Source: Thermaerobacter subterraneus DSM 13965 | GTDB taxonomy: Bacteria; Bacillota; Sulfobacillia; Thermaerobacterales; Thermaerobacteraceae | NCBI RefSeq assembly: GCF_000183545.2 | Contig: NZ_JH976535.1 | Coordinates: forward strand, 2,357,837-2,421,836 | Length of the DNA stretch: 64,000 nt | Direction: 5' to 3' | Shown here: positions 1 through 64,000 of the stretch, one piece after another | Numbering within the stretch: the stretch's first letter is position 1 | How the letters are laid out: each line of letters starts with the position of its first letter | The notes under the pieces: generated by a model | Database searches by the model: none | Seen by the model: only the letters and a program-made list of their open reading frames with translations | What the model was told of the DNA's origin: nothing | Translations under genes and position numbers: made by a program

Positions 1-823
1 CGATGATGATCACTTCATCATCCAGGGTATTGGCGACGGCCACGTACTTGCCGTCGGCCGACATCCCCAGGCCGCTGCCGGAACCGCTGCCGTAGTCCGT
101 GTTCGTCCGGTTGATGTGGTCGACCTTCCAGTTCTCCAGGTCGATGACCGCCACCCGCGTGTCGGCCTGCAGGCTCACGTACGCTTTCTTGCTGTCGGGC
201 GTGACCACCACGTCCCGCGGCTTCTTCCCGACCTCCACCACGCGCAACAGCCGAGGGTCCTTGGCATCCAGAACGGCCACGGCGCCCGAGCCGTTCAGCG
301 TGACCAGCACGTACCGGCCATCCGGCGTCATGCCCATGTGCAGCGGCCCCGCCGGCTTGCCGTCGGCCGACTTGGGCAGGTCGATGCGGCGTACCTTGTT
401 GCCGTTCTCCGTGTCGATGGCCGCCACCCAGTCGCCGTAGCGGATGGTCACCAGCACCCAGCGCTGGTCCTTGGTAATGTAGGGGTGGTGCGGTACCCCG
501 CCCTCGGTGCGGATGAACTGCACCGGCTCGCCCGTGGCCAGGTCGACCACGGTGACACCCTGGCTCACCTCGTCGGCGACGTAGAGCCAGCCGTTACCGT
601 CCCACTTGGGATCGAGTTCCGGCCCGGCAGCGTTCTGGGACTCGTACCAGCGCACCTCGTAGTTGGGATCGATGGTCGCAGCCGGGGTCATCACCCCGCC
701 GCACGCGGCGAGAAAGAGCGATGCGGCCACCAGCCCGGCCAGGCCAAGGCGGGTGGCCCCATGCGAGCCGGGACGTACGCGAACACGGCATGGCTCCACG
801 GACGCGTGACGGTGCCCTCCCAT
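1..823 (-). CDS. YVTN beta-propeller lipoprotein (3' end beyond window)
   Basis: Partial gene; the start is inside the window and the C-terminus is cut off by the left edge. About 274 residues are visible. Near the N-terminus a hydrophobic stretch ends in a lipobox LAAC with Cys41, so it is probably a lipid-anchored extracytoplasmic protein. The rest shows repeated propeller blades with the pattern TPDGRYVLVTLNGSGAVAV and TPDSKKAYVSLQADTRVAVI, typical of YVTN-family beta-propellers and cytochrome cd1-like propellers. The ATG at 823 has AAGGGGG about 10 nt upstream; a GTG eight codons later is an alternative. It is the last gene in the leftward sulfur cluster direction, separated from tauE by 245 nt that carry short tandem repeats. 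Substrate and binding partner cannot be told from sequence. Confidence 0.8.
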   Translation of the reverse strand, partial: MGGHRHASVEPCRVRVRPGSHGATRLGLAGLVAASLFLAACGGVMTPAATIDPNYEVRWYESQNAAGPELDPKWDGNGWLYVADEVSQGVTVVDLATGEPVQFIRTEGGVPHHPYITKDQRWVLVTIRYGDWVAAIDTENGNKVRRIDLPKSADGKPAGPLHMGMTPDGRYVLVTLNGSGAVAVLDAKDPRLLRVVEVGKKPRDVVVTPDSKKAYVSLQADTRVAVIDLENWKVDHINRTNTDYGSGSGSGLGMSADGKYVAVANTLDDEVIII

Positions 824-945
824 GATCGACGGACCCCCTTCAAGGCACGACACTGCCGCGGAGAACCAGCGCCTTGGACGCACAGGCCTGAGATGTTCAG
901 GGCATCGCTGGCCCGCAGGCAGCCGGTCACCGCGGCATCGAAGCT

Positions 946-1022
946 CCGTATCACTTGCACTTCCGTATCACTTGCACTTCCATATCACTTGCACCGTATT
1001 CGGTGTTGGCTTCGGTGTTGGC
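946..1022. repeat. Short tandem repeats upstream of the lipoprotein gene
   Basis: A 17-bp unit, CCGTATCACTTGCACTT, occurs at 946-962 and 963-979 with a third near-copy at 980-994 (one substitution, last two bases missing). It is followed by a 12-bp unit, TTCGGTGTTGGC, twice at 999-1010 and 1011-1022. They sit between the end of tauE and the start of the lipoprotein gene, so they could be regulator-binding repeats or part of the lipoprotein leader. No function is assigned. Confidence 0.85.
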
Positions 1023-1068
1023 GACCGAAATCCTCTTGCGATGAGGCCTGCCCGGCCGGCACAATCTG

Positions 1069-1842
1069 TTACCCGGAGACGGCCTGGCGCCACATTTGGA
1101 CCACGGACCCCCAGACCACGACGGCGACCATCCAGCGCAGCGCACCGGCGCGGACCCGTTTCGACAGATACCCCCCCGCCTGGGCCCCGGGGACCGAACC
1201 CAGCACCAGCGCCAGCGCCAGCGGCCAGTCGACTTGCCCCGTCGCCACCTTGCCCACCATGCCGAAGGCCGCGGTGAAGAGGACGATGGCCAGGGTCGAG
1301 CCCAGGGTGACCCGGGTGGGAATCTTGAGCACGTACATCATCAAGGGCACATAGATGAAGGCGCCCGGCGCCCCGACGAGCCCGCCCACCAACCCCACCG
1401 CCAGGGCGATGGCCACCGCCAGCGGCCGATTGAAGCGGACGTGGTCCGCCGTCGCGTCCGGATCTTCTTCCCGGCGGGGCAGGAACATCAGCACGCCCGC
1501 GGCCGTGGCAACGCCGGCGAAGAGAAGGAGCAACGCGCGGGGGTTCACCAGATCGGACAGCAGGCCGCCCGCCAGGGCGGCGAGGGCGCTGGCTCCTCCC
1601 ATGGTCAGGACCAGATCCTTGTGGACGAACCGGTTGCGCCAGTGGACCACCATGCCGGACAGCGCTGCGAAGAACACCTGCACGATGGTGATGGCGGCCA
1701 CCTGCTTCATGTCCAGGGCCGGGAAGCCGAACAGCGGCGGGACGAACAGGAGCAGCGGAACCATGAGGATCGCACCGCCGAGCCCCAGCAATCCCGAGAA
1801 GAACCCGCCGGCCAGGCCGATCAGGAAAAGGAGGGCGCTCAT
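1069..1842 (-). CDS. tauE: TauE/SafE family sulfite or sulfur-anion exporter
   Basis: 257 residues, highly hydrophobic with about eight predicted membrane segments. The N-terminal signature GLAGGFFSGLLGLGGAILMVP, here quoted as its key glycine-rich part GLLGLGG, and the second-half counterpart VGLVGGLVGAPGAF are the duplicated TauE/SafE motifs. The family moves small sulfur anions such as sulfite or organosulfonates across the membrane. A G[11 protein letters not shown]hine-Dalgarno precedes the ATG. The gene follows dsrE, tusA-rhodanese and rhodanese-MBL genes in the same direction, so exporting sulfite or thiosulfate produced by persulfide oxidation is the most likely role. The transported substrate is an inference from this context. 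Confidence 0.88.
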   Translation of the reverse strand: MSALLFLIGLAGGFFSGLLGLGGAILMVPLLLFVPPLFGFPALDMKQVAAITIVQVFFAALSGMVVHWRNRFVHKDLVLTMGGASALAALAGGLLSDLVNPRALLLLFAGVATAAGVLMFLPRREEDPDATADHVRFNRPLAVAIALAVGLVGGLVGAPGAFIYVPLMMYVLKIPTRVTLGSTLAIVLFTAAFGMVGKVATGQVDWPLALALVLGSVPGAQAGGYLSKRVRAGALRWMVAVVVWGSVVQMWRQAVSG

Positions 1843-1959
1843 CCGGACCTTCCTCCCCTTGTCCCATGTCCTCAGATTTCCTGAAGCGCCCCGTTACCGC
1901 ACATGGCCGCGGGGTGCACCGGGCGCCCGGGTCCGGTCCCGGGCGCCCGTTCCCACCGT

Positions 1960-2358
1960 TCAAAAGGTGACGTTGACGTCCGCCTCAGCGGCGAAGGCCA
2001 GGAAGGTGGCCGCTCCGCCGGGCTCGACCCCGTCCACCAGCTGGTCGAGGCCGATGGCCATGACGTCCATGGTCATCTGGCAGCCGATCAGCTTGACTCC
2101 CGATTCCCGGGCGATCTCCAGCAGCTCAGGCACCGAAGGCACGTTGTTCTTCTTGAAGCCCTCCAGCGCCGGCTGCAGGTGCTCGGGCACCGGCAACTGC
2201 CGGTTCGCTTCCTTATGGATGATCTTCAGGCCATCGAAGGTGAAGAAGACCTGGACCTCCGCCCCCATGGCGGCGGCTGCCGTGGCGATGTTCAGCACCT
2301 TGTACGCGTCGTCGATGTTCCCGTGGCTGGCGATGATGGCCACGCGACGGACGGACAC
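1960..2358 (-). CDS. DsrE/DsrF-like sulfur-carrier protein
   Basis: 132 residues from a GTG start. That start was chosen because AGGAGGGAGGGG lies just upstream of it, while an upstream in-frame ATG at 2415 has no ribosome site. The protein opens with a short beta strand VRRVAIIASHGN and has a conserved Cys in LIGCQMTMDVM, as in the DsrE2/DrsH group of persulfide carriers. These proteins pass sulfane sulfur between rhodaneses, TusA-type carriers and downstream enzymes. Its place between a TusA-rhodanese fusion and tauE fits a relay in which sulfur is moved and finally oxidised or exported. Specific partners are inferred. Confidence 0.85.
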   Translation of the reverse strand: MSVRRVAIIASHGNIDDAYKVLNIATAAAAMGAEVQVFFTFDGLKIIHKEANRQLPVPEHLQPALEGFKKNNVPSVPELLEIARESGVKLIGCQMTMDVMAIGLDQLVDGVEPGGAATFLAFAAEADVNVTF

Positions 2359-2433
2359 CGTGTACCCCTCCCTCCTGAATTCGCCGTTCCGGAAGCCCGT
2401 TTTGACCCGTGGCACCCGAATGCCGGCGTGACG

Positions 2434-3042
2434 TCAGCGGGATGCCGGTGCCGGGGCGGACCCGGCACCGCCCTGCTCGACCGGGCCCGACCAGGCGGAC
2501 ATGCCCGGCACGACGTTGACCACCTTCTCGAAGCCGGCCTGTTGCAGGATGCGGCAGGCATAGGCGCTGCGGCGGCCGCTGCGGCAGACCACGGCGATCT
2601 CCGCCGTGCGGTCGAGCCTGGCGGCAAACTCGGACAGCGTCTCGATGGGTACGGAGAGGGCACCGGGGATATGGCCGGCCTCGTACTCCTCCGGTTCCCG
2701 CACGTCGAGCACGGTCAGGGCGTCCCCGGCCTCGAGGCGCCGGGCCAGTTCCTGGCTGCTGATCTCGCGGTCGAAGAGCTGTCCCTTCTCCTTGGTTTCC
2801 GGGACCAGCTTCTTGACATACAGCCGGAGGAAACCTTCGTCCTCCACCACGCCCAGGAACTTGTGCTCCGTCTGCTCACACCAGCCCCGGAAGTCGGCGG
2901 GTGCGCCCTTGTCGGTCGCCAGCACCTCGAGGATCTCCCCGACCTGCAGGGCATCGATCGCCTTGCGCGCCCGCACGATCGGCAACGGGCAGGAAAGGCC
3001 GCGGGCATCCACGGTGGCGCTCGGCTTGAACGTAGCGTTCAC
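2434..3042 (-). CDS. TusA-like sulfur carrier fused to a rhodanese domain
   Basis: 202 residues, GTG start preceded by GAGGGAGGGAG. Residues 8-80 form a TusA-like domain with the carrier motif GLSCPLP (Cys18). Residues 92-190 form a rhodanese domain with the active-site loop VCRSGRRS (Cys153) and the usual LDVREPEEYEAGHIPGA region. Rhodaneses take up sulfane sulfur as a cysteine persulfide and TusA domains pass it on. The architecture resembles part of CstA of the Staphylococcus aureus cst operon (rhodanese, TusA and DsrE in one chain); here DsrE is a separate downstream gene. The C-terminal ten residues are low-complexity Ala/Pro. Confidence 0.9.
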   Translation of the reverse strand: MNATFKPSATVDARGLSCPLPIVRARKAIDALQVGEILEVLATDKGAPADFRGWCEQTEHKFLGVVEDEGFLRLYVKKLVPETKEKGQLFDREISSQELARRLEAGDALTVLDVREPEEYEAGHIPGALSVPIETLSEFAARLDRTAEIAVVCRSGRRSAYACRILQQAGFEKVVNVVPGMSAWSGPVEQGGAGSAPAPASR

Positions 3043-3057
3043 GGACGACTCCCTCCC

Positions 3058-4260
3058 TCAGGCTGCTTCTTCCGCCAGCGCGCAGACATTGCGCCCCAGT
3101 TCGAGCTCGGACGCCTGCTCCTCGCTCGGCCGCAGCAAACCGGTGTTCACCCGCTTGATGTCCACGTACTGCTGCGGGAACTCCGGCAAGCGGCCCATGA
3201 TGAAGTCGACGAAAGCCCGCTCGCCTGCTGCCAGGGCCTGCAGGCCCTCGTTCGACTGCTTGAGGTCGCCCAGCGTACCGGCGACGCGGCCGCGGGCGTC
3301 CGCTTCCTGCGGCCGGCTGAAGTGCCCGGGAAGAACCAGCGTCGCGTCCGGCAGTTCCATCAGGCGCAGAAGGGACCGGTAGTAAAGGGGCGTCCAGGTC
3401 TCGGCCCGGCCACCCAGGTCCGGTCGGGCGATGGACTCCACGAAGATGGTGTCACCGCTGAATAGGTAGCGACCGTCCAGCAGGTAGACCACCTGGCCCA
3501 GGGTGTGGCCGGGCACGTGGATTGCACGCAAGGTGGCACGGCCCACACGGAACTCCTGCCCGTCGTACACCGGCTGGTAGCGGAAGGTAGCGGGCAACAC
3601 GTCCATGGGGTGAATGGCGTCGTAGGGGTGCAGGTGATAGGGCACGCCCAGTTGTTCTGCCAACTCCGCGCCGCTGCTGATGTGGTCGGCGTGGGCGTGG
3701 GTGTCCAGGACCCGCGTGATGGTCAGGCCGTGCCGGCGCGCGAACTCCAGGTAGCGCTCGGCGTGGCGCAGGGGGTCGATGATCACCGCCTCCCCCTCCG
3801 AGGCCACCAGATAGCTCAGGCAGCCGCGGGCCGGGCGGTTGATCTGATAAACGGCAAGGCCCTCTTCCTCCACCACGGGAACAAACTCGTAATGGTCGCC
3901 CCAGGCGATCATGCCGCCGCGCAAGCTGACGGCGTCATAGCCCAGCTCGCGGAGCCCCTGGGCCACATACCCGGAGGTGCCGCCGTGGGCGCACACGACC
4001 ACGATCCGCCCTTCCCGGGGCAGGTGGTCCACCCAGTGCCGGCGCGCGTAGGCCTTGGCGGATGCGACCAGGTCGTCTTCCTCGGCCTCGGCCAGGATCT
4101 CGTAGTACGGCACGTGGATCACCTGCAGGGGCTGGCGGCCTTCGATCCGCCAGCGGCGAAACTCCTCGTCGTTGCGGAGATCGATCAGGAACGGGGTTTC
4201 GCCCCGGTCCAGCATCCGCTTGAGCTCAGCGGCATCGATTTCCGAGGGAGTACGCGTCAT
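3058..4260 (-). CDS. Rhodanese-metallo-beta-lactamase fusion, persulfide-dioxygenase-like
   Basis: 400 residues. The N-terminal third (about 8-128) is a rhodanese-like domain with Cys90 in the loop VCAHGGTSGYVA. The remainder is a metallo-beta-lactamase fold with THAHADH (His188, His190, Asp192, His193), GHTLGQ, the SGDTIF strand and a late PGH. ETHE1/CstB-type persulfide dioxygenases have this metal site and oxidise glutathione, CoA or bacillithiol persulfides to sulfite or thiosulfate. In CstB the rhodanese part is C-terminal; here it is N-terminal. The ATG was chosen because AGGTGG lies 6 nt upstream and the Met precedes the rhodanese fold. It lies in one direction with a single rhodanese upstream and the TusA fusion downstream. 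Dioxygenase activity is inferred. Confidence 0.87.
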   Translation of the reverse strand: MTRTPSEIDAAELKRMLDRGETPFLIDLRNDEEFRRWRIEGRQPLQVIHVPYYEILAEAEEDDLVASAKAYARRHWVDHLPREGRIVVVCAHGGTSGYVAQGLRELGYDAVSLRGGMIAWGDHYEFVPVVEEEGLAVYQINRPARGCLSYLVASEGEAVIIDPLRHAERYLEFARRHGLTITRVLDTHAHADHISSGAELAEQLGVPYHLHPYDAIHPMDVLPATFRYQPVYDGQEFRVGRATLRAIHVPGHTLGQVVYLLDGRYLFSGDTIFVESIARPDLGGRAETWTPLYYRSLLRLMELPDATLVLPGHFSRPQEADARGRVAGTLGDLKQSNEGLQALAAGERAFVDFIMGRLPEFPQQYVDIKRVNTGLLRPSEEQASELELGRNVCALAEEAA

Positions 4261-4283
4261 TGGATCCACCTCTCTCCCTCCCC

Positions 4284-4625
4284 TCAGCGACCCCGCCCGG
4301 GGCCGTATTCCACCGGGCCCTTCCACCGCTGCATGCCGCCCACCAGGTTGCGGACGTTGCGGAAACCCATCCCCTGCAGCCATTGCTGGGCCAGGCCGGA
4401 GCGGTTCCCGCTCCGGCAGACGAGGACGATCTCCTGGTCGGACGGCAACTCCCGGTACCGCACGGGTACCTGCCCCAGCGGGAGCAACCGCGCGCCCGGG
4501 ATGTGCCCGCCGGCGTACTCGTCGGGCTCGCGCACGTCGATGATCAGCGGGGCGTTGCCCGCCTCCAGCCGCCGGCGCAGCTCCTCGGGCGTGACGGTGT
4601 CCGGCCACGGAGCGCGCATCGCCAT
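4284..4625 (-). CDS. Single-domain rhodanese sulfurtransferase
   Basis: 113 residues forming one complete rhodanese domain: TPEELRRRLEAG, LIIDVREPDEYAGGHIPGA, and the catalytic loop VLVCRSGNRSG with Cys70. A GGGGGG ribosome site lies about 6 nt before the ATG. It is the first gene of the leftward sulfur operon and starts about 100-150 nt from an A/T-rich regulatory region. The likely role is to accept sulfane sulfur and hand it to the downstream TusA/DsrE or MBL proteins. The donor is not known. Confidence 0.9.
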   Translation of the reverse strand: MAMRAPWPDTVTPEELRRRLEAGNAPLIIDVREPDEYAGGHIPGARLLPLGQVPVRYRELPSDQEIVLVCRSGNRSGLAQQWLQGMGFRNVRNLVGGMQRWKGPVEYGPGRGR

Positions 4626-4722
4626 GGTGTTCCCCCCTTTGGTCCCGGCCGGACCAGCGGTCCGGGGCGCCTGCGGGCCACCTGCCGGGCTCGGCCGGAT
4701 GACGCCTATTCTTATTTGAGAT

Positions 4723-4741
4723 TAAGCAACTACTGAAACTA
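4723..4741. promoter_or_regulatory. Operator-like element, left copy
   Basis: The + strand reads TAAGCAACTACTGAAACTA. The other strand of the element at 4928-4945 reads TAAGTAACTTCTAAACTA, the same word with three differences (two substitutions and one missing base). It lies in the A/T-rich island upstream of the leftward rhodanese gene, in otherwise very GC-rich DNA. It is probably bound by the adjacent ArsR-type regulator; this is inferred from the shared element and from position. Confidence 0.6.
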
Positions 4742-4893
4742 GCAACCAGTTTACGAGGTGCCTGCCCCGCGCGCAACCCCCATGCGGATTGGTGCCGGCC
4801 GTTCCGGCCGGACCGGGCGCCGGGTTGGGCCGGGGGCACGCGGTGCGCCCACCGTGATCCGGATGACGCGCCGGGGCGCAGGAGAAGATCGAC

Positions 4894-4922
4894 TTGACAG
4901 CGGGCGCACGGGGGATCATATT
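4894..4922 (+). promoter_or_regulatory. Sigma-A-type promoter of the ArsR-family gene
   Basis: TTGACA at 4894-4899, a 17-bp spacer, then CATATT at 4917-4922. The predicted start of transcription falls at about 4929, inside the operator-like element that begins at 4928. Confidence 0.7.
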
Positions 4923-4927
4923 GGGAG

Positions 4928-4945
4928 TAGTTTAGAAGTTACTTA
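4928..4945. promoter_or_regulatory. Operator-like element, right copy
   Basis: This 18-bp element matches the one at 4723-4741 in inverted orientation and contains an imperfect dyad, AGTAnnTT facing AAnnTACT. It begins 5 bp after the -10 box of the arsR-type promoter, so binding here would block the regulator's own transcription. Confidence 0.62.
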
Positions 4946-4971
4946 GCAAGGAGCCGGGGAAGCGGTAACCC

Positions 4972-5337
4972 ATGACTGCGGAGCGGACGGACACGGAAAA
5001 GCAGTTGCTGGAGCTGCAGGCGCGACTCTGTCATGTGCTGGCCAGCCCCAAGCGCCTGGAGATCCTCTATACCCTGGCCGGCGGTGAGATGACGGCCGGT
5101 GAGCTGGCACGGGTCGTCGACACCACCACCGCCAACCTCTCCCAGCACCTGGCCCTCATGCGCCAGTACGGGCTTGTGGAGTCGCGGAAGGAAGGGCTCA
5201 ACGTGTATTACCGGCTCGCCTCGCGCGAGATCCTGGAAGCGTGCCAGGCCGTGCGCCACGTGCTCCTCGAGCACTTGCGGCGCAGTGCGATGCTGGCCGC
5301 TCAGGGCGGCGCCGGTCCGCAACCCGGGCAGCCGTGA
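4972..5337 (+). CDS. ArsR-family winged-helix regulator, probable sulfane-sulfur sensor
   Basis: 121 residues with a standard ArsR/SmtB winged helix: SPKRLEILYTLAGG, then the recognition helix TTTANLSQHLALMRQYGLV and the wing SRKEGLNVYYRL. There are two cysteines, Cys20 in the first helix and Cys91 in the C-terminal helix. Metal-type CxC motifs of ArsR/SmtB are absent. Persulfide-sensing relatives (BigR, SqrR) also use two cysteines in these parts of the fold, though their first Cys is in the next helix, where this protein has Tyr33. It is transcribed divergently from the sulfur genes, with an apparent operator in each promoter. Sensing of persulfide by a Cys20-Cys91 link is inference. AGGAG lies rather far (18 nt) from the ATG. 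Confidence 0.85.
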   Translation: MTAERTDTEKQLLELQARLCHVLASPKRLEILYTLAGGEMTAGELARVVDTTTANLSQHLALMRQYGLVESRKEGLNVYYRLASREILEACQAVRHVLLEHLRRSAMLAAQGGAGPQPGQP

Positions 5338-5505
5338 CGAGGCGAGCCCGTACGCCATGCTTTGCGGGGCTGCCCCCAAGCGCGCCGGCGCCCCGTACCG
5401 GGCAGGTCACGCCGCACAACCCCCACCGGGCCTGCCGGCCCGTTGACGCATCAGCCCAACGGGTCAGGGCCCAGCGCAGGTAGGAACCGCAGGGAGGGAT
5501 CGGCG

Positions 5506-5907
5506 ATGGCGGAGCTGGACTATACGGTGGCCACGGACAAGCCGGTGGACGAGGCCATCCAAGCGCTGCAGTCCGCGCTGGCGGAACGGAAGTTCAGCGC
5601 CCTCTGGCACCTGCACGTCAACGAGAAGCTCCAAGAGAAGGGCTTCCACCTCGAACCCGAGTTCCACATCTTCGAGGTCTGCAATCCCGCCAAGGCCAAG
5701 CAGGCCCTGGAGACCGATCAGAAGGTCGGTTACCTGCTGCCTTGCAAGATCGTGGTGTACGCCGACCGCAACGACGGCAACCGCACGAAGATCGGCCTGC
5801 TGCGCCCGCAGACGCTGATCGGCCTGCTGGGCGACGAGCGGTTTCGTGACCTGGCGACCGAGGTGGAACAGGAGCTGCGCGCGGCGGTGGATGCGGCGGC
5901 CCGCTGA
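5506..5907 (+). CDS. DUF302 family protein
   Basis: 133 residues from an ATG with AGGGAGGG 7 nt upstream. The sequence matches the DUF302 pattern: an N-terminal strand YTVATDKPVDEAIQALQSAL, the segment GFHLEPEFHIFEVCNPAKA, then LLPCKIVVYA and a C-terminal helix. DUF302 proteins have no established biochemical role, but they are often found beside sulfur and redox genes. Cys72 and Cys87 (approximate) sit at the usual places. It lies between the ArsR-type regulator and the CoA-disulfide-reductase-like gene, all in one direction. Confidence 0.85.
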   Translation: MAELDYTVATDKPVDEAIQALQSALAERKFSALWHLHVNEKLQEKGFHLEPEFHIFEVCNPAKAKQALETDQKVGYLLPCKIVVYADRNDGNRTKIGLLRPQTLIGLLGDERFRDLATEVEQELRAAVDAAAR

Positions 5908-6017
5908 GGCCGCCGCATCCTGTTCCGGGGCGGCCACGCCGCGCCGGTGGGGACCGGTGCGGGGCGAGCGGCCCGGCGTAGCCGCCGCCGCCCCGCGCCC
6001 ACAGGAGATGGTGGACC

Positions 6018-7397
6018 ATGTCCCGGAGAAAGCGCCTGGTGGTGGTCGGGGGCGTCGCGGCCGGCATGAGCGCCGCCTCCCGGGCGCGTCGCCTCGATCC
6101 TGACCTGGAGATCGAGGTGTTCGAGCGCAGCGGCTTCGTCTCGTACGGGTCTTGCGGCCTGCCCTACTTCGTCGGCGGCCTGGTTCGCGAACCCGGCGAG
6201 CTGGTGGTCTACACGCCGGAGTTCTTCCGCCAGAAACGCGACATCGCCGTTCACGTCCAGCACGAGGTCACGGCCATTCATCCGGACGAACACTACCTGG
6301 AGGTACGCGACCTGGTGACCGGGCGCCAGCGGCAGGTGGAGTTCGACACCTTGATCCTCGCCACGGGCGCCCGCCCCGTCGAGCCGCCCATTCCCGGCCT
6401 CGACCTGAAGGGTGTCCATTTCCTGCGGCTGGTCGAGGACGGCATCGCCATCCGCGAGCACGCCCGGGCCCTGGTGGCCCAGGGGCGACGCAAGGCGGTC
6501 GTCATCGGCGGTGGCTACGTAGGGCTCGAAATGGCCGAGGCCCTGGTCGCCGTCGGCATGGAGGTGGCCATCGTCGAGCGTCTCCCCCAGGTCATGCCCA
6601 ACCTGGACCGGGAGATGGCCGAGCTGGTCCATGATGAATTGCGCCGTCACGGTGTGGCGCTGTATCTGGGCGAGGGGGCGCGGGCCGTGCTGGGCGACGG
6701 TGGCCGCGTGCGGGCGCTGGACACCGACGCCCGCACCCTGCCGGCCGATCTGGTCCTGGTGGCCGTGGGCGTGCGGCCCAATTCCGAGCTGGCCGAGGCG
6801 GCCGGCATCGAGCTGGGCGCCGGGCGGGCGATCAAGGTGGACGAGTTCATGCGCACGTCGCACCCGGCGGTCTATGCCGCCGGCGACTGCGCCGACACCG
6901 TCCACCGGGTCAGCGGCCGGCGCGCCTACATTCCCCTCGGCACCACGGCCAACAAGCAGGGGCGCGTGGCCGGGGAGAACGCCGCCGGCGGCCACGCCCG
7001 CTTCCCCGGCGTACTGGGTACGGCCATCGTCAAGGTCTTCGACCTGGGTGTCGCCCGGACGGGCCTGACCACCCGCGAGGCCGCACTGGCGGGCCTGGAG
7101 GCCGCAGCCACGACGATCCGTCACGGCTCCCGCGCCCACTACTACCCCGGTGCCGGCAAGCTGCACGTACGGCTGGTCCACGGGCCTGACGGCCGCCTGC
7201 TGGGCGCCCAGATGGCGGGACCGGTCGACGCCGTCTTGCGCATCGACGCGCTGGTGGCAGCCCTCCATGCAGGCATGACGGTGGACCAGCTCTACGAACT
7301 GGACCTGGCCTACGCACCCCCCTTCGCGCCCGTGTGGGATCCGGTGCTGGTGGCCGCTCGCCAGGCCATGAACGCCATCCGGGGCGTGGCGGACTAG
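6018..7397 (+). CDS. CoA-disulfide / CoA-persulfide reductase-like flavoprotein
   Basis: 459 residues of the pyridine-nucleotide-disulfide oxidoreductase family. The N-terminal FAD motif is VVVGGVAAGMSAASRARR, and the single catalytic Cys46 sits in SYGSCGLPYFVGG, the hallmark of CoA-disulfide reductase, NADH oxidase and CoA-persulfide reductase. The NAD(P)H motif is VIGGGYVGLEMAEAL (about 163-177), the second FAD motif is PAVYAAGDCA, and the C-terminal dimerisation domain is present. AGGAGA precedes the ATG by 9 nt. Given the neighbouring rhodaneses and persulfide dioxygenase, reduction of CoA persulfide or polysulfide is the best guess. Confidence 0.9.
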   Translation: MSRRKRLVVVGGVAAGMSAASRARRLDPDLEIEVFERSGFVSYGSCGLPYFVGGLVREPGELVVYTPEFFRQKRDIAVHVQHEVTAIHPDEHYLEVRDLVTGRQRQVEFDTLILATGARPVEPPIPGLDLKGVHFLRLVEDGIAIREHARALVAQGRRKAVVIGGGYVGLEMAEALVAVGMEVAIVERLPQVMPNLDREMAELVHDELRRHGVALYLGEGARAVLGDGGRVRALDTDARTLPADLVLVAVGVRPNSELAEAAGIELGAGRAIKVDEFMRTSHPAVYAAGDCADTVHRVSGRRAYIPLGTTANKQGRVAGENAAGGHARFPGVLGTAIVKVFDLGVARTGLTTREAALAGLEAAATTIRHGSRAHYYPGAGKLHVRLVHGPDGRLLGAQMAGPVDAVLRIDALVAALHAGMTVDQLYELDLAYAPPFAPVWDPVLVAARQAMNAIRGVAD

Positions 7398-7438
7398 ATG
7401 CGTCTCCGGCGGCGCATGCAGCCGGTCGCCCCCGCAGG

Positions 7439-7455
7439 CGGGAACACTGTTCCCG
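7439..7455. promoter_or_regulatory. Perfect 17-bp palindrome between the reductase and thioredoxin-fold genes
   Basis: CGGGAACACTGTTCCCG has two perfect 8-bp arms around one central base. It lies 41 bp after the reductase stop and about 150 bp before the next start. It may be an operator. It resembles a LexA box but has a 3-bp rather than a 4-bp spacer between GAAC and GTTC, so LexA binding is doubtful. Confidence 0.5.
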
Positions 7456-7603
7456 AGAGCGCTGGTTTCACTGGTTTTGGAGGTTTTGAAGGTTTCCGGT
7501 CGGGCGGTGCCCGTTCGGCGCCAACCGGCAGCCGGCGCGCCGCCCGGCCGGGGCTCCCGGGATCCGCAAAGAGAGGGATCCCCGAGAGGAGGTGACGGAA
7601 GGG

Positions 7604-8254
7604 ATGAAGATATCCGAGCAGGACCGGCGGGAGATCCAGCGGCGCTTTGAGGCGATGGAATCACCGGTGGTCCTCAAGCTGTTCGTCCGCGCGGACAAAG
7701 ACGAGTGCCCCTACTGCGAGGACACCCGCCAGCTGCTGGAAGCGGTGGCGGAGCTCGACGACCGCATCACCCTCGAGGTCCACGATGTCGAACGGGAACC
7801 CGAGCTGGCCGAGCGCCACGGCGTCGACATGGTCCCGGCCATCCTGTTCGCCCGGGCGGACGGCAGCGACACCGGGATGCGGTTTTACGGCATTCCGGCC
7901 GGTTACGAGTTCGGGACGCTGATCGACGACATCGTCGACGTCTCCCGCGGTGTCGCGGGGCTGTCCCCGGAAACCGAGGCATACCTGCGGTCGCTGGACA
8001 CCGACGTCCACCTGCAGGTATTCGTCACGCCGACGTGACCGTACTGTCCCCGGGCGGTCCGCCTGGCTCACAAGATGGCCCTCGCCAGCGACCGGGTGCG
8101 GGCCGACGCCATCGAGGCCATGGAGTTCCCCGATCTGGCCAACCGGTTCGCGGTCTTCGGTGTTCCCAAGACCGTGGTGAACGGGTCGGCTGCCGTTGAG
8201 GGCGCGGCACCGGAACCGCACCTGCTGGCGTTGATCAAGGAGGCCCTTTCCTGA
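7604..8254 (+). CDS. Two-domain protein disulfide oxidoreductase with in-frame TGA (candidate selenoprotein)
   Basis: Reading through TGA at 8036-8038 gives 216 residues. Two thioredoxin folds are seen. The N-terminal one has CPYC at residues 35-38 and a cis-Pro loop at VDMVPAILF. The C-terminal one has VFVTPT, then TGA at codon 145, then PYCPRAVRLAH and a cis-Pro loop at FGVPKTVV. The TGA replaces exactly the first Cys of the second CPYC motif, and the frame is open and family-like on both sides. This is the architecture of protein disulfide oxidoreductases (Grx-like PDO, about 220 residues). A hairpin with a GGUCC loop lies right after the TGA. The ATG has a perfect AGGAGGTGA 8 nt upstream. 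Selenocysteine is the leading explanation; a Cys-to-stop mutation or sequencing error is the alternative. Confidence 0.8.
8036..8066 (+). promoter_or_regulatory. SECIS-like hairpin following the in-frame TGA
   Basis: Counting the U of UGA as 1, bases 15-20 (CCGGGC) pair with 26-31 (GCCUGG; one G-U pair), closing a 5-nt loop GGUCC at 21-25. In the well-studied Escherichia coli fdhF element the loop is GGUC and starts at position 22, with G and U needed for SelB binding. The bulged U of fdhF is not seen here. Function is inferred. Confidence 0.55.
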
Positions 8255-8274
8255 CAGGGTTCCCTCGCCCACGA

Positions 8275-8309
8275 CAACCCGCCGGTCTCCAGGGGAGGCC
8301 GGCGGGTTG
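8275..8309 (+). terminator. Strong hairpin at the end of the thioredoxin-fold gene
   Basis: CAACCCGCCGG at 8275-8285 pairs perfectly with CCGGCGGGTTG at 8299-8309 across a 13-nt loop, 20 nt after the stop. The downstream T-run is weak. It separates two convergent genes and could serve both. Confidence 0.6.
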
Positions 8310-8375
8310 CTGTGGCACCCCGCCGGCAGGGCGGCGGGCAAGGACGGCCGGCAGGGGCAAGGATGCCCACCCCGG

Positions 8376-9068
8376 TCAAGCCGGCTCGACCAGGATGGCG
8401 TACTGCTCATGCTCCGGATGGTGCTTGCGGCCCAGGATCGTGAAGCCCTCACCGGCCAACCATCCGGCCAGGTCCGCTTCAGCAATGCGCTCCTCCCGGG
8501 GCGGGCCCACCTCGCCGGCCCCCTCCGGATCGAACTCCGCCACCACCATGCGGGCGCCCGGCAACAGCCAGCGGTGAAGGCGACCGAGGACCGCCCGGGG
8601 ATCCGGAATATGGTGGAGCACATGGGCCAGGACCACCTTGCGGGCATGCTGGGGCGGGATGACCCCGGCCAGATCGTCGTGGGCGATGTCCGCCTGGACG
8701 GCGTGCACGTTGTCCAGGCCCTCCCCCTCCACCTGCCGGCGCAGAAAGCGCAGGGCCTCGGGCCAGTGGTCCACCGCGTACACGCGGCCATGGGGCCGCA
8801 CCCGGTGGGCGGCCAGCAGGCTGGTGAGCCCCGGACCTGCACCCAGGTCCACCAGGTGATCCCCGGGCCGGAGATCCAGCCACTCCAGCCATTCCTCCAC
8901 CAGGGCTTGACGCCGTTGCTGGTGCTCGAAGATCTCCGCCCAGGAGACCTGGGCCTCCCACGGTCCGTGGTGCCCGGCGCCGTGGCCCCTGCGCCCGTGG
9001 CGCCCAGCCTCCGGCGCGGGGTGGCTGGCCGCGCCGTCATGGTTCGGCGCAAACGGCGGGTATGCCAT
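8376..9068 (-). CDS. Class I SAM-dependent methyltransferase
   Basis: 230 residues. The SAM-binding motif I is LVDLGAGPGLTS (about 71-82), followed by the acidic loop VYAVDHWPEAL and the motif HVLHHIPDPRAVLGRLHRWLLPGA typical of small-molecule or ubiquinone-type methyltransferases. The first 35 residues are low-complexity with many His and Gly. GGGGGAGGTGGGGGC precedes the ATG. It is convergent with the thioredoxin-fold gene and divergent from the aminopeptidase. Nothing in the neighbourhood identifies the substrate. Confidence 0.82.
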   Translation of the reverse strand: MAYPPFAPNHDGAASHPAPEAGRHGRRGHGAGHHGPWEAQVSWAEIFEHQQRRQALVEEWLEWLDLRPGDHLVDLGAGPGLTSLLAAHRVRPHGRVYAVDHWPEALRFLRRQVEGEGLDNVHAVQADIAHDDLAGVIPPQHARKVVLAHVLHHIPDPRAVLGRLHRWLLPGARMVVAEFDPEGAGEVGPPREERIAEADLAGWLAGEGFTILGRKHHPEHEQYAILVEPA

Positions 9069-9237
9069 GCCCCCACCTCCCCCTTCCTTCGGACCCCGAA
9101 CGGCGGCCCGGCCTCCCCGGTCAGCAGGACGACGGCCGGGACTGGTCGTTCCCGGTGCTACTGTACCGGTAGTTTGCCACCGGGAGGAACCCCGCGCCCC
9201 CGCGTCGCAATCCTAAGACCGGAAAGGAGCGTTGACG

Positions 9238-10344
9238 GTGACCGACCCCCGCGTGCGGAAGCTGGCCCAGGTGCTGGTGCGCTACTCCCTGGGCCTTGAG
9301 GCCGGCGACCACTTCCTCATCCAGACCTCCGACCTGGCCACGCCCCTGGTCCAGGCCATCTACCGGGAAGCCCTCCGGGTGGGTGCCTTTCCCCAGGTCC
9401 TGGCCCAGCTGGAGGGGCTGGGTGAGATCTACCTGAAGGAAGCGTCGGAAGAGCAGTTGCGGGTGCTGACCCCCCTGGAGCGAATCGCCTTTGAGGAATA
9501 CCGGCACGCCCTGGTGATCCACGCGCCCCACAACGTCAAGGCCCTCAGCGGCGTCGACCCTCGCCGCCTGGCCATCATGCAGGAGGCGCGGCGGCCTCTG
9601 GCCGACAAGCTGATGTCCCGCATCGGCCAGGGCGGCAAGTACTGCGTCACCCTCTTCCCCACCCAGGCCCTGGCCCAGGAAGCCGGCATGTCGCTGAGCG
9701 ACTACGAGGAGTTCGTCTTCGCAGCCTGCCGCCTGGACGACGACGACCCGGTGGCCTCCTGGCAGGCCGTGAGCCGGCGCCAGCAGAGGCTGGTGGCGTT
9801 CCTGAACGGCGTGCGGGAGATCCGGGTGGTGGGTGACGGCACCGACCTGACGCTTTCGGTGGCCGGCCGGACCTGGATCAACGCCGACGGCCACATCAAC
9901 TTCCCCGACTGCGAGGTGTTCACCGGCCCGGTGGAAGAGAGCGTCCGCGGCACCATCCGCTTCAGCTTCCCGGGGATCTTCCAGGGGAAGGAGATCGAGG
10001 ACATCCGCCTCCGCTTCGAGGACGGCCGGGTGGTGGAAGCCCGGGCAGCCCGCGGGCAGGACCTGCTGGAGGCGCTGCTGGGCACCGACGAGGGCGCCCG
10101 CTACGTGGGCGAGTTCGCCATCGGCACCAACGACCAGATCACCCGCTTCAGCCGCAACCTGCTCTTTGACGAGAAGATCGGCGGCACCGTCCACCTGGCC
10201 CTGGGGGCCAGCTACCCCATTACCGGGGGGAAGAACCGGTCCGCCATCCACTGGGACATGATCTGCGACTTGCGCCAGGGCGGCGAGATCTACGCCGACG
10301 GCGAGCTGATCTACCGCGAGGGGCGGTTCCTCATCGAGGGGTAG
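9238..10344 (+). CDS. M29-family aminopeptidase (thermophilic metallopeptidase)
   Basis: 368 residues from a GTG start, chosen because GGAAAGGAG lies 8 nt upstream; a TTG two codons earlier is too close to that site. The sequence has M29 landmarks: the N-terminal LAQVLVRYSLGLEAGD, the segment INFPDCEVFTGPVEESVRG, then GEFAIGTNDQI, and the C-terminal IHWDMICDL, which carries the late metal-binding His-x-Asp. These enzymes (AmpS/AmpT group) release N-terminal amino acids and bind two divalent metals. The gene is transcribed alone, divergent from the methyltransferase and convergent with the MBL hydrolase, with 9 nt between their stops. Confidence 0.9.
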   Translation: MTDPRVRKLAQVLVRYSLGLEAGDHFLIQTSDLATPLVQAIYREALRVGAFPQVLAQLEGLGEIYLKEASEEQLRVLTPLERIAFEEYRHALVIHAPHNVKALSGVDPRRLAIMQEARRPLADKLMSRIGQGGKYCVTLFPTQALAQEAGMSLSDYEEFVFAACRLDDDDPVASWQAVSRRQQRLVAFLNGVREIRVVGDGTDLTLSVAGRTWINADGHINFPDCEVFTGPVEESVRGTIRFSFPGIFQGKEIEDIRLRFEDGRVVEARAARGQDLLEALLGTDEGARYVGEFAIGTNDQITRFSRNLLFDEKIGGTVHLALGASYPITGGKNRSAIHWDMICDLRQGGEIYADGELIYREGRFLIEG

Positions 10345-10353
10345 GTGGGGCGG

Positions 10354-11220
10354 TCACGACGCCGCCCACCACCACCGCCCCTCCCGCACCTCGACCCGGG
10401 CGGCACCCTCCCGCTCCAGGGTGGCCAGCACGCCCAGCAGGGCGGTGCGGTTCAGCACGTAGGCCGCGGGGTTGTCCATGGCCACCCCCAGGTGCAGGGC
10501 CAGCTCGGCCAGGAGGTCCTCCGTTCCCGCGGGCCCCTGCCCCAGGCGGGCAGCAGCCCAGTCCAGCAGGCGGCGGACGGCCGCCGCGTTGGCCTCCAGC
10601 ACCTGCTGCAGTTCCGGGCCCGCCGGCACCGCCGGGCCGTGGCCGGGGACGAACCAGCGGGCACCCACCTGGCGCACCCGGTCCAGGGATGCCAGCATCC
10701 GCCCGGCGTCCACCAGGTAGGGAATGGGGTGCTTGGCCAGGGGCTCGAGGCCCATGAAGCTGTCCGCGGCGAAGAACACGCCGTCGACGCAGAACCCCAC
10801 CTGGGCCAGGCTGTGGCCGGCCAGGTCCACCACCTCCAGCGCCACGCCGCCCAGCTCCAGGACCTGCCCGGGTACCAGCTCCTGATGCACCGGCGACGGC
10901 TCCGCCAGGAGGAACCGGTTCTGCAGGGCCGCCACGGGCGCCGCCCCGCCGAACAGGTAGACCGGCTCGTAGAGGGGGTGGCGGATCACCTCCGCCTCCC
11001 CGGCGGGGGCCCAGACCCGGGCACCGGTGCGGCGCAGGATCTGGGCGTTGCCGCCGAAATGGTCGGCGTGGGCATGGGTGTTGAGCACCACCCGCACGGG
11101 CTCCCCCGTGGCCTCCGCAGCCCGCAGGATCTTGTTGGCCGCGGACCGGTCAAGGCCTGTGTCGATCAGCACCAGGCCGTCCCCGGTCCGCACCAGCCCG
11201 CTGTTCACCGCGCCGTGCAA
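10354..11220 (-). CDS. MBL-fold metallo-hydrolase
   Basis: 288 residues from a TTG start. The metal-binding signature is LNTHAHADHFGGN (about 47-59), with later HSLAQ, DSFMG and FVPGHGPAVP segments as in glyoxalase-II-like and flavoprotein-type MBL hydrolases. The frame stays open upstream of the TTG, and residues such as PVPLTARVTLL would fit the family's first strand, so translation may begin earlier at a rare CTG or ATC codon. The C-terminal 70 residues are a helical extension. It is last in the direction of the nucleoside operon but 279 nt from deoC, so co-transcription is uncertain. Confidence 0.82.
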   Translation of the reverse strand: MHGAVNSGLVRTGDGLVLIDTGLDRSAANKILRAAEATGEPVRVVLNTHAHADHFGGNAQILRRTGARVWAPAGEAEVIRHPLYEPVYLFGGAAPVAALQNRFLLAEPSPVHQELVPGQVLELGGVALEVVDLAGHSLAQVGFCVDGVFFAADSFMGLEPLAKHPIPYLVDAGRMLASLDRVRQVGARWFVPGHGPAVPAGPELQQVLEANAAAVRRLLDWAAARLGQGPAGTEDLLAELALHLGVAMDNPAAYVLNRTALLGVLATLEREGAARVEVREGRWWWAAS

Positions 11221-11499
11221 CAGGGTGACCCTCGCTGTCAGCGGGACCGGTTCGATGGCGCCGCCACTCCCTTCGTCGCACCCCGCTCCCCCTGGCGGGG
11301 CTTCTCAAGGGTGCCCTGGCTTCCCAAAGGGCGCCCCGGATCGGCACGGGAAGGGCCGGGGCGACCCGCGCCTCCGGCCCTTCTTCCATCGCCTGCCGTT
11401 CCTCACCTGCTGGCGGGGCCCGGCTTCCCCGCCAGCGTCCCGTCGAGGGCGATGACCCCGCCCGCCCTCACCCGCCCGTGGCCATGGCCCCGCATGCCG

Positions 11500-12327
11500 T
11501 CAATAGGTGACCGCCGGGTCGCGCCCGGGGCCGACCGCGCCCGCACCGGCGTGGCCGGCCGGTTCGTCCCGGGAAGAACCGGCAGCCCCGTCGCCGCCCC
11601 GGCGGGACGGCGACCCGTCCCCACCGGCCCGCCCCGTCACCAGGGCCACGGCCGCGCTGGTGCCCAGCAGCTCGGCCCCCGCGTCGATCAGCGCCCAGGC
11701 CTGGGCCGCCGTCTTGATGCCCCCCGAAGCCTTGACCCGCACGCCGGCGGGCACCCGCTGGCGCAGGAAGCGGATGTCGTCCGGCGTGGCCACGCCCACG
11801 GCACCGCCGCTGGCGTTCTTGACCCAGTCGAAACCGGCCGCCACGGCCAGCCGGACCATCTGCTCCCGCTCGGCAGCGTTCAGCAGGGGAAGCTCCAGCA
11901 TGGCCTTGGTCTCGGCCGGCCGGGACGCCCGGACCACCGCCTCCAGGTCGGCGCGGAAGTCGTCCAGCCGGCCGCTGCGGAACAGGCCCAGGGGCACCAT
12001 CACGTCGATCTCGTCGACGCCCAGTTCGGCCAGCTCCCGGGCCTGGGCCACCCGGGCGGAGGTGGTCATGCAGCCCAGGGGAAAGTCGACGAAGGACGCC
12101 ACCCGCACCGGCGAGCCGGCCAGGACCCGGCGGGCCACCGGGACCCACAGCGGCGGCACCATGGCCGCGTGGAAGCCGTATTCCAGGCACGCCCGGCAGT
12201 GGGCCACCACCTGTTCCTCCGTCACGTCGCTGGCGATCAGGGTCGACTGGATGAACCGGGCGAGACGCGCCCCGCTGCGCCCCGCCCCGCCGGCCACCGC
12301 CCCGCTGGGATAGCCTTCTGCCGTCAC
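11500..12327 (-). CDS. deoC: Deoxyribose-phosphate aldolase
   Basis: 275 residues from GTG with AAGGAGG 11 nt upstream. DeoC cleaves 2-deoxyribose 5-phosphate into acetaldehyde and glyceraldehyde 3-phosphate. Visible family parts are RFIQSTLIASDVT, RVASFVDFPLGCMTT, ELGVDEIDVMV, and GVRVKASGGIKTA, where the Lys forms the Schiff base, followed by LGTSAAVALV. The C-terminal 45 residues are a Gly/Ser/Arg-rich tail outside the usual fold; one copy of the dispersed GGACGAACCGG word lies in it. Upstream in the same direction lie nucleoside hydrolase, ribokinase and a GntR regulator, together forming a nucleoside salvage operon. Confidence 0.93.
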   Translation of the reverse strand: MTAEGYPSGAVAGGAGRSGARLARFIQSTLIASDVTEEQVVAHCRACLEYGFHAAMVPPLWVPVARRVLAGSPVRVASFVDFPLGCMTTSARVAQARELAELGVDEIDVMVPLGLFRSGRLDDFRADLEAVVRASRPAETKAMLELPLLNAAEREQMVRLAVAAGFDWVKNASGGAVGVATPDDIRFLRQRVPAGVRVKASGGIKTAAQAWALIDAGAELLGTSAAVALVTGRAGGDGSPSRRGGDGAAGSSRDEPAGHAGAGAVGPGRDPAVTY

Positions 12328-12429
12328 AGGACAACCCGCCTCCTTCTTTGCCTGCTGCCCCGTCCCGCGGCACCCCGCTGCCCCGCCCGGCCGTCCTCCT
12401 GCCCTGGCCGGCCGCCATGCCCCCTGACC

Positions 12430-12489
12430 GGCCGGTCTTGGCCCCCGTCCAGCGGACCAGGCCGGTCTCAGCCCCCGTCCAGCGGGCCA
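12430..12489. repeat. 30-bp tandem duplication between deoC and the nucleoside hydrolase gene
   Basis: Two adjacent 30-bp units (12430-12459 and 12460-12489) differ at only three positions; each contains CCCCCGTCCAGCGG. They lie in the 329-nt gene-free stretch 12328-12656, which is otherwise Pro/Ala-like GC-rich sequence with no recognisable gene or promoter. Confidence 0.8.
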
Positions 12490-12656
12490 GGCGGGCGGGC
12501 CGCGCGAGCCGTCCGGTGGGCAACTGGCCGCCACGCCCTGCGACCACCGGCGCCCTTCCTGCGGTCCCGCCACCGCCCGCCGTACCGCTGTCCCGCCGGC
12601 CGGACGCCTCGCTCTCCATGCCGCCGGCTTCGCGCCCGCCTGCGGCCGCGGCAAGC

Positions 12657-13610
12657 TTACCGCCGCGCCAGGATGTCCATCAGCAGGGCCTTGAACCGCT
12701 CCCGGTCCGCACCCAGGCACACCTGGGCGTTGGGCCTCTCCACCCGCTTCTCCACGCCCGCGTACTGCGCCGGGGTGATCACCGAGGCGCCGCGGGTCAG
12801 TTCGCCCCGGGTCTCGATGTCCACCTGGCAGGGCTGCCACCCGCGGGCGATGGCCGGATCGGCGATCATGGCCGCCACGATGGAGTCGGGGTGGGTCACG
12901 CCCCGGATGCCCACCGTCTCATTGAACTGCCGCACCACGCGGTTCACCTGCAGGTAGAACCGGGCCAGCTCCGTATCCAGCCGGCGGATGTCCTCCAGGT
13001 CGCCGTCATCCAGCACCGTGTCCCGGACGCAAAGGCCCCAGTCGACCAGCCGGATGTCGAACCCCGCCCGGAACACGATCCGTGCAGCCTCGGGGTCGAC
13101 GTAGAAGTTGTACTCCGCTGCGGGGGTGATGTTCCCGGGGGCGAAGTAGGTCCCCCCCATGATGTAGAGGGTCTTCACCTTACGGGCGATGGAGGGGTCC
13201 CGGGTCACCGCCACGGCGATGTTGGTCAGGGGCGCCTGGGCCAGGATGGTCAGCTCACCCGGTGCCGCGTGGATCCGCTCGATCAGGGCGTCGACGGCAT
13301 GCTGGGGCTCGGGGCGCTGCCGCGCCCGGGGGAAGAAGGAGTCGCCCATTCCGTCGCGGCCGTGGACGTAGTCCGCCGCCACCCACTCGTTGACCAGGGG
13401 AACGGCACAGCCGGGGTAGACCGGGACCTGGCCGCTGCGCCCGGCCATCTCGATGGTGTAGAGGGCGTTCTCGATCTGCTGCTCGAAGCCCACGTTCCCT
13501 ACCGAGATGGTGACGGCCTCCAGCTGGATGTTGGGATGGAGCAGAGCGATGAGCAGGGAGTTGACGTCATCCCCCGCCGTATCGGTGTCGACGATCAAGC
13601 GAACCGGCAA
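12657..13610 (-). CDS. Inosine-uridine preferring nucleoside hydrolase
   Basis: 317 residues from TTG with GAGGAGG 8 nt upstream; the overlapping ATG is out of frame. The N-terminal DTDTAGDD is the Ca-binding aspartate cluster of nucleoside hydrolases (usually DTDxGxDD). Other landmarks are LAQAPLTNIAVAV, YIMGGTYFAPGNITP with AAEYNFYVDPEAA, and a late HPDSIVAAM. The enzyme hydrolyses ribonucleosides to base and ribose. Ribokinase lies directly upstream and deoC downstream, so the operon can phosphorylate ribose and cleave deoxyribose phosphate. Substrate preference for purine or pyrimidine is not visible. Confidence 0.92.
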   Translation of the reverse strand: MPVRLIVDTDTAGDDVNSLLIALLHPNIQLEAVTISVGNVGFEQQIENALYTIEMAGRSGQVPVYPGCAVPLVNEWVAADYVHGRDGMGDSFFPRARQRPEPQHAVDALIERIHAAPGELTILAQAPLTNIAVAVTRDPSIARKVKTLYIMGGTYFAPGNITPAAEYNFYVDPEAARIVFRAGFDIRLVDWGLCVRDTVLDDGDLEDIRRLDTELARFYLQVNRVVRQFNETVGIRGVTHPDSIVAAMIADPAIARGWQPCQVDIETRGELTRGASVITPAQYAGVEKRVERPNAQVCLGADRERFKALLMDILARR

Positions 13611-13774
13611 TCCCCATTCCTCCTCTGCGCGACCTGGGCACAGCCCGTGCCGGCAGATCAAGCCGGCCGGAACCTTGCCGCCCCGCCGGCCACCGCCTGC
13701 CGCCCGGGACGGGTTCGACCGGCGCCGCCTGCGGCCCGTCCCCGCCGGCAGCCCCGGCTCCGCCGGGCCCTCCG

Positions 13775-14719
13775 CTAGCCGCGGGCGGCAAGGAACGCCT
13801 CCAGTTGTTCCCGCCGCGGCAGGGCCGGGATGACCCCCAGGGCAGTACAGGTCAGGGCTCCGGCCGCCGCTGCCCGCCGCACCGCCTCCATCAGGGGCCG
13901 TCCTTCGGCCAGGGAAACCGCCAGGGTGGCGCTGAAGGAATCGCCCGCCCCGGTGGTGTCCACCACCGGGACCGGGAAGGCCGCCACCTCCGTCACCCCG
14001 CGGGGTTCGACCACCAGCACGCCGCGGGCGCCGCGGGTCAGGACCACCGTCCGCACGCCGGCATCCAGCAGGCGCCGGCAGAGGTTCAGGGAATCGGACG
14101 GGTCGTCGGGGGCCAGGCCCAGCAGGATGCGCAGCTCCGTCTCGTTGGGCGTGACGATGTCCGCCAGGGCCAGGTCCTCCAGGGGCAACGGCCGGGCCGG
14201 GGCCGGGTTGAGGATGGCCGTCACCCCCGCCTCCCGGGCCAGGCGCAACGCGTGGACCGCCGTCCGGGCCGGGATCTCCAGCTGCGTCAGCACCACGTGG
14301 CTCCGGGCCAGGCGCTCCCGAGCCCGTTCCACGTGGGAAGGCTCCAGGCACTCGTTGGCGCCGGGGTCCAGGACGATCAGGTTCTCCCCCGCCGCATTGA
14401 GCACGATGAAGCCGACGCCGGTGTTCCGGCCCTGCACCACGCCCAGGTACCGGGTGCCCACTCCCTCCCGGCGGTAGAGTTCCCAGGCGATGGCAGCCAG
14501 GTCGTCGTCGCCCACCAGCCCTACGAACTCCACGTCCGCACCCAGCCGGGCGGCCTGAACGGCCTGGTTGCTGCCCTTGCCGCCGGGCCCGCGGTCGAAG
14601 TCCCGCCCCACCACCGTCTCACCGGCCACCGGGAAGCGGTCGGCCCGCAAGGTCAGGCCGACGGCGAAACTGCCCACCACCGTCACCACGGGCCGCCGGC
14701 CCCCACTCTGCCCTGCCAT
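13775..14719 (-). CDS. rbsK: Ribokinase (PfkB family)
   Basis: 314 residues. The N-terminal PfkB motif is GPGGKGSNQAVQAARLGA and the C-terminal one is DTTGAGDSFSATLAVSL, whose Asp is the catalytic base. GDDDLAAI and NPAPARPL with TPNETE are also typical of ribokinase. It converts ribose to ribose 5-phosphate with ATP. The ATG at 14719 has GGGGGA about 6 nt upstream; an earlier in-frame ATG at 14746 lacks a site. It sits between the GntR regulator and the nucleoside hydrolase. Confidence 0.93.
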   Translation of the reverse strand: MAGQSGGRRPVVTVVGSFAVGLTLRADRFPVAGETVVGRDFDRGPGGKGSNQAVQAARLGADVEFVGLVGDDDLAAIAWELYRREGVGTRYLGVVQGRNTGVGFIVLNAAGENLIVLDPGANECLEPSHVERARERLARSHVVLTQLEIPARTAVHALRLAREAGVTAILNPAPARPLPLEDLALADIVTPNETELRILLGLAPDDPSDSLNLCRRLLDAGVRTVVLTRGARGVLVVEPRGVTEVAAFPVPVVDTTGAGDSFSATLAVSLAEGRPLMEAVRRAAAAGALTCTALGVIPALPRREQLEAFLAARG

Positions 14720-14785
14720 GGCGAATCCCCCTGGGCACGCCGACATGCCGCCGATCGGCGCGAAGGAAACGGATCAACGGGCGAC

Positions 14786-15676
14786 TTAGAAGCAAAGCTT
14801 GGCCCCGCTGGGATCCGGCCATGCCCCCGCGGGCGCCGGCCTCCCCGGTTCCAGGCCGGCACCCGCCGGCTGCAGGCCACGCGGCAGCCCCGCCGGTTCC
14901 CGGCCCCGGCCCTCGCCGCGTCCCTCCCGGGGACGCCGGATCACGGCGGAGAGGCGGAACCGGTCGCCGCGCAGCCAGACGTCGGAAAACTCGACGGGGC
15001 GGCCGTCGTCCAGGTAGACCACCTGCTGGATGTAGAACACCGGTGCCCCGGCGGGCAGTTCCAGGTATTCGGCCACCTCGCCCTCGGCCCCCAGGGCCTC
15101 GAAGGTGCGCTGGCCCCAGGCCAGGGTCAGGCCGTAATCCTGCTCCAAGGTGCGAAACAGCCCCTGCCGGGCGAAGTCGACCCGCTCGAGCCCCGGCGCC
15201 AGGTGGACCGGGACGTAGTTCTCCATGTAGGCCACCGGACAGGATTCGACCAGCCGGATGCGGGCCAGGTGGACCACCTGCTGCCCGGGTTCCAGCCGGA
15301 GCAGGGACGCCACCCGCCCGGCAGGCTCCTCCACCCGCTGCTGCAGCACACGAGTGCTGTAGCGGATGCCGCGTTCCTCAAGCAACTCGGAAAAGGCGGA
15401 AAGGCGCTGGGCCAGCGGCTGCTCGATGCCACCGGCGGTCACGAAGGTGCCTTTGCCGTGGATCTGGTGCAGCACGCCCTCCCGGACCAGTTCGGCAATG
15501 GCCTTGCGCAGGGTGCCGCGGCTCACGCCGACGGCACCGGCCAGGTCTTCCTCGGCAGGCAGCTTGTAGCGCTGCGGCCAGCGGCCCGTCCGGATCTGGT
15601 CCAGCATCCACTCCTTGATCTGCAGGTAGAGCGGAACGGGACTGGTCCGGTCGAGCTGCGGTCCGTCCACCGCCAT
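14786..15676 (-). CDS. GntR/HutC-family transcriptional regulator
   Basis: 296 residues. Residues 12-80 are a GntR winged helix (PLYLQIKEWMLDQIRTG, LAGAVGVSRGTLRKAIAEL, GKGTFV). Residues 95-245 are a UTRA effector domain with FSELLEERG, RIRLVESCPVAYMENYVP, and YIQQVVYLDDGRPVEFSDVW. The last 45 residues are Pro/Gly/Arg-rich and not part of the fold. It is the first gene of the nucleoside operon, so it probably represses it in response to a sugar phosphate or nucleoside. A palindrome GTCTATAGAC about 205 bp upstream is a plausible operator. Confidence 0.9.
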   Translation of the reverse strand: MAVDGPQLDRTSPVPLYLQIKEWMLDQIRTGRWPQRYKLPAEEDLAGAVGVSRGTLRKAIAELVREGVLHQIHGKGTFVTAGGIEQPLAQRLSAFSELLEERGIRYSTRVLQQRVEEPAGRVASLLRLEPGQQVVHLARIRLVESCPVAYMENYVPVHLAPGLERVDFARQGLFRTLEQDYGLTLAWGQRTFEALGAEGEVAEYLELPAGAPVFYIQQVVYLDDGRPVEFSDVWLRGDRFRLSAVIRRPREGRGEGRGREPAGLPRGLQPAGAGLEPGRPAPAGAWPDPSGAKLCF

Positions 15677-15880
15677 CCCCCCGGTTCCCCTCGACTCCTG
15701 GCCACCGGCACCCGGGTGCGACGACCCAAGGCGGCCATGCCGCTAGGGCTGGGTGCCCTCGTTCGACGGGAGAGTCTTTGCTGCCCCCAAAGGCCCACGG
15801 GCACCGGGACCGCGCCGCGCCGGCGGGCCGCCGGTGCCCTTGGGCGTACCCATGGGACCCCAGCAGAGGCTGGGGTAGAG

Positions 15881-15890
15881 GTCTATAGAC
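15881..15890. promoter_or_regulatory. Probable GntR-type operator GTCTATAGAC
   Basis: A perfect 10-bp palindrome upstream of the gntR gene. HutC-subfamily regulators bind related words such as GTCTAGAC with flanking dyads. A minus-strand TTGACG at about 15930-15935 lies further upstream, so the palindrome would lie just downstream of that promoter. The 424-nt gap 15677-16100 also holds the ABC gene's upstream region; TATAAAT at 15949-15955 is a possible rightward -10 box. Confidence 0.5.
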
Positions 15891-15969
15891 GTACATGCCC
15901 CATCTGGAGGCTATCATGGGGCGGAGGAAAGCGTCAACGGGGTGGACCTATAAATTTTCATTCACATTC

Positions 15970-15991
15970 GTGACCAGCCCGGGCCGGTCAC
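15970..15991. repeat. Inverted repeat upstream of the ABC transporter gene
   Basis: GTGACC at 15970-15975 faces GGTCAC at 15986-15991 around a GC-rich core, and a third GTGAC follows at 15998-16002. This could be an operator or a leader hairpin for the rightward gene. Confidence 0.4.
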
Positions 15992-16100
15992 GGCTTCGTG
16001 ACGGCCCCGGGCTGGGCATGACTGCCACACCGGCCCCTCCGGCAGAACGGGCACCGCCGGCGGGCCAGGACACCGCCTGCCGGCGGCGAACACAAGGGGC

Positions 16101-17729
16101 ATGGAGCAGTATCCCGTTCCCCTGTTGGAAGTACGTGATCTTGCGAAGCGGTACCCGGACGGGCCCAAGGCTCTCGACGGCGTCAACCTGCGCATCGACC
16201 CGGGTGAGCGCGTGATCCTGCTCGGCCGGAACGGTGCGGGCAAGACCACCCTGATCCGGTGTATCCTGGGCCTCGTCCAGCCCGACCGGGGCCAGATCTG
16301 GTTGGGCGGTGTGCCGGTTCACCCCGCGCGATGGCGCGCCCAGGGCGTGGGCGTGATGTTCGAAGACGCGGGTAACAGTTACGCCTACCTGACGGCCCTG
16401 GAAAACGTACTGTATTTCGGCTTGCTCAACGGGTGGCCGCCGGCGGAAGCCGGCCGGCGCGCCCTTCAGGCCCTCACAGCATTGGGCCTGGATCAGCAGG
16501 CGGGCCACCTCACCCAGTCCCTTTCCCGGGGCCAGCGCCAGAAGCTGGCGCTGGCTGTAGCCCTCACCCGAGGGGCTCCGCTGTTGCTGCTGGATGAGCC
16601 GACCCTGGGTCTGGACATCGAAGCCCAGCACAACCTGCGCCGGTTCATCCGGGACGAGATGGATCCCGCCCTCGGCCTCCTCATTGCCACCCATGACGCC
16701 AGCTTTGCCTGCGCCGTCGGTACACGCTACCTGATCCTTGAAGGTGGCCGGATCCTGATCGAGGCGACACCCGATGAGGTTGGCGGACCCGAGGCACTGG
16801 AAGCCCTTTATCTGGCCGTGGTCAGGAAGACAGCCACCGGGACGGAACACCCACACGCGATCCGGCAGGCAGCGGGGCGGCTTACCTCCAAGGGCGCATC
16901 GAGAGCTGAATCTTCCCGCAGCCTGACCCTGCCGCCGGGGGCGCAACCCCGTTTCGGCAACGCCTTGCGGGCGGCCTGGATCAAGAAGCGGGCGGAGTAC
17001 CGGCGGTACTGGCTGGACTTCCTGGTGGGTCTCTCCATCAAGTGCATCTTCTTTCTGGGCGCCTTGTTTGCGGTCCCCGGAGCGCCGCCGGCGGAACTGG
17101 CCTTGCGGGTGCTGGGTTTTGGACTCTGGTACCTGAGCGCCCACGTGGTTGCCAAGATGGGGAACATGGCCCTGGAGGAGGCCTATCTGGGAACGGCCCA
17201 GCAGGTCCTGGTCACCCGCACCCACCCTGCCCGGTGGCTGGCCGCTACGGTAGGCGTGGAGCTGGCGCTCTCCTGCACCTGGGTTGCCATGTTCACGGTC
17301 ATCGCGGCGGTGTTGACCGGCCCCCGTGCCCTGTTGAGCGGATGGGGAACCGTGGGCTGGCCAGCACTTCCCCTGGCTCTGGCGGGCCTGGGAGGGATGA
17401 TCGGTTGCGGCCTGGTCGCCCTGGGACTATCCCTTCGTTACAAACAAGTCGGTTCGCTGGTAGAGGTGTTCCTGTATTACCTGCTGGTTTTCTCAGGGTT
17501 CTTTCTTCCTCCGGGTGCCATACCGGTTCCGCTTAAGGTTCTCAATGCCGTCTCGCCGCTGGCGCGGGTGGTGGACGGCCTGCGGTCAACGTGGCAGGGT
17601 GGGCCGCTGGGGCCGGTGCTGCTTGCCGCTTGGGGCGTGGCGTTCCTCTGGCTTGGGGTGGGATGGCTGGTGGCGCGGCGGCAATGGGCCTGGGCGCGCA
17701 GGACAGGGCGGCTGGGCAGCATCGCCTGA
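16101..17729 (+). CDS. ABC exporter with ATPase and ABC-2 permease fused in one chain
   Basis: 542 residues. The N-terminal half is an ATPase: Walker A GRNGAGKTT (about 42-50), signature SLSRGQRQKLAL, Walker B LLLLDEPTLGLD, and the H-loop ATHDAS. After a linker at about 245-290 the C-terminal half has about six membrane segments of ABC-2 type, including FFLPPGAIPVPLKVLNAVSPL, quoted here as the family motif SPL preceding the last helix. Export ABC-2 systems usually keep these parts on separate genes; a half-transporter fusion would dimerise. Substrate is unknown. AAGGGGC lies close to the ATG. The chrA gene starts 17 nt after the stop, which suggests one transcript. Confidence 0.88.
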   Translation: MEQYPVPLLEVRDLAKRYPDGPKALDGVNLRIDPGERVILLGRNGAGKTTLIRCILGLVQPDRGQIWLGGVPVHPARWRAQGVGVMFEDAGNSYAYLTALENVLYFGLLNGWPPAEAGRRALQALTALGLDQQAGHLTQSLSRGQRQKLALAVALTRGAPLLLLDEPTLGLDIEAQHNLRRFIRDEMDPALGLLIATHDASFACAVGTRYLILEGGRILIEATPDEVGGPEALEALYLAVVRKTATGTEHPHAIRQAAGRLTSKGASRAESSRSLTLPPGAQPRFGNALRAAWIKKRAEYRRYWLDFLVGLSIKCIFFLGALFAVPGAPPAELALRVLGFGLWYLSAHVVAKMGNMALEEAYLGTAQQVLVTRTHPARWLAATVGVELALSCTWVAMFTVIAAVLTGPRALLSGWGTVGWPALPLALAGLGGMIGCGLVALGLSLRYKQVGSLVEVFLYYLLVFSGFFLPPGAIPVPLKVLNAVSPLARVVDGLRSTWQGGPLGPVLLAAWGVAFLWLGVGWLVARRQWAWARRTGRLGSIA

Positions 17730-17746
17730 CGGGAGGAGGATCGGTC

Positions 17747-19066
17747 TTGGGACGAAGCAGCGTCGCGGAAGTGGCTGCGGTGTTCCTCCGGCTGGGGGTG
17801 GTGGCCTTCGGCGGGCCCGCCGCCCACATTGCCATGATGCAGGAAGAACTGGTCCGGCGCCGGCGCTGGCTGGACGACCGGCGCTTCCTCGACCTGCTGA
17901 GCATCACGAACCTGATCCCCGGGCCCAACTCCACCGAGCTGGCCATGCACCTGGGGATGGAACGGGCCGGCTGGCGGGGATGGCTGGCCGCAGGCGCCTG
18001 CTTCATCGTGCCGGCGGCGGTGATGGTCGGGGTGCTGGCCCATGCGTACACCGTCTACGGCCGGACGCCGGTGGCCGAGCGCCTCTTCGAAGGCGCGCTG
18101 CCCGTGGTCCTGGCCATCGTCGTCCAGGCGCTGTGGAGCCTGGGCCGCACCGTCTTCCGCCCGGCCGCCCGACCGGCCGCAGCGCCTGCCGGCGGCGACC
18201 GGCCGGAGCCTGGCGGGCGGGGGGTCCCCGTCCCGGTTTCCCGGCGCCAGCTGGCCACCGCCCTGCGGGCCGGCGCGGCCTGGTCCGGCGCGGTTCGGGC
18301 CGGGGCAACCCGGGCCGCGCCGGCCCTGGCGATCCTGGCCCTCTACCTGGCCGGTGTCCATGAGCTGCTGCTGCTTCTCGCCGCAGCGGCCCTGGGGGGC
18401 GGGGCCGCCGCCCTTCGCCACCAACCTCACCACCAGTCCCGCCAGCGGCCGCCGCGGTCCACCCTGGCGGTAGGCGTCCTGGGAACGGCCGGCGGCCCCG
18501 GCCTGGGCAGCGTCCTGCTGGCGGCGGCGGGTACGGCGCCGGTACCCTTCAGCCTGGGTACCCTGTTCCTCACCTTCCTGAAGATCGGATCGGTCCTTTA
18601 CGGCAGCGGGTACGTGCTGCTGGCCTTCCTGCAGCGGGACTTCGTCCAGCGGCTGGGCTGGCTCACCGAGCGGCAGCTGCTGGACGCCATCGCCGCGGGC
18701 CAGTTCACCCCCGGGCCCGTCTTCACCACCGCCACCTTCGTCGGGTATGTCACCGGCGGCTGGGCGGGGGCAGCCGTGGCCACCGTGGCCATCTTCCTGC
18801 CGGCCTTCGTCTTTGTGGCGGCCATCCGGCCCCTGGCGGACCGACTGCGGCGCTCCCCGGTCCTGGCAGCGGCCCTGGACGGGCTCAACGTTGCCTCCTT
18901 CGCCCTGATGGCGGGGGTCACCTGGCAGCTGGCCCGCACCGCCGTGTTCAACCTCTGGACGGCGGGGCTGTTCGCCGGCGCCCTGCTCATCCTGGGACGA
19001 ACCCGGCTCAACTCGGCCTGGCTGATTGCGGCGGGCGCGGCCACCGGCCTGTTCCTGCCCCGCTGA
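17747..19066 (+). CDS. chrA: Chromate transporter, full-length two-domain ChrA
   Basis: 439 residues from TTG preceded by GGGAGGAGGA. Two homologous halves are visible: the first with LRLGVVAFGGPAAHIAMM and NLIPGPNSTELAMHLG, the second with FLKIGSVLYGSGYVLLAF and GQFTPGPVFTTATFVGY, joined by a Pro/Arg-rich linker (about 150-200). The FGGP and PGP motifs are those of the CHR family, which exports chromate. It is followed by a clear terminator hairpin. Hydrophobicity predicts ten or more membrane segments. Chromate as substrate is taken from the family; other oxyanions are possible. Confidence 0.9.
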   Translation: MGRSSVAEVAAVFLRLGVVAFGGPAAHIAMMQEELVRRRRWLDDRRFLDLLSITNLIPGPNSTELAMHLGMERAGWRGWLAAGACFIVPAAVMVGVLAHAYTVYGRTPVAERLFEGALPVVLAIVVQALWSLGRTVFRPAARPAAAPAGGDRPEPGGRGVPVPVSRRQLATALRAGAAWSGAVRAGATRAAPALAILALYLAGVHELLLLLAAAALGGGAAALRHQPHHQSRQRPPRSTLAVGVLGTAGGPGLGSVLLAAAGTAPVPFSLGTLFLTFLKIGSVLYGSGYVLLAFLQRDFVQRLGWLTERQLLDAIAAGQFTPGPVFTTATFVGYVTGGWAGAAVATVAIFLPAFVFVAAIRPLADRLRRSPVLAAALDGLNVASFALMAGVTWQLARTAVFNLWTAGLFAGALLILGRTRLNSAWLIAAGAATGLFLPR

Positions 19067-19093
19067 CCGGGCGACGCCACCCGGGCAAGAAAC

Positions 19094-19148
19094 GAAGCCG
19101 AGCAGGCGACTTTGGGAAACCTCCGGCCTGCCCGGCTTCCGCTTCGTT
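19094..19148 (+). terminator. Intrinsic terminator after chrA
   Basis: GAAGCCGAGCAGGC (19094-19107) pairs with GCCTGCCCGGCTTC (19126-19139), 13 of 14 positions, followed by a T-rich tail CGCTTCGTTTTC. It lies between the convergent chrA and glmS genes. Confidence 0.8.
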
Positions 19149-19253
19149 TTCGCTCCGCGGCGCCCGTCCCTTGCAATCCGGCTCAGGACTCGGGATCTTC
19201 GCGGTCTACCGGTTTTCCGGCATCCCGGCCCCGGTGTGCCATCCGGTGACGGT

Positions 19254-21083
<1,830 letters not shown>

Positions 21084-21092
21084 GTTCGCCAT

Positions 21093-21510
21093 GTCCCTCC
21101 TCACAGCGTCCGCCTGGCTACCACTGCGCGCAGCTGCTGGCGCGAGCGGTGAATCTGACAGGCCTGAATCCGGATGCGTGCAAGCCGTCCGGCGGGCATG
21201 CGGGCCCGCCCGCCGGCCAGGACGAAACGGCCGGCCTGCCCGGGGCACCCCGGCGTGCGACGGCCCACGACGGACTCTGGGCCGGCGCCGCGGGGTCGGG
21301 ACCCCACGACCCGGGAGCACACGATAACCCCCGGCCACGCCGCGCCGGGCCGCAGGGGCAGCCACCGGCGATCCACGCGCAGGGCGCCCGCCGAAGCGGC
21401 CCGCGGACACGGACAGCCTTCTGGGAAAACAGCACGGGAAAACCCGCTGAGGGCATGGGGAAGGGCGATGCACTGGAGGCGGGATGGCGGGTGAGGGTTC
21501 GCGCCACCTG
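21093..21510 (-). other. Long glmS leader between ribozyme and start codon
   Basis: About 420 nt separate the ribozyme core from glmS. The stretch is GC-rich and has a GAGGAGG ribosome site just before the start. Apart from short inverted repeats I see no gene, promoter or further riboswitch in it. Confidence 0.5.
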
Positions 21511-21650
21511 GCCCGTCTTGTCCCCGGGATCGCTCCCGGGTTTTGCCGGGCCGCTCACGGTCGTGGCCAACCGCCGGGCGATCCGCCGAAACCTTCGATA
21601 CGCCCGGTCCTCGTCAACTCGCCGGCCTGCCGCCGGCGAGTCCTGGCGCT
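21511..21650 (-). ncRNA. glmS ribozyme: glmS ribozyme (GlcN6P-activated self-cleaving riboswitch)
   Basis: Read on the minus strand the element begins A/GCGCC, with cleavage expected between 21650 and 21649. It continues with a perfect 10-bp P2 stem (ACTCGCCGGC with GCCGGCGAGT), then TTGACGAGG, CGGGCG, TATCGA, TTTCGGCGGAT, CGCCCG and GCGGTTG in the same order as the Bacillus ribozyme core. A CCCGGGATCGCTCCCGGG hairpin at 21523-21540 could be P4. The 3' boundary is approximate. The class cleaves glmS mRNA when glucosamine 6-phosphate binds. Confidence 0.92.
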
Positions 21651-21973
21651 AGCAGGCTCCGTTCCTGCTTTCGGTCTGTCCTGGCAAACCCTCATGGTGC
21701 ACCGCGACGAACCCGCTACCGGACGGTCCGTGACGGCCGCACCTCGCGGCTCCCTTTCCCCATGGGCGGCGTTCGGATCGGCTTCCGCCTTACCGGCTAC
21801 CGGCTCCTGCCCGCCACCGGCCCTCGGCCCTCACCTCCTCCCCGGACACCGGCGCTCACCATGCCGCCGCGCGCCCCCGGTGCCCTGCGACTCCCTTGCG
21901 CGGGGGTGCCTGGCCGGCGACCCGGTGCTGGGCCGGGCAACCCGCCAGGGCACCACCCTGTTCCAGGCACCCC

Positions 21974-22004
21974 ATTCTATGCGCCCCGGCCCGCCCCCTG
22001 TCAA
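21974..22004 (-). promoter_or_regulatory. glmS promoter overlapping the glmM stop codon
   Basis: On the minus strand TTGACA (21999-22004) contains the glmM TGA stop; TAGAAT (21974-21979) follows after 19 bp, or ATAGAA after 18 bp. Transcription from here would give a leader of about 320 nt before the ribozyme. The stretch 21651-21973 shows nothing else recognisable except one variant copy of the dispersed GACGAACC word at 21706. Confidence 0.6.
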
Positions 22005-23362
22005 TCGGCCGGCGACCCCAGGGCGCGCCGGATGGCGCCCGCCACCGACTCCGCCAGCTCCCGGACCAGGGCGGCATCGTCCCCCTCCACCATGACCCGG
22101 ATCAGCGGCTCGGTGCCCGAGGCCCGCACCAGGATGCGGCCCTCCTCGCCCAGCCGCTGCCGGGCCGCAGCGATGGCCGCCTGGATGGACGGCTCCTCCT
22201 CCCAGCCGTCCCGCCGGGTGACGGGCACGTTGAGCAGCACCTGGGGCACGGGCTGCACCACCGCCGCCAGCTGGGAAAGGGGCTTGCCCGCCCGCACCAT
22301 GACCGCCGCCAGGGCCAGGCCGGTGAGGATGCCGTCCCCGGTGACGGCGTGGCGCCGCAGGATGATGTGCCCCGACTGCTCACCACCCAGGACGAACCCG
22401 CCCTGCTCCATGGCCTCGAACACGTGCCGGTCGCCCACCCGGGTACGCACCAGCCGCAGGCCCGCGGCCTTCAGGGCCCGCTCGAGCCCCAGGTTGCTCA
22501 TCACCGTGGCCACCACCGTGTTGCCGGCCAGCTCGCCCCGGGCGGCCATGTCCAGGGCCAGGATGGCCAGGATGGCGTCGCCGTCCACGATGTGGCCGCG
22601 CTCGTCCACGGCGATGACCCGGTCGGCGTCGCCGTCGAAGGCCAGGCCCAGATCGGCCCCCTGCTGGCGCACCACCTGCGCCAGCGCCTGAGGAGCCGTG
22701 GAGCCGCAGCCCACGTTGATGTTGGTGCCGTCGGGCGCGTCGTGGATCACCGTCACCCGGGCCCCCACCGCCTGCCAGGCCGCCGGCGCCCAGGGAGTGG
22801 CGGCGCCGTGGGCGCAGTCCAGAACCACCCGGAGACCCTCCAGGCCGGTCCCGGCCACCTGCCGGAGGTGGGCCAGGTACCGGTCGCCGGCGTCCGCCGC
22901 CGCCTGCCGGCGCCCCACGGCTCCGCCCACCGGCGGGACGAACCCGGCCCCGCCGCCGGCTTCGGCCACCAGTCCCTCGACGGCTTCCTCCAGCTCGTCG
23001 GGCAGCTTGCGCCCCTGCGGGTCGAAGAACTTGATGCCGTTGTACTCCGGCGGGTTGTGGCTGGCGGAGATCACGGCCCCGCCCGTAGCTCCCAGGGCCC
23101 CGGTGAGATACGACACCCCGGGCGTGGTCATCACCCCCAGGGGCACCACCAGAGCGCCGGCCGACATCAGGCCGGCGCTCAGTGCCGCCTCCAGCAGCTC
23201 TCCCGATGCGCGGGTATCCCGGCCCACCACGATCCGGGGCTGTCCGCCGCCACGCTCCTCCAGCACCCGGGCCAGGGCCCGGCCCAGGGCCAGGGCCAGC
23301 TCCGCGGTGAGCTCGGTGTTCGCCACGCCGCGGACACCGTCGGTTCCAAACAAGCGCGCCAT
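22001..23362 (-). CDS. glmM: Phosphoglucosamine mutase
   Basis: 453 residues. GlmM converts glucosamine 6-phosphate to glucosamine 1-phosphate. The start ATG has AGGAGG 6 nt upstream and gives MARLFGTDGVRGVANTELT. The phosphoserine loop is ISASHNPPEYNGIKFF, the metal loop is LAFDGDADRVIAVDE, the sugar loop is GGEQSGHII, and the phosphate-binding loop is VRASGTEPLIRVM. It follows cdaA and cdaR in the order conserved across Bacillota, where CdaR and GlmM modulate CdaA. Confidence 0.97.
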   Translation of the reverse strand: MARLFGTDGVRGVANTELTAELALALGRALARVLEERGGGQPRIVVGRDTRASGELLEAALSAGLMSAGALVVPLGVMTTPGVSYLTGALGATGGAVISASHNPPEYNGIKFFDPQGRKLPDELEEAVEGLVAEAGGGAGFVPPVGGAVGRRQAAADAGDRYLAHLRQVAGTGLEGLRVVLDCAHGAATPWAPAAWQAVGARVTVIHDAPDGTNINVGCGSTAPQALAQVVRQQGADLGLAFDGDADRVIAVDERGHIVDGDAILAILALDMAARGELAGNTVVATVMSNLGLERALKAAGLRLVRTRVGDRHVFEAMEQGGFVLGGEQSGHIILRRHAVTGDGILTGLALAAVMVRAGKPLSQLAAVVQPVPQVLLNVPVTRRDGWEEEPSIQAAIAAARQRLGEEGRILVRASGTEPLIRVMVEGDDAALVRELAESVAGAIRRALGSPAD

Positions 23363-23455
23363 ACCGGTCCTCCTGTTCGACTCCTGCAAGACATCCAGGA
23401 ACGCTCGGGGGCGGCCGCCCCGGCGGCCCCGCCGCCGGCCCGCCGCGACGGGCCG

Positions 23456-24523
23456 TCACCGTCCCCCGGCGGCCTCTCCATCGCTCGCGGTCCCGCCGCC
23501 TTCCGTGCCGCTGTCCGCGCCGCCTCCGGTCCCGGTCCCCGGCGCGTTCCCGGCGCCGCCTGCGCCGGCCGCCGGTTCGGCCGGGCGAATCTCGACGGTG
23601 ACCCGCACGGTCCGCGGGCTGCCGGACAGCACGACTCCCTCCGGCAGCGCCAAGCCCACCTCCCGGGTCACCGTCCGGTCCAGCCCGCCGATGTTGACCG
23701 GTTCGGTCTGGAGGAACTCCAGTTGCTGCAGCAACCGCTCCTCGCGCGCCCGCACGGTGACCTCGGCGGGCTCGATGGTGATGTTGCCGATCTCATGGCC
23801 TTCGGCCGGCGTTCCCTCCAGCCGCGCCTGGACCGGCACCACCTTCTGCGGCATGAAGACCACCGGCACCGTCACCTGCACCGTCTGGGGCTCCAGCACC
23901 AGGGCCTGGGGATACACCGCCTCCACCGGACGCCCCGACGCGTCCACCGGGACCAGGGTCACCGAGTGGGCGATGGTGCTCTGGATCCCGCTGACGGGAA
24001 CGGAGGCCACCACCCTGGCCACCCGTTCCACCAGGCTGCGGGCACCGCTGACGGTGACCTGCTCCACCGAGACCGCCGGGTTCTCGATGATGTAATCCGG
24101 TGCCGGCTCGCCGTTCAGCTGCAGCTCCACGGGCACCGTCTTCTCCATGCGCTGCTCGAGGCGCACCGTCACGTACTGGGGACTGACCCGCACCACCCGC
24201 AACCGCCCCCGGGCGGGGATCACCGTCACCGGGCGGGTGGTCTCGCCCGGCCCCACACCGCTGAGGTCCACGGTCACCCGGGCATCGCGGGCGCCGAGAT
24301 CCTCCAGGAACTCCGGCGGGCCGCTCAAGGTGACGTCCACCGCGTGGGGTTCCAGGGAGAGCACCGCCAGCCCCGGGTCGAGGCCCTCGGGGACGACCTC
24401 CACGTCATACACCGTCCGCGCGTGGTCGGGGTTCTGGCTGCTCATCACGCCGAACCAGAGGATGATGGCCAGGATCACGGACAGGACCTTCAAACGCGTC
24501 TCGTTCTCGAACAGCCGCTCCAT
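23456..24523 (-). CDS. cdaR: YbbR-domain protein CdaR, regulator of CdaA
   Basis: 355 residues. One membrane helix near the N-terminus (LKVLSVILAIILWFGVMSS) is followed by about four extracytoplasmic YbbR repeats, each with a pattern like VPVELQLNGEPAPDYII or VPVQARLEGTPAEGHEIG. The last 45 residues are Gly/Ala-rich. The start codon overlaps the cdaA stop (ATGA), so the two are translationally coupled. In Listeria and Bacillus, CdaR binds the CdaA membrane part and modulates c-di-AMP synthesis. Confidence 0.93.
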   Translation of the reverse strand: MERLFENETRLKVLSVILAIILWFGVMSSQNPDHARTVYDVEVVPEGLDPGLAVLSLEPHAVDVTLSGPPEFLEDLGARDARVTVDLSGVGPGETTRPVTVIPARGRLRVVRVSPQYVTVRLEQRMEKTVPVELQLNGEPAPDYIIENPAVSVEQVTVSGARSLVERVARVVASVPVSGIQSTIAHSVTLVPVDASGRPVEAVYPQALVLEPQTVQVTVPVVFMPQKVVPVQARLEGTPAEGHEIGNITIEPAEVTVRAREERLLQQLEFLQTEPVNIGGLDRTVTREVGLALPEGVVLSGSPRTVRVTVEIRPAEPAAGAGGAGNAPGTGTGGGADSGTEGGGTASDGEAAGGR

Positions 24524-25347
24524 CAGGACGACCCCCGCATCCAGGGCAAAAGGGACGGCGTCTCCTCCGGCGCCAGCAGGGACGTCAACAGCTCCTTCAG
24601 GGTGGCCTCGTCCAGGTTGCGGATCAGCTTGCCGCCCTGGGCCAGGGAGACGCGGCCCGTCTCCTCCGAGACCACGATGGCCACGGCATCGGAATGCTCG
24701 CTGATGCCCAGGGCCGCCCGGTGGCGGCTGCCCAGCTCGGGTCCCGGCCCGGCCTCCTCGGTCAGGGGAAGGAAGGCGCCGGCGGCCATCACCCGGTTGC
24801 CGCGGATGATCACCGCCCCGTCGTGCAGGGGCGTGTTGGGGATGAACACGTTGACCAGGAAGGGCGCGGAGACGATGCCGTCGATGATGATCCCCGTCTC
24901 GATGATCTCGTTGAGGCCCGTCTCCCGCTCGATCACCACGATGGCGCCGACCTTGTTGCGGGACAGCTGTTCGACCGCCCGCACCACCTCGTCGATCATG
25001 CGGGCCACGTCCTGCTGGGGCAGGGCGAAGAGCGGCCTCGCGAAGAAGCGCCCCCGTCCCAGCTGCTCCAGCGCACGGCGCAGTTCGGGCTGGAAGACGA
25101 TGGGCAGGGCGACGATCAGCGCCAGCTGGGCTTGCCGCAGCAGCCAGTGGATGGTGTCCAGGCGCAGCCAGCCGCTGATGCTGGTGAAGACCACCAGCAC
25201 CAGGATGCCGCTCAGGATGGGAACGGCCCGCGTCCCGCGGATCAAGAGGAAGAACCGGTAGAACAGGTAGGCGACCAGGGCGATGTCCACCAGGGAGATC
25301 AGCCAGTCGACCCAGGTCATGGTGAAGAGGAACGCGGGCAGCGGCAC
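24523..25347 (-). CDS. cdaA: Membrane diadenylate cyclase
   Basis: 274 residues from GTG, chosen because GGGAGGGAGG lies 6 nt upstream; the ATG nine codons later lacks a site. Three N-terminal membrane helices (about 10-90) precede a DAC domain with the catalytic DGA in NTPLHDGAVIIRGN and the RHR motif in GSRHRAALGISE. It joins two ATP into cyclic di-AMP, an essential signal for potassium and cell-wall balance. Order rex, cdaA, cdaR, glmM, glmS. No riboswitch of the ydaO type was seen nearby. Confidence 0.95.
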   Translation of the reverse strand: MPLPAFLFTMTWVDWLISLVDIALVAYLFYRFFLLIRGTRAVPILSGILVLVVFTSISGWLRLDTIHWLLRQAQLALIVALPIVFQPELRRALEQLGRGRFFARPLFALPQQDVARMIDEVVRAVEQLSRNKVGAIVVIERETGLNEIIETGIIIDGIVSAPFLVNVFIPNTPLHDGAVIIRGNRVMAAGAFLPLTEEAGPGPELGSRHRAALGISEHSDAVAIVVSEETGRVSLAQGGKLIRNLDEATLKELLTSLLAPEETPSLLPWMRGSS

Positions 25348-25599
25348 CTCAGGCCTCCCTCCCGGGACTGCCGCGCCCGGCCGGCAACGGCTCCCGCGCG
25401 GCAGCAGGCTCTCACCCCGGCCGGATCCACCGTGGCCGGCCCCGTGTCCCCGGCCCCGTCCCCAGGCGAGCACGGGCACGGGAAGCCGGCCCCCCGGACC
25501 CCGGCACCGGACCCTCCGCCCCAGGGCGCGGCTTGCGGGCCGGCGGCCGGCAGGCGGATCCCGACCGCCCCCTGGTTCGACCCGGCGCCGGGCCGGCGG

Positions 25600-26352
25600 C
25601 TACCCCGTGGCCGGCTCGGGCCGGATGTAGTACGCCAGGCTCTGCAGCTCCAGCGTCAGGTCGATGTTCTGCACCACCACCCCCGGTGGCACCTGGAGGG
25701 TCACCGGGGCGAAGTTGAGGATCGCCTCGACGCCGGCGGCCACCAGCCGCCGGGCCACGGCCTGGGCCGCCCCCGCCGGAACGGCGATCACCGCCAGCCG
25801 GATCCCCAGGCGGCGGATCACCGCCTCCATGGCGTCGGCCGGCTGGATCTCCAGGCCTTCGATGCGCTCGCCGATGCGGGCCGGGTCGCTGTCGAAGATG
25901 GCGACGATCCGGACGTCCCGGTGGCGGGTGCGGTTGTACCGCGCCAGCGCCGTACCCAGGTGCCCGGCCCCCACCAGGGCGATGGGCACTTCCCTGTCCA
26001 AGCCCAGGATATGCCGCAGCCGGTCCACCAGCACATCGATGCGGTAGCCCACGCCCCGGGTGCCGAAGGCACCGAAGTACGCCAGGTCCTTGCGGATCTG
26101 CTCGGAAGAATAACCGGTACGGGCAGCCAGGTCGGCGGAGGAGACGATCTCGTGGTCCTCGGCCCGTAATTCCTCGAGGGCCCGCAGGTAGACGGGAAGC
26201 CGGCGGATGGCCACGTCGGGCACGCGGGCGGGGGCGCCGCCGGTCTCCTGGTCCGGGACGACCGCCGGCTCCGGTTCGGCCCCCGCCTTTTTGCCCGCCG
26301 CTGGCGCCCGGCCGGACAGCCTGGGCTCCCCATCCCCTGGCCTGACCGCCAT
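25600..26352 (-). CDS. rex: Redox-sensing transcriptional repressor Rex
   Basis: 250 residues. An N-terminal extension of about 40 residues rich in Gly/Pro precedes a winged helix with LPVYLRALEELRAEDHEIVS, SSADLAARTG, and SSEQIRKDLAYFGAFGTRG. The Rossmann domain begins at VPIALVGAGHLGTALARY, and a later NFAPVTLQVPPGVVVQNIDL matches Rex. Rex senses NADH/NAD and represses fermentative and respiratory genes. AGGGAGGCGGGC precedes the ATG. It is separated from cdaA by 252 nt in which I see no clear promoter. Confidence 0.94.
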   Translation of the reverse strand: MAVRPGDGEPRLSGRAPAAGKKAGAEPEPAVVPDQETGGAPARVPDVAIRRLPVYLRALEELRAEDHEIVSSADLAARTGYSSEQIRKDLAYFGAFGTRGVGYRIDVLVDRLRHILGLDREVPIALVGAGHLGTALARYNRTRHRDVRIVAIFDSDPARIGERIEGLEIQPADAMEAVIRRLGIRLAVIAVPAGAAQAVARRLVAAGVEAILNFAPVTLQVPPGVVVQNIDLTLELQSLAYYIRPEPATG

Positions 26353-26492
26353 GCCCGCCTCCCTTGGGTTCCCGATCGCGGCGACGGTTGCCGCCAACCG
26401 GCCCCTCCGGCCCACCCGGGCACCCGGCCCCGGGCGGCGCCGCCCCCTGCCCGGCCTCCGGCCGCCGGCGGCACCGGTTCGTCCCGCGACGC

Positions 26493-27488
26493 CTAGTGCT
26501 TCCGATCCAGGATGAACCGGGCCAGGGCCCTCAGATTGGGCTCCATCGGCGCACCGGCCAGCTCATCCAGGGCTTCCAGCGCATCACCGACAAACTGCTC
26601 CGCCCGGCGGCGGGCATATTCCAGCCCGCCCACCGCCTCCACCCAGCCGGTCACCCGCTCCACCGTGGCATCGTCCACCTGCCGGGCTTCCAGGCGCTCC
26701 AGCAGCCAGGGCTGGGGATCCCGGGCCAGCGCGAACAGGACGGGCAGGGTGAGGACGCCGCTGCGCAGGTCCGTTCCCCGGGGCTTGCCCAGCTGCTCGG
26801 GGCTGCCCGTCAAATCCAGGATGTCGTCGATGACCTGGAAGCCCATGCCGATGCCGTAACCGTAGCGCCGCAGGGCCTCCGCCTGCTGCTCGGTGGCGCC
26901 GCCCATCAGGCCGCCCATCAGGCAGCAGTGGCTGATGAAGTGGGCGGTCTTCTTGTAGATCCGGCGGTAGTAGCCCTCCTCCCCGGTGCTGGGGTCGAAG
27001 AGCTGGGCCTGCTGCTCGATCTCGCCCGTGGACATCTCGTAGACCGCCTCGGCCATGACCTGCACCACGCGGTTGTCGCCGTCGGCGGCCAGCAGGGAGA
27101 AGGCCCGGGCGAACAGAAAGTCGCCCGTCAGCACCGCCGTCCCGGTACCCCACCGCACGTTGACCGTGGGCAGCCCCCGGCGGGCGGTGGCGCCGTCCAC
27201 GATGTCGTCGTGGACCAGGGTCGCCATGTGGATCAGTTCCACCGCCGCCGCCACCGGCAGCAGCCGCTCGCGATCGTATTGGAAGTTGCGTGCGGCCAGG
27301 AGGACCAGGGCGGGGCGCAACCGCTTGCCGCCGCCACGCTGCAGGTAGGTGGCCAGTTCGACGATGTGGGGATCAGGACCGTCCAGGGCCCGCCGGATCG
27401 CCACCTCGACCGCGGCCAGGTCGTTGCGGATCGGTTCGAAGACCGCCCCCGCCGCGACGGTCACCGATGCTTGCCCTTCGCCTGCCAT
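26493..27488 (-). CDS. Trans-polyprenyl diphosphate synthase (heptaprenyl type, large subunit)
   Basis: 331 residues of the polyprenyl synthetase family. The first Asp-rich motif is LVHDDIVDGA in the helix after GGGKRLRPALVLLAA; the second is FQVIDDILDLTGS. The small residue pattern before the first Asp motif (AAVELIHMATLVHDD) is that of long-chain medium synthases such as HepT, which make the side chain of menaquinone. Its small partner subunit is not in this window. GGGGGAAG lies 4-8 nt before the ATG. It lies between whiA and rex, all leftward. Confidence 0.88.
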   Translation of the reverse strand: MAGEGQASVTVAAGAVFEPIRNDLAAVEVAIRRALDGPDPHIVELATYLQRGGGKRLRPALVLLAARNFQYDRERLLPVAAAVELIHMATLVHDDIVDGATARRGLPTVNVRWGTGTAVLTGDFLFARAFSLLAADGDNRVVQVMAEAVYEMSTGEIEQQAQLFDPSTGEEGYYRRIYKKTAHFISHCCLMGGLMGGATEQQAEALRRYGYGIGMGFQVIDDILDLTGSPEQLGKPRGTDLRSGVLTLPVLFALARDPQPWLLERLEARQVDDATVERVTGWVEAVGGLEYARRRAEQFVGDALEALDELAGAPMEPNLRALARFILDRKH

Positions 27489-27570
27489 GCATCTTCCCCC
27501 GGCGCACCCGCGGCGCCTGCGGCGCTCCCCGGGGCAGGAGATTCCGTCAACACGCGGGACATGATTCATT

Positions 27571-28497
27571 TTACCCTTCCTGGTACCGGGCCGCCAGCGC
27601 CTGGAGCCGGCGGATGCGGTGCCCCACGGCGGACTTGCTCAGGGGCGGATCCAGCAACTGGCCCAGGTCCCGCAGGCTGGCCGACGGGTGCTCGATCCGG
27701 ACCCGGGCCACCTCCCGCAGCGATGGGGGCAGACCTTCCCATCCCACCGCCTCGACCAGCCGGCGGATGGCCGCCACCTGCCGCAACCCGGCGTCCACGG
27801 CCTTGCGCAGGTTGGCCGTCTCGGCGTTGACCAGGCGGTTGACCTGATTGCGCATGCCCTTGACCACCCGGTGGTTCTCCAGGGCCAGGACCGCCTGGTG
27901 GGCTCCCAGGCGCCCCAGGAACTCGGCGATCTGGTCGGCCTCCTTGAGATAGAGCCCCACCCGGCCCCGGCGCCGGGCACGGCCGGGCCGCAAGCCCCAG
28001 CGGCGCAGTTCGGCAGCCACCCGCCGCGCGGCGGCCGCCCCCGGGACCACCACCTCGGCGTGATACCCGTGCCCGGGCCCGCTGACGCTGCCTGCCCCCA
28101 GGAAGAGGCCCCGCAGGAACGCCTCCCGGTCCTGGCGGCGCCGCGGCTGTTCCCCGGCGCCCGGATCGGGAAGGCCGGCCAGCACCAGGCCCGAGCCGCC
28201 GGCCCCGGCGGGCTCGGGCGGTTCGTCCAGCCAGAGCTCGTAGACGTTGCCCCGGCCCAGCTTGCCCCGCCGGTCGACCACCAGCCGCGGCGTCACCCCG
28301 TAGCGGGCCCGCACCAGGCGAACCAGGAGGCGCGCCGTGGCGGCGCTTTCCGTACGCCAGCGCCAGCCCTTCCCCTCCACCGGCATCCCGCACCCCAGGC
28401 ACAGGCCGGCCAGCTCCCAGGCCAGGGCCGCGCCGTCGGCCGGCCAGAGCCGGGCCAGCTCGTCCTTGACCTGGCCCGAGAAAGTGTCCCGGATCAA
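27571..28497 (-). CDS. whiA: WhiA sporulation/cell-division regulator
   Basis: About 308 residues. WhiA combines a degenerate LAGLIDADG homing-endonuclease fold (here about 15-220, beginning FSGQVKDELARLWP) with a C-terminal helix-turn-helix (VRIEHPSASLRDLGQLLDPPLSKSAVGHRIRRL). GGAGG lies 7 nt before a TTG at 28497, which I use as start; an ATG six bases upstream (28503) almost touches the site and is the alternative. The LAGLIDADG half carries a Gly/Pro-rich insertion (DEPPEPAGAGGSG). The order rapZ, yvcK, whiA is conserved in Bacillota and Actinobacteria. Confidence 0.92.
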   Translation of the reverse strand: MIRDTFSGQVKDELARLWPADGAALAWELAGLCLGCGMPVEGKGWRWRTESAATARLLVRLVRARYGVTPRLVVDRRGKLGRGNVYELWLDEPPEPAGAGGSGLVLAGLPDPGAGEQPRRRQDREAFLRGLFLGAGSVSGPGHGYHAEVVVPGAAAARRVAAELRRWGLRPGRARRRGRVGLYLKEADQIAEFLGRLGAHQAVLALENHRVVKGMRNQVNRLVNAETANLRKAVDAGLRQVAAIRRLVEAVGWEGLPPSLREVARVRIEHPSASLRDLGQLLDPPLSKSAVGHRIRRLQALAARYQEG

Positions 28498-28612
28498 CGG
28501 CATCCCTCCAGCCCGGCGGGCCGGGGTCGAGCACCCGGGCCGCCGGGGTCCAGAACCCCATCCGGGAAGCGCCGCCAGCGGGCGGAACCGCAAGCGGCGG
28601 TCGCGGCAGGCC

Positions 28613-28727
28613 GGCTTGGCCCGCCCCGCGCCCCGCGGGCCGGCTGCCGGGGTCCCGCACCCGCGGTCCGGCTGCCGGCGCCCCGCGCCCCGCGGGCCGC
28701 CTTCAGGCGTCCCGCGCCACGCGGGCC
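28613..28727. repeat. Four tandem 28-29 bp GC-rich repeats between yvcK and whiA
   Basis: Units at 28613-28641, 28642-28669, 28670-28698 and 28699-28727 share a start like GGCTGCCGG and an end like CCGCGGGCC. The fourth unit overlaps the last codons of yvcK. Each unit can fold on itself; a role as transcript 3' structure is possible. Confidence 0.75.
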
Positions 28728-30091
28728 GGTTCGTCCGCCCCGGTCTCCTCGCGCCACAGGCGCTCGCCCAAAAGGAAGAAGTCCAGCCGGCGGCGCGGGT
28801 TCACCCGCGGGCGGGCAGCCAGCAGCACCCGCAGCAGGGCGCGGGCCAGCCGCTGGGGGTCGTGCCGGACCAGGTCGTCCCCCGCCAGCAGGCGCGCCGC
28901 ATGCACCTGCAGGCCCATCTGGCGCAGCCGCTCCCGGTCCAGGCGCACCACGTCCTGCCCCTGCTGGCGGTAGCGCTGGAGGAGCGCAGCCGGCGGCTGC
29001 TGGACGTTGACCAGCACGTGGTGGAAAAGCCCTGGGCCCACGGCGTCGATCAGCGCCCGGGCGTGGTCGGCGGCGGTGTAACCCGTGGTCTCCCCGGGCT
29101 GGGTCATGGCGTTCACCACCAGCACCTTGACCGCCCGGGAGCGGCGCAGGGCGTCGCGGATGCCGGGAATCAGCAGGTTGGGCAGGATGCTGGTGTACAG
29201 GCTCCCCGGGCCGAGCACCACCAGGTCGGCCGACTCGATGGCTTCCACGGCCGCCGGCGGCGGCTCGACCCCCGAGGGCTCCAGCCACACCTTGTCGATG
29301 GGCGCCGCATCGGCGGCGATGGCCGACTCCCCCCGGACGATCCGGCCGTCGGCCATGCGGGCCACCAGCGTCACGGGCGTCAGCGTCGACGGCAGCACCT
29401 GCCCCCGCACCGCCAGCACCTTGCTGGACTCGTACACCGCCTGCTCGAAGTCGCCCAGCAGTTCCGCCAGGGCGCCGATGAAAAGGTTGCCCAGGCTGTG
29501 GCCTGCCAGGGTGCCCTGGGTGAAGCGGTGCTGGAAGAGCTGGGCCATCAGCGGTTCGGCGTCGGCCAGGGCCACCAGGCAGTTGCGGATGTCGCCGGGC
29601 GGCAGGATCCCCAGCTCGCCGCGCAGGCGGCCCGAGCTGCCGCCGTCGTCGGCCACGGTGACGATGGCCGTCACGTTGCCGGTGTACTCCTTGAGGCCGC
29701 GCAGGAGCACCGACAGCCCCGTCCCGCCGCCGATGGCCACCACCCGCGGCCCCCGGTCCAGGCGCCGGCGCAGCACCAGCCGGTCCATGGCGGCGCCGTT
29801 GGCTCCGCCGGCCGGAGTGAGCAGTTCCGCCACCACCCGCAGCACGCGGTAGGTGGCCCCCACGGCCAGCAAGGCCCCCAACGCCATCACCGCGACCCCC
29901 GGCCAGGGTTCGGGGACGAACCGGCCCGTGGCCGCCAGCACCTGGCGGCGCAGCCACCCCTCGGCGGCCGCCCACAGGTCGGCCCCGGCGGCCATGGCGC
30001 CGCCCAGGGCCACCAGGTAGAGGCCCGCGGCGAACACCACCAGCCATCGCTTGATCCGCAGGCCCGGCAAGAGCCAGTATGCCAGCTTCAT
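28703..30091 (-). CDS. yvcK: YvcK/GlmN-type gluconeogenesis and cell-wall factor (CofD-like)
   Basis: 462 residues. The first 90 carry two membrane segments, an N-terminal addition also known in some YvcK proteins. The CofD-like domain starts at RVVAIGGGTGLSVLLRGLK and contains TVADDGGSSGRLRGELG, PPGDIRNCLVAL, and HSLGNLFIGAL. YvcK binds UDP-GlcNAc and is needed for growth on gluconeogenic carbon and for wall synthesis in Bacillus and Listeria. Three nt separate it from rapZ, so both are likely co-translated. The C-terminus contains a copy of the dispersed word GGACGAACCGG. Confidence 0.93.
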   Translation of the reverse strand: MKLAYWLLPGLRIKRWLVVFAAGLYLVALGGAMAAGADLWAAAEGWLRRQVLAATGRFVPEPWPGVAVMALGALLAVGATYRVLRVVAELLTPAGGANGAAMDRLVLRRRLDRGPRVVAIGGGTGLSVLLRGLKEYTGNVTAIVTVADDGGSSGRLRGELGILPPGDIRNCLVALADAEPLMAQLFQHRFTQGTLAGHSLGNLFIGALAELLGDFEQAVYESSKVLAVRGQVLPSTLTPVTLVARMADGRIVRGESAIAADAAPIDKVWLEPSGVEPPPAAVEAIESADLVVLGPGSLYTSILPNLLIPGIRDALRRSRAVKVLVVNAMTQPGETTGYTAADHARALIDAVGPGLFHHVLVNVQQPPAALLQRYRQQGQDVVRLDRERLRQMGLQVHAARLLAGDDLVRHDPQRLARALLRVLLAARPRVNPRRRLDFFLLGERLWREETGADEPARVARDA

Positions 30092-30094
30092 CCG

Positions 30095-31267
30095 TCACCC
30101 TCGCTTCCCCTGGGCCCGCTCCGCCAGGGAGCGCTCCACGTCGCGGTGTTCGACCAGCACCCGGTGCCCCTGGTTGCGCAGGTGGGCCGCCAGCGCCTCG
30201 GCGATCACCACCGAGCGGTGCTGGCCGCCGGTGCAGCCCACGGCCACGGTCAGCTGGGTCTTGCCCTCGTTGATGTACTGGGGCAGCAGGAAATCCAGCA
30301 GGTCCTGCAGTTGCTCCAGCAGCCGGCGCGCGCTGGGCCAGCGCAGCACGTAATCCCGCACCCGGTCGTCCAGGCCCGTCAGGGGCTGCAGGTCGGGCAC
30401 GTAGTGGGGGTTGGGCAGGAAGCGGACGTCGAACACCAGGTCCGCGTCGGCCGGCAGCCCGTAGCGAAAGCCGAAGCTCACCACGTGGGCAATCAGGCGC
30501 GGCGTCTCCGGCCCGCCCCACAGCTGGGCGATGCGCTCCCGCAGCTGCCGCGGCGAGAGTTCGCTGGTATCGAGGATCACGTGGGCGCGGCCGCGCAGGG
30601 CGCCCAGCCGCTGCCGCTCCGCCCGGATCCCCTCCAGCAGCCGGCCCTGGGGGGCCAGGGGATGGCGCCGCCGCGTCTCCTTGAACCGCTTGACCAGCGC
30701 CTCGTCGGAGGCCTCCAGGAACACGATCCGGTAGAACACGCCGGCCTGGTCCAGCTCCTGCAGCGCCTCCACCGCCTGGTCGAACCAGTCCCCGCCGCGC
30801 ACGTCCATCACCACCGCCACCCGCCGCACGGGGCTGTCGGGCTGGCGGCAGAGGGCGGCGAAGGGCGCCAGCAGAGCGGGGGGCAGGTTGTCGACGCAGA
30901 AGAAGCCGAGATCCTCCAGGGCGTGGATGGCCTGGGTCTTGCCCGCGCCGGACAGCCCGGTGACCACCACCAGCTGCAGGTCCCGCCCGGCACCCGCCTC
31001 CTGGCCCTGGCCCGCCGGCGCGGCGGCCTGCGCGGCCACGGGTACGCCAGGCTGCGGTACCGCCGGCGAAGCGGCCTGCGGCACTGCCGGCACGGCGGCC
31101 TGCGGGGCCCCGGGCGCGACAGCCGGTGCCACCCCCGGCGCAGGCCCCCCTGGCCCTCCGCCGGCGACCCCGTCGCTGGCTTCCCCGGCGCGCGGAGCGC
31201 CGTCCCCTGCAGCCGGGTCCGGATGTCCGGCCGGTCCCGCCGGGTTCCTTTCCGGCGCCTTTTCCAT
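30095..31267 (-). CDS. rapZ: RapZ/YvcJ nucleotide-binding protein
   Basis: 390 residues. The conserved part begins at about residue 95 with LVVVTGLSGAGKTQAIHALEDLG (Walker A GLSGAGKT), followed by DNLPPALLAPFA, FLEASDEALVKRFKETRRRHPL, and a C-terminal GCTGGQHRSVVIAEALA. In Escherichia coli RapZ guides RNase E to the GlmZ RNA; in Bacillus YvcJ has a less defined role. Residues 1-94 are a Pro/Ala/Val-rich extension made of VPQA-like units, which most RapZ proteins lack. The ATG was chosen because GGGAGGTGG lies 6 nt upstream. Confidence 0.93.
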   Translation of the reverse strand: MEKAPERNPAGPAGHPDPAAGDGAPRAGEASDGVAGGGPGGPAPGVAPAVAPGAPQAAVPAVPQAASPAVPQPGVPVAAQAAAPAGQGQEAGAGRDLQLVVVTGLSGAGKTQAIHALEDLGFFCVDNLPPALLAPFAALCRQPDSPVRRVAVVMDVRGGDWFDQAVEALQELDQAGVFYRIVFLEASDEALVKRFKETRRRHPLAPQGRLLEGIRAERQRLGALRGRAHVILDTSELSPRQLRERIAQLWGGPETPRLIAHVVSFGFRYGLPADADLVFDVRFLPNPHYVPDLQPLTGLDDRVRDYVLRWPSARRLLEQLQDLLDFLLPQYINEGKTQLTVAVGCTGGQHRSVVIAEALAAHLRNQGHRVLVEHRDVERSLAERAQGKRG

Positions 31268-31428
31268 CGCCCCCACCTCCCTGCCCGGCCCCGGGCCCGG
31301 GCCTGCATGCCGCACCCTCGGGGGGCGGCACCGGATCCCGGACCCCCACCGAATCCCAGACCCCTTTATCCTTCAAATCTTCCGCCGGGAAAAGGAACGA
31401 TCCTCCTGTACCGGCCCGCCGCCGGCCC

Positions 31429-32256
31429 TCACAGGCATCCCAGCACCGCCTGGACCAGCCGGTGGTCGGAGGCCCCGTGGTCCAGGACCTGCAGCTCCAC
31501 CACGCGCAGGCCGGCCACCCAGATCAGGTCGATGGCCGGCCCGGACTGTGGCGCCCCCTCACGGTCCCCCCGGCGCGGCCCGCCCCCGGAGCCTCCGGCA
31601 CCCCTTGAGCTCCCGCCGCCCGCCGCCACGACCCAGCAGGGCTCGCCTCCCGCACCACCGGTGGCCGGGTAGGTCGCCGGCGCCTGCGCCCGGGCCGCCG
31701 CGGCACTGGCCAGAACGGCCCGCAGGGGCGCCAGTTCCGGTGCCTCCGCCGGCGCGTTGAAGTCCCCCACCAGGACAACCGGCCCCTCCTGCCGCAGCCG
31801 GGCCGCCTGCTCGGCCAGGGCGCGGGCTTGCGCCCGGCGCTCCGCCGCGCCGAGCCCCAGATGGGTCACCCCCAGCCAGGCCGGTTCGTCCTGGGGACCG
31901 AAGCCGGACACCCGCAGCCACAGGCAGGCCCGGGGTTCCCAGCGGGAAGGCAGGGGCTGGGCCTCCACGGCCACCACCCCACTCCCCGCCGGGGGGACCG
32001 GCGGTCCGAGCCAGCACAGGCCGTAGGCGCCGCCCCGGTGCAGGGTGGGGTGGAAGAACCAGGCGCGGCCCAGGGCCATGCCCAGCCACCGGGCCTGGTG
32101 CACTCGGCCGCTGCGGCGGCGGCCGCCGTCCACCTCCTGCAGGCCGGCCCAGTGCGGGCTGGCCCGCTCCAGCACGCGCCGGATGCCCTCCAGGTCGACC
32201 CGGCCGTCCAGTCCCCGCCCGTGGCGGATGTTGAAGGTGGCAATGCGCCAGAGCAT
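31429..32256 (-). CDS. Endonuclease/exonuclease/phosphatase family protein
   Basis: 275 residues with the EEP-fold motifs in order: RIATFNIRHGRG at the N-terminus, GLQEVDGGRRR (metal-binding Glu), GDFNAPAEAPEL, and C-terminal ASDHRLVQAVL with the catalytic Asp-His pair. A Gly/Ser/Arg-rich insertion (about 205-240) precedes the last motif. The family covers DNases, sphingomyelinase-like phospholipases and phosphatases, so the substrate is open. The ribosome site is weak (GGGCAGGC); a GTG further upstream is possible. It follows the small membrane protein gene in one direction. Confidence 0.82.
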   Translation of the reverse strand: MLWRIATFNIRHGRGLDGRVDLEGIRRVLERASPHWAGLQEVDGGRRRSGRVHQARWLGMALGRAWFFHPTLHRGGAYGLCWLGPPVPPAGSGVVAVEAQPLPSRWEPRACLWLRVSGFGPQDEPAWLGVTHLGLGAAERRAQARALAEQAARLRQEGPVVLVGDFNAPAEAPELAPLRAVLASAAAARAQAPATYPATGGAGGEPCWVVAAGGGSSRGAGGSGGGPRRGDREGAPQSGPAIDLIWVAGLRVVELQVLDHGASDHRLVQAVLGCL

Positions 32257-32454
32257 GCCTGCCCGGTGCGCCAGGGCCGCTCCCTCCGTTGCACGCGCGC
32301 CGGTCACCCGCGCGGCGCGCCCTTCCCCGCCGGGCCGCGCGGCGGCCGGTTGCGGCCGGTTGCAGGGCCAAACCGCCCGGCCACCCCGGTCCGGCCCCAC
32401 AGGCCTTGCTCACCGCGCGGGCCGGGCCGCCCGTCTCCTGCGGGCTCCGGCCTG

Positions 32455-32736
32455 CTAGCCTGCGGCGGAGCCGTCCTCCTGGTCCTGCCGCCGCTGGCGC
32501 GCGGCCCGGTGCCAGCCGCGCTCCATCAGGACGCCGGCCATGTAGGCCAGCAGGATCGTCGGGATGAGAAGACCCGCAAAGTTGGTCCAGAAGATCCCTA
32601 CGGCCAGCAACACGGCGCAGACCGCCAGCGCCGTGCGCATCTCCCCCCGCACCCCCCAGGAGATGCCCAGGGCAATGGTCGTGACGCTGATCAGCACCTT
32701 GCCGATCAGGATCAGGATGTCGAGGACTCCGCCCAT
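32455..32736 (-). CDS. Small membrane protein of unknown function
   Basis: 93 residues with AAGGAGG 8 nt before the ATG. Two or three hydrophobic stretches are visible: ILILIGKVLISVTTIALGIS and the pair ALAVCAVLLAVGIFW and FAGLLIPTILLAYMAGVL. The C-terminal 20 residues are charged (RAARQRRQDQEDG). I do not recognise a family. It lies between the EEP gene and the hydroxyacid dehydrogenase, all leftward. Confidence 0.7.
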   Translation of the reverse strand: MGGVLDILILIGKVLISVTTIALGISWGVRGEMRTALAVCAVLLAVGIFWTNFAGLLIPTILLAYMAGVLMERGWHRAARQRRQDQEDGSAAG

Positions 32737-32851
32737 CTCCGGCCTCCTTCCCACCCTCCGGGGCCCGAGGTCTCCGGGGCCCCGGCTGCAGGTGTGGCCC
32801 TGGCCGGGCGGCGCGTTCGCGGGCACCGCGCCCGCACCGCCCGCCCCCACT

Positions 32852-32891
32852 ATACTGGACCATACTGGACCCCCTGGACTGGACCCCCTGG
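32852..32891. repeat. Short tandem repeats upstream of the small membrane protein
   Basis: ATACTGGACC occurs twice (32852-32861, 32862-32871), and a 14-bp word ACTGGACCCCCTGG occurs twice in tandem (32864-32877, 32878-32891). They fall between the dehydrogenase end and the membrane protein start. Function unknown. Confidence 0.8.
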
Positions 32892-33015
32892 CCGCCCTCC
32901 CGATGCCGCCGCCATCAGGATCCCCGGCCGGCCACGGCCTCCGGGCGGCCGGGCCGGCCACCGCTGCCGCAGGGCGCGGGGCGCGGCAGCTCAGGCCGAG
33001 CAAGGCGCCGCACAC

Positions 33016-33990
33016 CTACGCCATCTCCGGCACCGGGTGGGGCGGCCGCAGCCCCCGCAGCACGGCGGCGCAGTTCTCCGCCGCCAGCCGGGCCATGCGC
33101 CAGCGGGTGCGCCGGGTGGCGCTGCCGATGTGGGGCAGGGCGATCACGTTGGGCAGCTGCAGCAGCGGGTGATGGGGTGGAACCGGCTCCTGGCCGTACA
33201 CGTCCAGGCCCGCCATGGCCAGGTGCCCCTGGCGCAGCGCCTCGACCAGGGCCTGTTCGTCCACCACGCCGCCCCGGGCGGTGTTGATCAGGATGGCTCC
33301 GGGTTTCATCCGGGCCAGCCGCCGCCCGTCCAGCAGGTGGCGGGTTTCCGGGGTGAGGGGCACGTGGAGGGTGACGATGTCGGAGCGGGCCAGGAGGGAG
33401 TCCAGGTCGGCATAGGCGACGCCCAGCTCCTCCTCCGCGTCCGGATGGCGCCGGCGGCTGGAATACAGGACCTGCATGCCGAAGGCCCGGGCGCGGCGGG
33501 CCACGGCCCGGCCGATGCGCCCCAGGCCGACGATGCCCAGGGTGGCCCCGTCCAGCTCGAGGCCGAGCCACTGCAGGGGGTGCCAGGTGGTCCAGCGGCC
33601 GGCCCGCAGGTCCGCCTCCGCCTGGGGCAGGCGCCGGGCGCAGGCCAGGATCAGGGCCATGGCCAGGTCGGCGGTGGCCTCCGTCAGGACCCCCGGCGTG
33701 TGGGTCACCAGGATGCCCCGCCGCTGCGCTGCCTGGACGTCCACGTTGTCGTAGCCCACGGCGCAGTTGCTGACCACCCGCAGCCGGGGCGCTCCGGCCA
33801 GCAGCCCGTCGTCGATGCGGTCGGTGATCATGGTGATGACCCCGTCGGCCACGGCCAGGCGGCGGGCCAGCTCGGCCCGCGGCGGCGGGAGGAACTCGGG
33901 CCACACCTCCACCTCGGCCCAGCCTTCGAGGGGCGCCAGGGCGCCCTCAGGCACCTGCCGGGTGACGAAGACGCGGGGTCGCTCCCTCAC
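33016..33990 (-). CDS. D-2-hydroxyacid dehydrogenase (glyoxylate/hydroxypyruvate reductase type)
   Basis: 324 residues from GTG with GAGGAGG 7 nt upstream. NAD-binding motif LGIVGLGRIGRAVARRARAFG (about 146-166, quoted by its key GLGRIG), catalytic Arg in INTARGGVVDEQAL, Glu in LDVYGQEPVPPHHPL, and His in ALPHIGSAT. N-terminal VSNCAVGYDNVDVQAAQRRGI and TEATADLAMALIL are typical of glyoxylate reductase. It reduces glyoxylate or hydroxypyruvate with NAD(P)H. It is divergent from mgtE and has no pathway partners nearby. Confidence 0.92.
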   Translation of the reverse strand: MRERPRVFVTRQVPEGALAPLEGWAEVEVWPEFLPPPRAELARRLAVADGVITMITDRIDDGLLAGAPRLRVVSNCAVGYDNVDVQAAQRRGILVTHTPGVLTEATADLAMALILACARRLPQAEADLRAGRWTTWHPLQWLGLELDGATLGIVGLGRIGRAVARRARAFGMQVLYSSRRRHPDAEEELGVAYADLDSLLARSDIVTLHVPLTPETRHLLDGRRLARMKPGAILINTARGGVVDEQALVEALRQGHLAMAGLDVYGQEPVPPHHPLLQLPNVIALPHIGSATRRTRWRMARLAAENCAAVLRGLRPPHPVPEMA

Positions 33991-34070
33991 TCCCACACCT
34001 CCTCGGCGCCGGGCCGGCCGGGCAGGCCGGTTGCGGCAGAACCGGAGCCGCTCGGGAAGGGGGCTGCGGC

Positions 34071-34107
34071 CCGGCTGGAGCGGATCAGCCCGGCTGCAGC
34101 GGACCAG
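34071..34107. repeat. Near-perfect 18-19 bp tandem repeat in the dehydrogenase-mgtE gap
   Basis: CCGGCTGGAGCGGATCAG (34071-34088) is followed by CCCGGCTGCAGCGGACCAG (34089-34107). The 311-nt gap 33991-34301 also holds a hairpin (GCCGCTT at 34184-34190 with AAGCGGC at 34200-34206) and the mgtE -10 box. No magnesium riboswitch fits in the short mgtE leader. Confidence 0.65.
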
Positions 34108-34233
34108 CCCCGGCACGGGGCTGCGGGCCGGCCCGGCTGCAACGGTACTACGGCGTTTTCCCGCCCGTTCCTGGCAGGTGTAAGCCGCTTTTCGGCCGGA
34201 AGCGGCGTCTTCCGCCACCTCCCCGGCCCGCAC

Positions 34234-34239
34234 TATAAT
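34234..34239 (+). promoter_or_regulatory. Consensus -10 box for mgtE
   Basis: A perfect TATAAT 62 bp before the mgtE start. No good -35 hexamer lies 16-18 bp upstream, so it may be activator-dependent. Confidence 0.55.
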
Positions 34240-34301
34240 GGGCAAGGCATCGGGACCACGGGCACCACACTGGGCCAGCGGCCCAAAAGGGGGATCCCGC
34301 C

Positions 34302-35651
34302 GTGCAGGCCGCCGAGTGGGCTCGCGACATCACCGACATCCTTCACGGCCAGGACGAGCAGGGCGCCCTGGAACGGCTGGCCCGCCTGCAGCCCTTCGAC
34401 CGGGCCCAGGTCCTGGCCCACATGGAGCCCCAGGACCGCCTGCGCCTGGTCCGGAGCATGCCCGTGCCCCTGGCCGCCGAGACCCTGGAATACCTGGAAC
34501 CCGAAACCCAGTACCGCATCCTCGATCACCTGGACGAGCCCCGGGCCGCCGCCTTGCTGCAGGGAATGTCCAGCGACACGGTGGTCGACCTGCTGCTCGC
34601 CCTCCACCCGCTGCAGGCGGCCCGGCTCAAGGCTTGGCTGCCGCCCGCCTACCGCGAGCGCATCGACACCCTGATGACCTTCCCGGAGAACACGGCAGGC
34701 AGCCTGGCTACCATCGAGTACATCGCCGCCCGGGAAGGCTGGACCGTCCAGCAGGCGTTGGACCACGTGCGCAAGGTGGGCCACGACGCCGAGGTGGTCT
34801 CCTACGTCTACGTGGTGGACGCCCGCGGCCGGCTGGTACGGGTGGCATCCCTCCGGGAGCTGATCCTGGCCGATCCCCACGCGCCGCTGACCAGCGTGGG
34901 GCGGGCGGACGTGATCACCGTCCGGGCCACGGCGGACCGGGAAGAAGCGGCACGCCTCCTGACCGACTACGACTTCGTGGCCCTGCCGGTGGTCGACGAC
35001 CAGCATCGCCTGCTGGGCATCATCACCATCGACGACATCGTCGACGTGATCCACCGCGAGGCGACGGAAGACATCCAGCGGCTGGGCGGCAGCGTGCCCC
35101 TGGCCGAGTCCTACTTCAAGACCCCCGTACCCATGCTGTTCCGCAAGCGGGTGGGGTGGCTGCTGACCCTGTTCATCGCCGGCGCCTACACCAGCACCGT
35201 CCTGCACCACTTCGAGGGCCTGCTGGCCCAGGTGGTCGGGCTGACCTTCTTCATCCCGCTGCTGATCGGCACGGGCGGCAACACGGGCAGCCAGACGGTG
35301 GCGACCCTGGTCCGGGCCCTGGCGGTGGGCGAGGTCACCTTCCGGGACATGCTGCGCGTCCTGGCCCGGGAAGTGGCCACGGGGGCGCTGCTGGGCGCGG
35401 TGATGGCCGCCGCTGCCCTGATCCGTGCCTACATGCTGGGCGTGGGCCACCAGCTGGGTCCCGTGGTGGCAGTGACGGCCCTGTTCATCGTGGTCTGGGC
35501 GTCCATGGTGTCGGCGGTGCTGCCCCTTTTGCTCCATCGCCTGCGGGTCGACCCGGCGGTGGTGTCGGGTCCCTTCATCAGCACCCTGGTGGACGGGACG
35601 GGACTCTTCATCTACTTTTCCGTAGCCCGCGCGCTTCTCAACCTGAGCTAG
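34302..35651 (+). CDS. mgtE: MgtE-type magnesium transporter
   Basis: 449 residues from GTG with GGGGGA about 7 nt upstream. The N-terminal domain is the helical MgtE-N (about 15-120, with PFDRAQVLAHMEPQDRLRLV and MSSDTVVDLLLALHP). Two CBS domains follow (about 125-245, with VVDARGRLVRVASLRELIL and VVDDQHRLLGIITIDDIVDV). Five membrane helices end the protein, with FIPLLIGTGGNTGSQTVATLVRAL as the pore-lining region (key GGNTGSQ). It takes up Mg2+ and closes when its cytosolic domains bind Mg2+. Confidence 0.95.
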   Translation: MQAAEWARDITDILHGQDEQGALERLARLQPFDRAQVLAHMEPQDRLRLVRSMPVPLAAETLEYLEPETQYRILDHLDEPRAAALLQGMSSDTVVDLLLALHPLQAARLKAWLPPAYRERIDTLMTFPENTAGSLATIEYIAAREGWTVQQALDHVRKVGHDAEVVSYVYVVDARGRLVRVASLRELILADPHAPLTSVGRADVITVRATADREEAARLLTDYDFVALPVVDDQHRLLGIITIDDIVDVIHREATEDIQRLGGSVPLAESYFKTPVPMLFRKRVGWLLTLFIAGAYTSTVLHHFEGLLAQVVGLTFFIPLLIGTGGNTGSQTVATLVRALAVGEVTFRDMLRVLAREVATGALLGAVMAAAALIRAYMLGVGHQLGPVVAVTALFIVVWASMVSAVLPLLLHRLRVDPAVVSGPFISTLVDGTGLFIYFSVARALLNLS

Positions 35652-35664
35652 GGGGCCCACGGCC

Positions 35665-37110
35665 GTGAGCTGCGGACCGGACGCCGGCCGTTACTCTGGT
35701 GGGACGAACAGGCCCGGCCGCCAGGGGAACCCGCCTGCCCCCGGCCCGGACATGACGGCCGTACCCCGGGTGCCCGGCGCCATCCTCCTGGGCGGTCACG
35801 TGCTGGGGGCCTTACCCCTCTGGCTGGCAGGAGGGCGGGCCGCGGTCCCTGCGGACCTGCCCGGCCCTCCGCCTCTAGGTCTCGGCCTGGCGGTGGCAAC
35901 CCGCCCCTGCCGCCGCCCCGGCACCGCCCGTGGGGCGGATCCCGAACCGAGTAAGGGCCCGCTCCTTCCTAGGGATCCGCTGCGGGAGCGAATGGGCCGG
36001 CTGCTGGAGGCCGCAGCCCTTCGCCCCGGCCCCCCGCCCTCCGTCCTGGCCCTGGCCCGGGAGGCGGCGCTGGCCCTGGGTGCCTGGCCACGGGCGGTGG
36101 CCATGGCCCTGGGCGGGCTGCGCTGGGCCGGTCCGCCGCCGGACCTGGGCTCCGTCGCGGGTCTGGGCCCGCCCGGCCCGGCCCCGGTCGCCGGGGACGC
36201 AGGGGGAAGGCCAGGAGGCCGGGTGGCCGGAAGCGGGCCGGCCGGGGGCGCGGGCACGGGCGGCCCGGCGGGACACCCCCCGGAAGGGGCCGGGACCGGC
36301 GCCCCCTCCGGACCCCCTCCGGGAGACGAGGGGGGCTGGCCGTCGCCCCTGGCGGCCGGACGGGCTCGGGCCTTTGCCGCCCTGCCCGCCGGCTGGCTTG
36401 AACCCCTGAGCCGGGGCTTGCTGCTGGCCGGCCCCCTTCCCGCGGCGACTTCCCGGCCGGATGATACCTGGCCGGAGCTGCCGCCGCCGCCGGAGTGGTG
36501 CTGGGCTGCCCGCTGGTCCCAGGGCCCCGACCCCGTCCTGGTCCGGGTGCTGGAGCGGGAAGCCCGCTGGCTGGCGGGCTGGCGCCGCCGGCTACCTGCC
36601 GACCTTCCCACCGACCCGCGCCCCCGCCGCCCCACGGGGGGAGCACCGGGGCCGGAGACGGACCCGGCGGGGGGCGGCGGCCGGCCCGCAGCTGCCGCCG
36701 GCGATCCCGACCGGGTCCTGGGCGCCTTGCTGCGGGAGGCTGCAGCCCTGGGCCGGTTCGTCCGGGACCAGGGGCTGGTCCCGCCGGCGGTGGCAACGGC
36801 CGGCGAGCGGCTGGAGGCCGCGCTGCGGCAGCTGGGCTGGGACCCCGGCGGGCCGGGAAGCCCCCCCGCCTGGCCGGCCTGGCACGTGGCCTGGCCCGTT
36901 TGGGCCCTGTGGCTGGCTCCTGCGGGAGCGGGCGACGGCGGCGCGGCCCGCCGGGTCGCCCGCGACCTGGGGCGGCTGGGCTGGTGGGCGGTGCAGCTCT
37001 ACCCGGTCCAGGCGGGAGCCCGCTGGCGGCTGGTGGCCGGACCGGCCTCCTCTCCCAAGGGAGAGGACCCGGCCCGACAGGGAAGCTCGCCGGGCCGGCC
37101 GAAGGCATAG
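35665..37110 (+). CDS. Hypothetical low-complexity protein
   Basis: 481 residues from GTG 13 nt after mgtE, or 452 from an ATG at 35752; neither has a strong ribosome site. I recognise no family. Features: long Pro/Gly/Ala-rich blocks (about 135-215 and 310-345) separating three more structured segments with leucine-rich helices and several Trp residues, the last being GPAWPVWALWL-like followed by RRVARDLGRLGWWAVQLYPVQAG. No signal peptide is clear. The antisense strand is also open across it, as expected at this GC content, so coding status rests on position and the ordered helical segments. One exact copy of the dispersed word lies at 36753. Confidence 0.5.
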   Translation: MSCGPDAGRYSGGTNRPGRQGNPPAPGPDMTAVPRVPGAILLGGHVLGALPLWLAGGRAAVPADLPGPPPLGLGLAVATRPCRRPGTARGADPEPSKGPLLPRDPLRERMGRLLEAAALRPGPPPSVLALAREAALALGAWPRAVAMALGGLRWAGPPPDLGSVAGLGPPGPAPVAGDAGGRPGGRVAGSGPAGGAGTGGPAGHPPEGAGTGAPSGPPPGDEGGWPSPLAAGRARAFAALPAGWLEPLSRGLLLAGPLPAATSRPDDTWPELPPPPEWCWAARWSQGPDPVLVRVLEREARWLAGWRRRLPADLPTDPRPRRPTGGAPGPETDPAGGGGRPAAAAGDPDRVLGALLREAAALGRFVRDQGLVPPAVATAGERLEAALRQLGWDPGGPGSPPAWPAWHVAWPVWALWLAPAGAGDGGAARRVARDLGRLGWWAVQLYPVQAGARWRLVAGPASSPKGEDPARQGSSPGRPKA

Positions 37111-37174
37111 GCGGGACGAAACCGGCAGGGGATGCACAACCGGCAGGGAACGCACCCGGAAGGATGATCAGGCC

Positions 37175-37624
37175 ATGACCCAAGCGGAAGGTCCCAACCT
37201 GGCGGTGGCGCGGGCCGCCCTGCGGCTGGCCACCTCGGCTACCCGCAGCGACGAGGGCCGGATCAAGGACGAGCTCCTGCGCCAGGGCATCCGGGGCGTG
37301 GCGGTGGACTTCGGCGGACCGTACGTGGAGTCCATCGGCAGCATGGTGCAGAGGGCCATCGTCGCCGCCCGGCGCGAGGGCGTCATCGCACCCATCCACC
37401 CCCACGAGGGGGCGGTGGCCGGGGCGGCCAGGGAAGCGCTGGCCCAGCTGGCGGGCCGGGCGCTGGGTTTCAACGTGGGCGGCAAGGTGGCCATCGCCCG
37501 GCTGGGGGAGCACCTGGCCTGTGCCGTCTTCGTGGGGGTCGGCCTGGTGCACCTGGACGACGTGGCCGTGGGCCTGGCCCACCGGGCCGTGCCTGACGTG
37601 GCGCCCCGCAGCGGTCCGGCGTGA
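37175..37624 (+). CDS. HutP family protein
   Basis: 149 residues. The middle and end match HutP, the histidine- and Mg-dependent RNA-binding antiterminator of Bacillus hut: GSMVQRAIVAARREGVI, then HPHEGAVAGAAREAL, where Bacillus HutP has the metal-binding ESHALYHA, and a C-terminal AVGLAHRAV where HutP ends with its GVGINHI segment. No histidine-utilisation genes are in the window, so the target RNA is unknown. The start ATG at 37175 has GGAAGGA 11-12 nt upstream. Confidence 0.72.
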   Translation: MTQAEGPNLAVARAALRLATSATRSDEGRIKDELLRQGIRGVAVDFGGPYVESIGSMVQRAIVAARREGVIAPIHPHEGAVAGAAREALAQLAGRALGFNVGGKVAIARLGEHLACAVFVGVGLVHLDDVAVGLAHRAVPDVAPRSGPA

Positions 37625-37752
37625 CCGGCGGGTCTGCCGTGACCGGCGGCGGTCCGGCGGATCCGGCGGCGGCACCCGCTACCTGCTCCGCGGACCCTGG
37701 CAACCCGCGGGCCTCGGCAACCCGCCGGCCTGGCGGCCAGCGCTACAAGGTC

Positions 37753-37819
37753 CGTGTCAACTCAGCTAAAAATGTTACCCAACGGGTCCTGATCACTCAC
37801 GTAAGAATGTCACCGAACG
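37753..37819. repeat. Left terminal inverted repeat of the insertion sequence
   Basis: Contains CTCAGCTAAAAATGTTACC and GATCACTCACGTAAGAATGT, matching the complement of the right end. The transposase stop codon lies 3 bp inside it. Confidence 0.7.
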
Positions 37820-37821
37820 CC

Positions 37822-38983
37822 TCAATCGGCGGACATGGCCGTTTCCGGGGGATGCTGCAGGCCCGCGATGAGCTCATCCAACTCCCGATGGAGTTGCAGC
37901 GGGTTGAGGGACTGCCGTAGGGCCAGCCAGCGCGCCCGTTCCTCGGGCGAGAGCACGTCGCGCTCGAGGATGCGATCCAGCGGGGGCCGGGCGGCGTCGT
38001 AGGATTTGCGCACCCGGGCGCCGTCCCGGACCTTGTTCTTGAGCTTCCGGGTTGGGAGGAACAGGTTGGCGTAGAGGTCCAAGCGGGCGTAGAGCCGGTT
38101 GAGCTGTTCGACTTGCTCGGGGCGGTCGTAGCGGGCGTAGCCGACGATCTCCCGGACCAGCTGGCGGTTGCGCTGCTCGACGTGGGCGTTGTCGTTCTTG
38201 CGATAGGGGCGGCTGCGGGTGAACGTCAGGTGGTGTACCTTGGCGTACCGCTGCAGGTGATGGTTGACGAACTCGGCACCGTTGTCGGTGTGCAGGCCCC
38301 CAGACGGGATAGGGCCATTGGGCGATCAGGTCCTGGATGGCTTCGTGGACGGCGCGCTGGCTTCGGCCGAGCAAGGCGCGGCGGCGGCTCCAGCCCGTCA
38401 CGATGTCGACCATGCTGAGGGTGTACGCGTACTGGCCGGCGGTCGAGCCGCCGTTGTGTTCAACCAGATCGACCTCCAAGGCCCCGGGGCGGGCTTCGTC
38501 CCAGTCGTAGGTGGCCATGGGGATCTGGCTTTGCAGCAGCCCCGGTCGCGGACGAGGAAGCCGGCGGCGCGGCTTGGGCGAGGGCATCGCAGCGAGGCGG
38601 CGGGCCAGGGTGGCCCGGCTGATCTTCCGGAGGGCCTCGCGCACGGCGTCTGTGAGGACGACTTCCCCGTGGGCGGCCAGGTGCTCGGCCATGGGCAAGA
38701 GCACCGGGTGAAGCCGTTCGGCGCAAGGGTAGTCCAGTGCTTCCCAGATCCGTGCGATGACCGGCAAGGCCTCGAGGTAGCGCAGGGCCCGCTTGCGACG
38801 GCGCTTGGCCGGGGCCGGCGGCGTGGCCTGTCGGAGGACCCGGATCGTGTACTTGCGGTGGTAACCACAGACTTGCTGGACTTCGTTCAGGATCTCGGTG
38901 CGTTCCCGGCGGGTTCGGGCCGCCCAGTACCGTTCTCGCATGGTGGCGAGATACTCGCGGCGGCTGGCGAGTGACATCGGCAC
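37822..38983 (-). pseudogene. Transposase, split by a single frameshift
   Basis: The N-terminal frame runs from GTG 38983 (AAGGGA 6 nt upstream; ATG at 38977 also possible) and contains a helical DNA-binding region with CGYHRKYTIRVLRQ, then the first catalytic Asp in ALEVDLVEHNGG. At a run of five G in CTGGGGGCC (about 38307-38311, minus strand) the frame breaks. Continuing in another frame gives GLHTDNGAEFVNHH (second Asp) and RKNDNAHVEQRNRQLV (Glu), then an intact C-terminus to the stop at 37822. One G fewer would restore a full protein of about 386 residues. It could be a dead copy, a homopolymer sequencing error, or slippage-dependent expression. Confidence 0.85.
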
Positions 38984-38989
38984 AGCACG

Positions 38990-39058
38990 TCCCTTCGGTA
39001 AGATTTCTCCGTGAGTGATCCGGGACCCCTTCGGTTACATTTTGGCTGAGTGATTGCG
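38990..39058. repeat. Right terminal inverted repeat of the insertion sequence
   Basis: Complement of the left end, reading inward CACTCAGCCAAAATGTAACC then GGATCACTCACGGAG. The transposase start lies 7 bp inside. Confidence 0.7.
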
Positions 39059-39063
39059 AGGTC

Positions 39064-39092
39064 TTGCCGGACGCCCGGGCGCCTTGTATAAT
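39064..39092 (+). promoter_or_regulatory. Promoter of the aromatic biosynthesis operon
   Basis: TTGCCG (39064-39069), exactly 17 bp, then TATAAT (39087-39092). It starts one base after the candidate target duplication of the insertion sequence, so the insertion has removed whatever native sequence lay upstream of -35. Confidence 0.8.
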
Positions 39093-39105
39093 TCGCGAAT
39101 AACAA

Positions 39106-39227
39106 CCGGCCGCAGCCGGTGCAGGACGGTAGGCTTCACGGTAAGACGCGGCCGGTTCCCGACTCCTTTTCAAATCCATCGGCAGCCGCTGCGTAGAACG
39201 GCAGGACGGTAGGGGCGGATTCCTCCC
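39106..39227 (+). promoter_or_regulatory. Structured leader of the aro operon with duplicated 13-nt motif
   Basis: CCGGCCGC (39106-39113) pairs with GCGGCCGG (39148-39155). GCAGGACGGTAGG occurs at 39121-39133 inside that stem and again at 39201-39213, exactly 80 nt later. The second copy is followed by GGCGG (39214-39218), which can pair with CCGCC (39226-39230) and thereby overlaps the terminator hairpin that follows. No T-box sequence or leader peptide rich in aromatic codons was found. Confidence 0.5.
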
Positions 39228-39248
39228 GCCACCCTTCGGTGGCTTTTT
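39228..39248 (+). terminator. Intrinsic terminator (attenuator) in the aro leader
   Basis: GCCACC, loop CTTC, GGTGGC and then five T. It lies 43 bp before the first gene of the operon and after its promoter, so transcription of the operon must pass it. Confidence 0.75.
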
Positions 39249-39291
39249 CCTTTCTGTCCTCGCTGCGCAGGGGCCGGGCAAGGAGGGAAGG

Positions 39292-39726
39292 ATGGTGCGC
39301 GGGATACGGGGTGCCGTAGTCGCCGAGGACAACAGTCCCGAGGCGATCCGCCGGGCGACCCGCGAGCTCTTGCAGGCCATGGTTGCGATGAATGAAGCTT
39401 CAGTCGATGATATTGTTGCGGTGTTCTTCACGGTGACCCGGGACCTGGACCGTGCCTTCCCCGCTTCCGCGGTGCGGGAGCTGGGCTGGACCCACGTCCC
39501 GCTGCTGGACGCCATGGCGCCGCCGGTGGACGATGACCTGCCCCGCTGCATCCGGGCCCTGGTGCTGGTGAACACCGACCGGTCGCCCCGGGAGATCCGG
39601 CACGTCTACCTGGGCCAGGCCCGCTGCCTGCGGCCCGACCTGGCCACCTGGCAACCCGGCGGAGTCCTGGACGGCCTGGACGGCCTGGCCGTCGCCCAGG
39701 CCCTGGCGGGAGGGAATCGAGGGTGA
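39292..39726 (+). CDS. aroH: Chorismate mutase, AroH type
   Basis: 144 residues with the AroH trimer fold: [18 protein letters not shown] at the N-terminus (the Arg of RGIRGA binds substrate), [23 protein letters not shown], and C-terminal IRALVLVNT and [15 protein letters not shown]. It converts chorismate to prephenate. AAGGAGGGAAGG precedes the ATG. It is the first gene of the operon, and its TGA overlaps the GTG start of aroF. Its product feeds tyrA two genes downstream. Confidence 0.95.
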
Positions 39727-40946
39727 TCGTTATCATGCATCCCCACGCCACACCCGACGACGTCGAGCAGGTCAAGGAGCGCCTCCGCCAGGCGGGGCTG
39801 CGGCCCTACGTGGCCCAGGGCGACGAGCGGGTGGTGATCCACGGCCACGGCAATCCCCGCGCTCTGGACGGCCAGCAGGTGGAGACCCTGCGGGGGGTGG
39901 AGAGGGTGGTCACCGTCAGCCGGCCCTACAAGCTGGCCAGCCGCGAGTTCCGGCCCGAGCCGACGGTGGTGGCGGCGGGCGGCGTGCCCTTCGGCGGCGA
40001 TGCCATCCCCATCATCGCCGGGCCGTGTTCCGTGGAGAGCGAGGCCGGGCTGCTGGAGATCGCCGGGTTCCTCCGGCGGGCGGGGGGCGCAGCCCTGCGC
40101 GGCGGTGCCTTCAAGCCCCGCACCTCCCCCTACAGCTTTCAGGGTCTTGGCCAGGAGGGCCTGCGGCTGCTGGCGCTGGCCCGGCAGGTGACGGGCCTGC
40201 CCGTGGTGACCGAGGTGATGGCCCCCGAGCAGGTGGAGCAGGTGGCTGCCTACGCCGACGTCCTTCAGATCGGCGCCCGCAACATGCAGAACTTCCCCTT
40301 GCTGCAGGCGGTGGGCCGGACCCGCAAGCCGGTGCTCCTCAAGCGGGGCTTCATGGCCACGGTGGAAGAGTGGCTGCTGGCCGCGGAGTACATCCTGGCC
40401 GAGGGCAATCCCCACGTGATCCTCTGCGAGCGCGGCATCCGCACCTTCGAGACGTCGACCCGCAACACCCTGGACCTCAACGCCGTGGCCGTGGCCAAGA
40501 GCCTGACCCACCTGCCGGTGATCGTCGATCCCAGCCACGGCACCGGTCACCGGGAGTACGTGATCCCCCTGGCCCGGGCGGCCGTGGCCGTGGGGGCCGA
40601 CGGGCTGATCGTGGAGGTGCACCCGCGGCCCGACCAGGCCCTGTCCGACGGCAACCAGAGCCTGGACTTCGCCCAGTTCCAGCAGCTGGTGGAAGAGGTC
40701 GAAGCCGTGGCCCGGGCCCTCGGCCGCCGGCTGTTCCGCCACGGGGACGAACCCGGCCGGCAGGCGGCCCGTGACGGGACCGTCACCGGGGCAGGCCGGG
40801 AAGGACGGGCGGGCGCCGGCCGCGAAGGCCGGGGCGACGGCCAACCCGGCCTTCCCCGCCCCGGCGAGCCGGACGTACCCGTCGGGCCGGCGGCGGGGGG
40901 GGCGGCACCCTCCCCGAGGCGGGCCGCCGCCGGTGGGGGCAACTGA
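39723..40946 (+). CDS. aroF: DAHP synthase, type I beta with N-terminal ACT-like domain
   Basis: 407 residues. Residues 1-70 are a ferredoxin-like/ACT regulatory domain ([21 protein letters not shown]). The barrel has [59 protein letters not shown] and [14 protein letters not shown]. It condenses PEP with erythrose 4-phosphate, the entry step of the pathway, and such N-terminal domains often give Tyr/Phe feedback. The last 65 residues are Gly/Ala/Arg-rich tail beyond the barrel. GTGA overlap with aroH. Confidence 0.95.
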
Positions 40947-40949
40947 CCG

Positions 40950-42092
40950 GTGTGCCCCGAGGCCCCCGGCCCGGCCTGCGACCCCGCCTTCGAATCCCGG
41001 AGGCTTCCTGATCCGTTGCCAGGGCCGCGAGGGGACGGGCCCGTCGCGGCCTCCGAGCCGGGCGGCCGTCCGGGCGGCGACCGGCTGGAGCGCTGGCGGG
41101 GGCGCGTTTTGGCTGTGGTCGGCCTGGGCCAGATCGGCGGCTCCCTGGCCGCCGCCGCCCGCCCCCTGGTGGGCAGGGTGCTGGGGTTCGACCGGGATCC
41201 GGCCGCCCTGGACCACGCCCTGGCGGCCGGGTGGGTCGACGCCGGTTCGTCCGCCGGGTTGGACCTGCTCAGGGAGGCCGATGCCGTCGTGCTGGCCGTG
41301 CCCCTGGGCGCCATGCCGGCGGTGCTGGAGCAGGCCCGGCCCTTCCTGCGGCCGGGGGTGCTGCTCACCGACACCGGCAGCGTCAAGGGGCCGGTGGTGG
41401 CCGCCGCCCGGCAGCACGTGCCCGCCCAGGTGGCTTTTGTGGGCGGCCATCCCATGGCCGGCACCGAGCGGTGGGGCGCCGCCGCGGCCGATCCCGGGCT
41501 CTTCCGGGGGTGCACCTGGGTCCTCACCCCCGCCGCCCCCTGGGGCGACGAGGCGGCCCGGCCCTGGATCCCGCTGCTGGAGGCCGCCGGTGCCCGGGTC
41601 CTCCTGATGGATCCCGTCGATCACGACCGGCACGTGGCCCTGGCCAGCCACCTGCCCCTGCTGGTGGCCGCCGCCCTGGCAGGCACCGCCCGCCGGGGCG
41701 CGGGAAGCCTCCCCCACCTGGCCGGCCTGGTGGCCGGCGGCTTTCGCGACACCACCCGGGTGGCCGGCGGCCACCCCGTGCTGGGGCGGGACATGCTGCG
41801 CGCCAACTGGGTCCATCTGGCCCCGTGGCTCGAGATTCTGAAGGAAGAACTTGACCGGCTGGCCCGGGCGGTGAGCCCGGCCGGGCCCGGGGAAGGACCG
41901 GCGGGTCCGGAAGGCCGCGCCGGGGGGACCGGCGCCGGAGGGGATGACCTCACCGCGCTGCCCCAGGGGGACGAAGGGGGCGATCCCCTCTTCCGCTATC
42001 TGGACGCGGCCCGCCGCTTCCGGGAGGCCATCCTGCACCGGCCCGGGCCGTCCGCGGAGACCGCCCGGCCAGGCTCCAGCGAGGATGGGTGA
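40950..42092 (+). CDS. tyrA: Prephenate (or arogenate) dehydrogenase
   Basis: 380 residues from GTG. A 50-residue disordered start precedes the NAD motif VLAVVGLGQIGGSLAAAA. The substrate part has LLTDTGSVKGPVV, FVGGHPMAGTERWG, HDRHVALASHLPLLVAAAL and GGFRDTTRVAGGHPVL, where the His residues and Arg bind prephenate. It makes 4-hydroxyphenylpyruvate (or tyrosine from arogenate). A Gly-rich insertion lies near 310-345, and no ACT domain follows. GTGA overlap with aroA. Confidence 0.92.
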   Translation: MCPEAPGPACDPAFESRRLPDPLPGPRGDGPVAASEPGGRPGGDRLERWRGRVLAVVGLGQIGGSLAAAARPLVGRVLGFDRDPAALDHALAAGWVDAGSSAGLDLLREADAVVLAVPLGAMPAVLEQARPFLRPGVLLTDTGSVKGPVVAAARQHVPAQVAFVGGHPMAGTERWGAAAADPGLFRGCTWVLTPAAPWGDEAARPWIPLLEAAGARVLLMDPVDHDRHVALASHLPLLVAAALAGTARRGAGSLPHLAGLVAGGFRDTTRVAGGHPVLGRDMLRANWVHLAPWLEILKEELDRLARAVSPAGPGEGPAGPEGRAGGTGAGGDDLTALPQGDEGGDPLFRYLDAARRFREAILHRPGPSAETARPGSSEDG

Positions 42093-43780
42093 CGCCCATG
42101 CACAGCCCGACGCCTGAACCTGAATCCGATGGCCGGCACCACCGGGCGGGCAGAGCGCCTGGAAGGGCCCTGCCCGGAGCGGCGCCCGGACCCGCCGGCG
42201 CGCCTGTCCCGGCCGCAGCCGCCCAACCGGCCGGGCTCCCCGGGGCGGCCCCGCAACCGGCCGCCGGCCACCCCGCCCTGGACTCCGGCCTGGTACGGGT
42301 GCGGCCCGCCCGGGACCTGCGCGGTACGCTGCCGGTGCCGGGGGACAAGTCCATCGCCCACCGGGCGGCCCTGCTGGCCGCCGCCGCCGGGGGCCGGGTC
42401 GTCCTGGACCGTTACGCCCCGGGGCGGGACGCTGCCTCGACCCTGGCGTGCCTTGCCGCCCTGGGGGTCACGGTGCGGCGTCCGGCGCCCCACCAGGTGG
42501 TGCTGGAGGGGCCGGGCATCGCCGGCTGGCAGGCTCCCGCAGCTCCCCTGGACGCGGGCAACTCGGGCACCACCATGCGCCTCTTGCTGGGGCTGCTGGC
42601 ATCCCGCCCCTTCACCGCCACCTTGACCGGGGATGCCTCCCTGTGCCGGCGGCCCATGGACCGGGTGGTCGAGCCCCTGCGCCGCATGGGCGCCCGGATC
42701 AGCGGCCGGGAGGGCGGCCGCCGGGCCCCCCTGACCATCCGGGGCGGGGGCCTCAGGGCCATCCACCACGACAGCCCCGTGGCCAGCGCCCAGGTCAAGA
42801 GTGCCATCCTGCTGGCCGGGCTCTTTGCCGCGGGACGAACCAGCGTCCGCGAGCCCGCCCTCTCCCGCGATCACACCGAGCGACTGCTGCCCCTCTTCGG
42901 CGTCGCCGTGGAGCGGGACGGGCCGATGGTGGCCGTCGACGGCGGCCAGGTCCTGGCCGCCCCGGAGCGGCTGGCCATCCCCGGCGACCCGTCGGCGGCC
43001 GCCTTCTACCTGGCCGCCGCCCTCCTTTGCCCGGGTAGCCGGATCACCCTGCAGGGAGTGGGGGTCAACCCCACCCGGACGGGGTTCCTGGAGGTGCTGC
43101 AGGCCATGGGCGCCCGGGTGCGGGTGGAGGCCGTGCGGGAGCTGCAGCCCGGCGGCGGGCCCGCCGGTTCTTCCGCAACGGCGGGCGGGCCGGGCGAGCC
43201 GGTGGCGGACCTCACCGCCGAAACCTCCGAGCTGCGGGCCGTGGACGTGGGCGGCGACCTGATCCCCCGGCTGATCGACGAGATCCCCATCCTGGCGGTG
43301 CTGGCCACCCAGGCCCGGGGCACCACCCGCATCCGCGACGCCGCGGAGCTGCGGGTCAAGGAGACCGACCGCCTCACGGCCATCGCCGAGGAACTGCGGC
43401 GGCTGGGCGCCCGGGTGGACGAGCACCCCGGCGGCCTGGACATCCACGGCCCCACCCCCTTGCGGGGCGCCGTGGTCTCTTCCCGGGGAGACCACCGCAT
43501 GGCCATGGCCCTGGCCGTGGCCGGGCTGGTGGCGGCCGGCGAGACGGTGATCGCTGGCGCCACCAGCGCCGCCGTGTCGGACCCTGGCTTCTTCAGCAAC
43601 CTCCGCCGGCTGGGCGCTCCCGTGGAGGGTCCGGAAGGCCTGCCGGGGGGCCCGGAGCCCCAGCCGGCAAGCCCGGTGCCCCTGGGGGCAGGCTTGGTTT
43701 CCCAAGAAGCGGGCGAGGCGGGTGCGGCACCCTCCTCCCTGCCGGCCCCGGCACCGGCCGTGGGGGATGAACCGGCATGA
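42089..43780 (+). CDS. aroA: EPSP synthase
   Basis: 563 residues, about 130 longer than usual. An extension of about 75 residues (Ala/Pro/Gly-rich) precedes the enzyme, which starts at LRGTLPVPGDKSIAHRAALLA. Core motifs are LDAGNSGTTMRLLLGLLA, SAQVKSAILLAGL, LIPRLIDEIPILAVLA, and RVKETDRLTAIAEELRRLG with GDHRMAMALAVAGL. Extra Pro/Gly-rich parts interrupt (about 355-370) and end the protein. It transfers enolpyruvyl to shikimate 3-phosphate. Start GTG overlaps tyrA's stop; ATG at 42098 is an alternative. Confidence 0.94.
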   Translation: MTPMHSPTPEPESDGRHHRAGRAPGRALPGAAPGPAGAPVPAAAAQPAGLPGAAPQPAAGHPALDSGLVRVRPARDLRGTLPVPGDKSIAHRAALLAAAAGGRVVLDRYAPGRDAASTLACLAALGVTVRRPAPHQVVLEGPGIAGWQAPAAPLDAGNSGTTMRLLLGLLASRPFTATLTGDASLCRRPMDRVVEPLRRMGARISGREGGRRAPLTIRGGGLRAIHHDSPVASAQVKSAILLAGLFAAGRTSVREPALSRDHTERLLPLFGVAVERDGPMVAVDGGQVLAAPERLAIPGDPSAAAFYLAAALLCPGSRITLQGVGVNPTRTGFLEVLQAMGARVRVEAVRELQPGGGPAGSSATAGGPGEPVADLTAETSELRAVDVGGDLIPRLIDEIPILAVLATQARGTTRIRDAAELRVKETDRLTAIAEELRRLGARVDEHPGGLDIHGPTPLRGAVVSSRGDHRMAMALAVAGLVAAGETVIAGATSAAVSDPGFFSNLRRLGAPVEGPEGLPGGPEPQPASPVPLGAGLVSQEAGEAGAAPSSLPAPAPAVGDEPA

Positions 43781-44916
43781 GCCGCCCCCCGGCCTCCTCC
43801 GGCTCGCCGCCGCGGCGGCTGGCGGTCCTGGGCCATCCCATCGGCCACAGCCTCTCGCCCGCCCTGCAGTCGGCCGCCTTCCGGGCGGCGGGCCTGCCCT
43901 GGTCGTACCAGGCCTGGGACGTGCCCCCCGGGGACCTGGAAGCCGCCCTGGCCCAGGTGCGGGCCGATCCCCGGTGGGCCGGGGTCAACCTCACCATCCC
44001 CCACAAGGAAGCCGCCCTCGCCCTGCTGGACCGGATCGATCCCGCCGCTCGCCGCATCGGCGCCGTCAACACCGTGGTGCGGGAGGACGGCGGGGCGCTG
44101 GTGGGGTACAACACCGACGGGACCGGGTTCCTCCGGGACCTGGAGGAGCACGGCCTCCCCCCCGGCCGCCTGGCCGGCCGGCGGGCCCTGGTTTTGGGAG
44201 CCGGCGGTGCCGCCCGGGCCGTGGTCTTCGCCCTGCTGGAAGCCGGCATGGCCGTGGTGATCGCCAACCGGACGGCCGCTCGGGCCCGGGCGCTGGCCCG
44301 GGAGCTGGCGCAGCCACCCATGGATCCGGGCGCGGCCGGCGGGCCTCCGGCCCGGCCCCACCCCCGGCACGGGATCCCGGGCCCGGCCGGGTCCGGCGGC
44401 GCGGACCGGTCCCCGCAACCGGGGGGGCCCGCCGGCGCCCGGGACCAAGATTGCGGGCCTTCCCCGGACCCGGCGCCCGTGGTAGCGCCCGTGGAAGCCC
44501 TCTCCTTGGACGACCCGGCCCTGCCGGAGGTGGCCGCCGGCTGCCTGCTGGTGGTCAACGCCACCAGCGCCGGCATGGCGCCCCAGCTGGGGGTGGACCC
44601 GCTGCCGGCTGCCTGCCGCCCCCTGCCCGGCCAGGTGTATTACGACCTGGTCTACCGGCCGGCCGTCACCCCCTTCCTGGCCCGGGCGGCGGCGGCCGGC
44701 GCCCGGGCCATCGGCGGCCTGGGCATGCTGCTGCACCAGGGGGCCGCCGCCTTTGAACTCTGGACGAACCGGCCCGCCCCCCTGGCCGCCATGCGGGCCG
44801 CCCTGCAGGCGGCCCTGGCCGCCGGCGACCCGGGTGCCCCCGGGGCCCGGGACGTTCCGGCGGGGGCCTGGGACGGCACGGGCCGGGGGGCGTCATCTCC
44901 GGAGCAAGGAGCGTGA
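43777..44916 (+). CDS. aroE: Shikimate dehydrogenase
   Basis: 379 residues, against about 280 normally. The N-terminus has [21 protein letters not shown] (key SLSP), [17 protein letters not shown] with the catalytic Lys, GAVNTVV and [13 protein letters not shown] motif: [21 protein letters not shown] and [12 protein letters not shown] Pro/Gly-rich insertion of about 60 residues (185-245) splits the nucleotide domain before VVNATSAGM and YYDLVYRP. It reduces dehydroshikimate to shikimate. ATGA overlap with aroA and GTGA overlap with aroC. Confidence 0.95.
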
Positions 44917-46346
44917 ACCCGGTGGCCCTGCGGCTGTTGACCGCCGGCGAATCCCACGGACCCGGCCTGGTGGCCGTCCTGGAAGGCGTGCCCCACGGGC
45001 TGCCCCTGACGGCCGCCGACATCGACCGCGACCTGGCCCGGCGCCAGCGGGGTTATGGCCGGGGCGGCCGCATGAAGATCGAGCAGGACCGGGTGCGGAT
45101 CGTGGGCGGGGTGCGCCACGGCCGCACCCTGGGCAGCCCCATCGCCCTGTGGATTCCCAACCGCGACTGGGAGAACTGGAGCCGGGCCATGGCGCCGGAG
45201 CCCCCGGACGATGCCGCCCAGGCCGCTGCGGACGGCGACTGGCGCCTGGAACCCGTCACCCGCCCCCGCCCGGGCCATGCCGACCTGGCGGGCGCCCTGA
45301 AGTACGGCGCCCGCGACATCCGGGACGTCCTGGAGCGCGCCAGCGCCCGGGAGACGGCGGCGCGGGTGGCCGCGGGGGCCGTGGCTCGCAAGCTGCTCGG
45401 CCTGTTCGGGATCCGGATCCAGAGTTACGTGCTGCGCATCGGCGAGGTGGCCATCCCCTCGCCGGTTCTGGAGTACGGCGAGGACGGCCGCCCGCCCGTG
45501 GACCCGGCGGCCCTCGAGGAAGCCACCGAAGCCTCGCCGGTCCGCTGCCCGGACCCGGTGGCGTCGGAGCGGATGGTGGAGGCCATCCGGACCGCCGGCC
45601 AGGCCGGGGACACCCTGGGGGGCGTGTTCGAGATCCTGGTCACCGGGGTGCCCGTGGGGCTGGGCAGCCACGCCAGCGGCGACCGGCGGCTGGAGGGACG
45701 GCTGGCCGGCGCCTTGATGGCGCTGAACGCCATCAAGGGGGTTGAGGTGGGCCTGGGCTTCGCCGCCGCCGCCCTGCCGGGTTCCCGGGTCCACGACCCC
45801 ATCGGGTTCCGCCCGCCTCGCCGGGAGGGTACGGAACCCGCCCCGGCGGCGCCCGGTCCCGCCCACCCGGCGGCCCGGGCTGCCGCAGCCCGGGCCGGGG
45901 CCGACGGCTGGCGCGGCCCGGCGGCCGGGTTCTTCCGGTACCGTAACGGGGCCGGCGGCATCGAAGGCGGCATCACCAACGGCGAGCCCCTGGTCCTGCG
46001 GGCGGCGATGAAGCCCATCGCCACCCTGCGCCGGCCCCTGCCGTCGGCCGACCTGCTCACGGGGGAACCCTTCGCCGCCCACCACGAGCGGTCGGACATC
46101 TGTGCCGTGCCGGCGGCGGCGGTGGTGGGCGAGGCCATCGTGGCGCTGGAGCTGGCCGCGGCGTGGATCGAGAAGTTCGGCGGCGACAGCGTGGACGACA
46201 TGCTGCGCAACTACATCGCATACTGCGAGCGCCTGGCCGCCTGGGTCCACCGTGCCCCGGCACCGGAGGCGTCCCGGGCTGCCGGGTCCCCTCCGGCGGG
46301 CGGGAGCCAGGCCGGCGCCCCCACCCCGGGGAGGGACCCCCGGTGA
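44913..46346 (+). CDS. aroC: Chorismate synthase
   Basis: 477 residues. Typical motifs: [91 protein letters not shown] (key ARETAARVA), [18 protein letters not shown], and [13 protein letters not shown]. It eliminates phosphate from EPSP with reduced FMN to give chorismate. An Ala/Pro-rich insertion lies at about 315-345, and a Gly/Pro tail closes it. Coupled to both neighbours by GTGA. Confidence 0.96.
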
Positions 46347-48574
46347 CGGGAAGGCCCCTGCGGCTCGTACTGGTCGGCATGATGGGCGCCGGCAAGACCA
46401 CCGTGGGACGGGCCCTGGCCGCCCGCCTGGGCTGGGCCTTTCTCGACCTGGACGACCTGGTCGAGCAGGCGGCGGGCCGCACCGTCGGCGCCCTCTTCGC
46501 CCAGGAGGGGGAGGCGGGGTTTCGGCGCCGGGAGGAACAGGCGCTGGCCTGGGCCCTGGCCCTGGAGCGGGTGGTCATCGCCACGGGGGGCGGGGTGGTG
46601 CTCTCGGAGGCCAACCGGGCAAAGCTGGCCGCCGAGCCCTGGGTGGTCTGGCTGGAGGCCCCGCCAGAGGAACTGGCCCGCCGGCTGGCCGGGCCGGAGG
46701 CCGCCGGCCGGCCCCTGCTGGCGGGCTCGGTGGCTGGAGCTGCCGCAGAAGAAGCTGTCTCAGAAGCTGTCTCAATGGTGGGTGCGTCTCGGAAGCTGGG
46801 CGCTTCCCCGGCCGGCGGGCCGCCGGATCACCCGCCGGCCGGCCTGGCGCAGCGCCTGGCCCAGCTGCTCCAGGAGCGGGCCGGCGCCTACGCGGCCGTG
46901 GCCCGGTACCGCATCCCCACCGCCGGCCGGCCGGTGGCGGCGGTCACGGAGGCGGTCCTCGAACACCTCCTGCCGGCACCCGTCCCCGGCCCCGCTGACC
47001 GCCCGGGGACCGGCACGAGCGCCCAAGGCCCCCACGGCCCCTCGGGTTCCGTGACCACCGCCCCGGGTCCGGTGGCCGCCGCCCTGCCGCCCGGCGTCCC
47101 GCCGCACGCCCGCGCACCTTCCTCCGCCCCGGATGCTGCCGTGGCGCCTCCCCCCGCCGGTCCCGGCACCGTGCCTTCCGCCGCGACGGCCCCCCGCGGG
47201 GCGTCTTCCGCGCCTGCGGCGCCGGCCGCCGTCGCGGAACCGGACCTGGTGATCGAGGCGGGGGCCGAACGCTACCCTCTGTGGGTGCGTCCCGGTGTCG
47301 TGGCGGGCACGCTGGCGGGCACCGCAGGGGAGGTGGGGCTGGAGGCGCTGCTGGCCGCCGCGTGGACCGGTGGCGTCCCCGCCGGCGGAACACCGCCCCG
47401 GGGGGCTCCGGACCGGCCGGGCCCGGCGGCTCCCCAGGCAGCGCCCGGCCCTTCCGACCCTCTGGCGAGCCCCCTGGCGGCCGGTCCCCTGCCGGAAGAG
47501 CGCCCGGCCGCCCAGCCTGGCGGGCGGGCGCCCGTGGCCCTGCTGGCCAGCGACCCCGTGGTGTCCGCCCTCTACGGCCGGGGGGTCGCCCGCGCCCTGG
47601 AGCGGGCGGGGTTCCGGGTGGTCCGGGCCGTGGTGCCCGCCGGGGAGGAAGCCAAGTCCCTGGAGTGGGCCTCCCGCCTCTACGACCGGCTGGTGGAAGC
47701 CGGTGCGGGCCGCGACGCCTGGGTCTTCGCCCTGGGCGGGGGGGTGGTAGGCGACCTGGCGGGATTCGTCGCCGCCACCTACATGCGGGGCATCGCCTTC
47801 GCCCAGCTGCCCACCACGCTCCTGGCCCAGGTGGACGCCAGCGCCGGCGGCAAGGTGGCCGTCAACCACCCGCGGGCCAAGAACCTGATCGGGGCCTTCC
47901 ACCAGCCGCGGCTGGTGGTGGCCGACCCCGCGACCCTGGCCACCCAGCCCCAGGCCGCTTACCGGGGCGGCCTGGCGGAGATGGTCAAGCATGCCCTGCT
48001 GGACGGGGAAGGCCACCTGGCCGCCCTGGAGGCTGCCGTATCCCGGCTGCTGGACCGCGACCCCCACGGGCTGGCGCCCCTCATCGCCCGCTCGGTGGCC
48101 GTCAAGGCGCGGATCGTCGCCCAGGACCCGGAAGAACGCGGCCCCCGCGCCTTCCTCAACCTGGGCCACACCTTTGCCCACGCCCTGGAGGCCGCCGCCG
48201 GCTACCGGGTGCCCCATGGCGATGCCGTGGCCGCCGGCCTGGTGCTGGCCCTGGCCCTGTCCGAGCGGCTGGGCATGGCCCCCGCCGGGCTGGCCGGCCG
48301 GGTGGAGGAACTGCTGGCCCGCCTCGGCCTTCCCGTCACCCTGGCCCAGGCTTGCCGGGAGTGGGGTGCGGAGCCGCCCACCGCCGCCGAGGTGCTGGGC
48401 CGCCTGCAGCATGACAAGAAGAACCGGCAGGGCAGGGTGCGGTTCGTCCTGCTCGGGGCGCCGGGGCAGGTCGCCGTGCGGGACGACGTGCCGGAGGCGG
48501 TGGTCGAGGAGCTGGTTCGCCGGTCGCTGGCCGGCCGGTCGCCGGCTGCAGGTGCCGGGCGTACCCCGGCCTGA
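46343..48574 (+). CDS. aroKB: Bifunctional shikimate kinase / 3-dehydroquinate synthase fusion
   Basis: 743 residues from GTG overlapping aroC's stop. Residues 1-215 are a shikimate kinase with [50 protein letters not shown] and [14 protein letters not shown] low-complexity linker (about 215-300) joins a dehydroquinate synthase with [74 protein letters not shown] with metal His, and HGDAVAAGL. Another Pro-rich insertion lies near 345-400. These are steps 5 and 2 of the pathway in one chain. Both active sites look intact. Confidence 0.95.
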
Positions 48575-48619
48575 AGGCAGGCGTTGGACGCACGCCGGAG
48601 ATCCCGAAGATGGCGAGGT

Positions 48620-48630
48620 GGACGAACCGG
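48620..48630 (+). repeat. Example copy of the dispersed GGACGAACCGG word
   Basis: One of ten exact copies in the window; this one fills the spacer between the ribosome site and the GTG start of aroQ. See the finding for all positions. Confidence 0.8.
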
Positions 48631-49229
48631 TGACGACCCCTTTTCAGCCCGGGCCGGCCGGAACGCCCGGCCCGGACCGGCCGGAGGAATCCCCCGGCGG
48701 CGCGGCGGACGGGCCCAGCCCTGGGGGCAGCCCGCAACCTGCCCCGGTCCCGGCCGTCCTGGTCTTGCACGGGCCCAACCTCAACCTGCTGGGTCGCAGG
48801 GAACCCGAGGTCTACGGGCACACCAGCCTGGCGGAATTGGACGCCTTGCTGCAAAGGCGGGCCGCCCGCTACGGGGTGGCCGTGGAATGCTTCCAGAGCA
48901 ACCACGAAGGCGCGCTGATCGACCGGCTGCACCAGGCGCCCGGCCGGTACCTGGGCGTGATCTTCAACCCCGGCGGCTACGCCCACACCAGCGTGGCCCT
49001 GCGGGACGCAGTGGCCGCCATCGCCGGTCTGGGAGTGCCGGTGATCGAGGTGCACCTCAGCAACGTGCACGCCCGGGAGCCCTTCCGCCACCGGCTGCTG
49101 ACGGCAGGTGCCAGCCGCGGCGTGATCAGCGGGCTGGGGGTGACGGGGTACCTGCTGGCCCTGGAGGGACTGCTGGCCCTGGCGGGCCTGGCGCCCGGGC
49201 CCGGGGCCGGAACTGCCGAGGGGCCCTGA
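48630..49229 (+). CDS. aroQ: Type II 3-dehydroquinate dehydratase
   Basis: 199 residues from GTG with GAGGTGG 9 nt upstream. About 40 Pro/Gly-rich residues precede the enzyme, which starts at VLVLHGPNLNLLGRREPEVYG. FQSNHEGALIDRLHQA, FNPGGYAHTSVALRDA, and VIEVHLSNVHAREPFRHRL carry the catalytic Tyr (near EVYG), His and Arg. It dehydrates 3-dehydroquinate to 3-dehydroshikimate. It ends the operon; with aroKB, aroE, aroA and aroC every shikimate step is present. Confidence 0.95.
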   Translation: MTTPFQPGPAGTPGPDRPEESPGGAADGPSPGGSPQPAPVPAVLVLHGPNLNLLGRREPEVYGHTSLAELDALLQRRAARYGVAVECFQSNHEGALIDRLHQAPGRYLGVIFNPGGYAHTSVALRDAVAAIAGLGVPVIEVHLSNVHAREPFRHRLLTAGASRGVISGLGVTGYLLALEGLLALAGLAPGPGAGTAEGP

Positions 49230-49261
49230 GGGACGGCGGCCGTAACCGCGGGCCGTGGCCC

Positions 49262-49346
49262 GTCACCGGCAGCCGCTGCCATGACCCGCCCGCCGCAGCC
49301 TGTCACCGGCGCCGGTGCCATGACCGGCCGCCTCTGCCGTCACCGC
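49262..49346. repeat. Degenerate direct repeats between aroQ and the holin-like gene
   Basis: GTCACCGGC recurs at 49262 and 49302, with a third GTCACCGC at 49339, each of the first two followed by a diverged block containing TGCCATGACC. No terminator with a T-run is seen in the 202-nt gap between the convergent genes. Confidence 0.55.
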
Positions 49347-49431
49347 TTGCGGCGGCGTCCCGGTCCGGTGCTGCCTTCAGCCCTCGCCCCGACCGCCGGC
49401 GCCGCCCGCGGCGCTGCCGCCCCCGCTGCCG

Positions 49432-49782
49432 TCACCGCTCGCCCCTGTCGGCCCACAGGCGGCTGGCCACCGTGCTGATCACGCTGACCAGCAGGGAGCC
49501 GATCAGGGCGGGGACGAAGCCCTGGACCTCAAAGCCGTCCACCACCGCCGCCACCAGCCAGAACATCAGGGCGTTGACCACGAAGGTGAAAAGGCCCAGG
49601 GTCAGGCAGCCGATGGGCATGGTCAGAAACAGGACCACGGGCCGGATCACCGCATTGACCAGGCCCAGCACCAGGGCGGCCACCAGCGCCGCCCCCGGCC
49701 CCGCGACGTCGATCCCCTCCAGCAGCCAGGCCACCAGCAGGATGGATCCGGCGCTGATCAGCCAGCGCAGCAGCAGGTTCAT
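49432..49782 (-). CDS. YvlD-like phage holin superfamily IV membrane protein
   Basis: 116 residues with four membrane segments in order: LLLRWLISAGSILLVAWLLEG, AALVAALVLGLVNAVIRPVV, GCLTLGLFTFVVNALMFWLV and VPALIGSLLVSVISTVAS. The NAVIRPVVLFLTMPIGCLTLGLF core (key NAVIRP and LP-like turn) is that of the YvlD/DUF360 family. AAGGAGG lies 8 nt before the ATG. In Bacillus yvlD is in an envelope-stress operon, but its function is not settled. Confidence 0.88.
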   Translation of the reverse strand: MNLLLRWLISAGSILLVAWLLEGIDVAGPGAALVAALVLGLVNAVIRPVVLFLTMPIGCLTLGLFTFVVNALMFWLVAAVVDGFEVQGFVPALIGSLLVSVISTVASRLWADRGER

Positions 49783-49837
49783 CAGCCGGCCTCCTTCCGT
49801 GCGCCTCCAACCGCCGCTCCGCGCCGCCCCGCGCTCC

Positions 49838-51385
49838 TCAGCTCCCGCCGCCCGGCCGGAGCCCATCCGGCAGCGGGTTGTCCCGCTCAAAGTGCAGCAG
49901 GGCATCCACGGGCGCGTAATCGTCCTGCAGCACGGGGACATCGTCCACCGGCACCGGCCGGTCATAGATCCACCGGGCCGCCGCGGCCAGCGCCTCCAGT
50001 TCCGGGTGGCGGGCCGCCCACGCCTCCACCGCCCGGGCCAGTTCCTCCCTGTCCAGGGGGCCGGGCTCCCCCTGGTCCTCCCGGGCCAGGAGGATCACGT
50101 TCTGCAGCTCCGCCGGTTCCACCGGCAGAACGGGCATCAGGTACACCTCGGGGAAGACCTCCCGGTAGGTGCGGTAAAAGGCCCGCAGCAGGGCGCTGCG
50201 CGGTCCTTCCAGCGCCCCGATGACGTTGGCCACCACCACGCCCCCCGGCGCCAGCCGGGACCGCACTTCCTCCAGGAACTGGCGGGTGGTCAGGTGAAAG
50301 GGGATGGCATCGGCGTAGTAGGCGTCAAGCAGCACCAGGTCATACCGCTGGGGCGCCCGCCGGATGAACCGGCGGCCGTCCTCCACGTACACCCGCAGCC
50401 GCGGGTCGCCGGGCAGGTGGAAGAACCGCCGGGCCACGTCGACCACCACCGGGTCCAGTTCGGCCACGTGGATGGTGACGTCAGGATAGGACGCCAGCAC
50501 CCGCTTGGGGATCGAGCCGCCCCCCAGCCCCACCAGCAGGACCCGCCGGGCGCCGGGGTTGAGCGCCCAGCCGGCGTGCATCACGTCCGTGTAGGCGAAG
50601 CGGGCGGTCACCGGGTCGTGGAGGTACATGCCGCTCTGCCACGAGTTGTCAAACCGCAAGAAGCGGCTGTCGCCGCGGTCTTCCACCCGCAGGTGGTGGT
50701 AGAGGGTGTTGCGCTGGTAGACCACCCTGGCCCCGTCCGCGGTCAACGGGGCGGGAGCCGGGGCGGGCACCACGGCCACCCCCAGCACCGCCGCCGCCGG
50801 CAGGGCCACGGCCAGATGGCGCCGCCCGGCCAGCAGCACGGCGGCGCCCGCCAGGATGGCCGCCAGCGCCTTGAGGATGGTGGCCGCCGGCAACCAGGGG
50901 ATCAGCCAGAAGGAGGTGGCCAGGGTCCCGGCGATGCTCCCGGCGTTGGAGACGGCGTAGAGGTTCCCCGCCACCCGGCCCAGCCGGTGGGTGGCCGGGG
51001 CGGCCAGCCGCACCAGCCAGGGCGAGATGCTGCCCAGCAGAAGCCCCGGCGGGAGGAACAGGACCGCCGAGGCCAGCAGCGCCCCCCAGCGGGGGTCCGC
51101 CACCCGGCCCGCCAGGGCTGCGACCCAGGCCTCGCCGCGGGAAGCCAGCACCAGGGTCCAGGCGCCGGCCAGCACCAGCACCAGGGCCGGACCCGCCCGG
51201 GCCGGCCAGCGGTCGGCCGCCAGGCCGCCCAGGGCGTAACCGGCGCTGAGGGCGGCCAGCACCACGCCGATCAGGCTGCCCCAGACGAAGATGGAACTCC
51301 CCAGGCTCGGCGCCAGGAGCCGGCTGCCCAGCAGTTCGAGGGCCATCAGGACGGCCCCGGCGAAGAACGCGGTCAGGGCCAGCAT
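49838..51385 (-). CDS. Membrane-fused spermidine-synthase-like protein
   Basis: 515 residues. The start was placed at ATG 51385 because GGAGG lies 6 nt upstream. About eight membrane helices come first (1-220; FFAGAVLMALELLGSRLLAPSLG and GYALGGLAADRWPARAG resemble MFS-type helices). The C-terminal part (about 230-480) is a spermidine-synthase fold: DSRFLRFDNSWQSGMYLHDP, LLVGLGGGSIPKRVL, VAELDPVVVDVARRFF, and DLVLLDAYYADAIPFHL. True aminopropyltransferases have no membrane part, so the substrate may not be putrescine. It is separated from YvlD by 55 nt. Confidence 0.85.
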   Translation of the reverse strand: MLALTAFFAGAVLMALELLGSRLLAPSLGSSIFVWGSLIGVVLAALSAGYALGGLAADRWPARAGPALVLVLAGAWTLVLASRGEAWVAALAGRVADPRWGALLASAVLFLPPGLLLGSISPWLVRLAAPATHRLGRVAGNLYAVSNAGSIAGTLATSFWLIPWLPAATILKALAAILAGAAVLLAGRRHLAVALPAAAVLGVAVVPAPAPAPLTADGARVVYQRNTLYHHLRVEDRGDSRFLRFDNSWQSGMYLHDPVTARFAYTDVMHAGWALNPGARRVLLVGLGGGSIPKRVLASYPDVTIHVAELDPVVVDVARRFFHLPGDPRLRVYVEDGRRFIRRAPQRYDLVLLDAYYADAIPFHLTTRQFLEEVRSRLAPGGVVVANVIGALEGPRSALLRAFYRTYREVFPEVYLMPVLPVEPAELQNVILLAREDQGEPGPLDREELARAVEAWAARHPELEALAAAARWIYDRPVPVDDVPVLQDDYAPVDALLHFERDNPLPDGLRPGGGS

Positions 51386-51521
51386 GACATGCCTCCATCC
51401 CGGCGGCCGGCGGGCAGCCCCCAAAGCACGGGCGCGCGGGCTGCCACCCCGCCGGCCTCGCCCGAGCCTTCCCTGTTCCTACCCACCCGCCAGCCAGGCT
51501 CCGCTACGGCCGGGCGGGCCA

Positions 51522-51578
51522 CGGGGCACGCCCAGGGGCGCCGGGGCGCCGAGGGGCGTGGGGGCGCCCCGTGCCCCG
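51522..51578. other. Large GC-rich inverted repeat after the ThDP-like gene
   Basis: CGGGGCACG (51522-51530) and CGTGCCCCG (51570-51578) are perfect complements around several GGCGCC words. It lies in the 271-nt gap downstream of the ThDP-enzyme-like gene; it lacks a T-run, so a terminator role is uncertain. Confidence 0.45.
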
Positions 51579-51656
51579 CCGCACCGGCTCTGGCAGGCGC
51601 AGGTTGTGCACCGGGAAGAGGCTTCGCCGCAGGCCCTTCCGGCCCCTACCGGGCCG

Positions 51657-53447
51657 CTAGAAACCCCCCGGCCCCTGGCCGGCCGGCCCCGCGGGGCGCA
51701 GCCGGGCAAAGGGGACGGCCCCGCGGGGGCCGGGTTCGTCCCACTCCAGCTGGAATGCCCCGGCTGCCCGGCGGAAGAACTCTGCCACCGCGGAACCCAG
51801 GCCCTGCCCGCCACGGGCTCCTGGCATCCCCGTCACCCCACCCGGCAGGCCGGGCCGGCCGTCCAGCGGCACGCCCGGTTCCTCGCCCGCGTCCCCCGCG
51901 TCCAGCCGGATCAGGATCTCCAGGCCGGCGTCCAGGGAGGTGATCCAGGGCAGCACCGCGGCCGCCGCCAGCAGGCCGGCCAGCGAGGTGATGGCGCGGG
52001 CCGGTCGCCCGGTGGCCCGTACGGCCCCCCAGGCGGCCGGGATGGCGTAACCGGGCTGGCCCAGGCGCACCGGCACCAGCAGCGACCGGGGCCCGGGGAC
52101 CGGCAGCAGGTTCGCCTCGGCCACGCTCAGGGCGCCGGGTTCGGCCGCCGTCAGGCGGGGTTCCAGGCCGGCCAGCCAGCCGGCCATGGCCTGCGCCACC
52201 GCCGGGGGTGCGGCGGCCAGGTCGTCCTTGAGCCGGGCCACCGCCTGGCGGCGCTGCTCGGGCCCCGTGGCGCCCAGGTACACCTCGGGCCCGCCCGGCC
52301 GGGCTTGCTCCGCTTCGACCCGCCGGGCCAGGGTAGCCAGCACAGGGGCGGCATCGCCCGGCAGGGCCAGCCAGACGGGCGTGTTGCGGCCGAGCCGCTC
52401 GGCATCCCGGTCGATGTGCACCACCCGCCCCTTCAGCTGCAGGTCGCCGTGCTCGGCCGGGGACAGGGTGGTGCCCACCACCAGCAGCACGTCGGCCTCC
52501 TCCAGCCAGCGCCGGGCGGGGGTGGCACCCAGTCCCTCGACGGCCAGGGGGTGTTCCGCCGGGAGCAGCCCCCGGCCGGCCAGGGTCAGGAAGACGGGGG
52601 CACCCAGGATTTCGGCCAGCCGCCGGAGGCTTTCGGCAGCCCCTGCAGCGCCGCCTCCGGCGATGATGGCCGGCTGCCGGCCCCGCACCAGGGCTGCCGC
52701 CACCTGGTCGATCCAGCGGCGGTCGACGAAGGTCCCGGGCCCGGCCGTGCCGTCCCGCCGCCCTCCGGGTCCGGCCGGGTCACCGTACGCGCCGTCCGCA
52801 CCAGTCTGGCCGGCCCGGCCACCGGCCGGATCGCCCCCACCGTCGCCCGGGCCGGACAGGCCGGCAAGAAGGCCCCCGGCCAGACCCGCGGCCGGGTCCC
52901 CGGCCGGTTCCTCCCCAACGGCGGGGCCCGGGGCGCCGGCCCACCGCCGGGCGGCAGCCGGTCCTGAAGCGGTCCCCGACGGGGGGACGGCGGTCAGGCG
53001 CGGCAAGGCCTCGACGGCCAGCTCGATGAGCAGCGGGCGGGGGCGGCGCCGGGCAAGGTCGGTGAAGGCGGCCTCCAGCACCAGGTCCAGGTCCTCCGGC
53101 CGGTCCACCCGGGTGTTCCAGCCGGTGACCGGCTCGGTGAGGCGCAGGGTGTCAGGCAGGGCACCCGCCCGCTCCCGGCCGGCCTCCAGGTCAGCGGCGG
53201 TGCCGCCCCGGACCAGCACCACCAGGGGGACGGAATCGGCGTCGGCCACGGCCAGGGCCGGGAGCATCCCGTTCAGTTCCGCGCCCGACCCGGCCACCAG
53301 CACCGCCGGCCGCCCCGTGGCTCGGGCGGCACCGTCGGCGGCGGCGGCCGCCAGGGGGGCGGGCAGGGGCTCCCCGGCCGTCACCACCAGAGCCGGCTCA
53401 TAGGGGCGCAGGCGGCTGATGAGCCCTTGTTCCCAGAAGCGGTCCAT
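51657..53447 (-). CDS. Degenerate ThDP-dependent-enzyme-like protein (acetolactate-synthase fold)
   Basis: 596 residues. The N-terminal part follows the PYR domain of acetolactate synthase-type enzymes (VVTAGEPLPAPLAAAAADGAARATG, with a Glu at the catalytic position but His before it replaced by Gly), then LPALAVADADSVPLVVLVRGG. The middle follows the cofactor-free domain (QPAIIAGGGAAGAAESLRRLAEILGAPVFLTLAGRGLLP, key IAGGGA). In the C-terminal third the ThDP/Mg motif GDGx(20-30)N is not visible. The enzyme may be catalytically dead or bind something else. A 90-residue Gly/Pro-rich insertion lies at about 170-250. GAGG lies 4 nt before the ATG. Confidence 0.7.
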   Translation of the reverse strand: MDRFWEQGLISRLRPYEPALVVTAGEPLPAPLAAAAADGAARATGRPAVLVAGSGAELNGMLPALAVADADSVPLVVLVRGGTAADLEAGRERAGALPDTLRLTEPVTGWNTRVDRPEDLDLVLEAAFTDLARRRPRPLLIELAVEALPRLTAVPPSGTASGPAAARRWAGAPGPAVGEEPAGDPAAGLAGGLLAGLSGPGDGGGDPAGGRAGQTGADGAYGDPAGPGGRRDGTAGPGTFVDRRWIDQVAAALVRGRQPAIIAGGGAAGAAESLRRLAEILGAPVFLTLAGRGLLPAEHPLAVEGLGATPARRWLEEADVLLVVGTTLSPAEHGDLQLKGRVVHIDRDAERLGRNTPVWLALPGDAAPVLATLARRVEAEQARPGGPEVYLGATGPEQRRQAVARLKDDLAAAPPAVAQAMAGWLAGLEPRLTAAEPGALSVAEANLLPVPGPRSLLVPVRLGQPGYAIPAAWGAVRATGRPARAITSLAGLLAAAAVLPWITSLDAGLEILIRLDAGDAGEEPGVPLDGRPGLPGGVTGMPGARGGQGLGSAVAEFFRRAAGAFQLEWDEPGPRGAVPFARLRPAGPAGQGPGGF

Positions 53448-53589
53448 GGTCCTCACTTCCTCACGTTTCCGAATTGGCGAGCGGGGGCGCTCGGGGCCCA
53501 CGGTTGGCGGAACCGGCCCCGGCGGCACCCTGCGGGTCCCGGCTCACCCCTGGCCCGGCATCCCGCCGGGCGGGCAGGGAGCCCGTCCC

Positions 53590-55968
53590 TCAGGCGGGAT
53601 CGCCACCACCGCCGGTGGCCGTTTCCCCGGCATCGCCACCGGGCGGGCCGGTGTCCGGTGTGGGAAGGCGGTGGAAGGCCCGGTAAACGGTGCGGGCCGC
53701 CGCCCGGTTCATCCCCGGTACGGCCGCCAGTTCGTCCTCGCTTGCCCGGGCGATGGCCTCCAGGGAGCCGAAGGCCTCCAGCAGCGCCTTCCTCCGCCGG
53801 GGCCCGATGCCCGGCAGTTCCTCCAGCACCGAGTGCAACCCGGCCCGCTGGCGCAGCTGCCGGTGGTAGCTCAAGGCGAAGCGGTGGGCCTCGTCCCGGA
53901 TCCGCTGCAGCAGGTGCAGCGCGGGGGAGTCCCGCGGGATCACGATGGGATCCGGCCGGTCCGGAGCGTAAACCAGCTCGAACCGCTTGGCCAGGGCGAA
54001 GACGGGAATGTCCACCAGCCCCAGGCGGTCCAGGACCTCCTGGGCGGCCGACAGCTGCCCCTTGCCCCCGTCGATCAGGATCAGGTCCGGCAGGTCGGCA
54101 AAGCCCCGCAGCTCCGCGGCGCCGGGATCGCCGGCGGGAGTCCGGCCGGCTCCGCCGACGGCGGTCCCGGAGAGACCCGCCCCGGCCCGGTCGGCCCCGG
54201 CCTGTCCCGCCCCTGCCTCACCCGCGCCGGCCTGGCCGGGCGCAGGCGGCGGTGCCGCGGGGGTCTCCCCGGCAGGGTCGACGGAGGCCGGCAGGTCGCC
54301 TTCCCCGGCGCCGGCCGTGGAGGGCACGTCGCCTTCCACGGGCACCCCCTGCGCCTCCAGGCCGCGCCGCAGGCGGCGGTAGAGCACCTCCTGCATGCTG
54401 GCGAAGTCGTTGGGCGCTTCCACCGTGCGGATGCGGAAGCGGCGGTATTCGGCCTTGGCCGGCTCGCCGCGGATCATCACCACCATGGAGCCGACCGGCT
54501 GGGCACCCTGGAAGTTGGAGATGTCGTAGCACTCGATGCGCCGCGGCGGCTCGTCCAGGTCCAGGTATCGGGCCAGCTCCTCCAGGGCCCGCCGGGCCCG
54601 GTCCTGGCGCACCTGGTCGTCCGTCTCCGCCTGGGCCAGCAGCAGGCGGGCGTTGTGCTCGGCCAGTTCGACCCACCGGCGCTTCGTGCCCCGCTGGGGC
54701 CGGTGCAGGCGCACCTGAACACCCCGGCGCTGGCTGAGCCACCGGCCGATGACCTCCGCCTCGCCCGGGGGCAGCTCGGCGGGCAGCAGGATCTCCCGCG
54801 GAACGAAGGTCGCCCGCCCGTAGTACTGGGTCAGGAACGCCGCCAGCAGCTCCCCGTCGTCCAGGCCGTCGACGCCCGTCATGGACAGCTGCTCGCGACC
54901 GATGATCCGTCCTTCCCGCACGAAGAAGACCTGGGCGTGGGCCCGGTCGCCCTGGCGGGCGATGCCGATGGCATCTTCCTCCGCCCGGCGGGGGCTGGCC
55001 ACCTGCTGCTGCTCCAGGACCTGGTGCAGCGCCCGCAGCTGGTCGCGCAGCTCGGCGGCCCGCTCGAACTCCCAGCGGGCGGCGGCGGACTGCATCTCCG
55101 CCTCCACCCGTTCCAGGACCTCCCGCGACCGGCCCTCCAGGAAGGCGATGAGGTCGCGGATCATGGCGTCGTACCGGTCCCGGTCGCACAGGGCGGCACA
55201 CGGAGCCAGGCAGCGGCCGATGTAGTAGTGCAGGCACGGCCGGCCGCCCCGCCGCAGCCGGTGATCGGAGCAGCTGCGGTAGGGGAAGACCCGGCGGATC
55301 AGCCGCAGGGCTTCCTGCAGCGACGCGGAGTGGGTGTAGGGCCCGAAGTAGCGGGCGCCGTCGTCCTGCACCTGCCGTGCGATGCTGACCCGGGGCCAGT
55401 CCTCATGGACGTGGACCTTCAGGTAGGGATAGGTCTTGTCGTCCCGCAGCCGGACGTTGTACCGCGGACGGTAGCGCTTGATCAGCGTGTTCTCGAGGAC
55501 CAGGGCCTCGACCTCGTTGCGGGTCACGATGAACTCCAGGGCGGCCGCCCGCTCCACCATCCGCTGGATGCGGGCCGGCAGGTGGCGGGAGGACTGGAAG
55601 TACGACCGGACCCGCTGGCGCAGGGAGCGCGCCTTGCCCACGTAGAGCACCTGGCCCTGGGCGTCCTTGAACAGGTACACGCCGGGCTGTTCGGGCAGGT
55701 CGGCAGCCCGCTGGCGAAGGGCCCCTCCGGGTACCCCCGTCCCGGCGGGGGCATCCGGAGGGCGGGCGGGCCCCAGGTCCCCGGGGGGGACGGGCGAGCC
55801 GGAGGGATCCGGTCCGGCCGCGGGACCCCGCCGGCCGGCAGTCCCCAACCCGCCTGCGGGGCCGCGCTCGCCCGCGGGCTCGAGCTGGCTTGTAGGCGCC
55901 GCCCCAACCCCAGGCGGGGGCGGGGCTGGGGTTTGGGGATCGCCGCGCCGTCGCCCGTTCGGCACCAT
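53590..55968 (-). CDS. uvrC: UvrABC system protein C
   Basis: 792 residues from ATG with AAAGGAGGCGGG directly upstream. After about 85 Pro/Gly-rich residues the GIY-YIG nuclease begins (LPEQPGVYLFKDAQGQVLYVGKARSLRQRV). Then come the UVR motif, the Cys-rich region (RSCSDHRLRRGGRPCLHYYIGRCLAPC), the RNase-H-like nuclease (ECYDISNFQGAQPVGSMVV, LPDLILIDGGKGQLSAA), and C-terminal HhH (LEELPGIGPRRRKALLEAFGSLEAI). An Ala/Gly/Glu repeat-rich insertion (about 555-625) interrupts the RNase-H-like part. It makes both incisions in nucleotide excision repair. Confidence 0.96.
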   Translation of the reverse strand: MVPNGRRRGDPQTPAPPPPGVGAAPTSQLEPAGERGPAGGLGTAGRRGPAAGPDPSGSPVPPGDLGPARPPDAPAGTGVPGGALRQRAADLPEQPGVYLFKDAQGQVLYVGKARSLRQRVRSYFQSSRHLPARIQRMVERAAALEFIVTRNEVEALVLENTLIKRYRPRYNVRLRDDKTYPYLKVHVHEDWPRVSIARQVQDDGARYFGPYTHSASLQEALRLIRRVFPYRSCSDHRLRRGGRPCLHYYIGRCLAPCAALCDRDRYDAMIRDLIAFLEGRSREVLERVEAEMQSAAARWEFERAAELRDQLRALHQVLEQQQVASPRRAEEDAIGIARQGDRAHAQVFFVREGRIIGREQLSMTGVDGLDDGELLAAFLTQYYGRATFVPREILLPAELPPGEAEVIGRWLSQRRGVQVRLHRPQRGTKRRWVELAEHNARLLLAQAETDDQVRQDRARRALEELARYLDLDEPPRRIECYDISNFQGAQPVGSMVVMIRGEPAKAEYRRFRIRTVEAPNDFASMQEVLYRRLRRGLEAQGVPVEGDVPSTAGAGEGDLPASVDPAGETPAAPPPAPGQAGAGEAGAGQAGADRAGAGLSGTAVGGAGRTPAGDPGAAELRGFADLPDLILIDGGKGQLSAAQEVLDRLGLVDIPVFALAKRFELVYAPDRPDPIVIPRDSPALHLLQRIRDEAHRFALSYHRQLRQRAGLHSVLEELPGIGPRRRKALLEAFGSLEAIARASEDELAAVPGMNRAAARTVYRAFHRLPTPDTGPPGGDAGETATGGGGDPA

Positions 55969-56028
55969 CCCGCCTCCTTTCACCCGGTAGGGCCCACCTC
56001 CCGGCGGGCTTCTCACGCCGCAGATTTG

Positions 56029-56034
56029 ATCATA
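56029..56034 (-). promoter_or_regulatory. Extended -10 promoter of uvrC
   Basis: Minus strand reads TGCTATGAT, an extended -10 (TGnTATGAT), 61 bp before the uvrC start. No clear -35 box; a LexA-like half-conserved site (56057-56068) lies where -35 would be. Confidence 0.5.
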
Positions 56035-56050
56035 GCACGATCCGGAGCCC

Positions 56051-56079
56051 TTGACCGAACACCCATTCCCTCCTACAAT
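56051..56079 (+). promoter_or_regulatory. Promoter of the radical SAM repair-like gene
   Basis: TTGACC (56051-56056), a 17-bp spacer, TACAAT (56074-56079). The start of transcription would be near 56086. Confidence 0.75.
56057..56068. promoter_or_regulatory. Second, imperfect LexA-like box
   Basis: GAACACCCATTC has one mismatch to GAACnnnnGTTC. It overlaps the spacer of the rightward promoter and lies upstream of the uvrC -10 box. Confidence 0.4.
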
Positions 56080-56089
56080 GTCTGGTAGG

Positions 56090-56101
56090 GAACACGTGTT
56101 C
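56090..56101. promoter_or_regulatory. LexA (DinR) box
   Basis: GAACACGTGTTC fits the Gram-positive LexA consensus CGAACnnnnGTTCG except for the first base (G instead of C at 56089). It lies about 10 bp after the -10 box, where a repressor blocks transcription. Confidence 0.7.
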
Positions 56102-56137
56102 GCAACCGATCCAGGTTGCCGGGGAGGTGGTGGTCTC

Positions 56138-57385
56138 GTGCGTCCCCGCACCCGCCGCATCCAGTACCGCTGGCTGCCCTGTAAGAGCCTGATCAACCGC
56201 GTCTCGGGAATGCCCTTCCAGTGGAGCATCAACCCCTACCGCGGGTGCACCCACGGCTGCGTGTACTGCTATGCCCGGGCCACCCATCCCTATCTGGGGC
56301 TCGACGGCGGCCTGGACTTCGAATCGGTGATCTTCGTGAAGCAGGGTGCGGTGGAAGCCCTGCGCCGGGACCTGGCCCGGCCGGGATGGAACCGGGAGCT
56401 GGTGGCCATCGGCACCGCCACCGACCCTTACCAGCCCATCGAGGGGAAGTACCGGCTAATGCGCGGCATCCTGCAGGCCTTGATCGACGCCGAGACCCCC
56501 TTCTCCATCACCACCAAGAGCACCCTGGTCCTGCGCGACCTGGACCTGCTGGTCGAGGCCAGCCGCCGGGCCGGCTGCACGGTGAACATCTCCATCCCGA
56601 CGGTCGATCCCGGCCTGTGGCGCCAGCTGGAGCCCGGCACCCCCCACCCTGCCCAGCGGCTGCGGGTCCTGGAACGGCTGCGGGCCGCTGGTATCCGGGC
56701 TGGTGTCTTCCTGGCCCCCATCCTGCCCGGCATCACCGACGACCGGCTCCACCTGGAAGCCGTGGTGAAAGCGGCCGCGCAGCACGGGGCGGCCTTCCTG
56801 TGGCCAGGGGTCATGCACCTGGGGCCCGGCGTGCGGGAGTGGGTCTTCCCGGCCCTGGCCCGCCTGCGGCCCGATCTGATGCCCATGTACCGCGCCCTCT
56901 ATCGGGGGAGGGAGGCGGCACCGTTCTACCGGGAAAGCGTGCTCCGGCGGGTCGAAGAGTTGAAAACCCGGTGGGGTCTGGCCGGACCGCGACCGGAGCG
57001 GGCACAGCGGGTGACCCCGCCGGCTGGGACCTCCCCTTCCGCCGGCGGTGACGCCAAGCGGGCGGCTGCCCCGTCCGGGCTCGCGGCCCCGGTCGCCACG
57101 GTGCCCGTCGCCGCCATGGCAGGCGTGACGGCCATGTTCCCGATGCTCCCGCCGGCGAACCGGCCGGCAGGGCCCAGGCCTGCCGGCCGCCAGCCCGCCG
57201 CCGCCCCGCTCCCCGCCGCCGGCGGCGCATTCGAACAGCCTGCCCGCGCCGCCACCCGCGACAGGAACCCGGCCGGCGCATCGGGCCGTGCCCCTGTGGC
57301 CGGTCGCCGGGGCCTCCCCGGGCACGGGACCCGGCGTTCCCGCGGGGTTCCCGGCCAGATCGCCCTGCCGTTGACCGGCGTTTGA
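56138..57385 (+). CDS. SPL-family (photolyase-like) radical SAM protein
   Basis: 415 residues from GTG with GGGGAGGTGG 9 nt upstream. The radical SAM cluster motif is NPYRGCTHGCVYCYARATHPYLG (key CxxxCxxC). Other conserved segments are ATDPYQPIEGKYRLMRGIL, SITTKSTLVLRDLDLL, NISIPTVDPGLWRQLEPGTP and HYLGPGVREWVF-like MHLGPGVREWVFP, as in the PA0069 group related to spore photoproduct lyase. The last 120 residues are Ala/Pro/Gly-rich. A LexA box in its promoter and its divergence from uvrC suggest a DNA-repair job, which is inference. Confidence 0.87.
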   Translation: MRPRTRRIQYRWLPCKSLINRVSGMPFQWSINPYRGCTHGCVYCYARATHPYLGLDGGLDFESVIFVKQGAVEALRRDLARPGWNRELVAIGTATDPYQPIEGKYRLMRGILQALIDAETPFSITTKSTLVLRDLDLLVEASRRAGCTVNISIPTVDPGLWRQLEPGTPHPAQRLRVLERLRAAGIRAGVFLAPILPGITDDRLHLEAVVKAAAQHGAAFLWPGVMHLGPGVREWVFPALARLRPDLMPMYRALYRGREAAPFYRESVLRRVEELKTRWGLAGPRPERAQRVTPPAGTSPSAGGDAKRAAAPSGLAAPVATVPVAAMAGVTAMFPMLPPANRPAGPRPAGRQPAAAPLPAAGGAFEQPARAATRDRNPAGASGRAPVAGRRGLPGHGTRRSRGVPGQIALPLTGV

Positions 57386-57439
57386 AGCCGGCCTGCAGCG
57401 CCGGTCCCCCGCAGGATGAAGGGGAAATAAACGACCGGC

Positions 57440-57475
57440 TTGGCGACCATACCGTCTCTTGGCGACCATACCGTC
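57440..57475. repeat. 17-bp direct repeat upstream of the AI-2E transporter gene
   Basis: TTGGCGACCATACCGTC occurs at 57440-57456 and 57459-57475, a 19-bp period. It is in the 227-nt gap before the transporter start and could be an operator pair. Confidence 0.75.
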
Positions 57476-57612
57476 CATCGAGAAAGAAGGAAACCGGCGG
57501 CGCTGCCGTCGAAGATGGGCCGGTGGCGCTCAAGGATCCGGTTGGTGCGTGCACCCGGGCGCGGCGCCGGGCACTCGGATGCGGGTCATCTCGGGCGGCG
57601 GAGGGATGGTCG

Positions 57613-58989
57613 TTGGCAACGGAACCGCCCAAGCAGCCGGCCTCACCCCCGGCGGGACCGCCGGGGCCTGCGGGACCGGCCTGGTCTACCCTGGTGGGGC
57701 TCCTCAACATCCTGGCCGGCGCGGGTGTGCTCTGGCTCGCCTGGTGGGTGCTTTCCCACTTTGGGCGCACCCTGACCCTGCTCGGGCTGGCGGGGGTGCT
57801 GGCGTTTTTGCTAGAACCGGCCGTCAGCTTCCTGGAGCGCGGCATGCGCAGCCGGGCCCTGGCCGCCCTGTTGCTCTACCTGGCGTTTGTGGCGCTCCTG
57901 GCCCTGGGCGTGGTCTACCTGGCCGGCCCTATCAAGGAGCAGGCCCAGGAGCTGTTCTGGTCCGTGCCGCGCTACCGGCAGCAGGTGGCGGAAGCGGTTC
58001 CCGTCCTGCAGAAGTACATGGAACTCCTGCGGGAATTCCTGGCACGCTACGGGGTCAGCGTGGAGCCCCAGGATCTCGCCGGCCAGTTCCTGCAGCGGGT
58101 AGCCGGCAGCACCAACCGCATCCTGGCCGGCCTGACCGCCGTTGTGACCGGTATCGGCACCACCCTGGCCAACGCCGTGCTGGTCCTGGTGATCTCCATC
58201 TACCTAGTGGTCGACGGTTCCGGGCTCAACCGGCAGATGCTAGGTTACCTGCCCGCCCGGTACCGCCGGCCCGTCCGCCGCGCCCAGGCGGTGGCCTTGC
58301 GCGTCTTCGGCGGCTACCTGCGGGGCCAGCTGCTGCTGGGTCTGATCATCGGCGTGGTGGTCGGCATCGGTCTCAGCCTTCTGGGCATTCCTTACCCGGC
58401 CCTGCTGGGCGTCATCGCGGGGGTCATGGAGCTGCTGCCCATCGTGGGCGCCGTCCTAGGGGCCATCCCCGCCATCCTGGTGGCCCTGTTCCAGCCGTGG
58501 CCCGCCGTTCTCTACGTGACCCTGTTCTTCATCGTGGTCCAGCAAGTGGAGGGCAACCTGCTGGTGCCCCGCATCACGGGCCAGGCCGTGGGGCTCCACC
58601 CCCTGGCCACCTTGCTGGCCCTGCTGGCCGGATACGAGGTGGCCGGGATCCTGGGGGCGATCCTGGCCGTGCCCGTGGCCGCCGTCGCCCAGGCGCTGCT
58701 GCGGGAGTTCAACCCCCCCGACCCGGACCCCGGCGAGCCCGGCGCTGGGGACAACCGGCGCCGGCCGCGCCGCCCCAGCCGGGCACCCCGCCCCGTGGGG
58801 GCGCAACCTCCGGACCCGTCCGGGAACGGTGACCGCAACCCCGGCGGGGAGCCGCACGGCCCGGCCGGTGCTGGGCCGTCCGGGCCCCTGCCCCCGGAAC
58901 GCTGCGAGCAGGAACCGGCCCGCGAGGGGCAAGACCCGCCGCCCCCCGCCCGCGGCCCGCGGGTCGTCATCACCCGCCGGCCCGCCTGA
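57613..58989 (+). CDS. AI-2E family transporter
   Basis: 458 residues from TTG with GGAGGGA 7 nt upstream. Seven or eight membrane helices: VGLLNILAGAGVLWLAWWVL, TLTLLGLAGVLAFLLEP, ALAALLLYLAFVALLALGVV, and after a soluble stretch LVLVISIYLVVDG, GQLLLGLIIGVVVGIGLSLLGIPY, MELLPIVGAVLGAIPAILVA, and NLLVPRITGQAVGLHPLATLLALLAG, quoted by its key PRI-G-VGLHP signature. The family (PF01594) includes TqsA and Na+/H+ antiporter-like members; substrate unknown. The last 100 residues are a Pro/Arg/Gly-rich cytoplasmic tail. Ends 11 nt before convergent uvrA. Confidence 0.9.
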   Translation: MATEPPKQPASPPAGPPGPAGPAWSTLVGLLNILAGAGVLWLAWWVLSHFGRTLTLLGLAGVLAFLLEPAVSFLERGMRSRALAALLLYLAFVALLALGVVYLAGPIKEQAQELFWSVPRYRQQVAEAVPVLQKYMELLREFLARYGVSVEPQDLAGQFLQRVAGSTNRILAGLTAVVTGIGTTLANAVLVLVISIYLVVDGSGLNRQMLGYLPARYRRPVRRAQAVALRVFGGYLRGQLLLGLIIGVVVGIGLSLLGIPYPALLGVIAGVMELLPIVGAVLGAIPAILVALFQPWPAVLYVTLFFIVVQQVEGNLLVPRITGQAVGLHPLATLLALLAGYEVAGILGAILAVPVAAVAQALLREFNPPDPDPGEPGAGDNRRRPRRPSRAPRPVGAQPPDPSGNGDRNPGGEPHGPAGAGPSGPLPPERCEQEPAREGQDPPPPARGPRVVITRRPA

Positions 58990-59000
58990 GAGCGGCCGGT

Positions 59001-61967
<2,967 letters not shown>

Positions 61968-61971
61968 GCTC

Positions 61972-64000
<2,029 letters not shown>

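What the first reader, a model, noticed from the sequence alone, without database searches (positions are those of the whole stretch)
7604..8254. Candidate new selenoprotein: PDO with UPYC in place of CPYC
Sequence: TGA at 8036-8038 falls in frame exactly at the first Cys position of the second CxxC motif (T-TGA-P-Y-C-P-R). The frame is open for 144 codons before and 71 codons after, and the downstream part is a complete thioredoxin fold. A 6-bp hairpin with loop GGUCC begins 14 nt after the U of UGA. Established: Sec commonly replaces catalytic Cys in thioredoxin-fold proteins, and the bacterial SECIS lies right after the UGA with a G in the loop; fdhF has loop GGUC at almost the same distance. 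Inference: this protein carries Sec145 and works in the sulfur/thiol redox cluster. I do not recall a selenocysteine form of two-domain PDO being described.
Basis: partly seen in the sequence, partly recalled or inferred. Interest (0 to 1): 0.93.

Follow-up and report, generated by a model that had tools for sequence, protein, structure and literature searches.

The report
Selenocysteine disulfide oxidoreductase with persulfide genes
A heat-loving bacterium, likely a Thermaerobacter, carries a disulfide-handling enzyme gene with an in-frame stop codon exactly where relatives have their key cysteine; the codon is predicted to be read as selenocysteine, and genes of this already catalogued kind turn out to be widespread in its class of bacteria.

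Summary
TGA 8036-8038 lies in frame at the first catalytic Cys of the second CxxC of a two-domain protein disulfide oxidoreductase (TIGR02187, 271 bits, cut-off 185). The genome has tRNA-Sec (UCA), selA, selB and a UGA-bearing selD. In its class, 105 of 136 domains examined have TGA at that column and no other TGA in the match; at least 75 of 154 genomes carry one, and 73 of those 75 have tRNA-Sec or selB. The 6-bp stem after the codon is complete in 70 of 85 Sec genes but 1 of 30 Cys genes of the class, and its pairs covary. Sec insertion is very likely.

'New selenoprotein' is not upheld: Zhang et al. 2006 listed the family ('homolog of AhpF N-terminal domain', TIGR02187, UxxC), with Symbiobacterium; reviews still call it predicted.

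Added here: at least 11 Sec/Cys switches; an active-site peptide whose codons lie close to a SECIS stem; loss of the N-terminal CxxC in 73 of 92 full-length Sec forms of the class (not in this one); and rhodanese genes near 31 of 106 Sec loci, pointing to persulfide or disulfide reduction. Function remains inferred.

The parts
7604..8254 (+). Two-domain protein disulfide oxidoreductase gene (PDO, TIGR02187), 216 residues when the in-frame TGA is read through
   Evidence: NCBIfam TIGR02187.2 271.1 bits vs cut-off 185; AlphaFold mean pLDDT 96.1; best PDB match 1a8l, TM 0.94
8036..8038 (+). TGA codon 145, predicted selenocysteine, at the first Cys position of the C-terminal CxxC
   Evidence: column alignment
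8045..8047 (+). TGT codon of Cys148, the predicted resolving cysteine of the U145-P-Y-C148 site
   Evidence: invariant among the 20 rows
8050..8066 (+). Predicted SECIS hairpin: 6-bp stem 8050-8055/8061-8066, loop GGUCC
   Evidence: structure; all 6 pairs in 70 of 85 Sec genes; covariation
7706..7717 (+). N-terminal C35-P-Y-C38 motif, kept in this copy
6018..7397 (+). Pyridine nucleotide-disulfide reductase like CoA-disulfide reductase, next upstream gene on the same strand
   Evidence: TIGR03385 450 bits, below its cut-off 578.8
5506..5907 (+). DUF302 protein
   Evidence: PF03625 62 bits
4972..5337 (+). ArsR/SmtB-family regulator
   Evidence: NF033788 80 bits vs cut-off 55
4284..4625 (-). Single-domain rhodanese
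   Evidence: PF00581 89 bits
3058..4233 (-). Rhodanese plus metallo-beta-lactamase-fold protein, persulfide-dioxygenase-like (start codon not determined)
   Evidence: PF00753 and PF00581; NF040641 69.6 bits, far below its cut-off 625
2434..3042 (-). TusA plus rhodanese fusion
   Evidence: PF01206 and PF00581
1960..2415 (-). DsrE/DsrE2-like protein
   Evidence: PF13686 117.6 bits
1069..1842 (-). TauE/SafE-type sulfite exporter family protein
   Evidence: PF01925 163 bits

Best explanation
The gene at 7604-8254 encodes a two-domain protein disulfide oxidoreductase whose in-frame UGA, at the catalytic-Cys column of the C-terminal CxxC, is predicted to be read as selenocysteine through the hairpin that follows it, giving an enzyme that would likely reduce disulfides or persulfides in a sulfur-handling gene cluster. 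SHOWN: the open frame; TGA/Cys alternation at this one column in relatives; tRNA-Sec(UCA), selA, selB and selD in the genome; a stem kept with covariation in Sec genes; neighbour genes of the rhodanese, TusA, DsrE, metallo-beta-lactamase (persulfide-dioxygenase-like) and CoA-disulfide-reductase-like families. INFERRED: SelB binds the hairpin and delivers Sec-tRNA; the Sec145 selenolate attacks a disulfide or persulfide; Cys148 resolves the intermediate as a selenenylsulfide; the thioredoxin reductase found elsewhere in the genome, or the neighbouring CoA-disulfide-reductase-like enzyme, re-reduces it.
For: Machinery: tRNA-Sec 82.8 bits with anticodon tca, selB 313 bits vs cut-off 242, selA 577 bits, selD 401 bits, itself with an in-frame TGA in AG[TGA]GCK. 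Homology: 105 of 136 domains examined in the class have TGA at the catalytic column and 31 have Cys; each TGA-bearing match has exactly one TGA. Co-occurrence: 65 of 75 Sec-PDO genomes have tRNA-Sec and 8 of the other 10 have selB over cut-off. SECIS: all 6 pairs in 70 of 85 non-redundant Sec genes, 1 of 30 same-class Cys genes, 1 of 78 Cys genes from other genomes; recoding the Sec peptides with codons of class Cys relatives gives 5.8 of 85 on average, 14 at most in 500; shuffling codons among Sec genes gives 54 on average, 60 at most in 2000. On 41 more diverse Sec sequences 93.1% of pair cells are standard pairs against 85.4% in shuffles (0 of 500 as high), 4 of 6 pairs change on both sides, and sliding the partner by 1-3 columns drops pairing to 21-50%; RNAalifold on the same alignment predicts this hairpin, with its two lower pairs shifted by one. 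Selection: dN/dS about 0.13 after the TGA, 0.11 before it. Fold: mean pLDDT 96.1, best match P. furiosus PDO 1a8l, TM 0.94. Context: sulfur genes around the window copy; a rhodanese-cluster gene near 31 of 106 Sec loci against 10 of 110 Cys loci, in 23 Sec loci upstream on the same strand within 150 nt. Electron donor: thioredoxin reductase at 404 bits in the genome. Literature: in S. solfataricus PDO the C-terminal site has the fundamental role in thiol-transferase activity (PMC7465337, passage).
Against: No protein, transcript or selenium data. The single-sequence hairpin has z -1.04 against shuffles. 15 of 85 Sec genes lack the complete stem in this register; several seem, by eye only, to have a shifted or bulged one. 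Shuffling codons among Sec genes leaves the mean number of pairs unchanged (5.51 vs 5.49). RNAalifold run in a script on all 85 sequences returned no structure, energy 0.0, unlike the tool's run on 41. Related sequences can beat shuffles without structure, as the tool warns. Two Sec-PDO genomes, G121 (96% complete) and G137 (63%), have neither tRNA-Sec nor selB found. Public Thermaerobacter proteins P0002 (98% identical) and P0003 (80%) are printed with Cys at this site; the tools write Sec as C for other programs, so I cannot tell whether these are real Cys forms. Neighbourhood evidence for persulfide chemistry is association only, and the other two Sec-PDO copies of this genome have other neighbours.
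Confidence: 0.9

Rival explanations
1. The UGA is a genuine stop: the gene makes only the N-terminal thioredoxin domain (144 residues), and the rest is a decaying remnant or a separately started second domain.
For: Public gene calls of close relatives end at the TGA (P0004, P0007 and P0016 read; P0005 and P0006 have 144 residues); no recoding is experimentally shown.
Against: Codons after the TGA are about as constrained as those before it (dN/dS about 0.13 vs 0.11); the frame continues in 105 TGA-bearing domains of 75 genomes; the resolving Cys and the V187-P188 loop, invariant, lie after the TGA; Sec machinery is present.
Confidence: 0.04
2. The UGA is read through as another amino acid (for example Trp or Cys by near-cognate decoding), not as selenocysteine.
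For: No direct evidence; low-level UGA readthrough in bacteria is recalled, not searched.
Against: The UGA replaces a catalytic Cys only; tRNA-Sec or selB accompanies it in 73 of 75 genomes; a covarying stem follows the UGA and is mostly incomplete in Cys relatives.
Confidence: 0.04
3. The enzyme is a Sec-PDO, but its role is general protein-disulfide reduction or supply of electrons to peroxiredoxins, not persulfide handling. (Nested within the best explanation; it contests only the function.)
For: Characterised archaeal PDOs take electrons from thioredoxin reductase and feed peroxiredoxins (PMC7465337, PMC7278568, passages); an AhpC/TSA-family gene lies about 3 kb from the second copy in this genome; rhodanese is near only 31 of 106 Sec loci.
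Against: The window copy sits in a sulfur gene cluster, and rhodanese is the commonest recurrent neighbour of Sec-PDO.
Confidence: 0.4
4. Sequencing or assembly error at 8036.
For: None found.
Against: The same TGA is in 4 of 4 genomes of the genus, including G001, whose contig length equals the published T. marianensis chromosome (PMC3035304).
Confidence: 0.01

Closest known systems
Selenoprotein family 'homolog of AhpF N-terminal domain (Grx-like domain protein)', TIGR02187, UxxC (Zhang et al. 2006, PMC1794560; PMC13188914 Table 1, representative ABB15282.1)
   Same: Same HMM family and UxxC motif. Probably the same class: G028, a class member with a Sec-PDO, has the chromosome length that I recall for Symbiobacterium thermophilum, which the 2006 paper lists.
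   Different: The 2006 paper counts two members; here at least 75 of 154 genomes of the class carry it, up to three verified copies per genome, most without the N-terminal CxxC, and some beside rhodanese genes. The window copy keeps both sites.
Archaeal/bacterial protein disulfide oxidoreductase (P. furiosus PDO 1a8l, A. aeolicus 2ayt, A. pernix 2hls)
   Same: Two thioredoxin folds, 42% identity to 1a8l, both active-site motifs in place.
   Different: UGA (predicted Sec) in place of the first Cys of the C-terminal site.
AhpF N-terminal domain
   Same: Tandem thioredoxin fold (5h29, 1zyn).
   Different: No flavoprotein reductase part; TIGR03140 70 bits against a cut-off of 503.
Sec glutaredoxin and Sec thioredoxin (PMC13188914 Table 1)
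   Same: UxxC site; experimentally verified selenoproteins.
   Different: Listed there under other families (PF00462, PF00085).

Membership tests
TIGR02187 protein disulfide oxidoreductase | HMM score above the curated cut-off | tested here: met
   271.1 vs 185 bits
TIGR02187 protein disulfide oxidoreductase | Two tandem thioredoxin folds | tested here: met
   AlphaFold mean pLDDT 96.1; 1a8l TM 0.94
TIGR02187 protein disulfide oxidoreductase | CxxC in each domain | tested here: met
   C35PYC38 and U145PYC148, the latter with UGA for the first Cys
TIGR02187 protein disulfide oxidoreductase | Disulfide reductase or isomerase activity | not testable with these tools
   needs purified protein
Bacterial selenoprotein gene | In-frame UGA aligned with Cys of homologues | tested here: met
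   105 U and 31 C at the column in the class; 80 C and 1 U among the 80 genome-contig loci
Bacterial selenoprotein gene | SECIS hairpin just after the UGA with G in the loop | tested here: met
   Present; kept and covarying across Sec genes; G22 invariant in 41 rows; single-sequence z-score not significant
Bacterial selenoprotein gene | selA, selB, selC, selD in the genome | tested here: met
Bacterial selenoprotein gene | Selenium in the native protein | not testable with these tools
   needs 75Se labelling or mass spectrometry
Selenoprotein 'homolog of AhpF N-terminal domain' (Zhang 2006) | TIGR02187 domain with UxxC | tested here: met
   against the tables of PMC13188914 and PMC9312934
Selenoprotein 'homolog of AhpF N-terminal domain' (Zhang 2006) | Direct alignment with the type sequence ABB15282.1 | not tested
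   sequence was not fetched
AhpF (alkyl hydroperoxide reductase subunit F) | C-terminal flavoprotein reductase domains | tested here: not met
   216 residues; TIGR03140 70 vs 503 bits

The most novel reading that the evidence does not exclude
The active-site peptide of PDO is a ready-made SECIS: the codons for C-P-R-A-V-R-L-A-H after the catalytic Cys often lie one or two synonymous changes from a SelB hairpin, so this enzyme flips between Cys and Sec with unusual ease. That would make the window's class, where half the genomes carry Sec-PDO, a natural experiment in selenium use; most Sec copies there dropped the N-terminal disulfide site and became single-site Sec reductases, coupled in several families to rhodanese and persulfide metabolism.
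Probability: 0.4. Interest if true: 0.75.

Novelty: new member of a known kind. Interest (0 to 1): 0.5.

Why it matters
It gives comparative support to a selenoprotein family that reviews still list as only predicted, and whose genes public annotation can cut at the UGA. The rhodanese link suggests a testable role in persulfide metabolism.

Tried and rejected
Rfam search of the window at gathering scores found only a glmS ribozyme. ARAGORN found no tRNA in the window; tRNA-Sec lies elsewhere. Of the 17 RF01852 matches in the genome (4 over the cut-off) I checked the anticodon of the best only. RNAalifold in a script on 85 Sec sequences gave no structure; pair counts did, and I later ran the alignment, pair-count and folding tools on 41 of the 85 Sec sequences, thinned at 86% identity. 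A first pass that did not turn minus-strand loci gave nonsense for them and was redone. An ORF-based neighbour count gave rhodanese at 22 of 106 Sec loci and 8 of 109 Cys loci; six-frame clustering gave 31 of 106 and 10 of 110. I considered calling the CsoR-family neighbour (18 Sec and 6 Cys loci) a CstR persulfide sensor; NCBIfam gave only weak RicR/RcnR/FrmR matches and the Cys spacing does not fit what I recall of CstR, so I do not claim it. No sigma-70 promoter or terminator pattern was found at 7300-8420.

Limits of the counts. One search dropped domains with E above 1e-12, matches not covering the catalytic column, and repeats with the same last 80 residues in one genome; its 136 domains include weak ones (15 under 130 bits, down to 62). 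The match table was cut off, and I fetched the stronger matches only, so 105 Sec domains and 75 genomes are lower bounds. One search used stricter filters and E 1e-9, so tRNA-Sec may be missed in some genomes. The tree used 163 of 178 rows after removing near-copies, and had left out most even-numbered genome-contig loci beforehand.

Papers: PMC1794560, PMC13188914, PMC9312934, PMC12013277, PMC1242214, PMC3035304, PMC3558970, PMC7465337 and PMC7278568 were seen as found passages (tables where quoted); all others as search listings only. Searches behind 'I found no report of a rhodanese link, of single-site Sec-PDO, or of Sulfobacillus or Thermaerobacter selenoproteins'. One search needed three of five terms, so a paper with only two would be missed; most subscription papers are not held.

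Full report
WHAT IS THERE. The window holds an open frame from ATG 7604 to the stop at 8252-8254, interrupted only by TGA 8036-8038. Read through, it is a 216-residue protein disulfide oxidoreductase: NCBIfam TIGR02187.2 (PDO_seleno_TRX) 271.1 bits against a cut-off of 185, Pfam Thioredoxin_3 in two stretches, best solved relative P. furiosus PDO 1a8l at E 6e-51. AlphaFold gives mean pLDDT 96.1; Foldseek puts 1a8l first with TM 0.94, followed by other PDOs and AhpF N-terminal domains. The TGA sits at the first Cys of the C-terminal CxxC; the N-terminal C35PYC38 and Cys148 are present.

THE GENOME CAN MAKE SELENOPROTEINS. The same genome (G000, 2.89 Mb, 2 contigs) holds tRNA-Sec (82.8 bits, anticodon tca), selB (313 bits, over cut-off), selA and selD, the last with its own in-frame TGA in AG[TGA]GCK. 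The organism is most likely a Thermaerobacter: G001, same genus, has a contig of exactly the published T. marianensis chromosome length (PMC3035304), and the closest database protein is named from T. litoralis.

RELATIVES. A search of 41 genomes (this one and 40 relatives) with the protein matched in 22; the TGA is in 4 of 4 genomes of the genus. In the class, 134 of 154 genomes have some match to the profile at E 1e-3; weak ones are probably other thioredoxins. I fetched the stronger matches and located the catalytic column by HMM: of 136 domains, 105 have TGA and 31 Cys; each TGA-bearing match has exactly one TGA, always there. The 105 lie in 75 genomes; seven, this one among them, have three verified copies. 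65 of the 75 have tRNA-Sec, 8 of the other 10 have selB, and two have neither. In a sample of 398 genomes of the phylum, 28 have a PDO at E 1e-40 or better; 19 lie outside the class, of which 7 show one TGA, verified at the site in the six whose loci I read, all six with the N-terminal CxxC.

SECIS. Over 85 non-redundant Sec genes all six pairs form in 70; in same-class Cys genes in 1 of 30, in Cys genes of other genomes in 1 of 78. Recoding the Sec peptides with the codons of class Cys relatives gives 5.8 of 85 on average (14 at most in 500). Shuffling codons within the Sec set gives 54 complete stems on average (60 at most in 2000), with an unchanged mean number of pairs (all). On 41 of these sequences, thinned at 86% identity, 93.1% of pair cells are standard against 85.4% in shuffles, 13 cells in 4 of the 6 pairs change on both sides (shuffled mean 1.8), no shuffle of 500 reaches the covariation score, and sliding the partner by 1-3 columns leaves 21-50% paired. 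RNAalifold predicts the hairpin on that alignment, with the two lower pairs shifted by one; a scripted run on all 85 had returned no structure. Relatedness can inflate such counts. In two genomes outside the class Leu became Thr while the stem reads CCGTGC/GCACGG. The one same-class Cys gene with a complete stem, in G122, is sister to a Sec gene, which fits the remnant SECIS-like structures reported in PMC1794560; the other complete one, L048, is in a Chloroflexota MAG and was not explained.

SWITCHING. On a quick tree of 163 rows the Sec/Cys label needs 20 changes, at least 11 of them forced by well-supported branches; a single Sec clade is rejected (p-AU 3e-5). Many forks are open and some branches long. 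The window copy groups with Chloroflexota Cys proteins (L047, L051; supports 86, 91 and 96), away from the second copy of its genome and from the third copies of its genus, so its Sec was perhaps gained after a transfer (inference). Among Cys relatives 24 of 108 are within two synonymous changes of a complete stem (13 of 30 in the class), against 3.5% of 17,399 other windows of the same genes; but for 67 of the 108 no synonymous route exists. So the active-site peptide is unusually often close to SECIS-forming. That is suggestive, not proof of a cause.

ONE SITE OR TWO. Of 92 full-length Sec domains in the class 19 keep the N-terminal CxxC and 73 do not, 71 of these with no Cys in the first 90 matched residues; of 26 full-length Cys domains of the class 7 keep it, so loss follows lineage as well as Sec; all 81 rows from genome contigs (80 Cys, 1 Sec) keep it, but they were ranked by likeness to a both-site query. 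In S. solfataricus PDO the C-terminal site carries thiol-transferase activity and both sites are needed for isomerase activity (PMC7465337), so the single-site forms would be reductases without isomerase activity (inference). The window copy has both.

CONTEXT. Around the window gene lie TauE/SafE, DsrE-like, TusA-rhodanese, rhodanese-MBL, rhodanese, ArsR, DUF302 and CoA-disulfide-reductase-like genes. Across loci, rhodanese is the commonest recurrent neighbour: 31 of 106 Sec loci against 10 of 110 Cys loci; a stricter ORF-based count gave 22 of 106 and 8 of 109. In 23 Sec loci it is upstream on the same strand within 150 nt. The CoA-disulfide-reductase neighbour is not specific to Sec (6 of 106 Sec, 13 of 109 Cys). 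Loci are related to each other and flanks differ in length, so this is association. The second and third copies in this genome have other neighbours (two-component system, AhpC/TSA protein and multicopper oxidase; housekeeping genes). A thioredoxin reductase is present.

NOVELTY. PMC1794560 lists 'homolog of AhpF, amino-terminal domain' with two selenoproteins and two Cys-to-Sec events, in Carboxydothermus and Symbiobacterium. PMC9312934 and PMC13188914 assign it TIGR02187 and UxxC among predicted families. So this is a new member of a known, experimentally unverified kind. I did not find the extent in this class, the loss of the first site, the number of switches, the SECIS-prone peptide or the rhodanese link in print, within the limits of that library.

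Noticed in passing
window 21499-21661 (-): glmS ribozyme (RF00234, 82 bits) just upstream of the long frame 19254-21473(-), which looks like glucosamine-6-phosphate synthase (by eye, no family search); ordinary.
   Followed up: no
window 30097 (-): Another TGA with open, GC3-rich frames on both sides in a scan of the window; perhaps two adjacent genes in one frame, not examined.
   Followed up: no
L044 (G000:C1:1627908-1628843): selD of this genome carries an in-frame TGA in the motif AG[TGA]GCK, so SelD is itself a predicted selenoprotein.
   Followed up: partly
L156 and L157 (G000:C1:1043252-1043959 and 326319-327128): Two further Sec-PDO paralogues with UPHC sites in the same genome; the third matches the query as two separate halves with a long gap between them.
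   Followed up: partly
L239 (G127) and 17 other Sec loci: A CsoR-family regulator recurs near Sec-PDO genes, in 18 Sec loci and 6 Cys loci; sensor type not determined.
   Followed up: partly
L245-L252: Divergent Sec domains with sites such as TPTUTFC and SPTUTRC (about 100-125 bits), whose place in the tree is unsure because of long branches.
   Followed up: no
L048 (Chloroflexota MAG JAJRVT010000163.1): A Cys-form PDO gene outside the class whose codons after the Cys form the complete six-pair stem; a SECIS remnant or chance.
   Followed up: no
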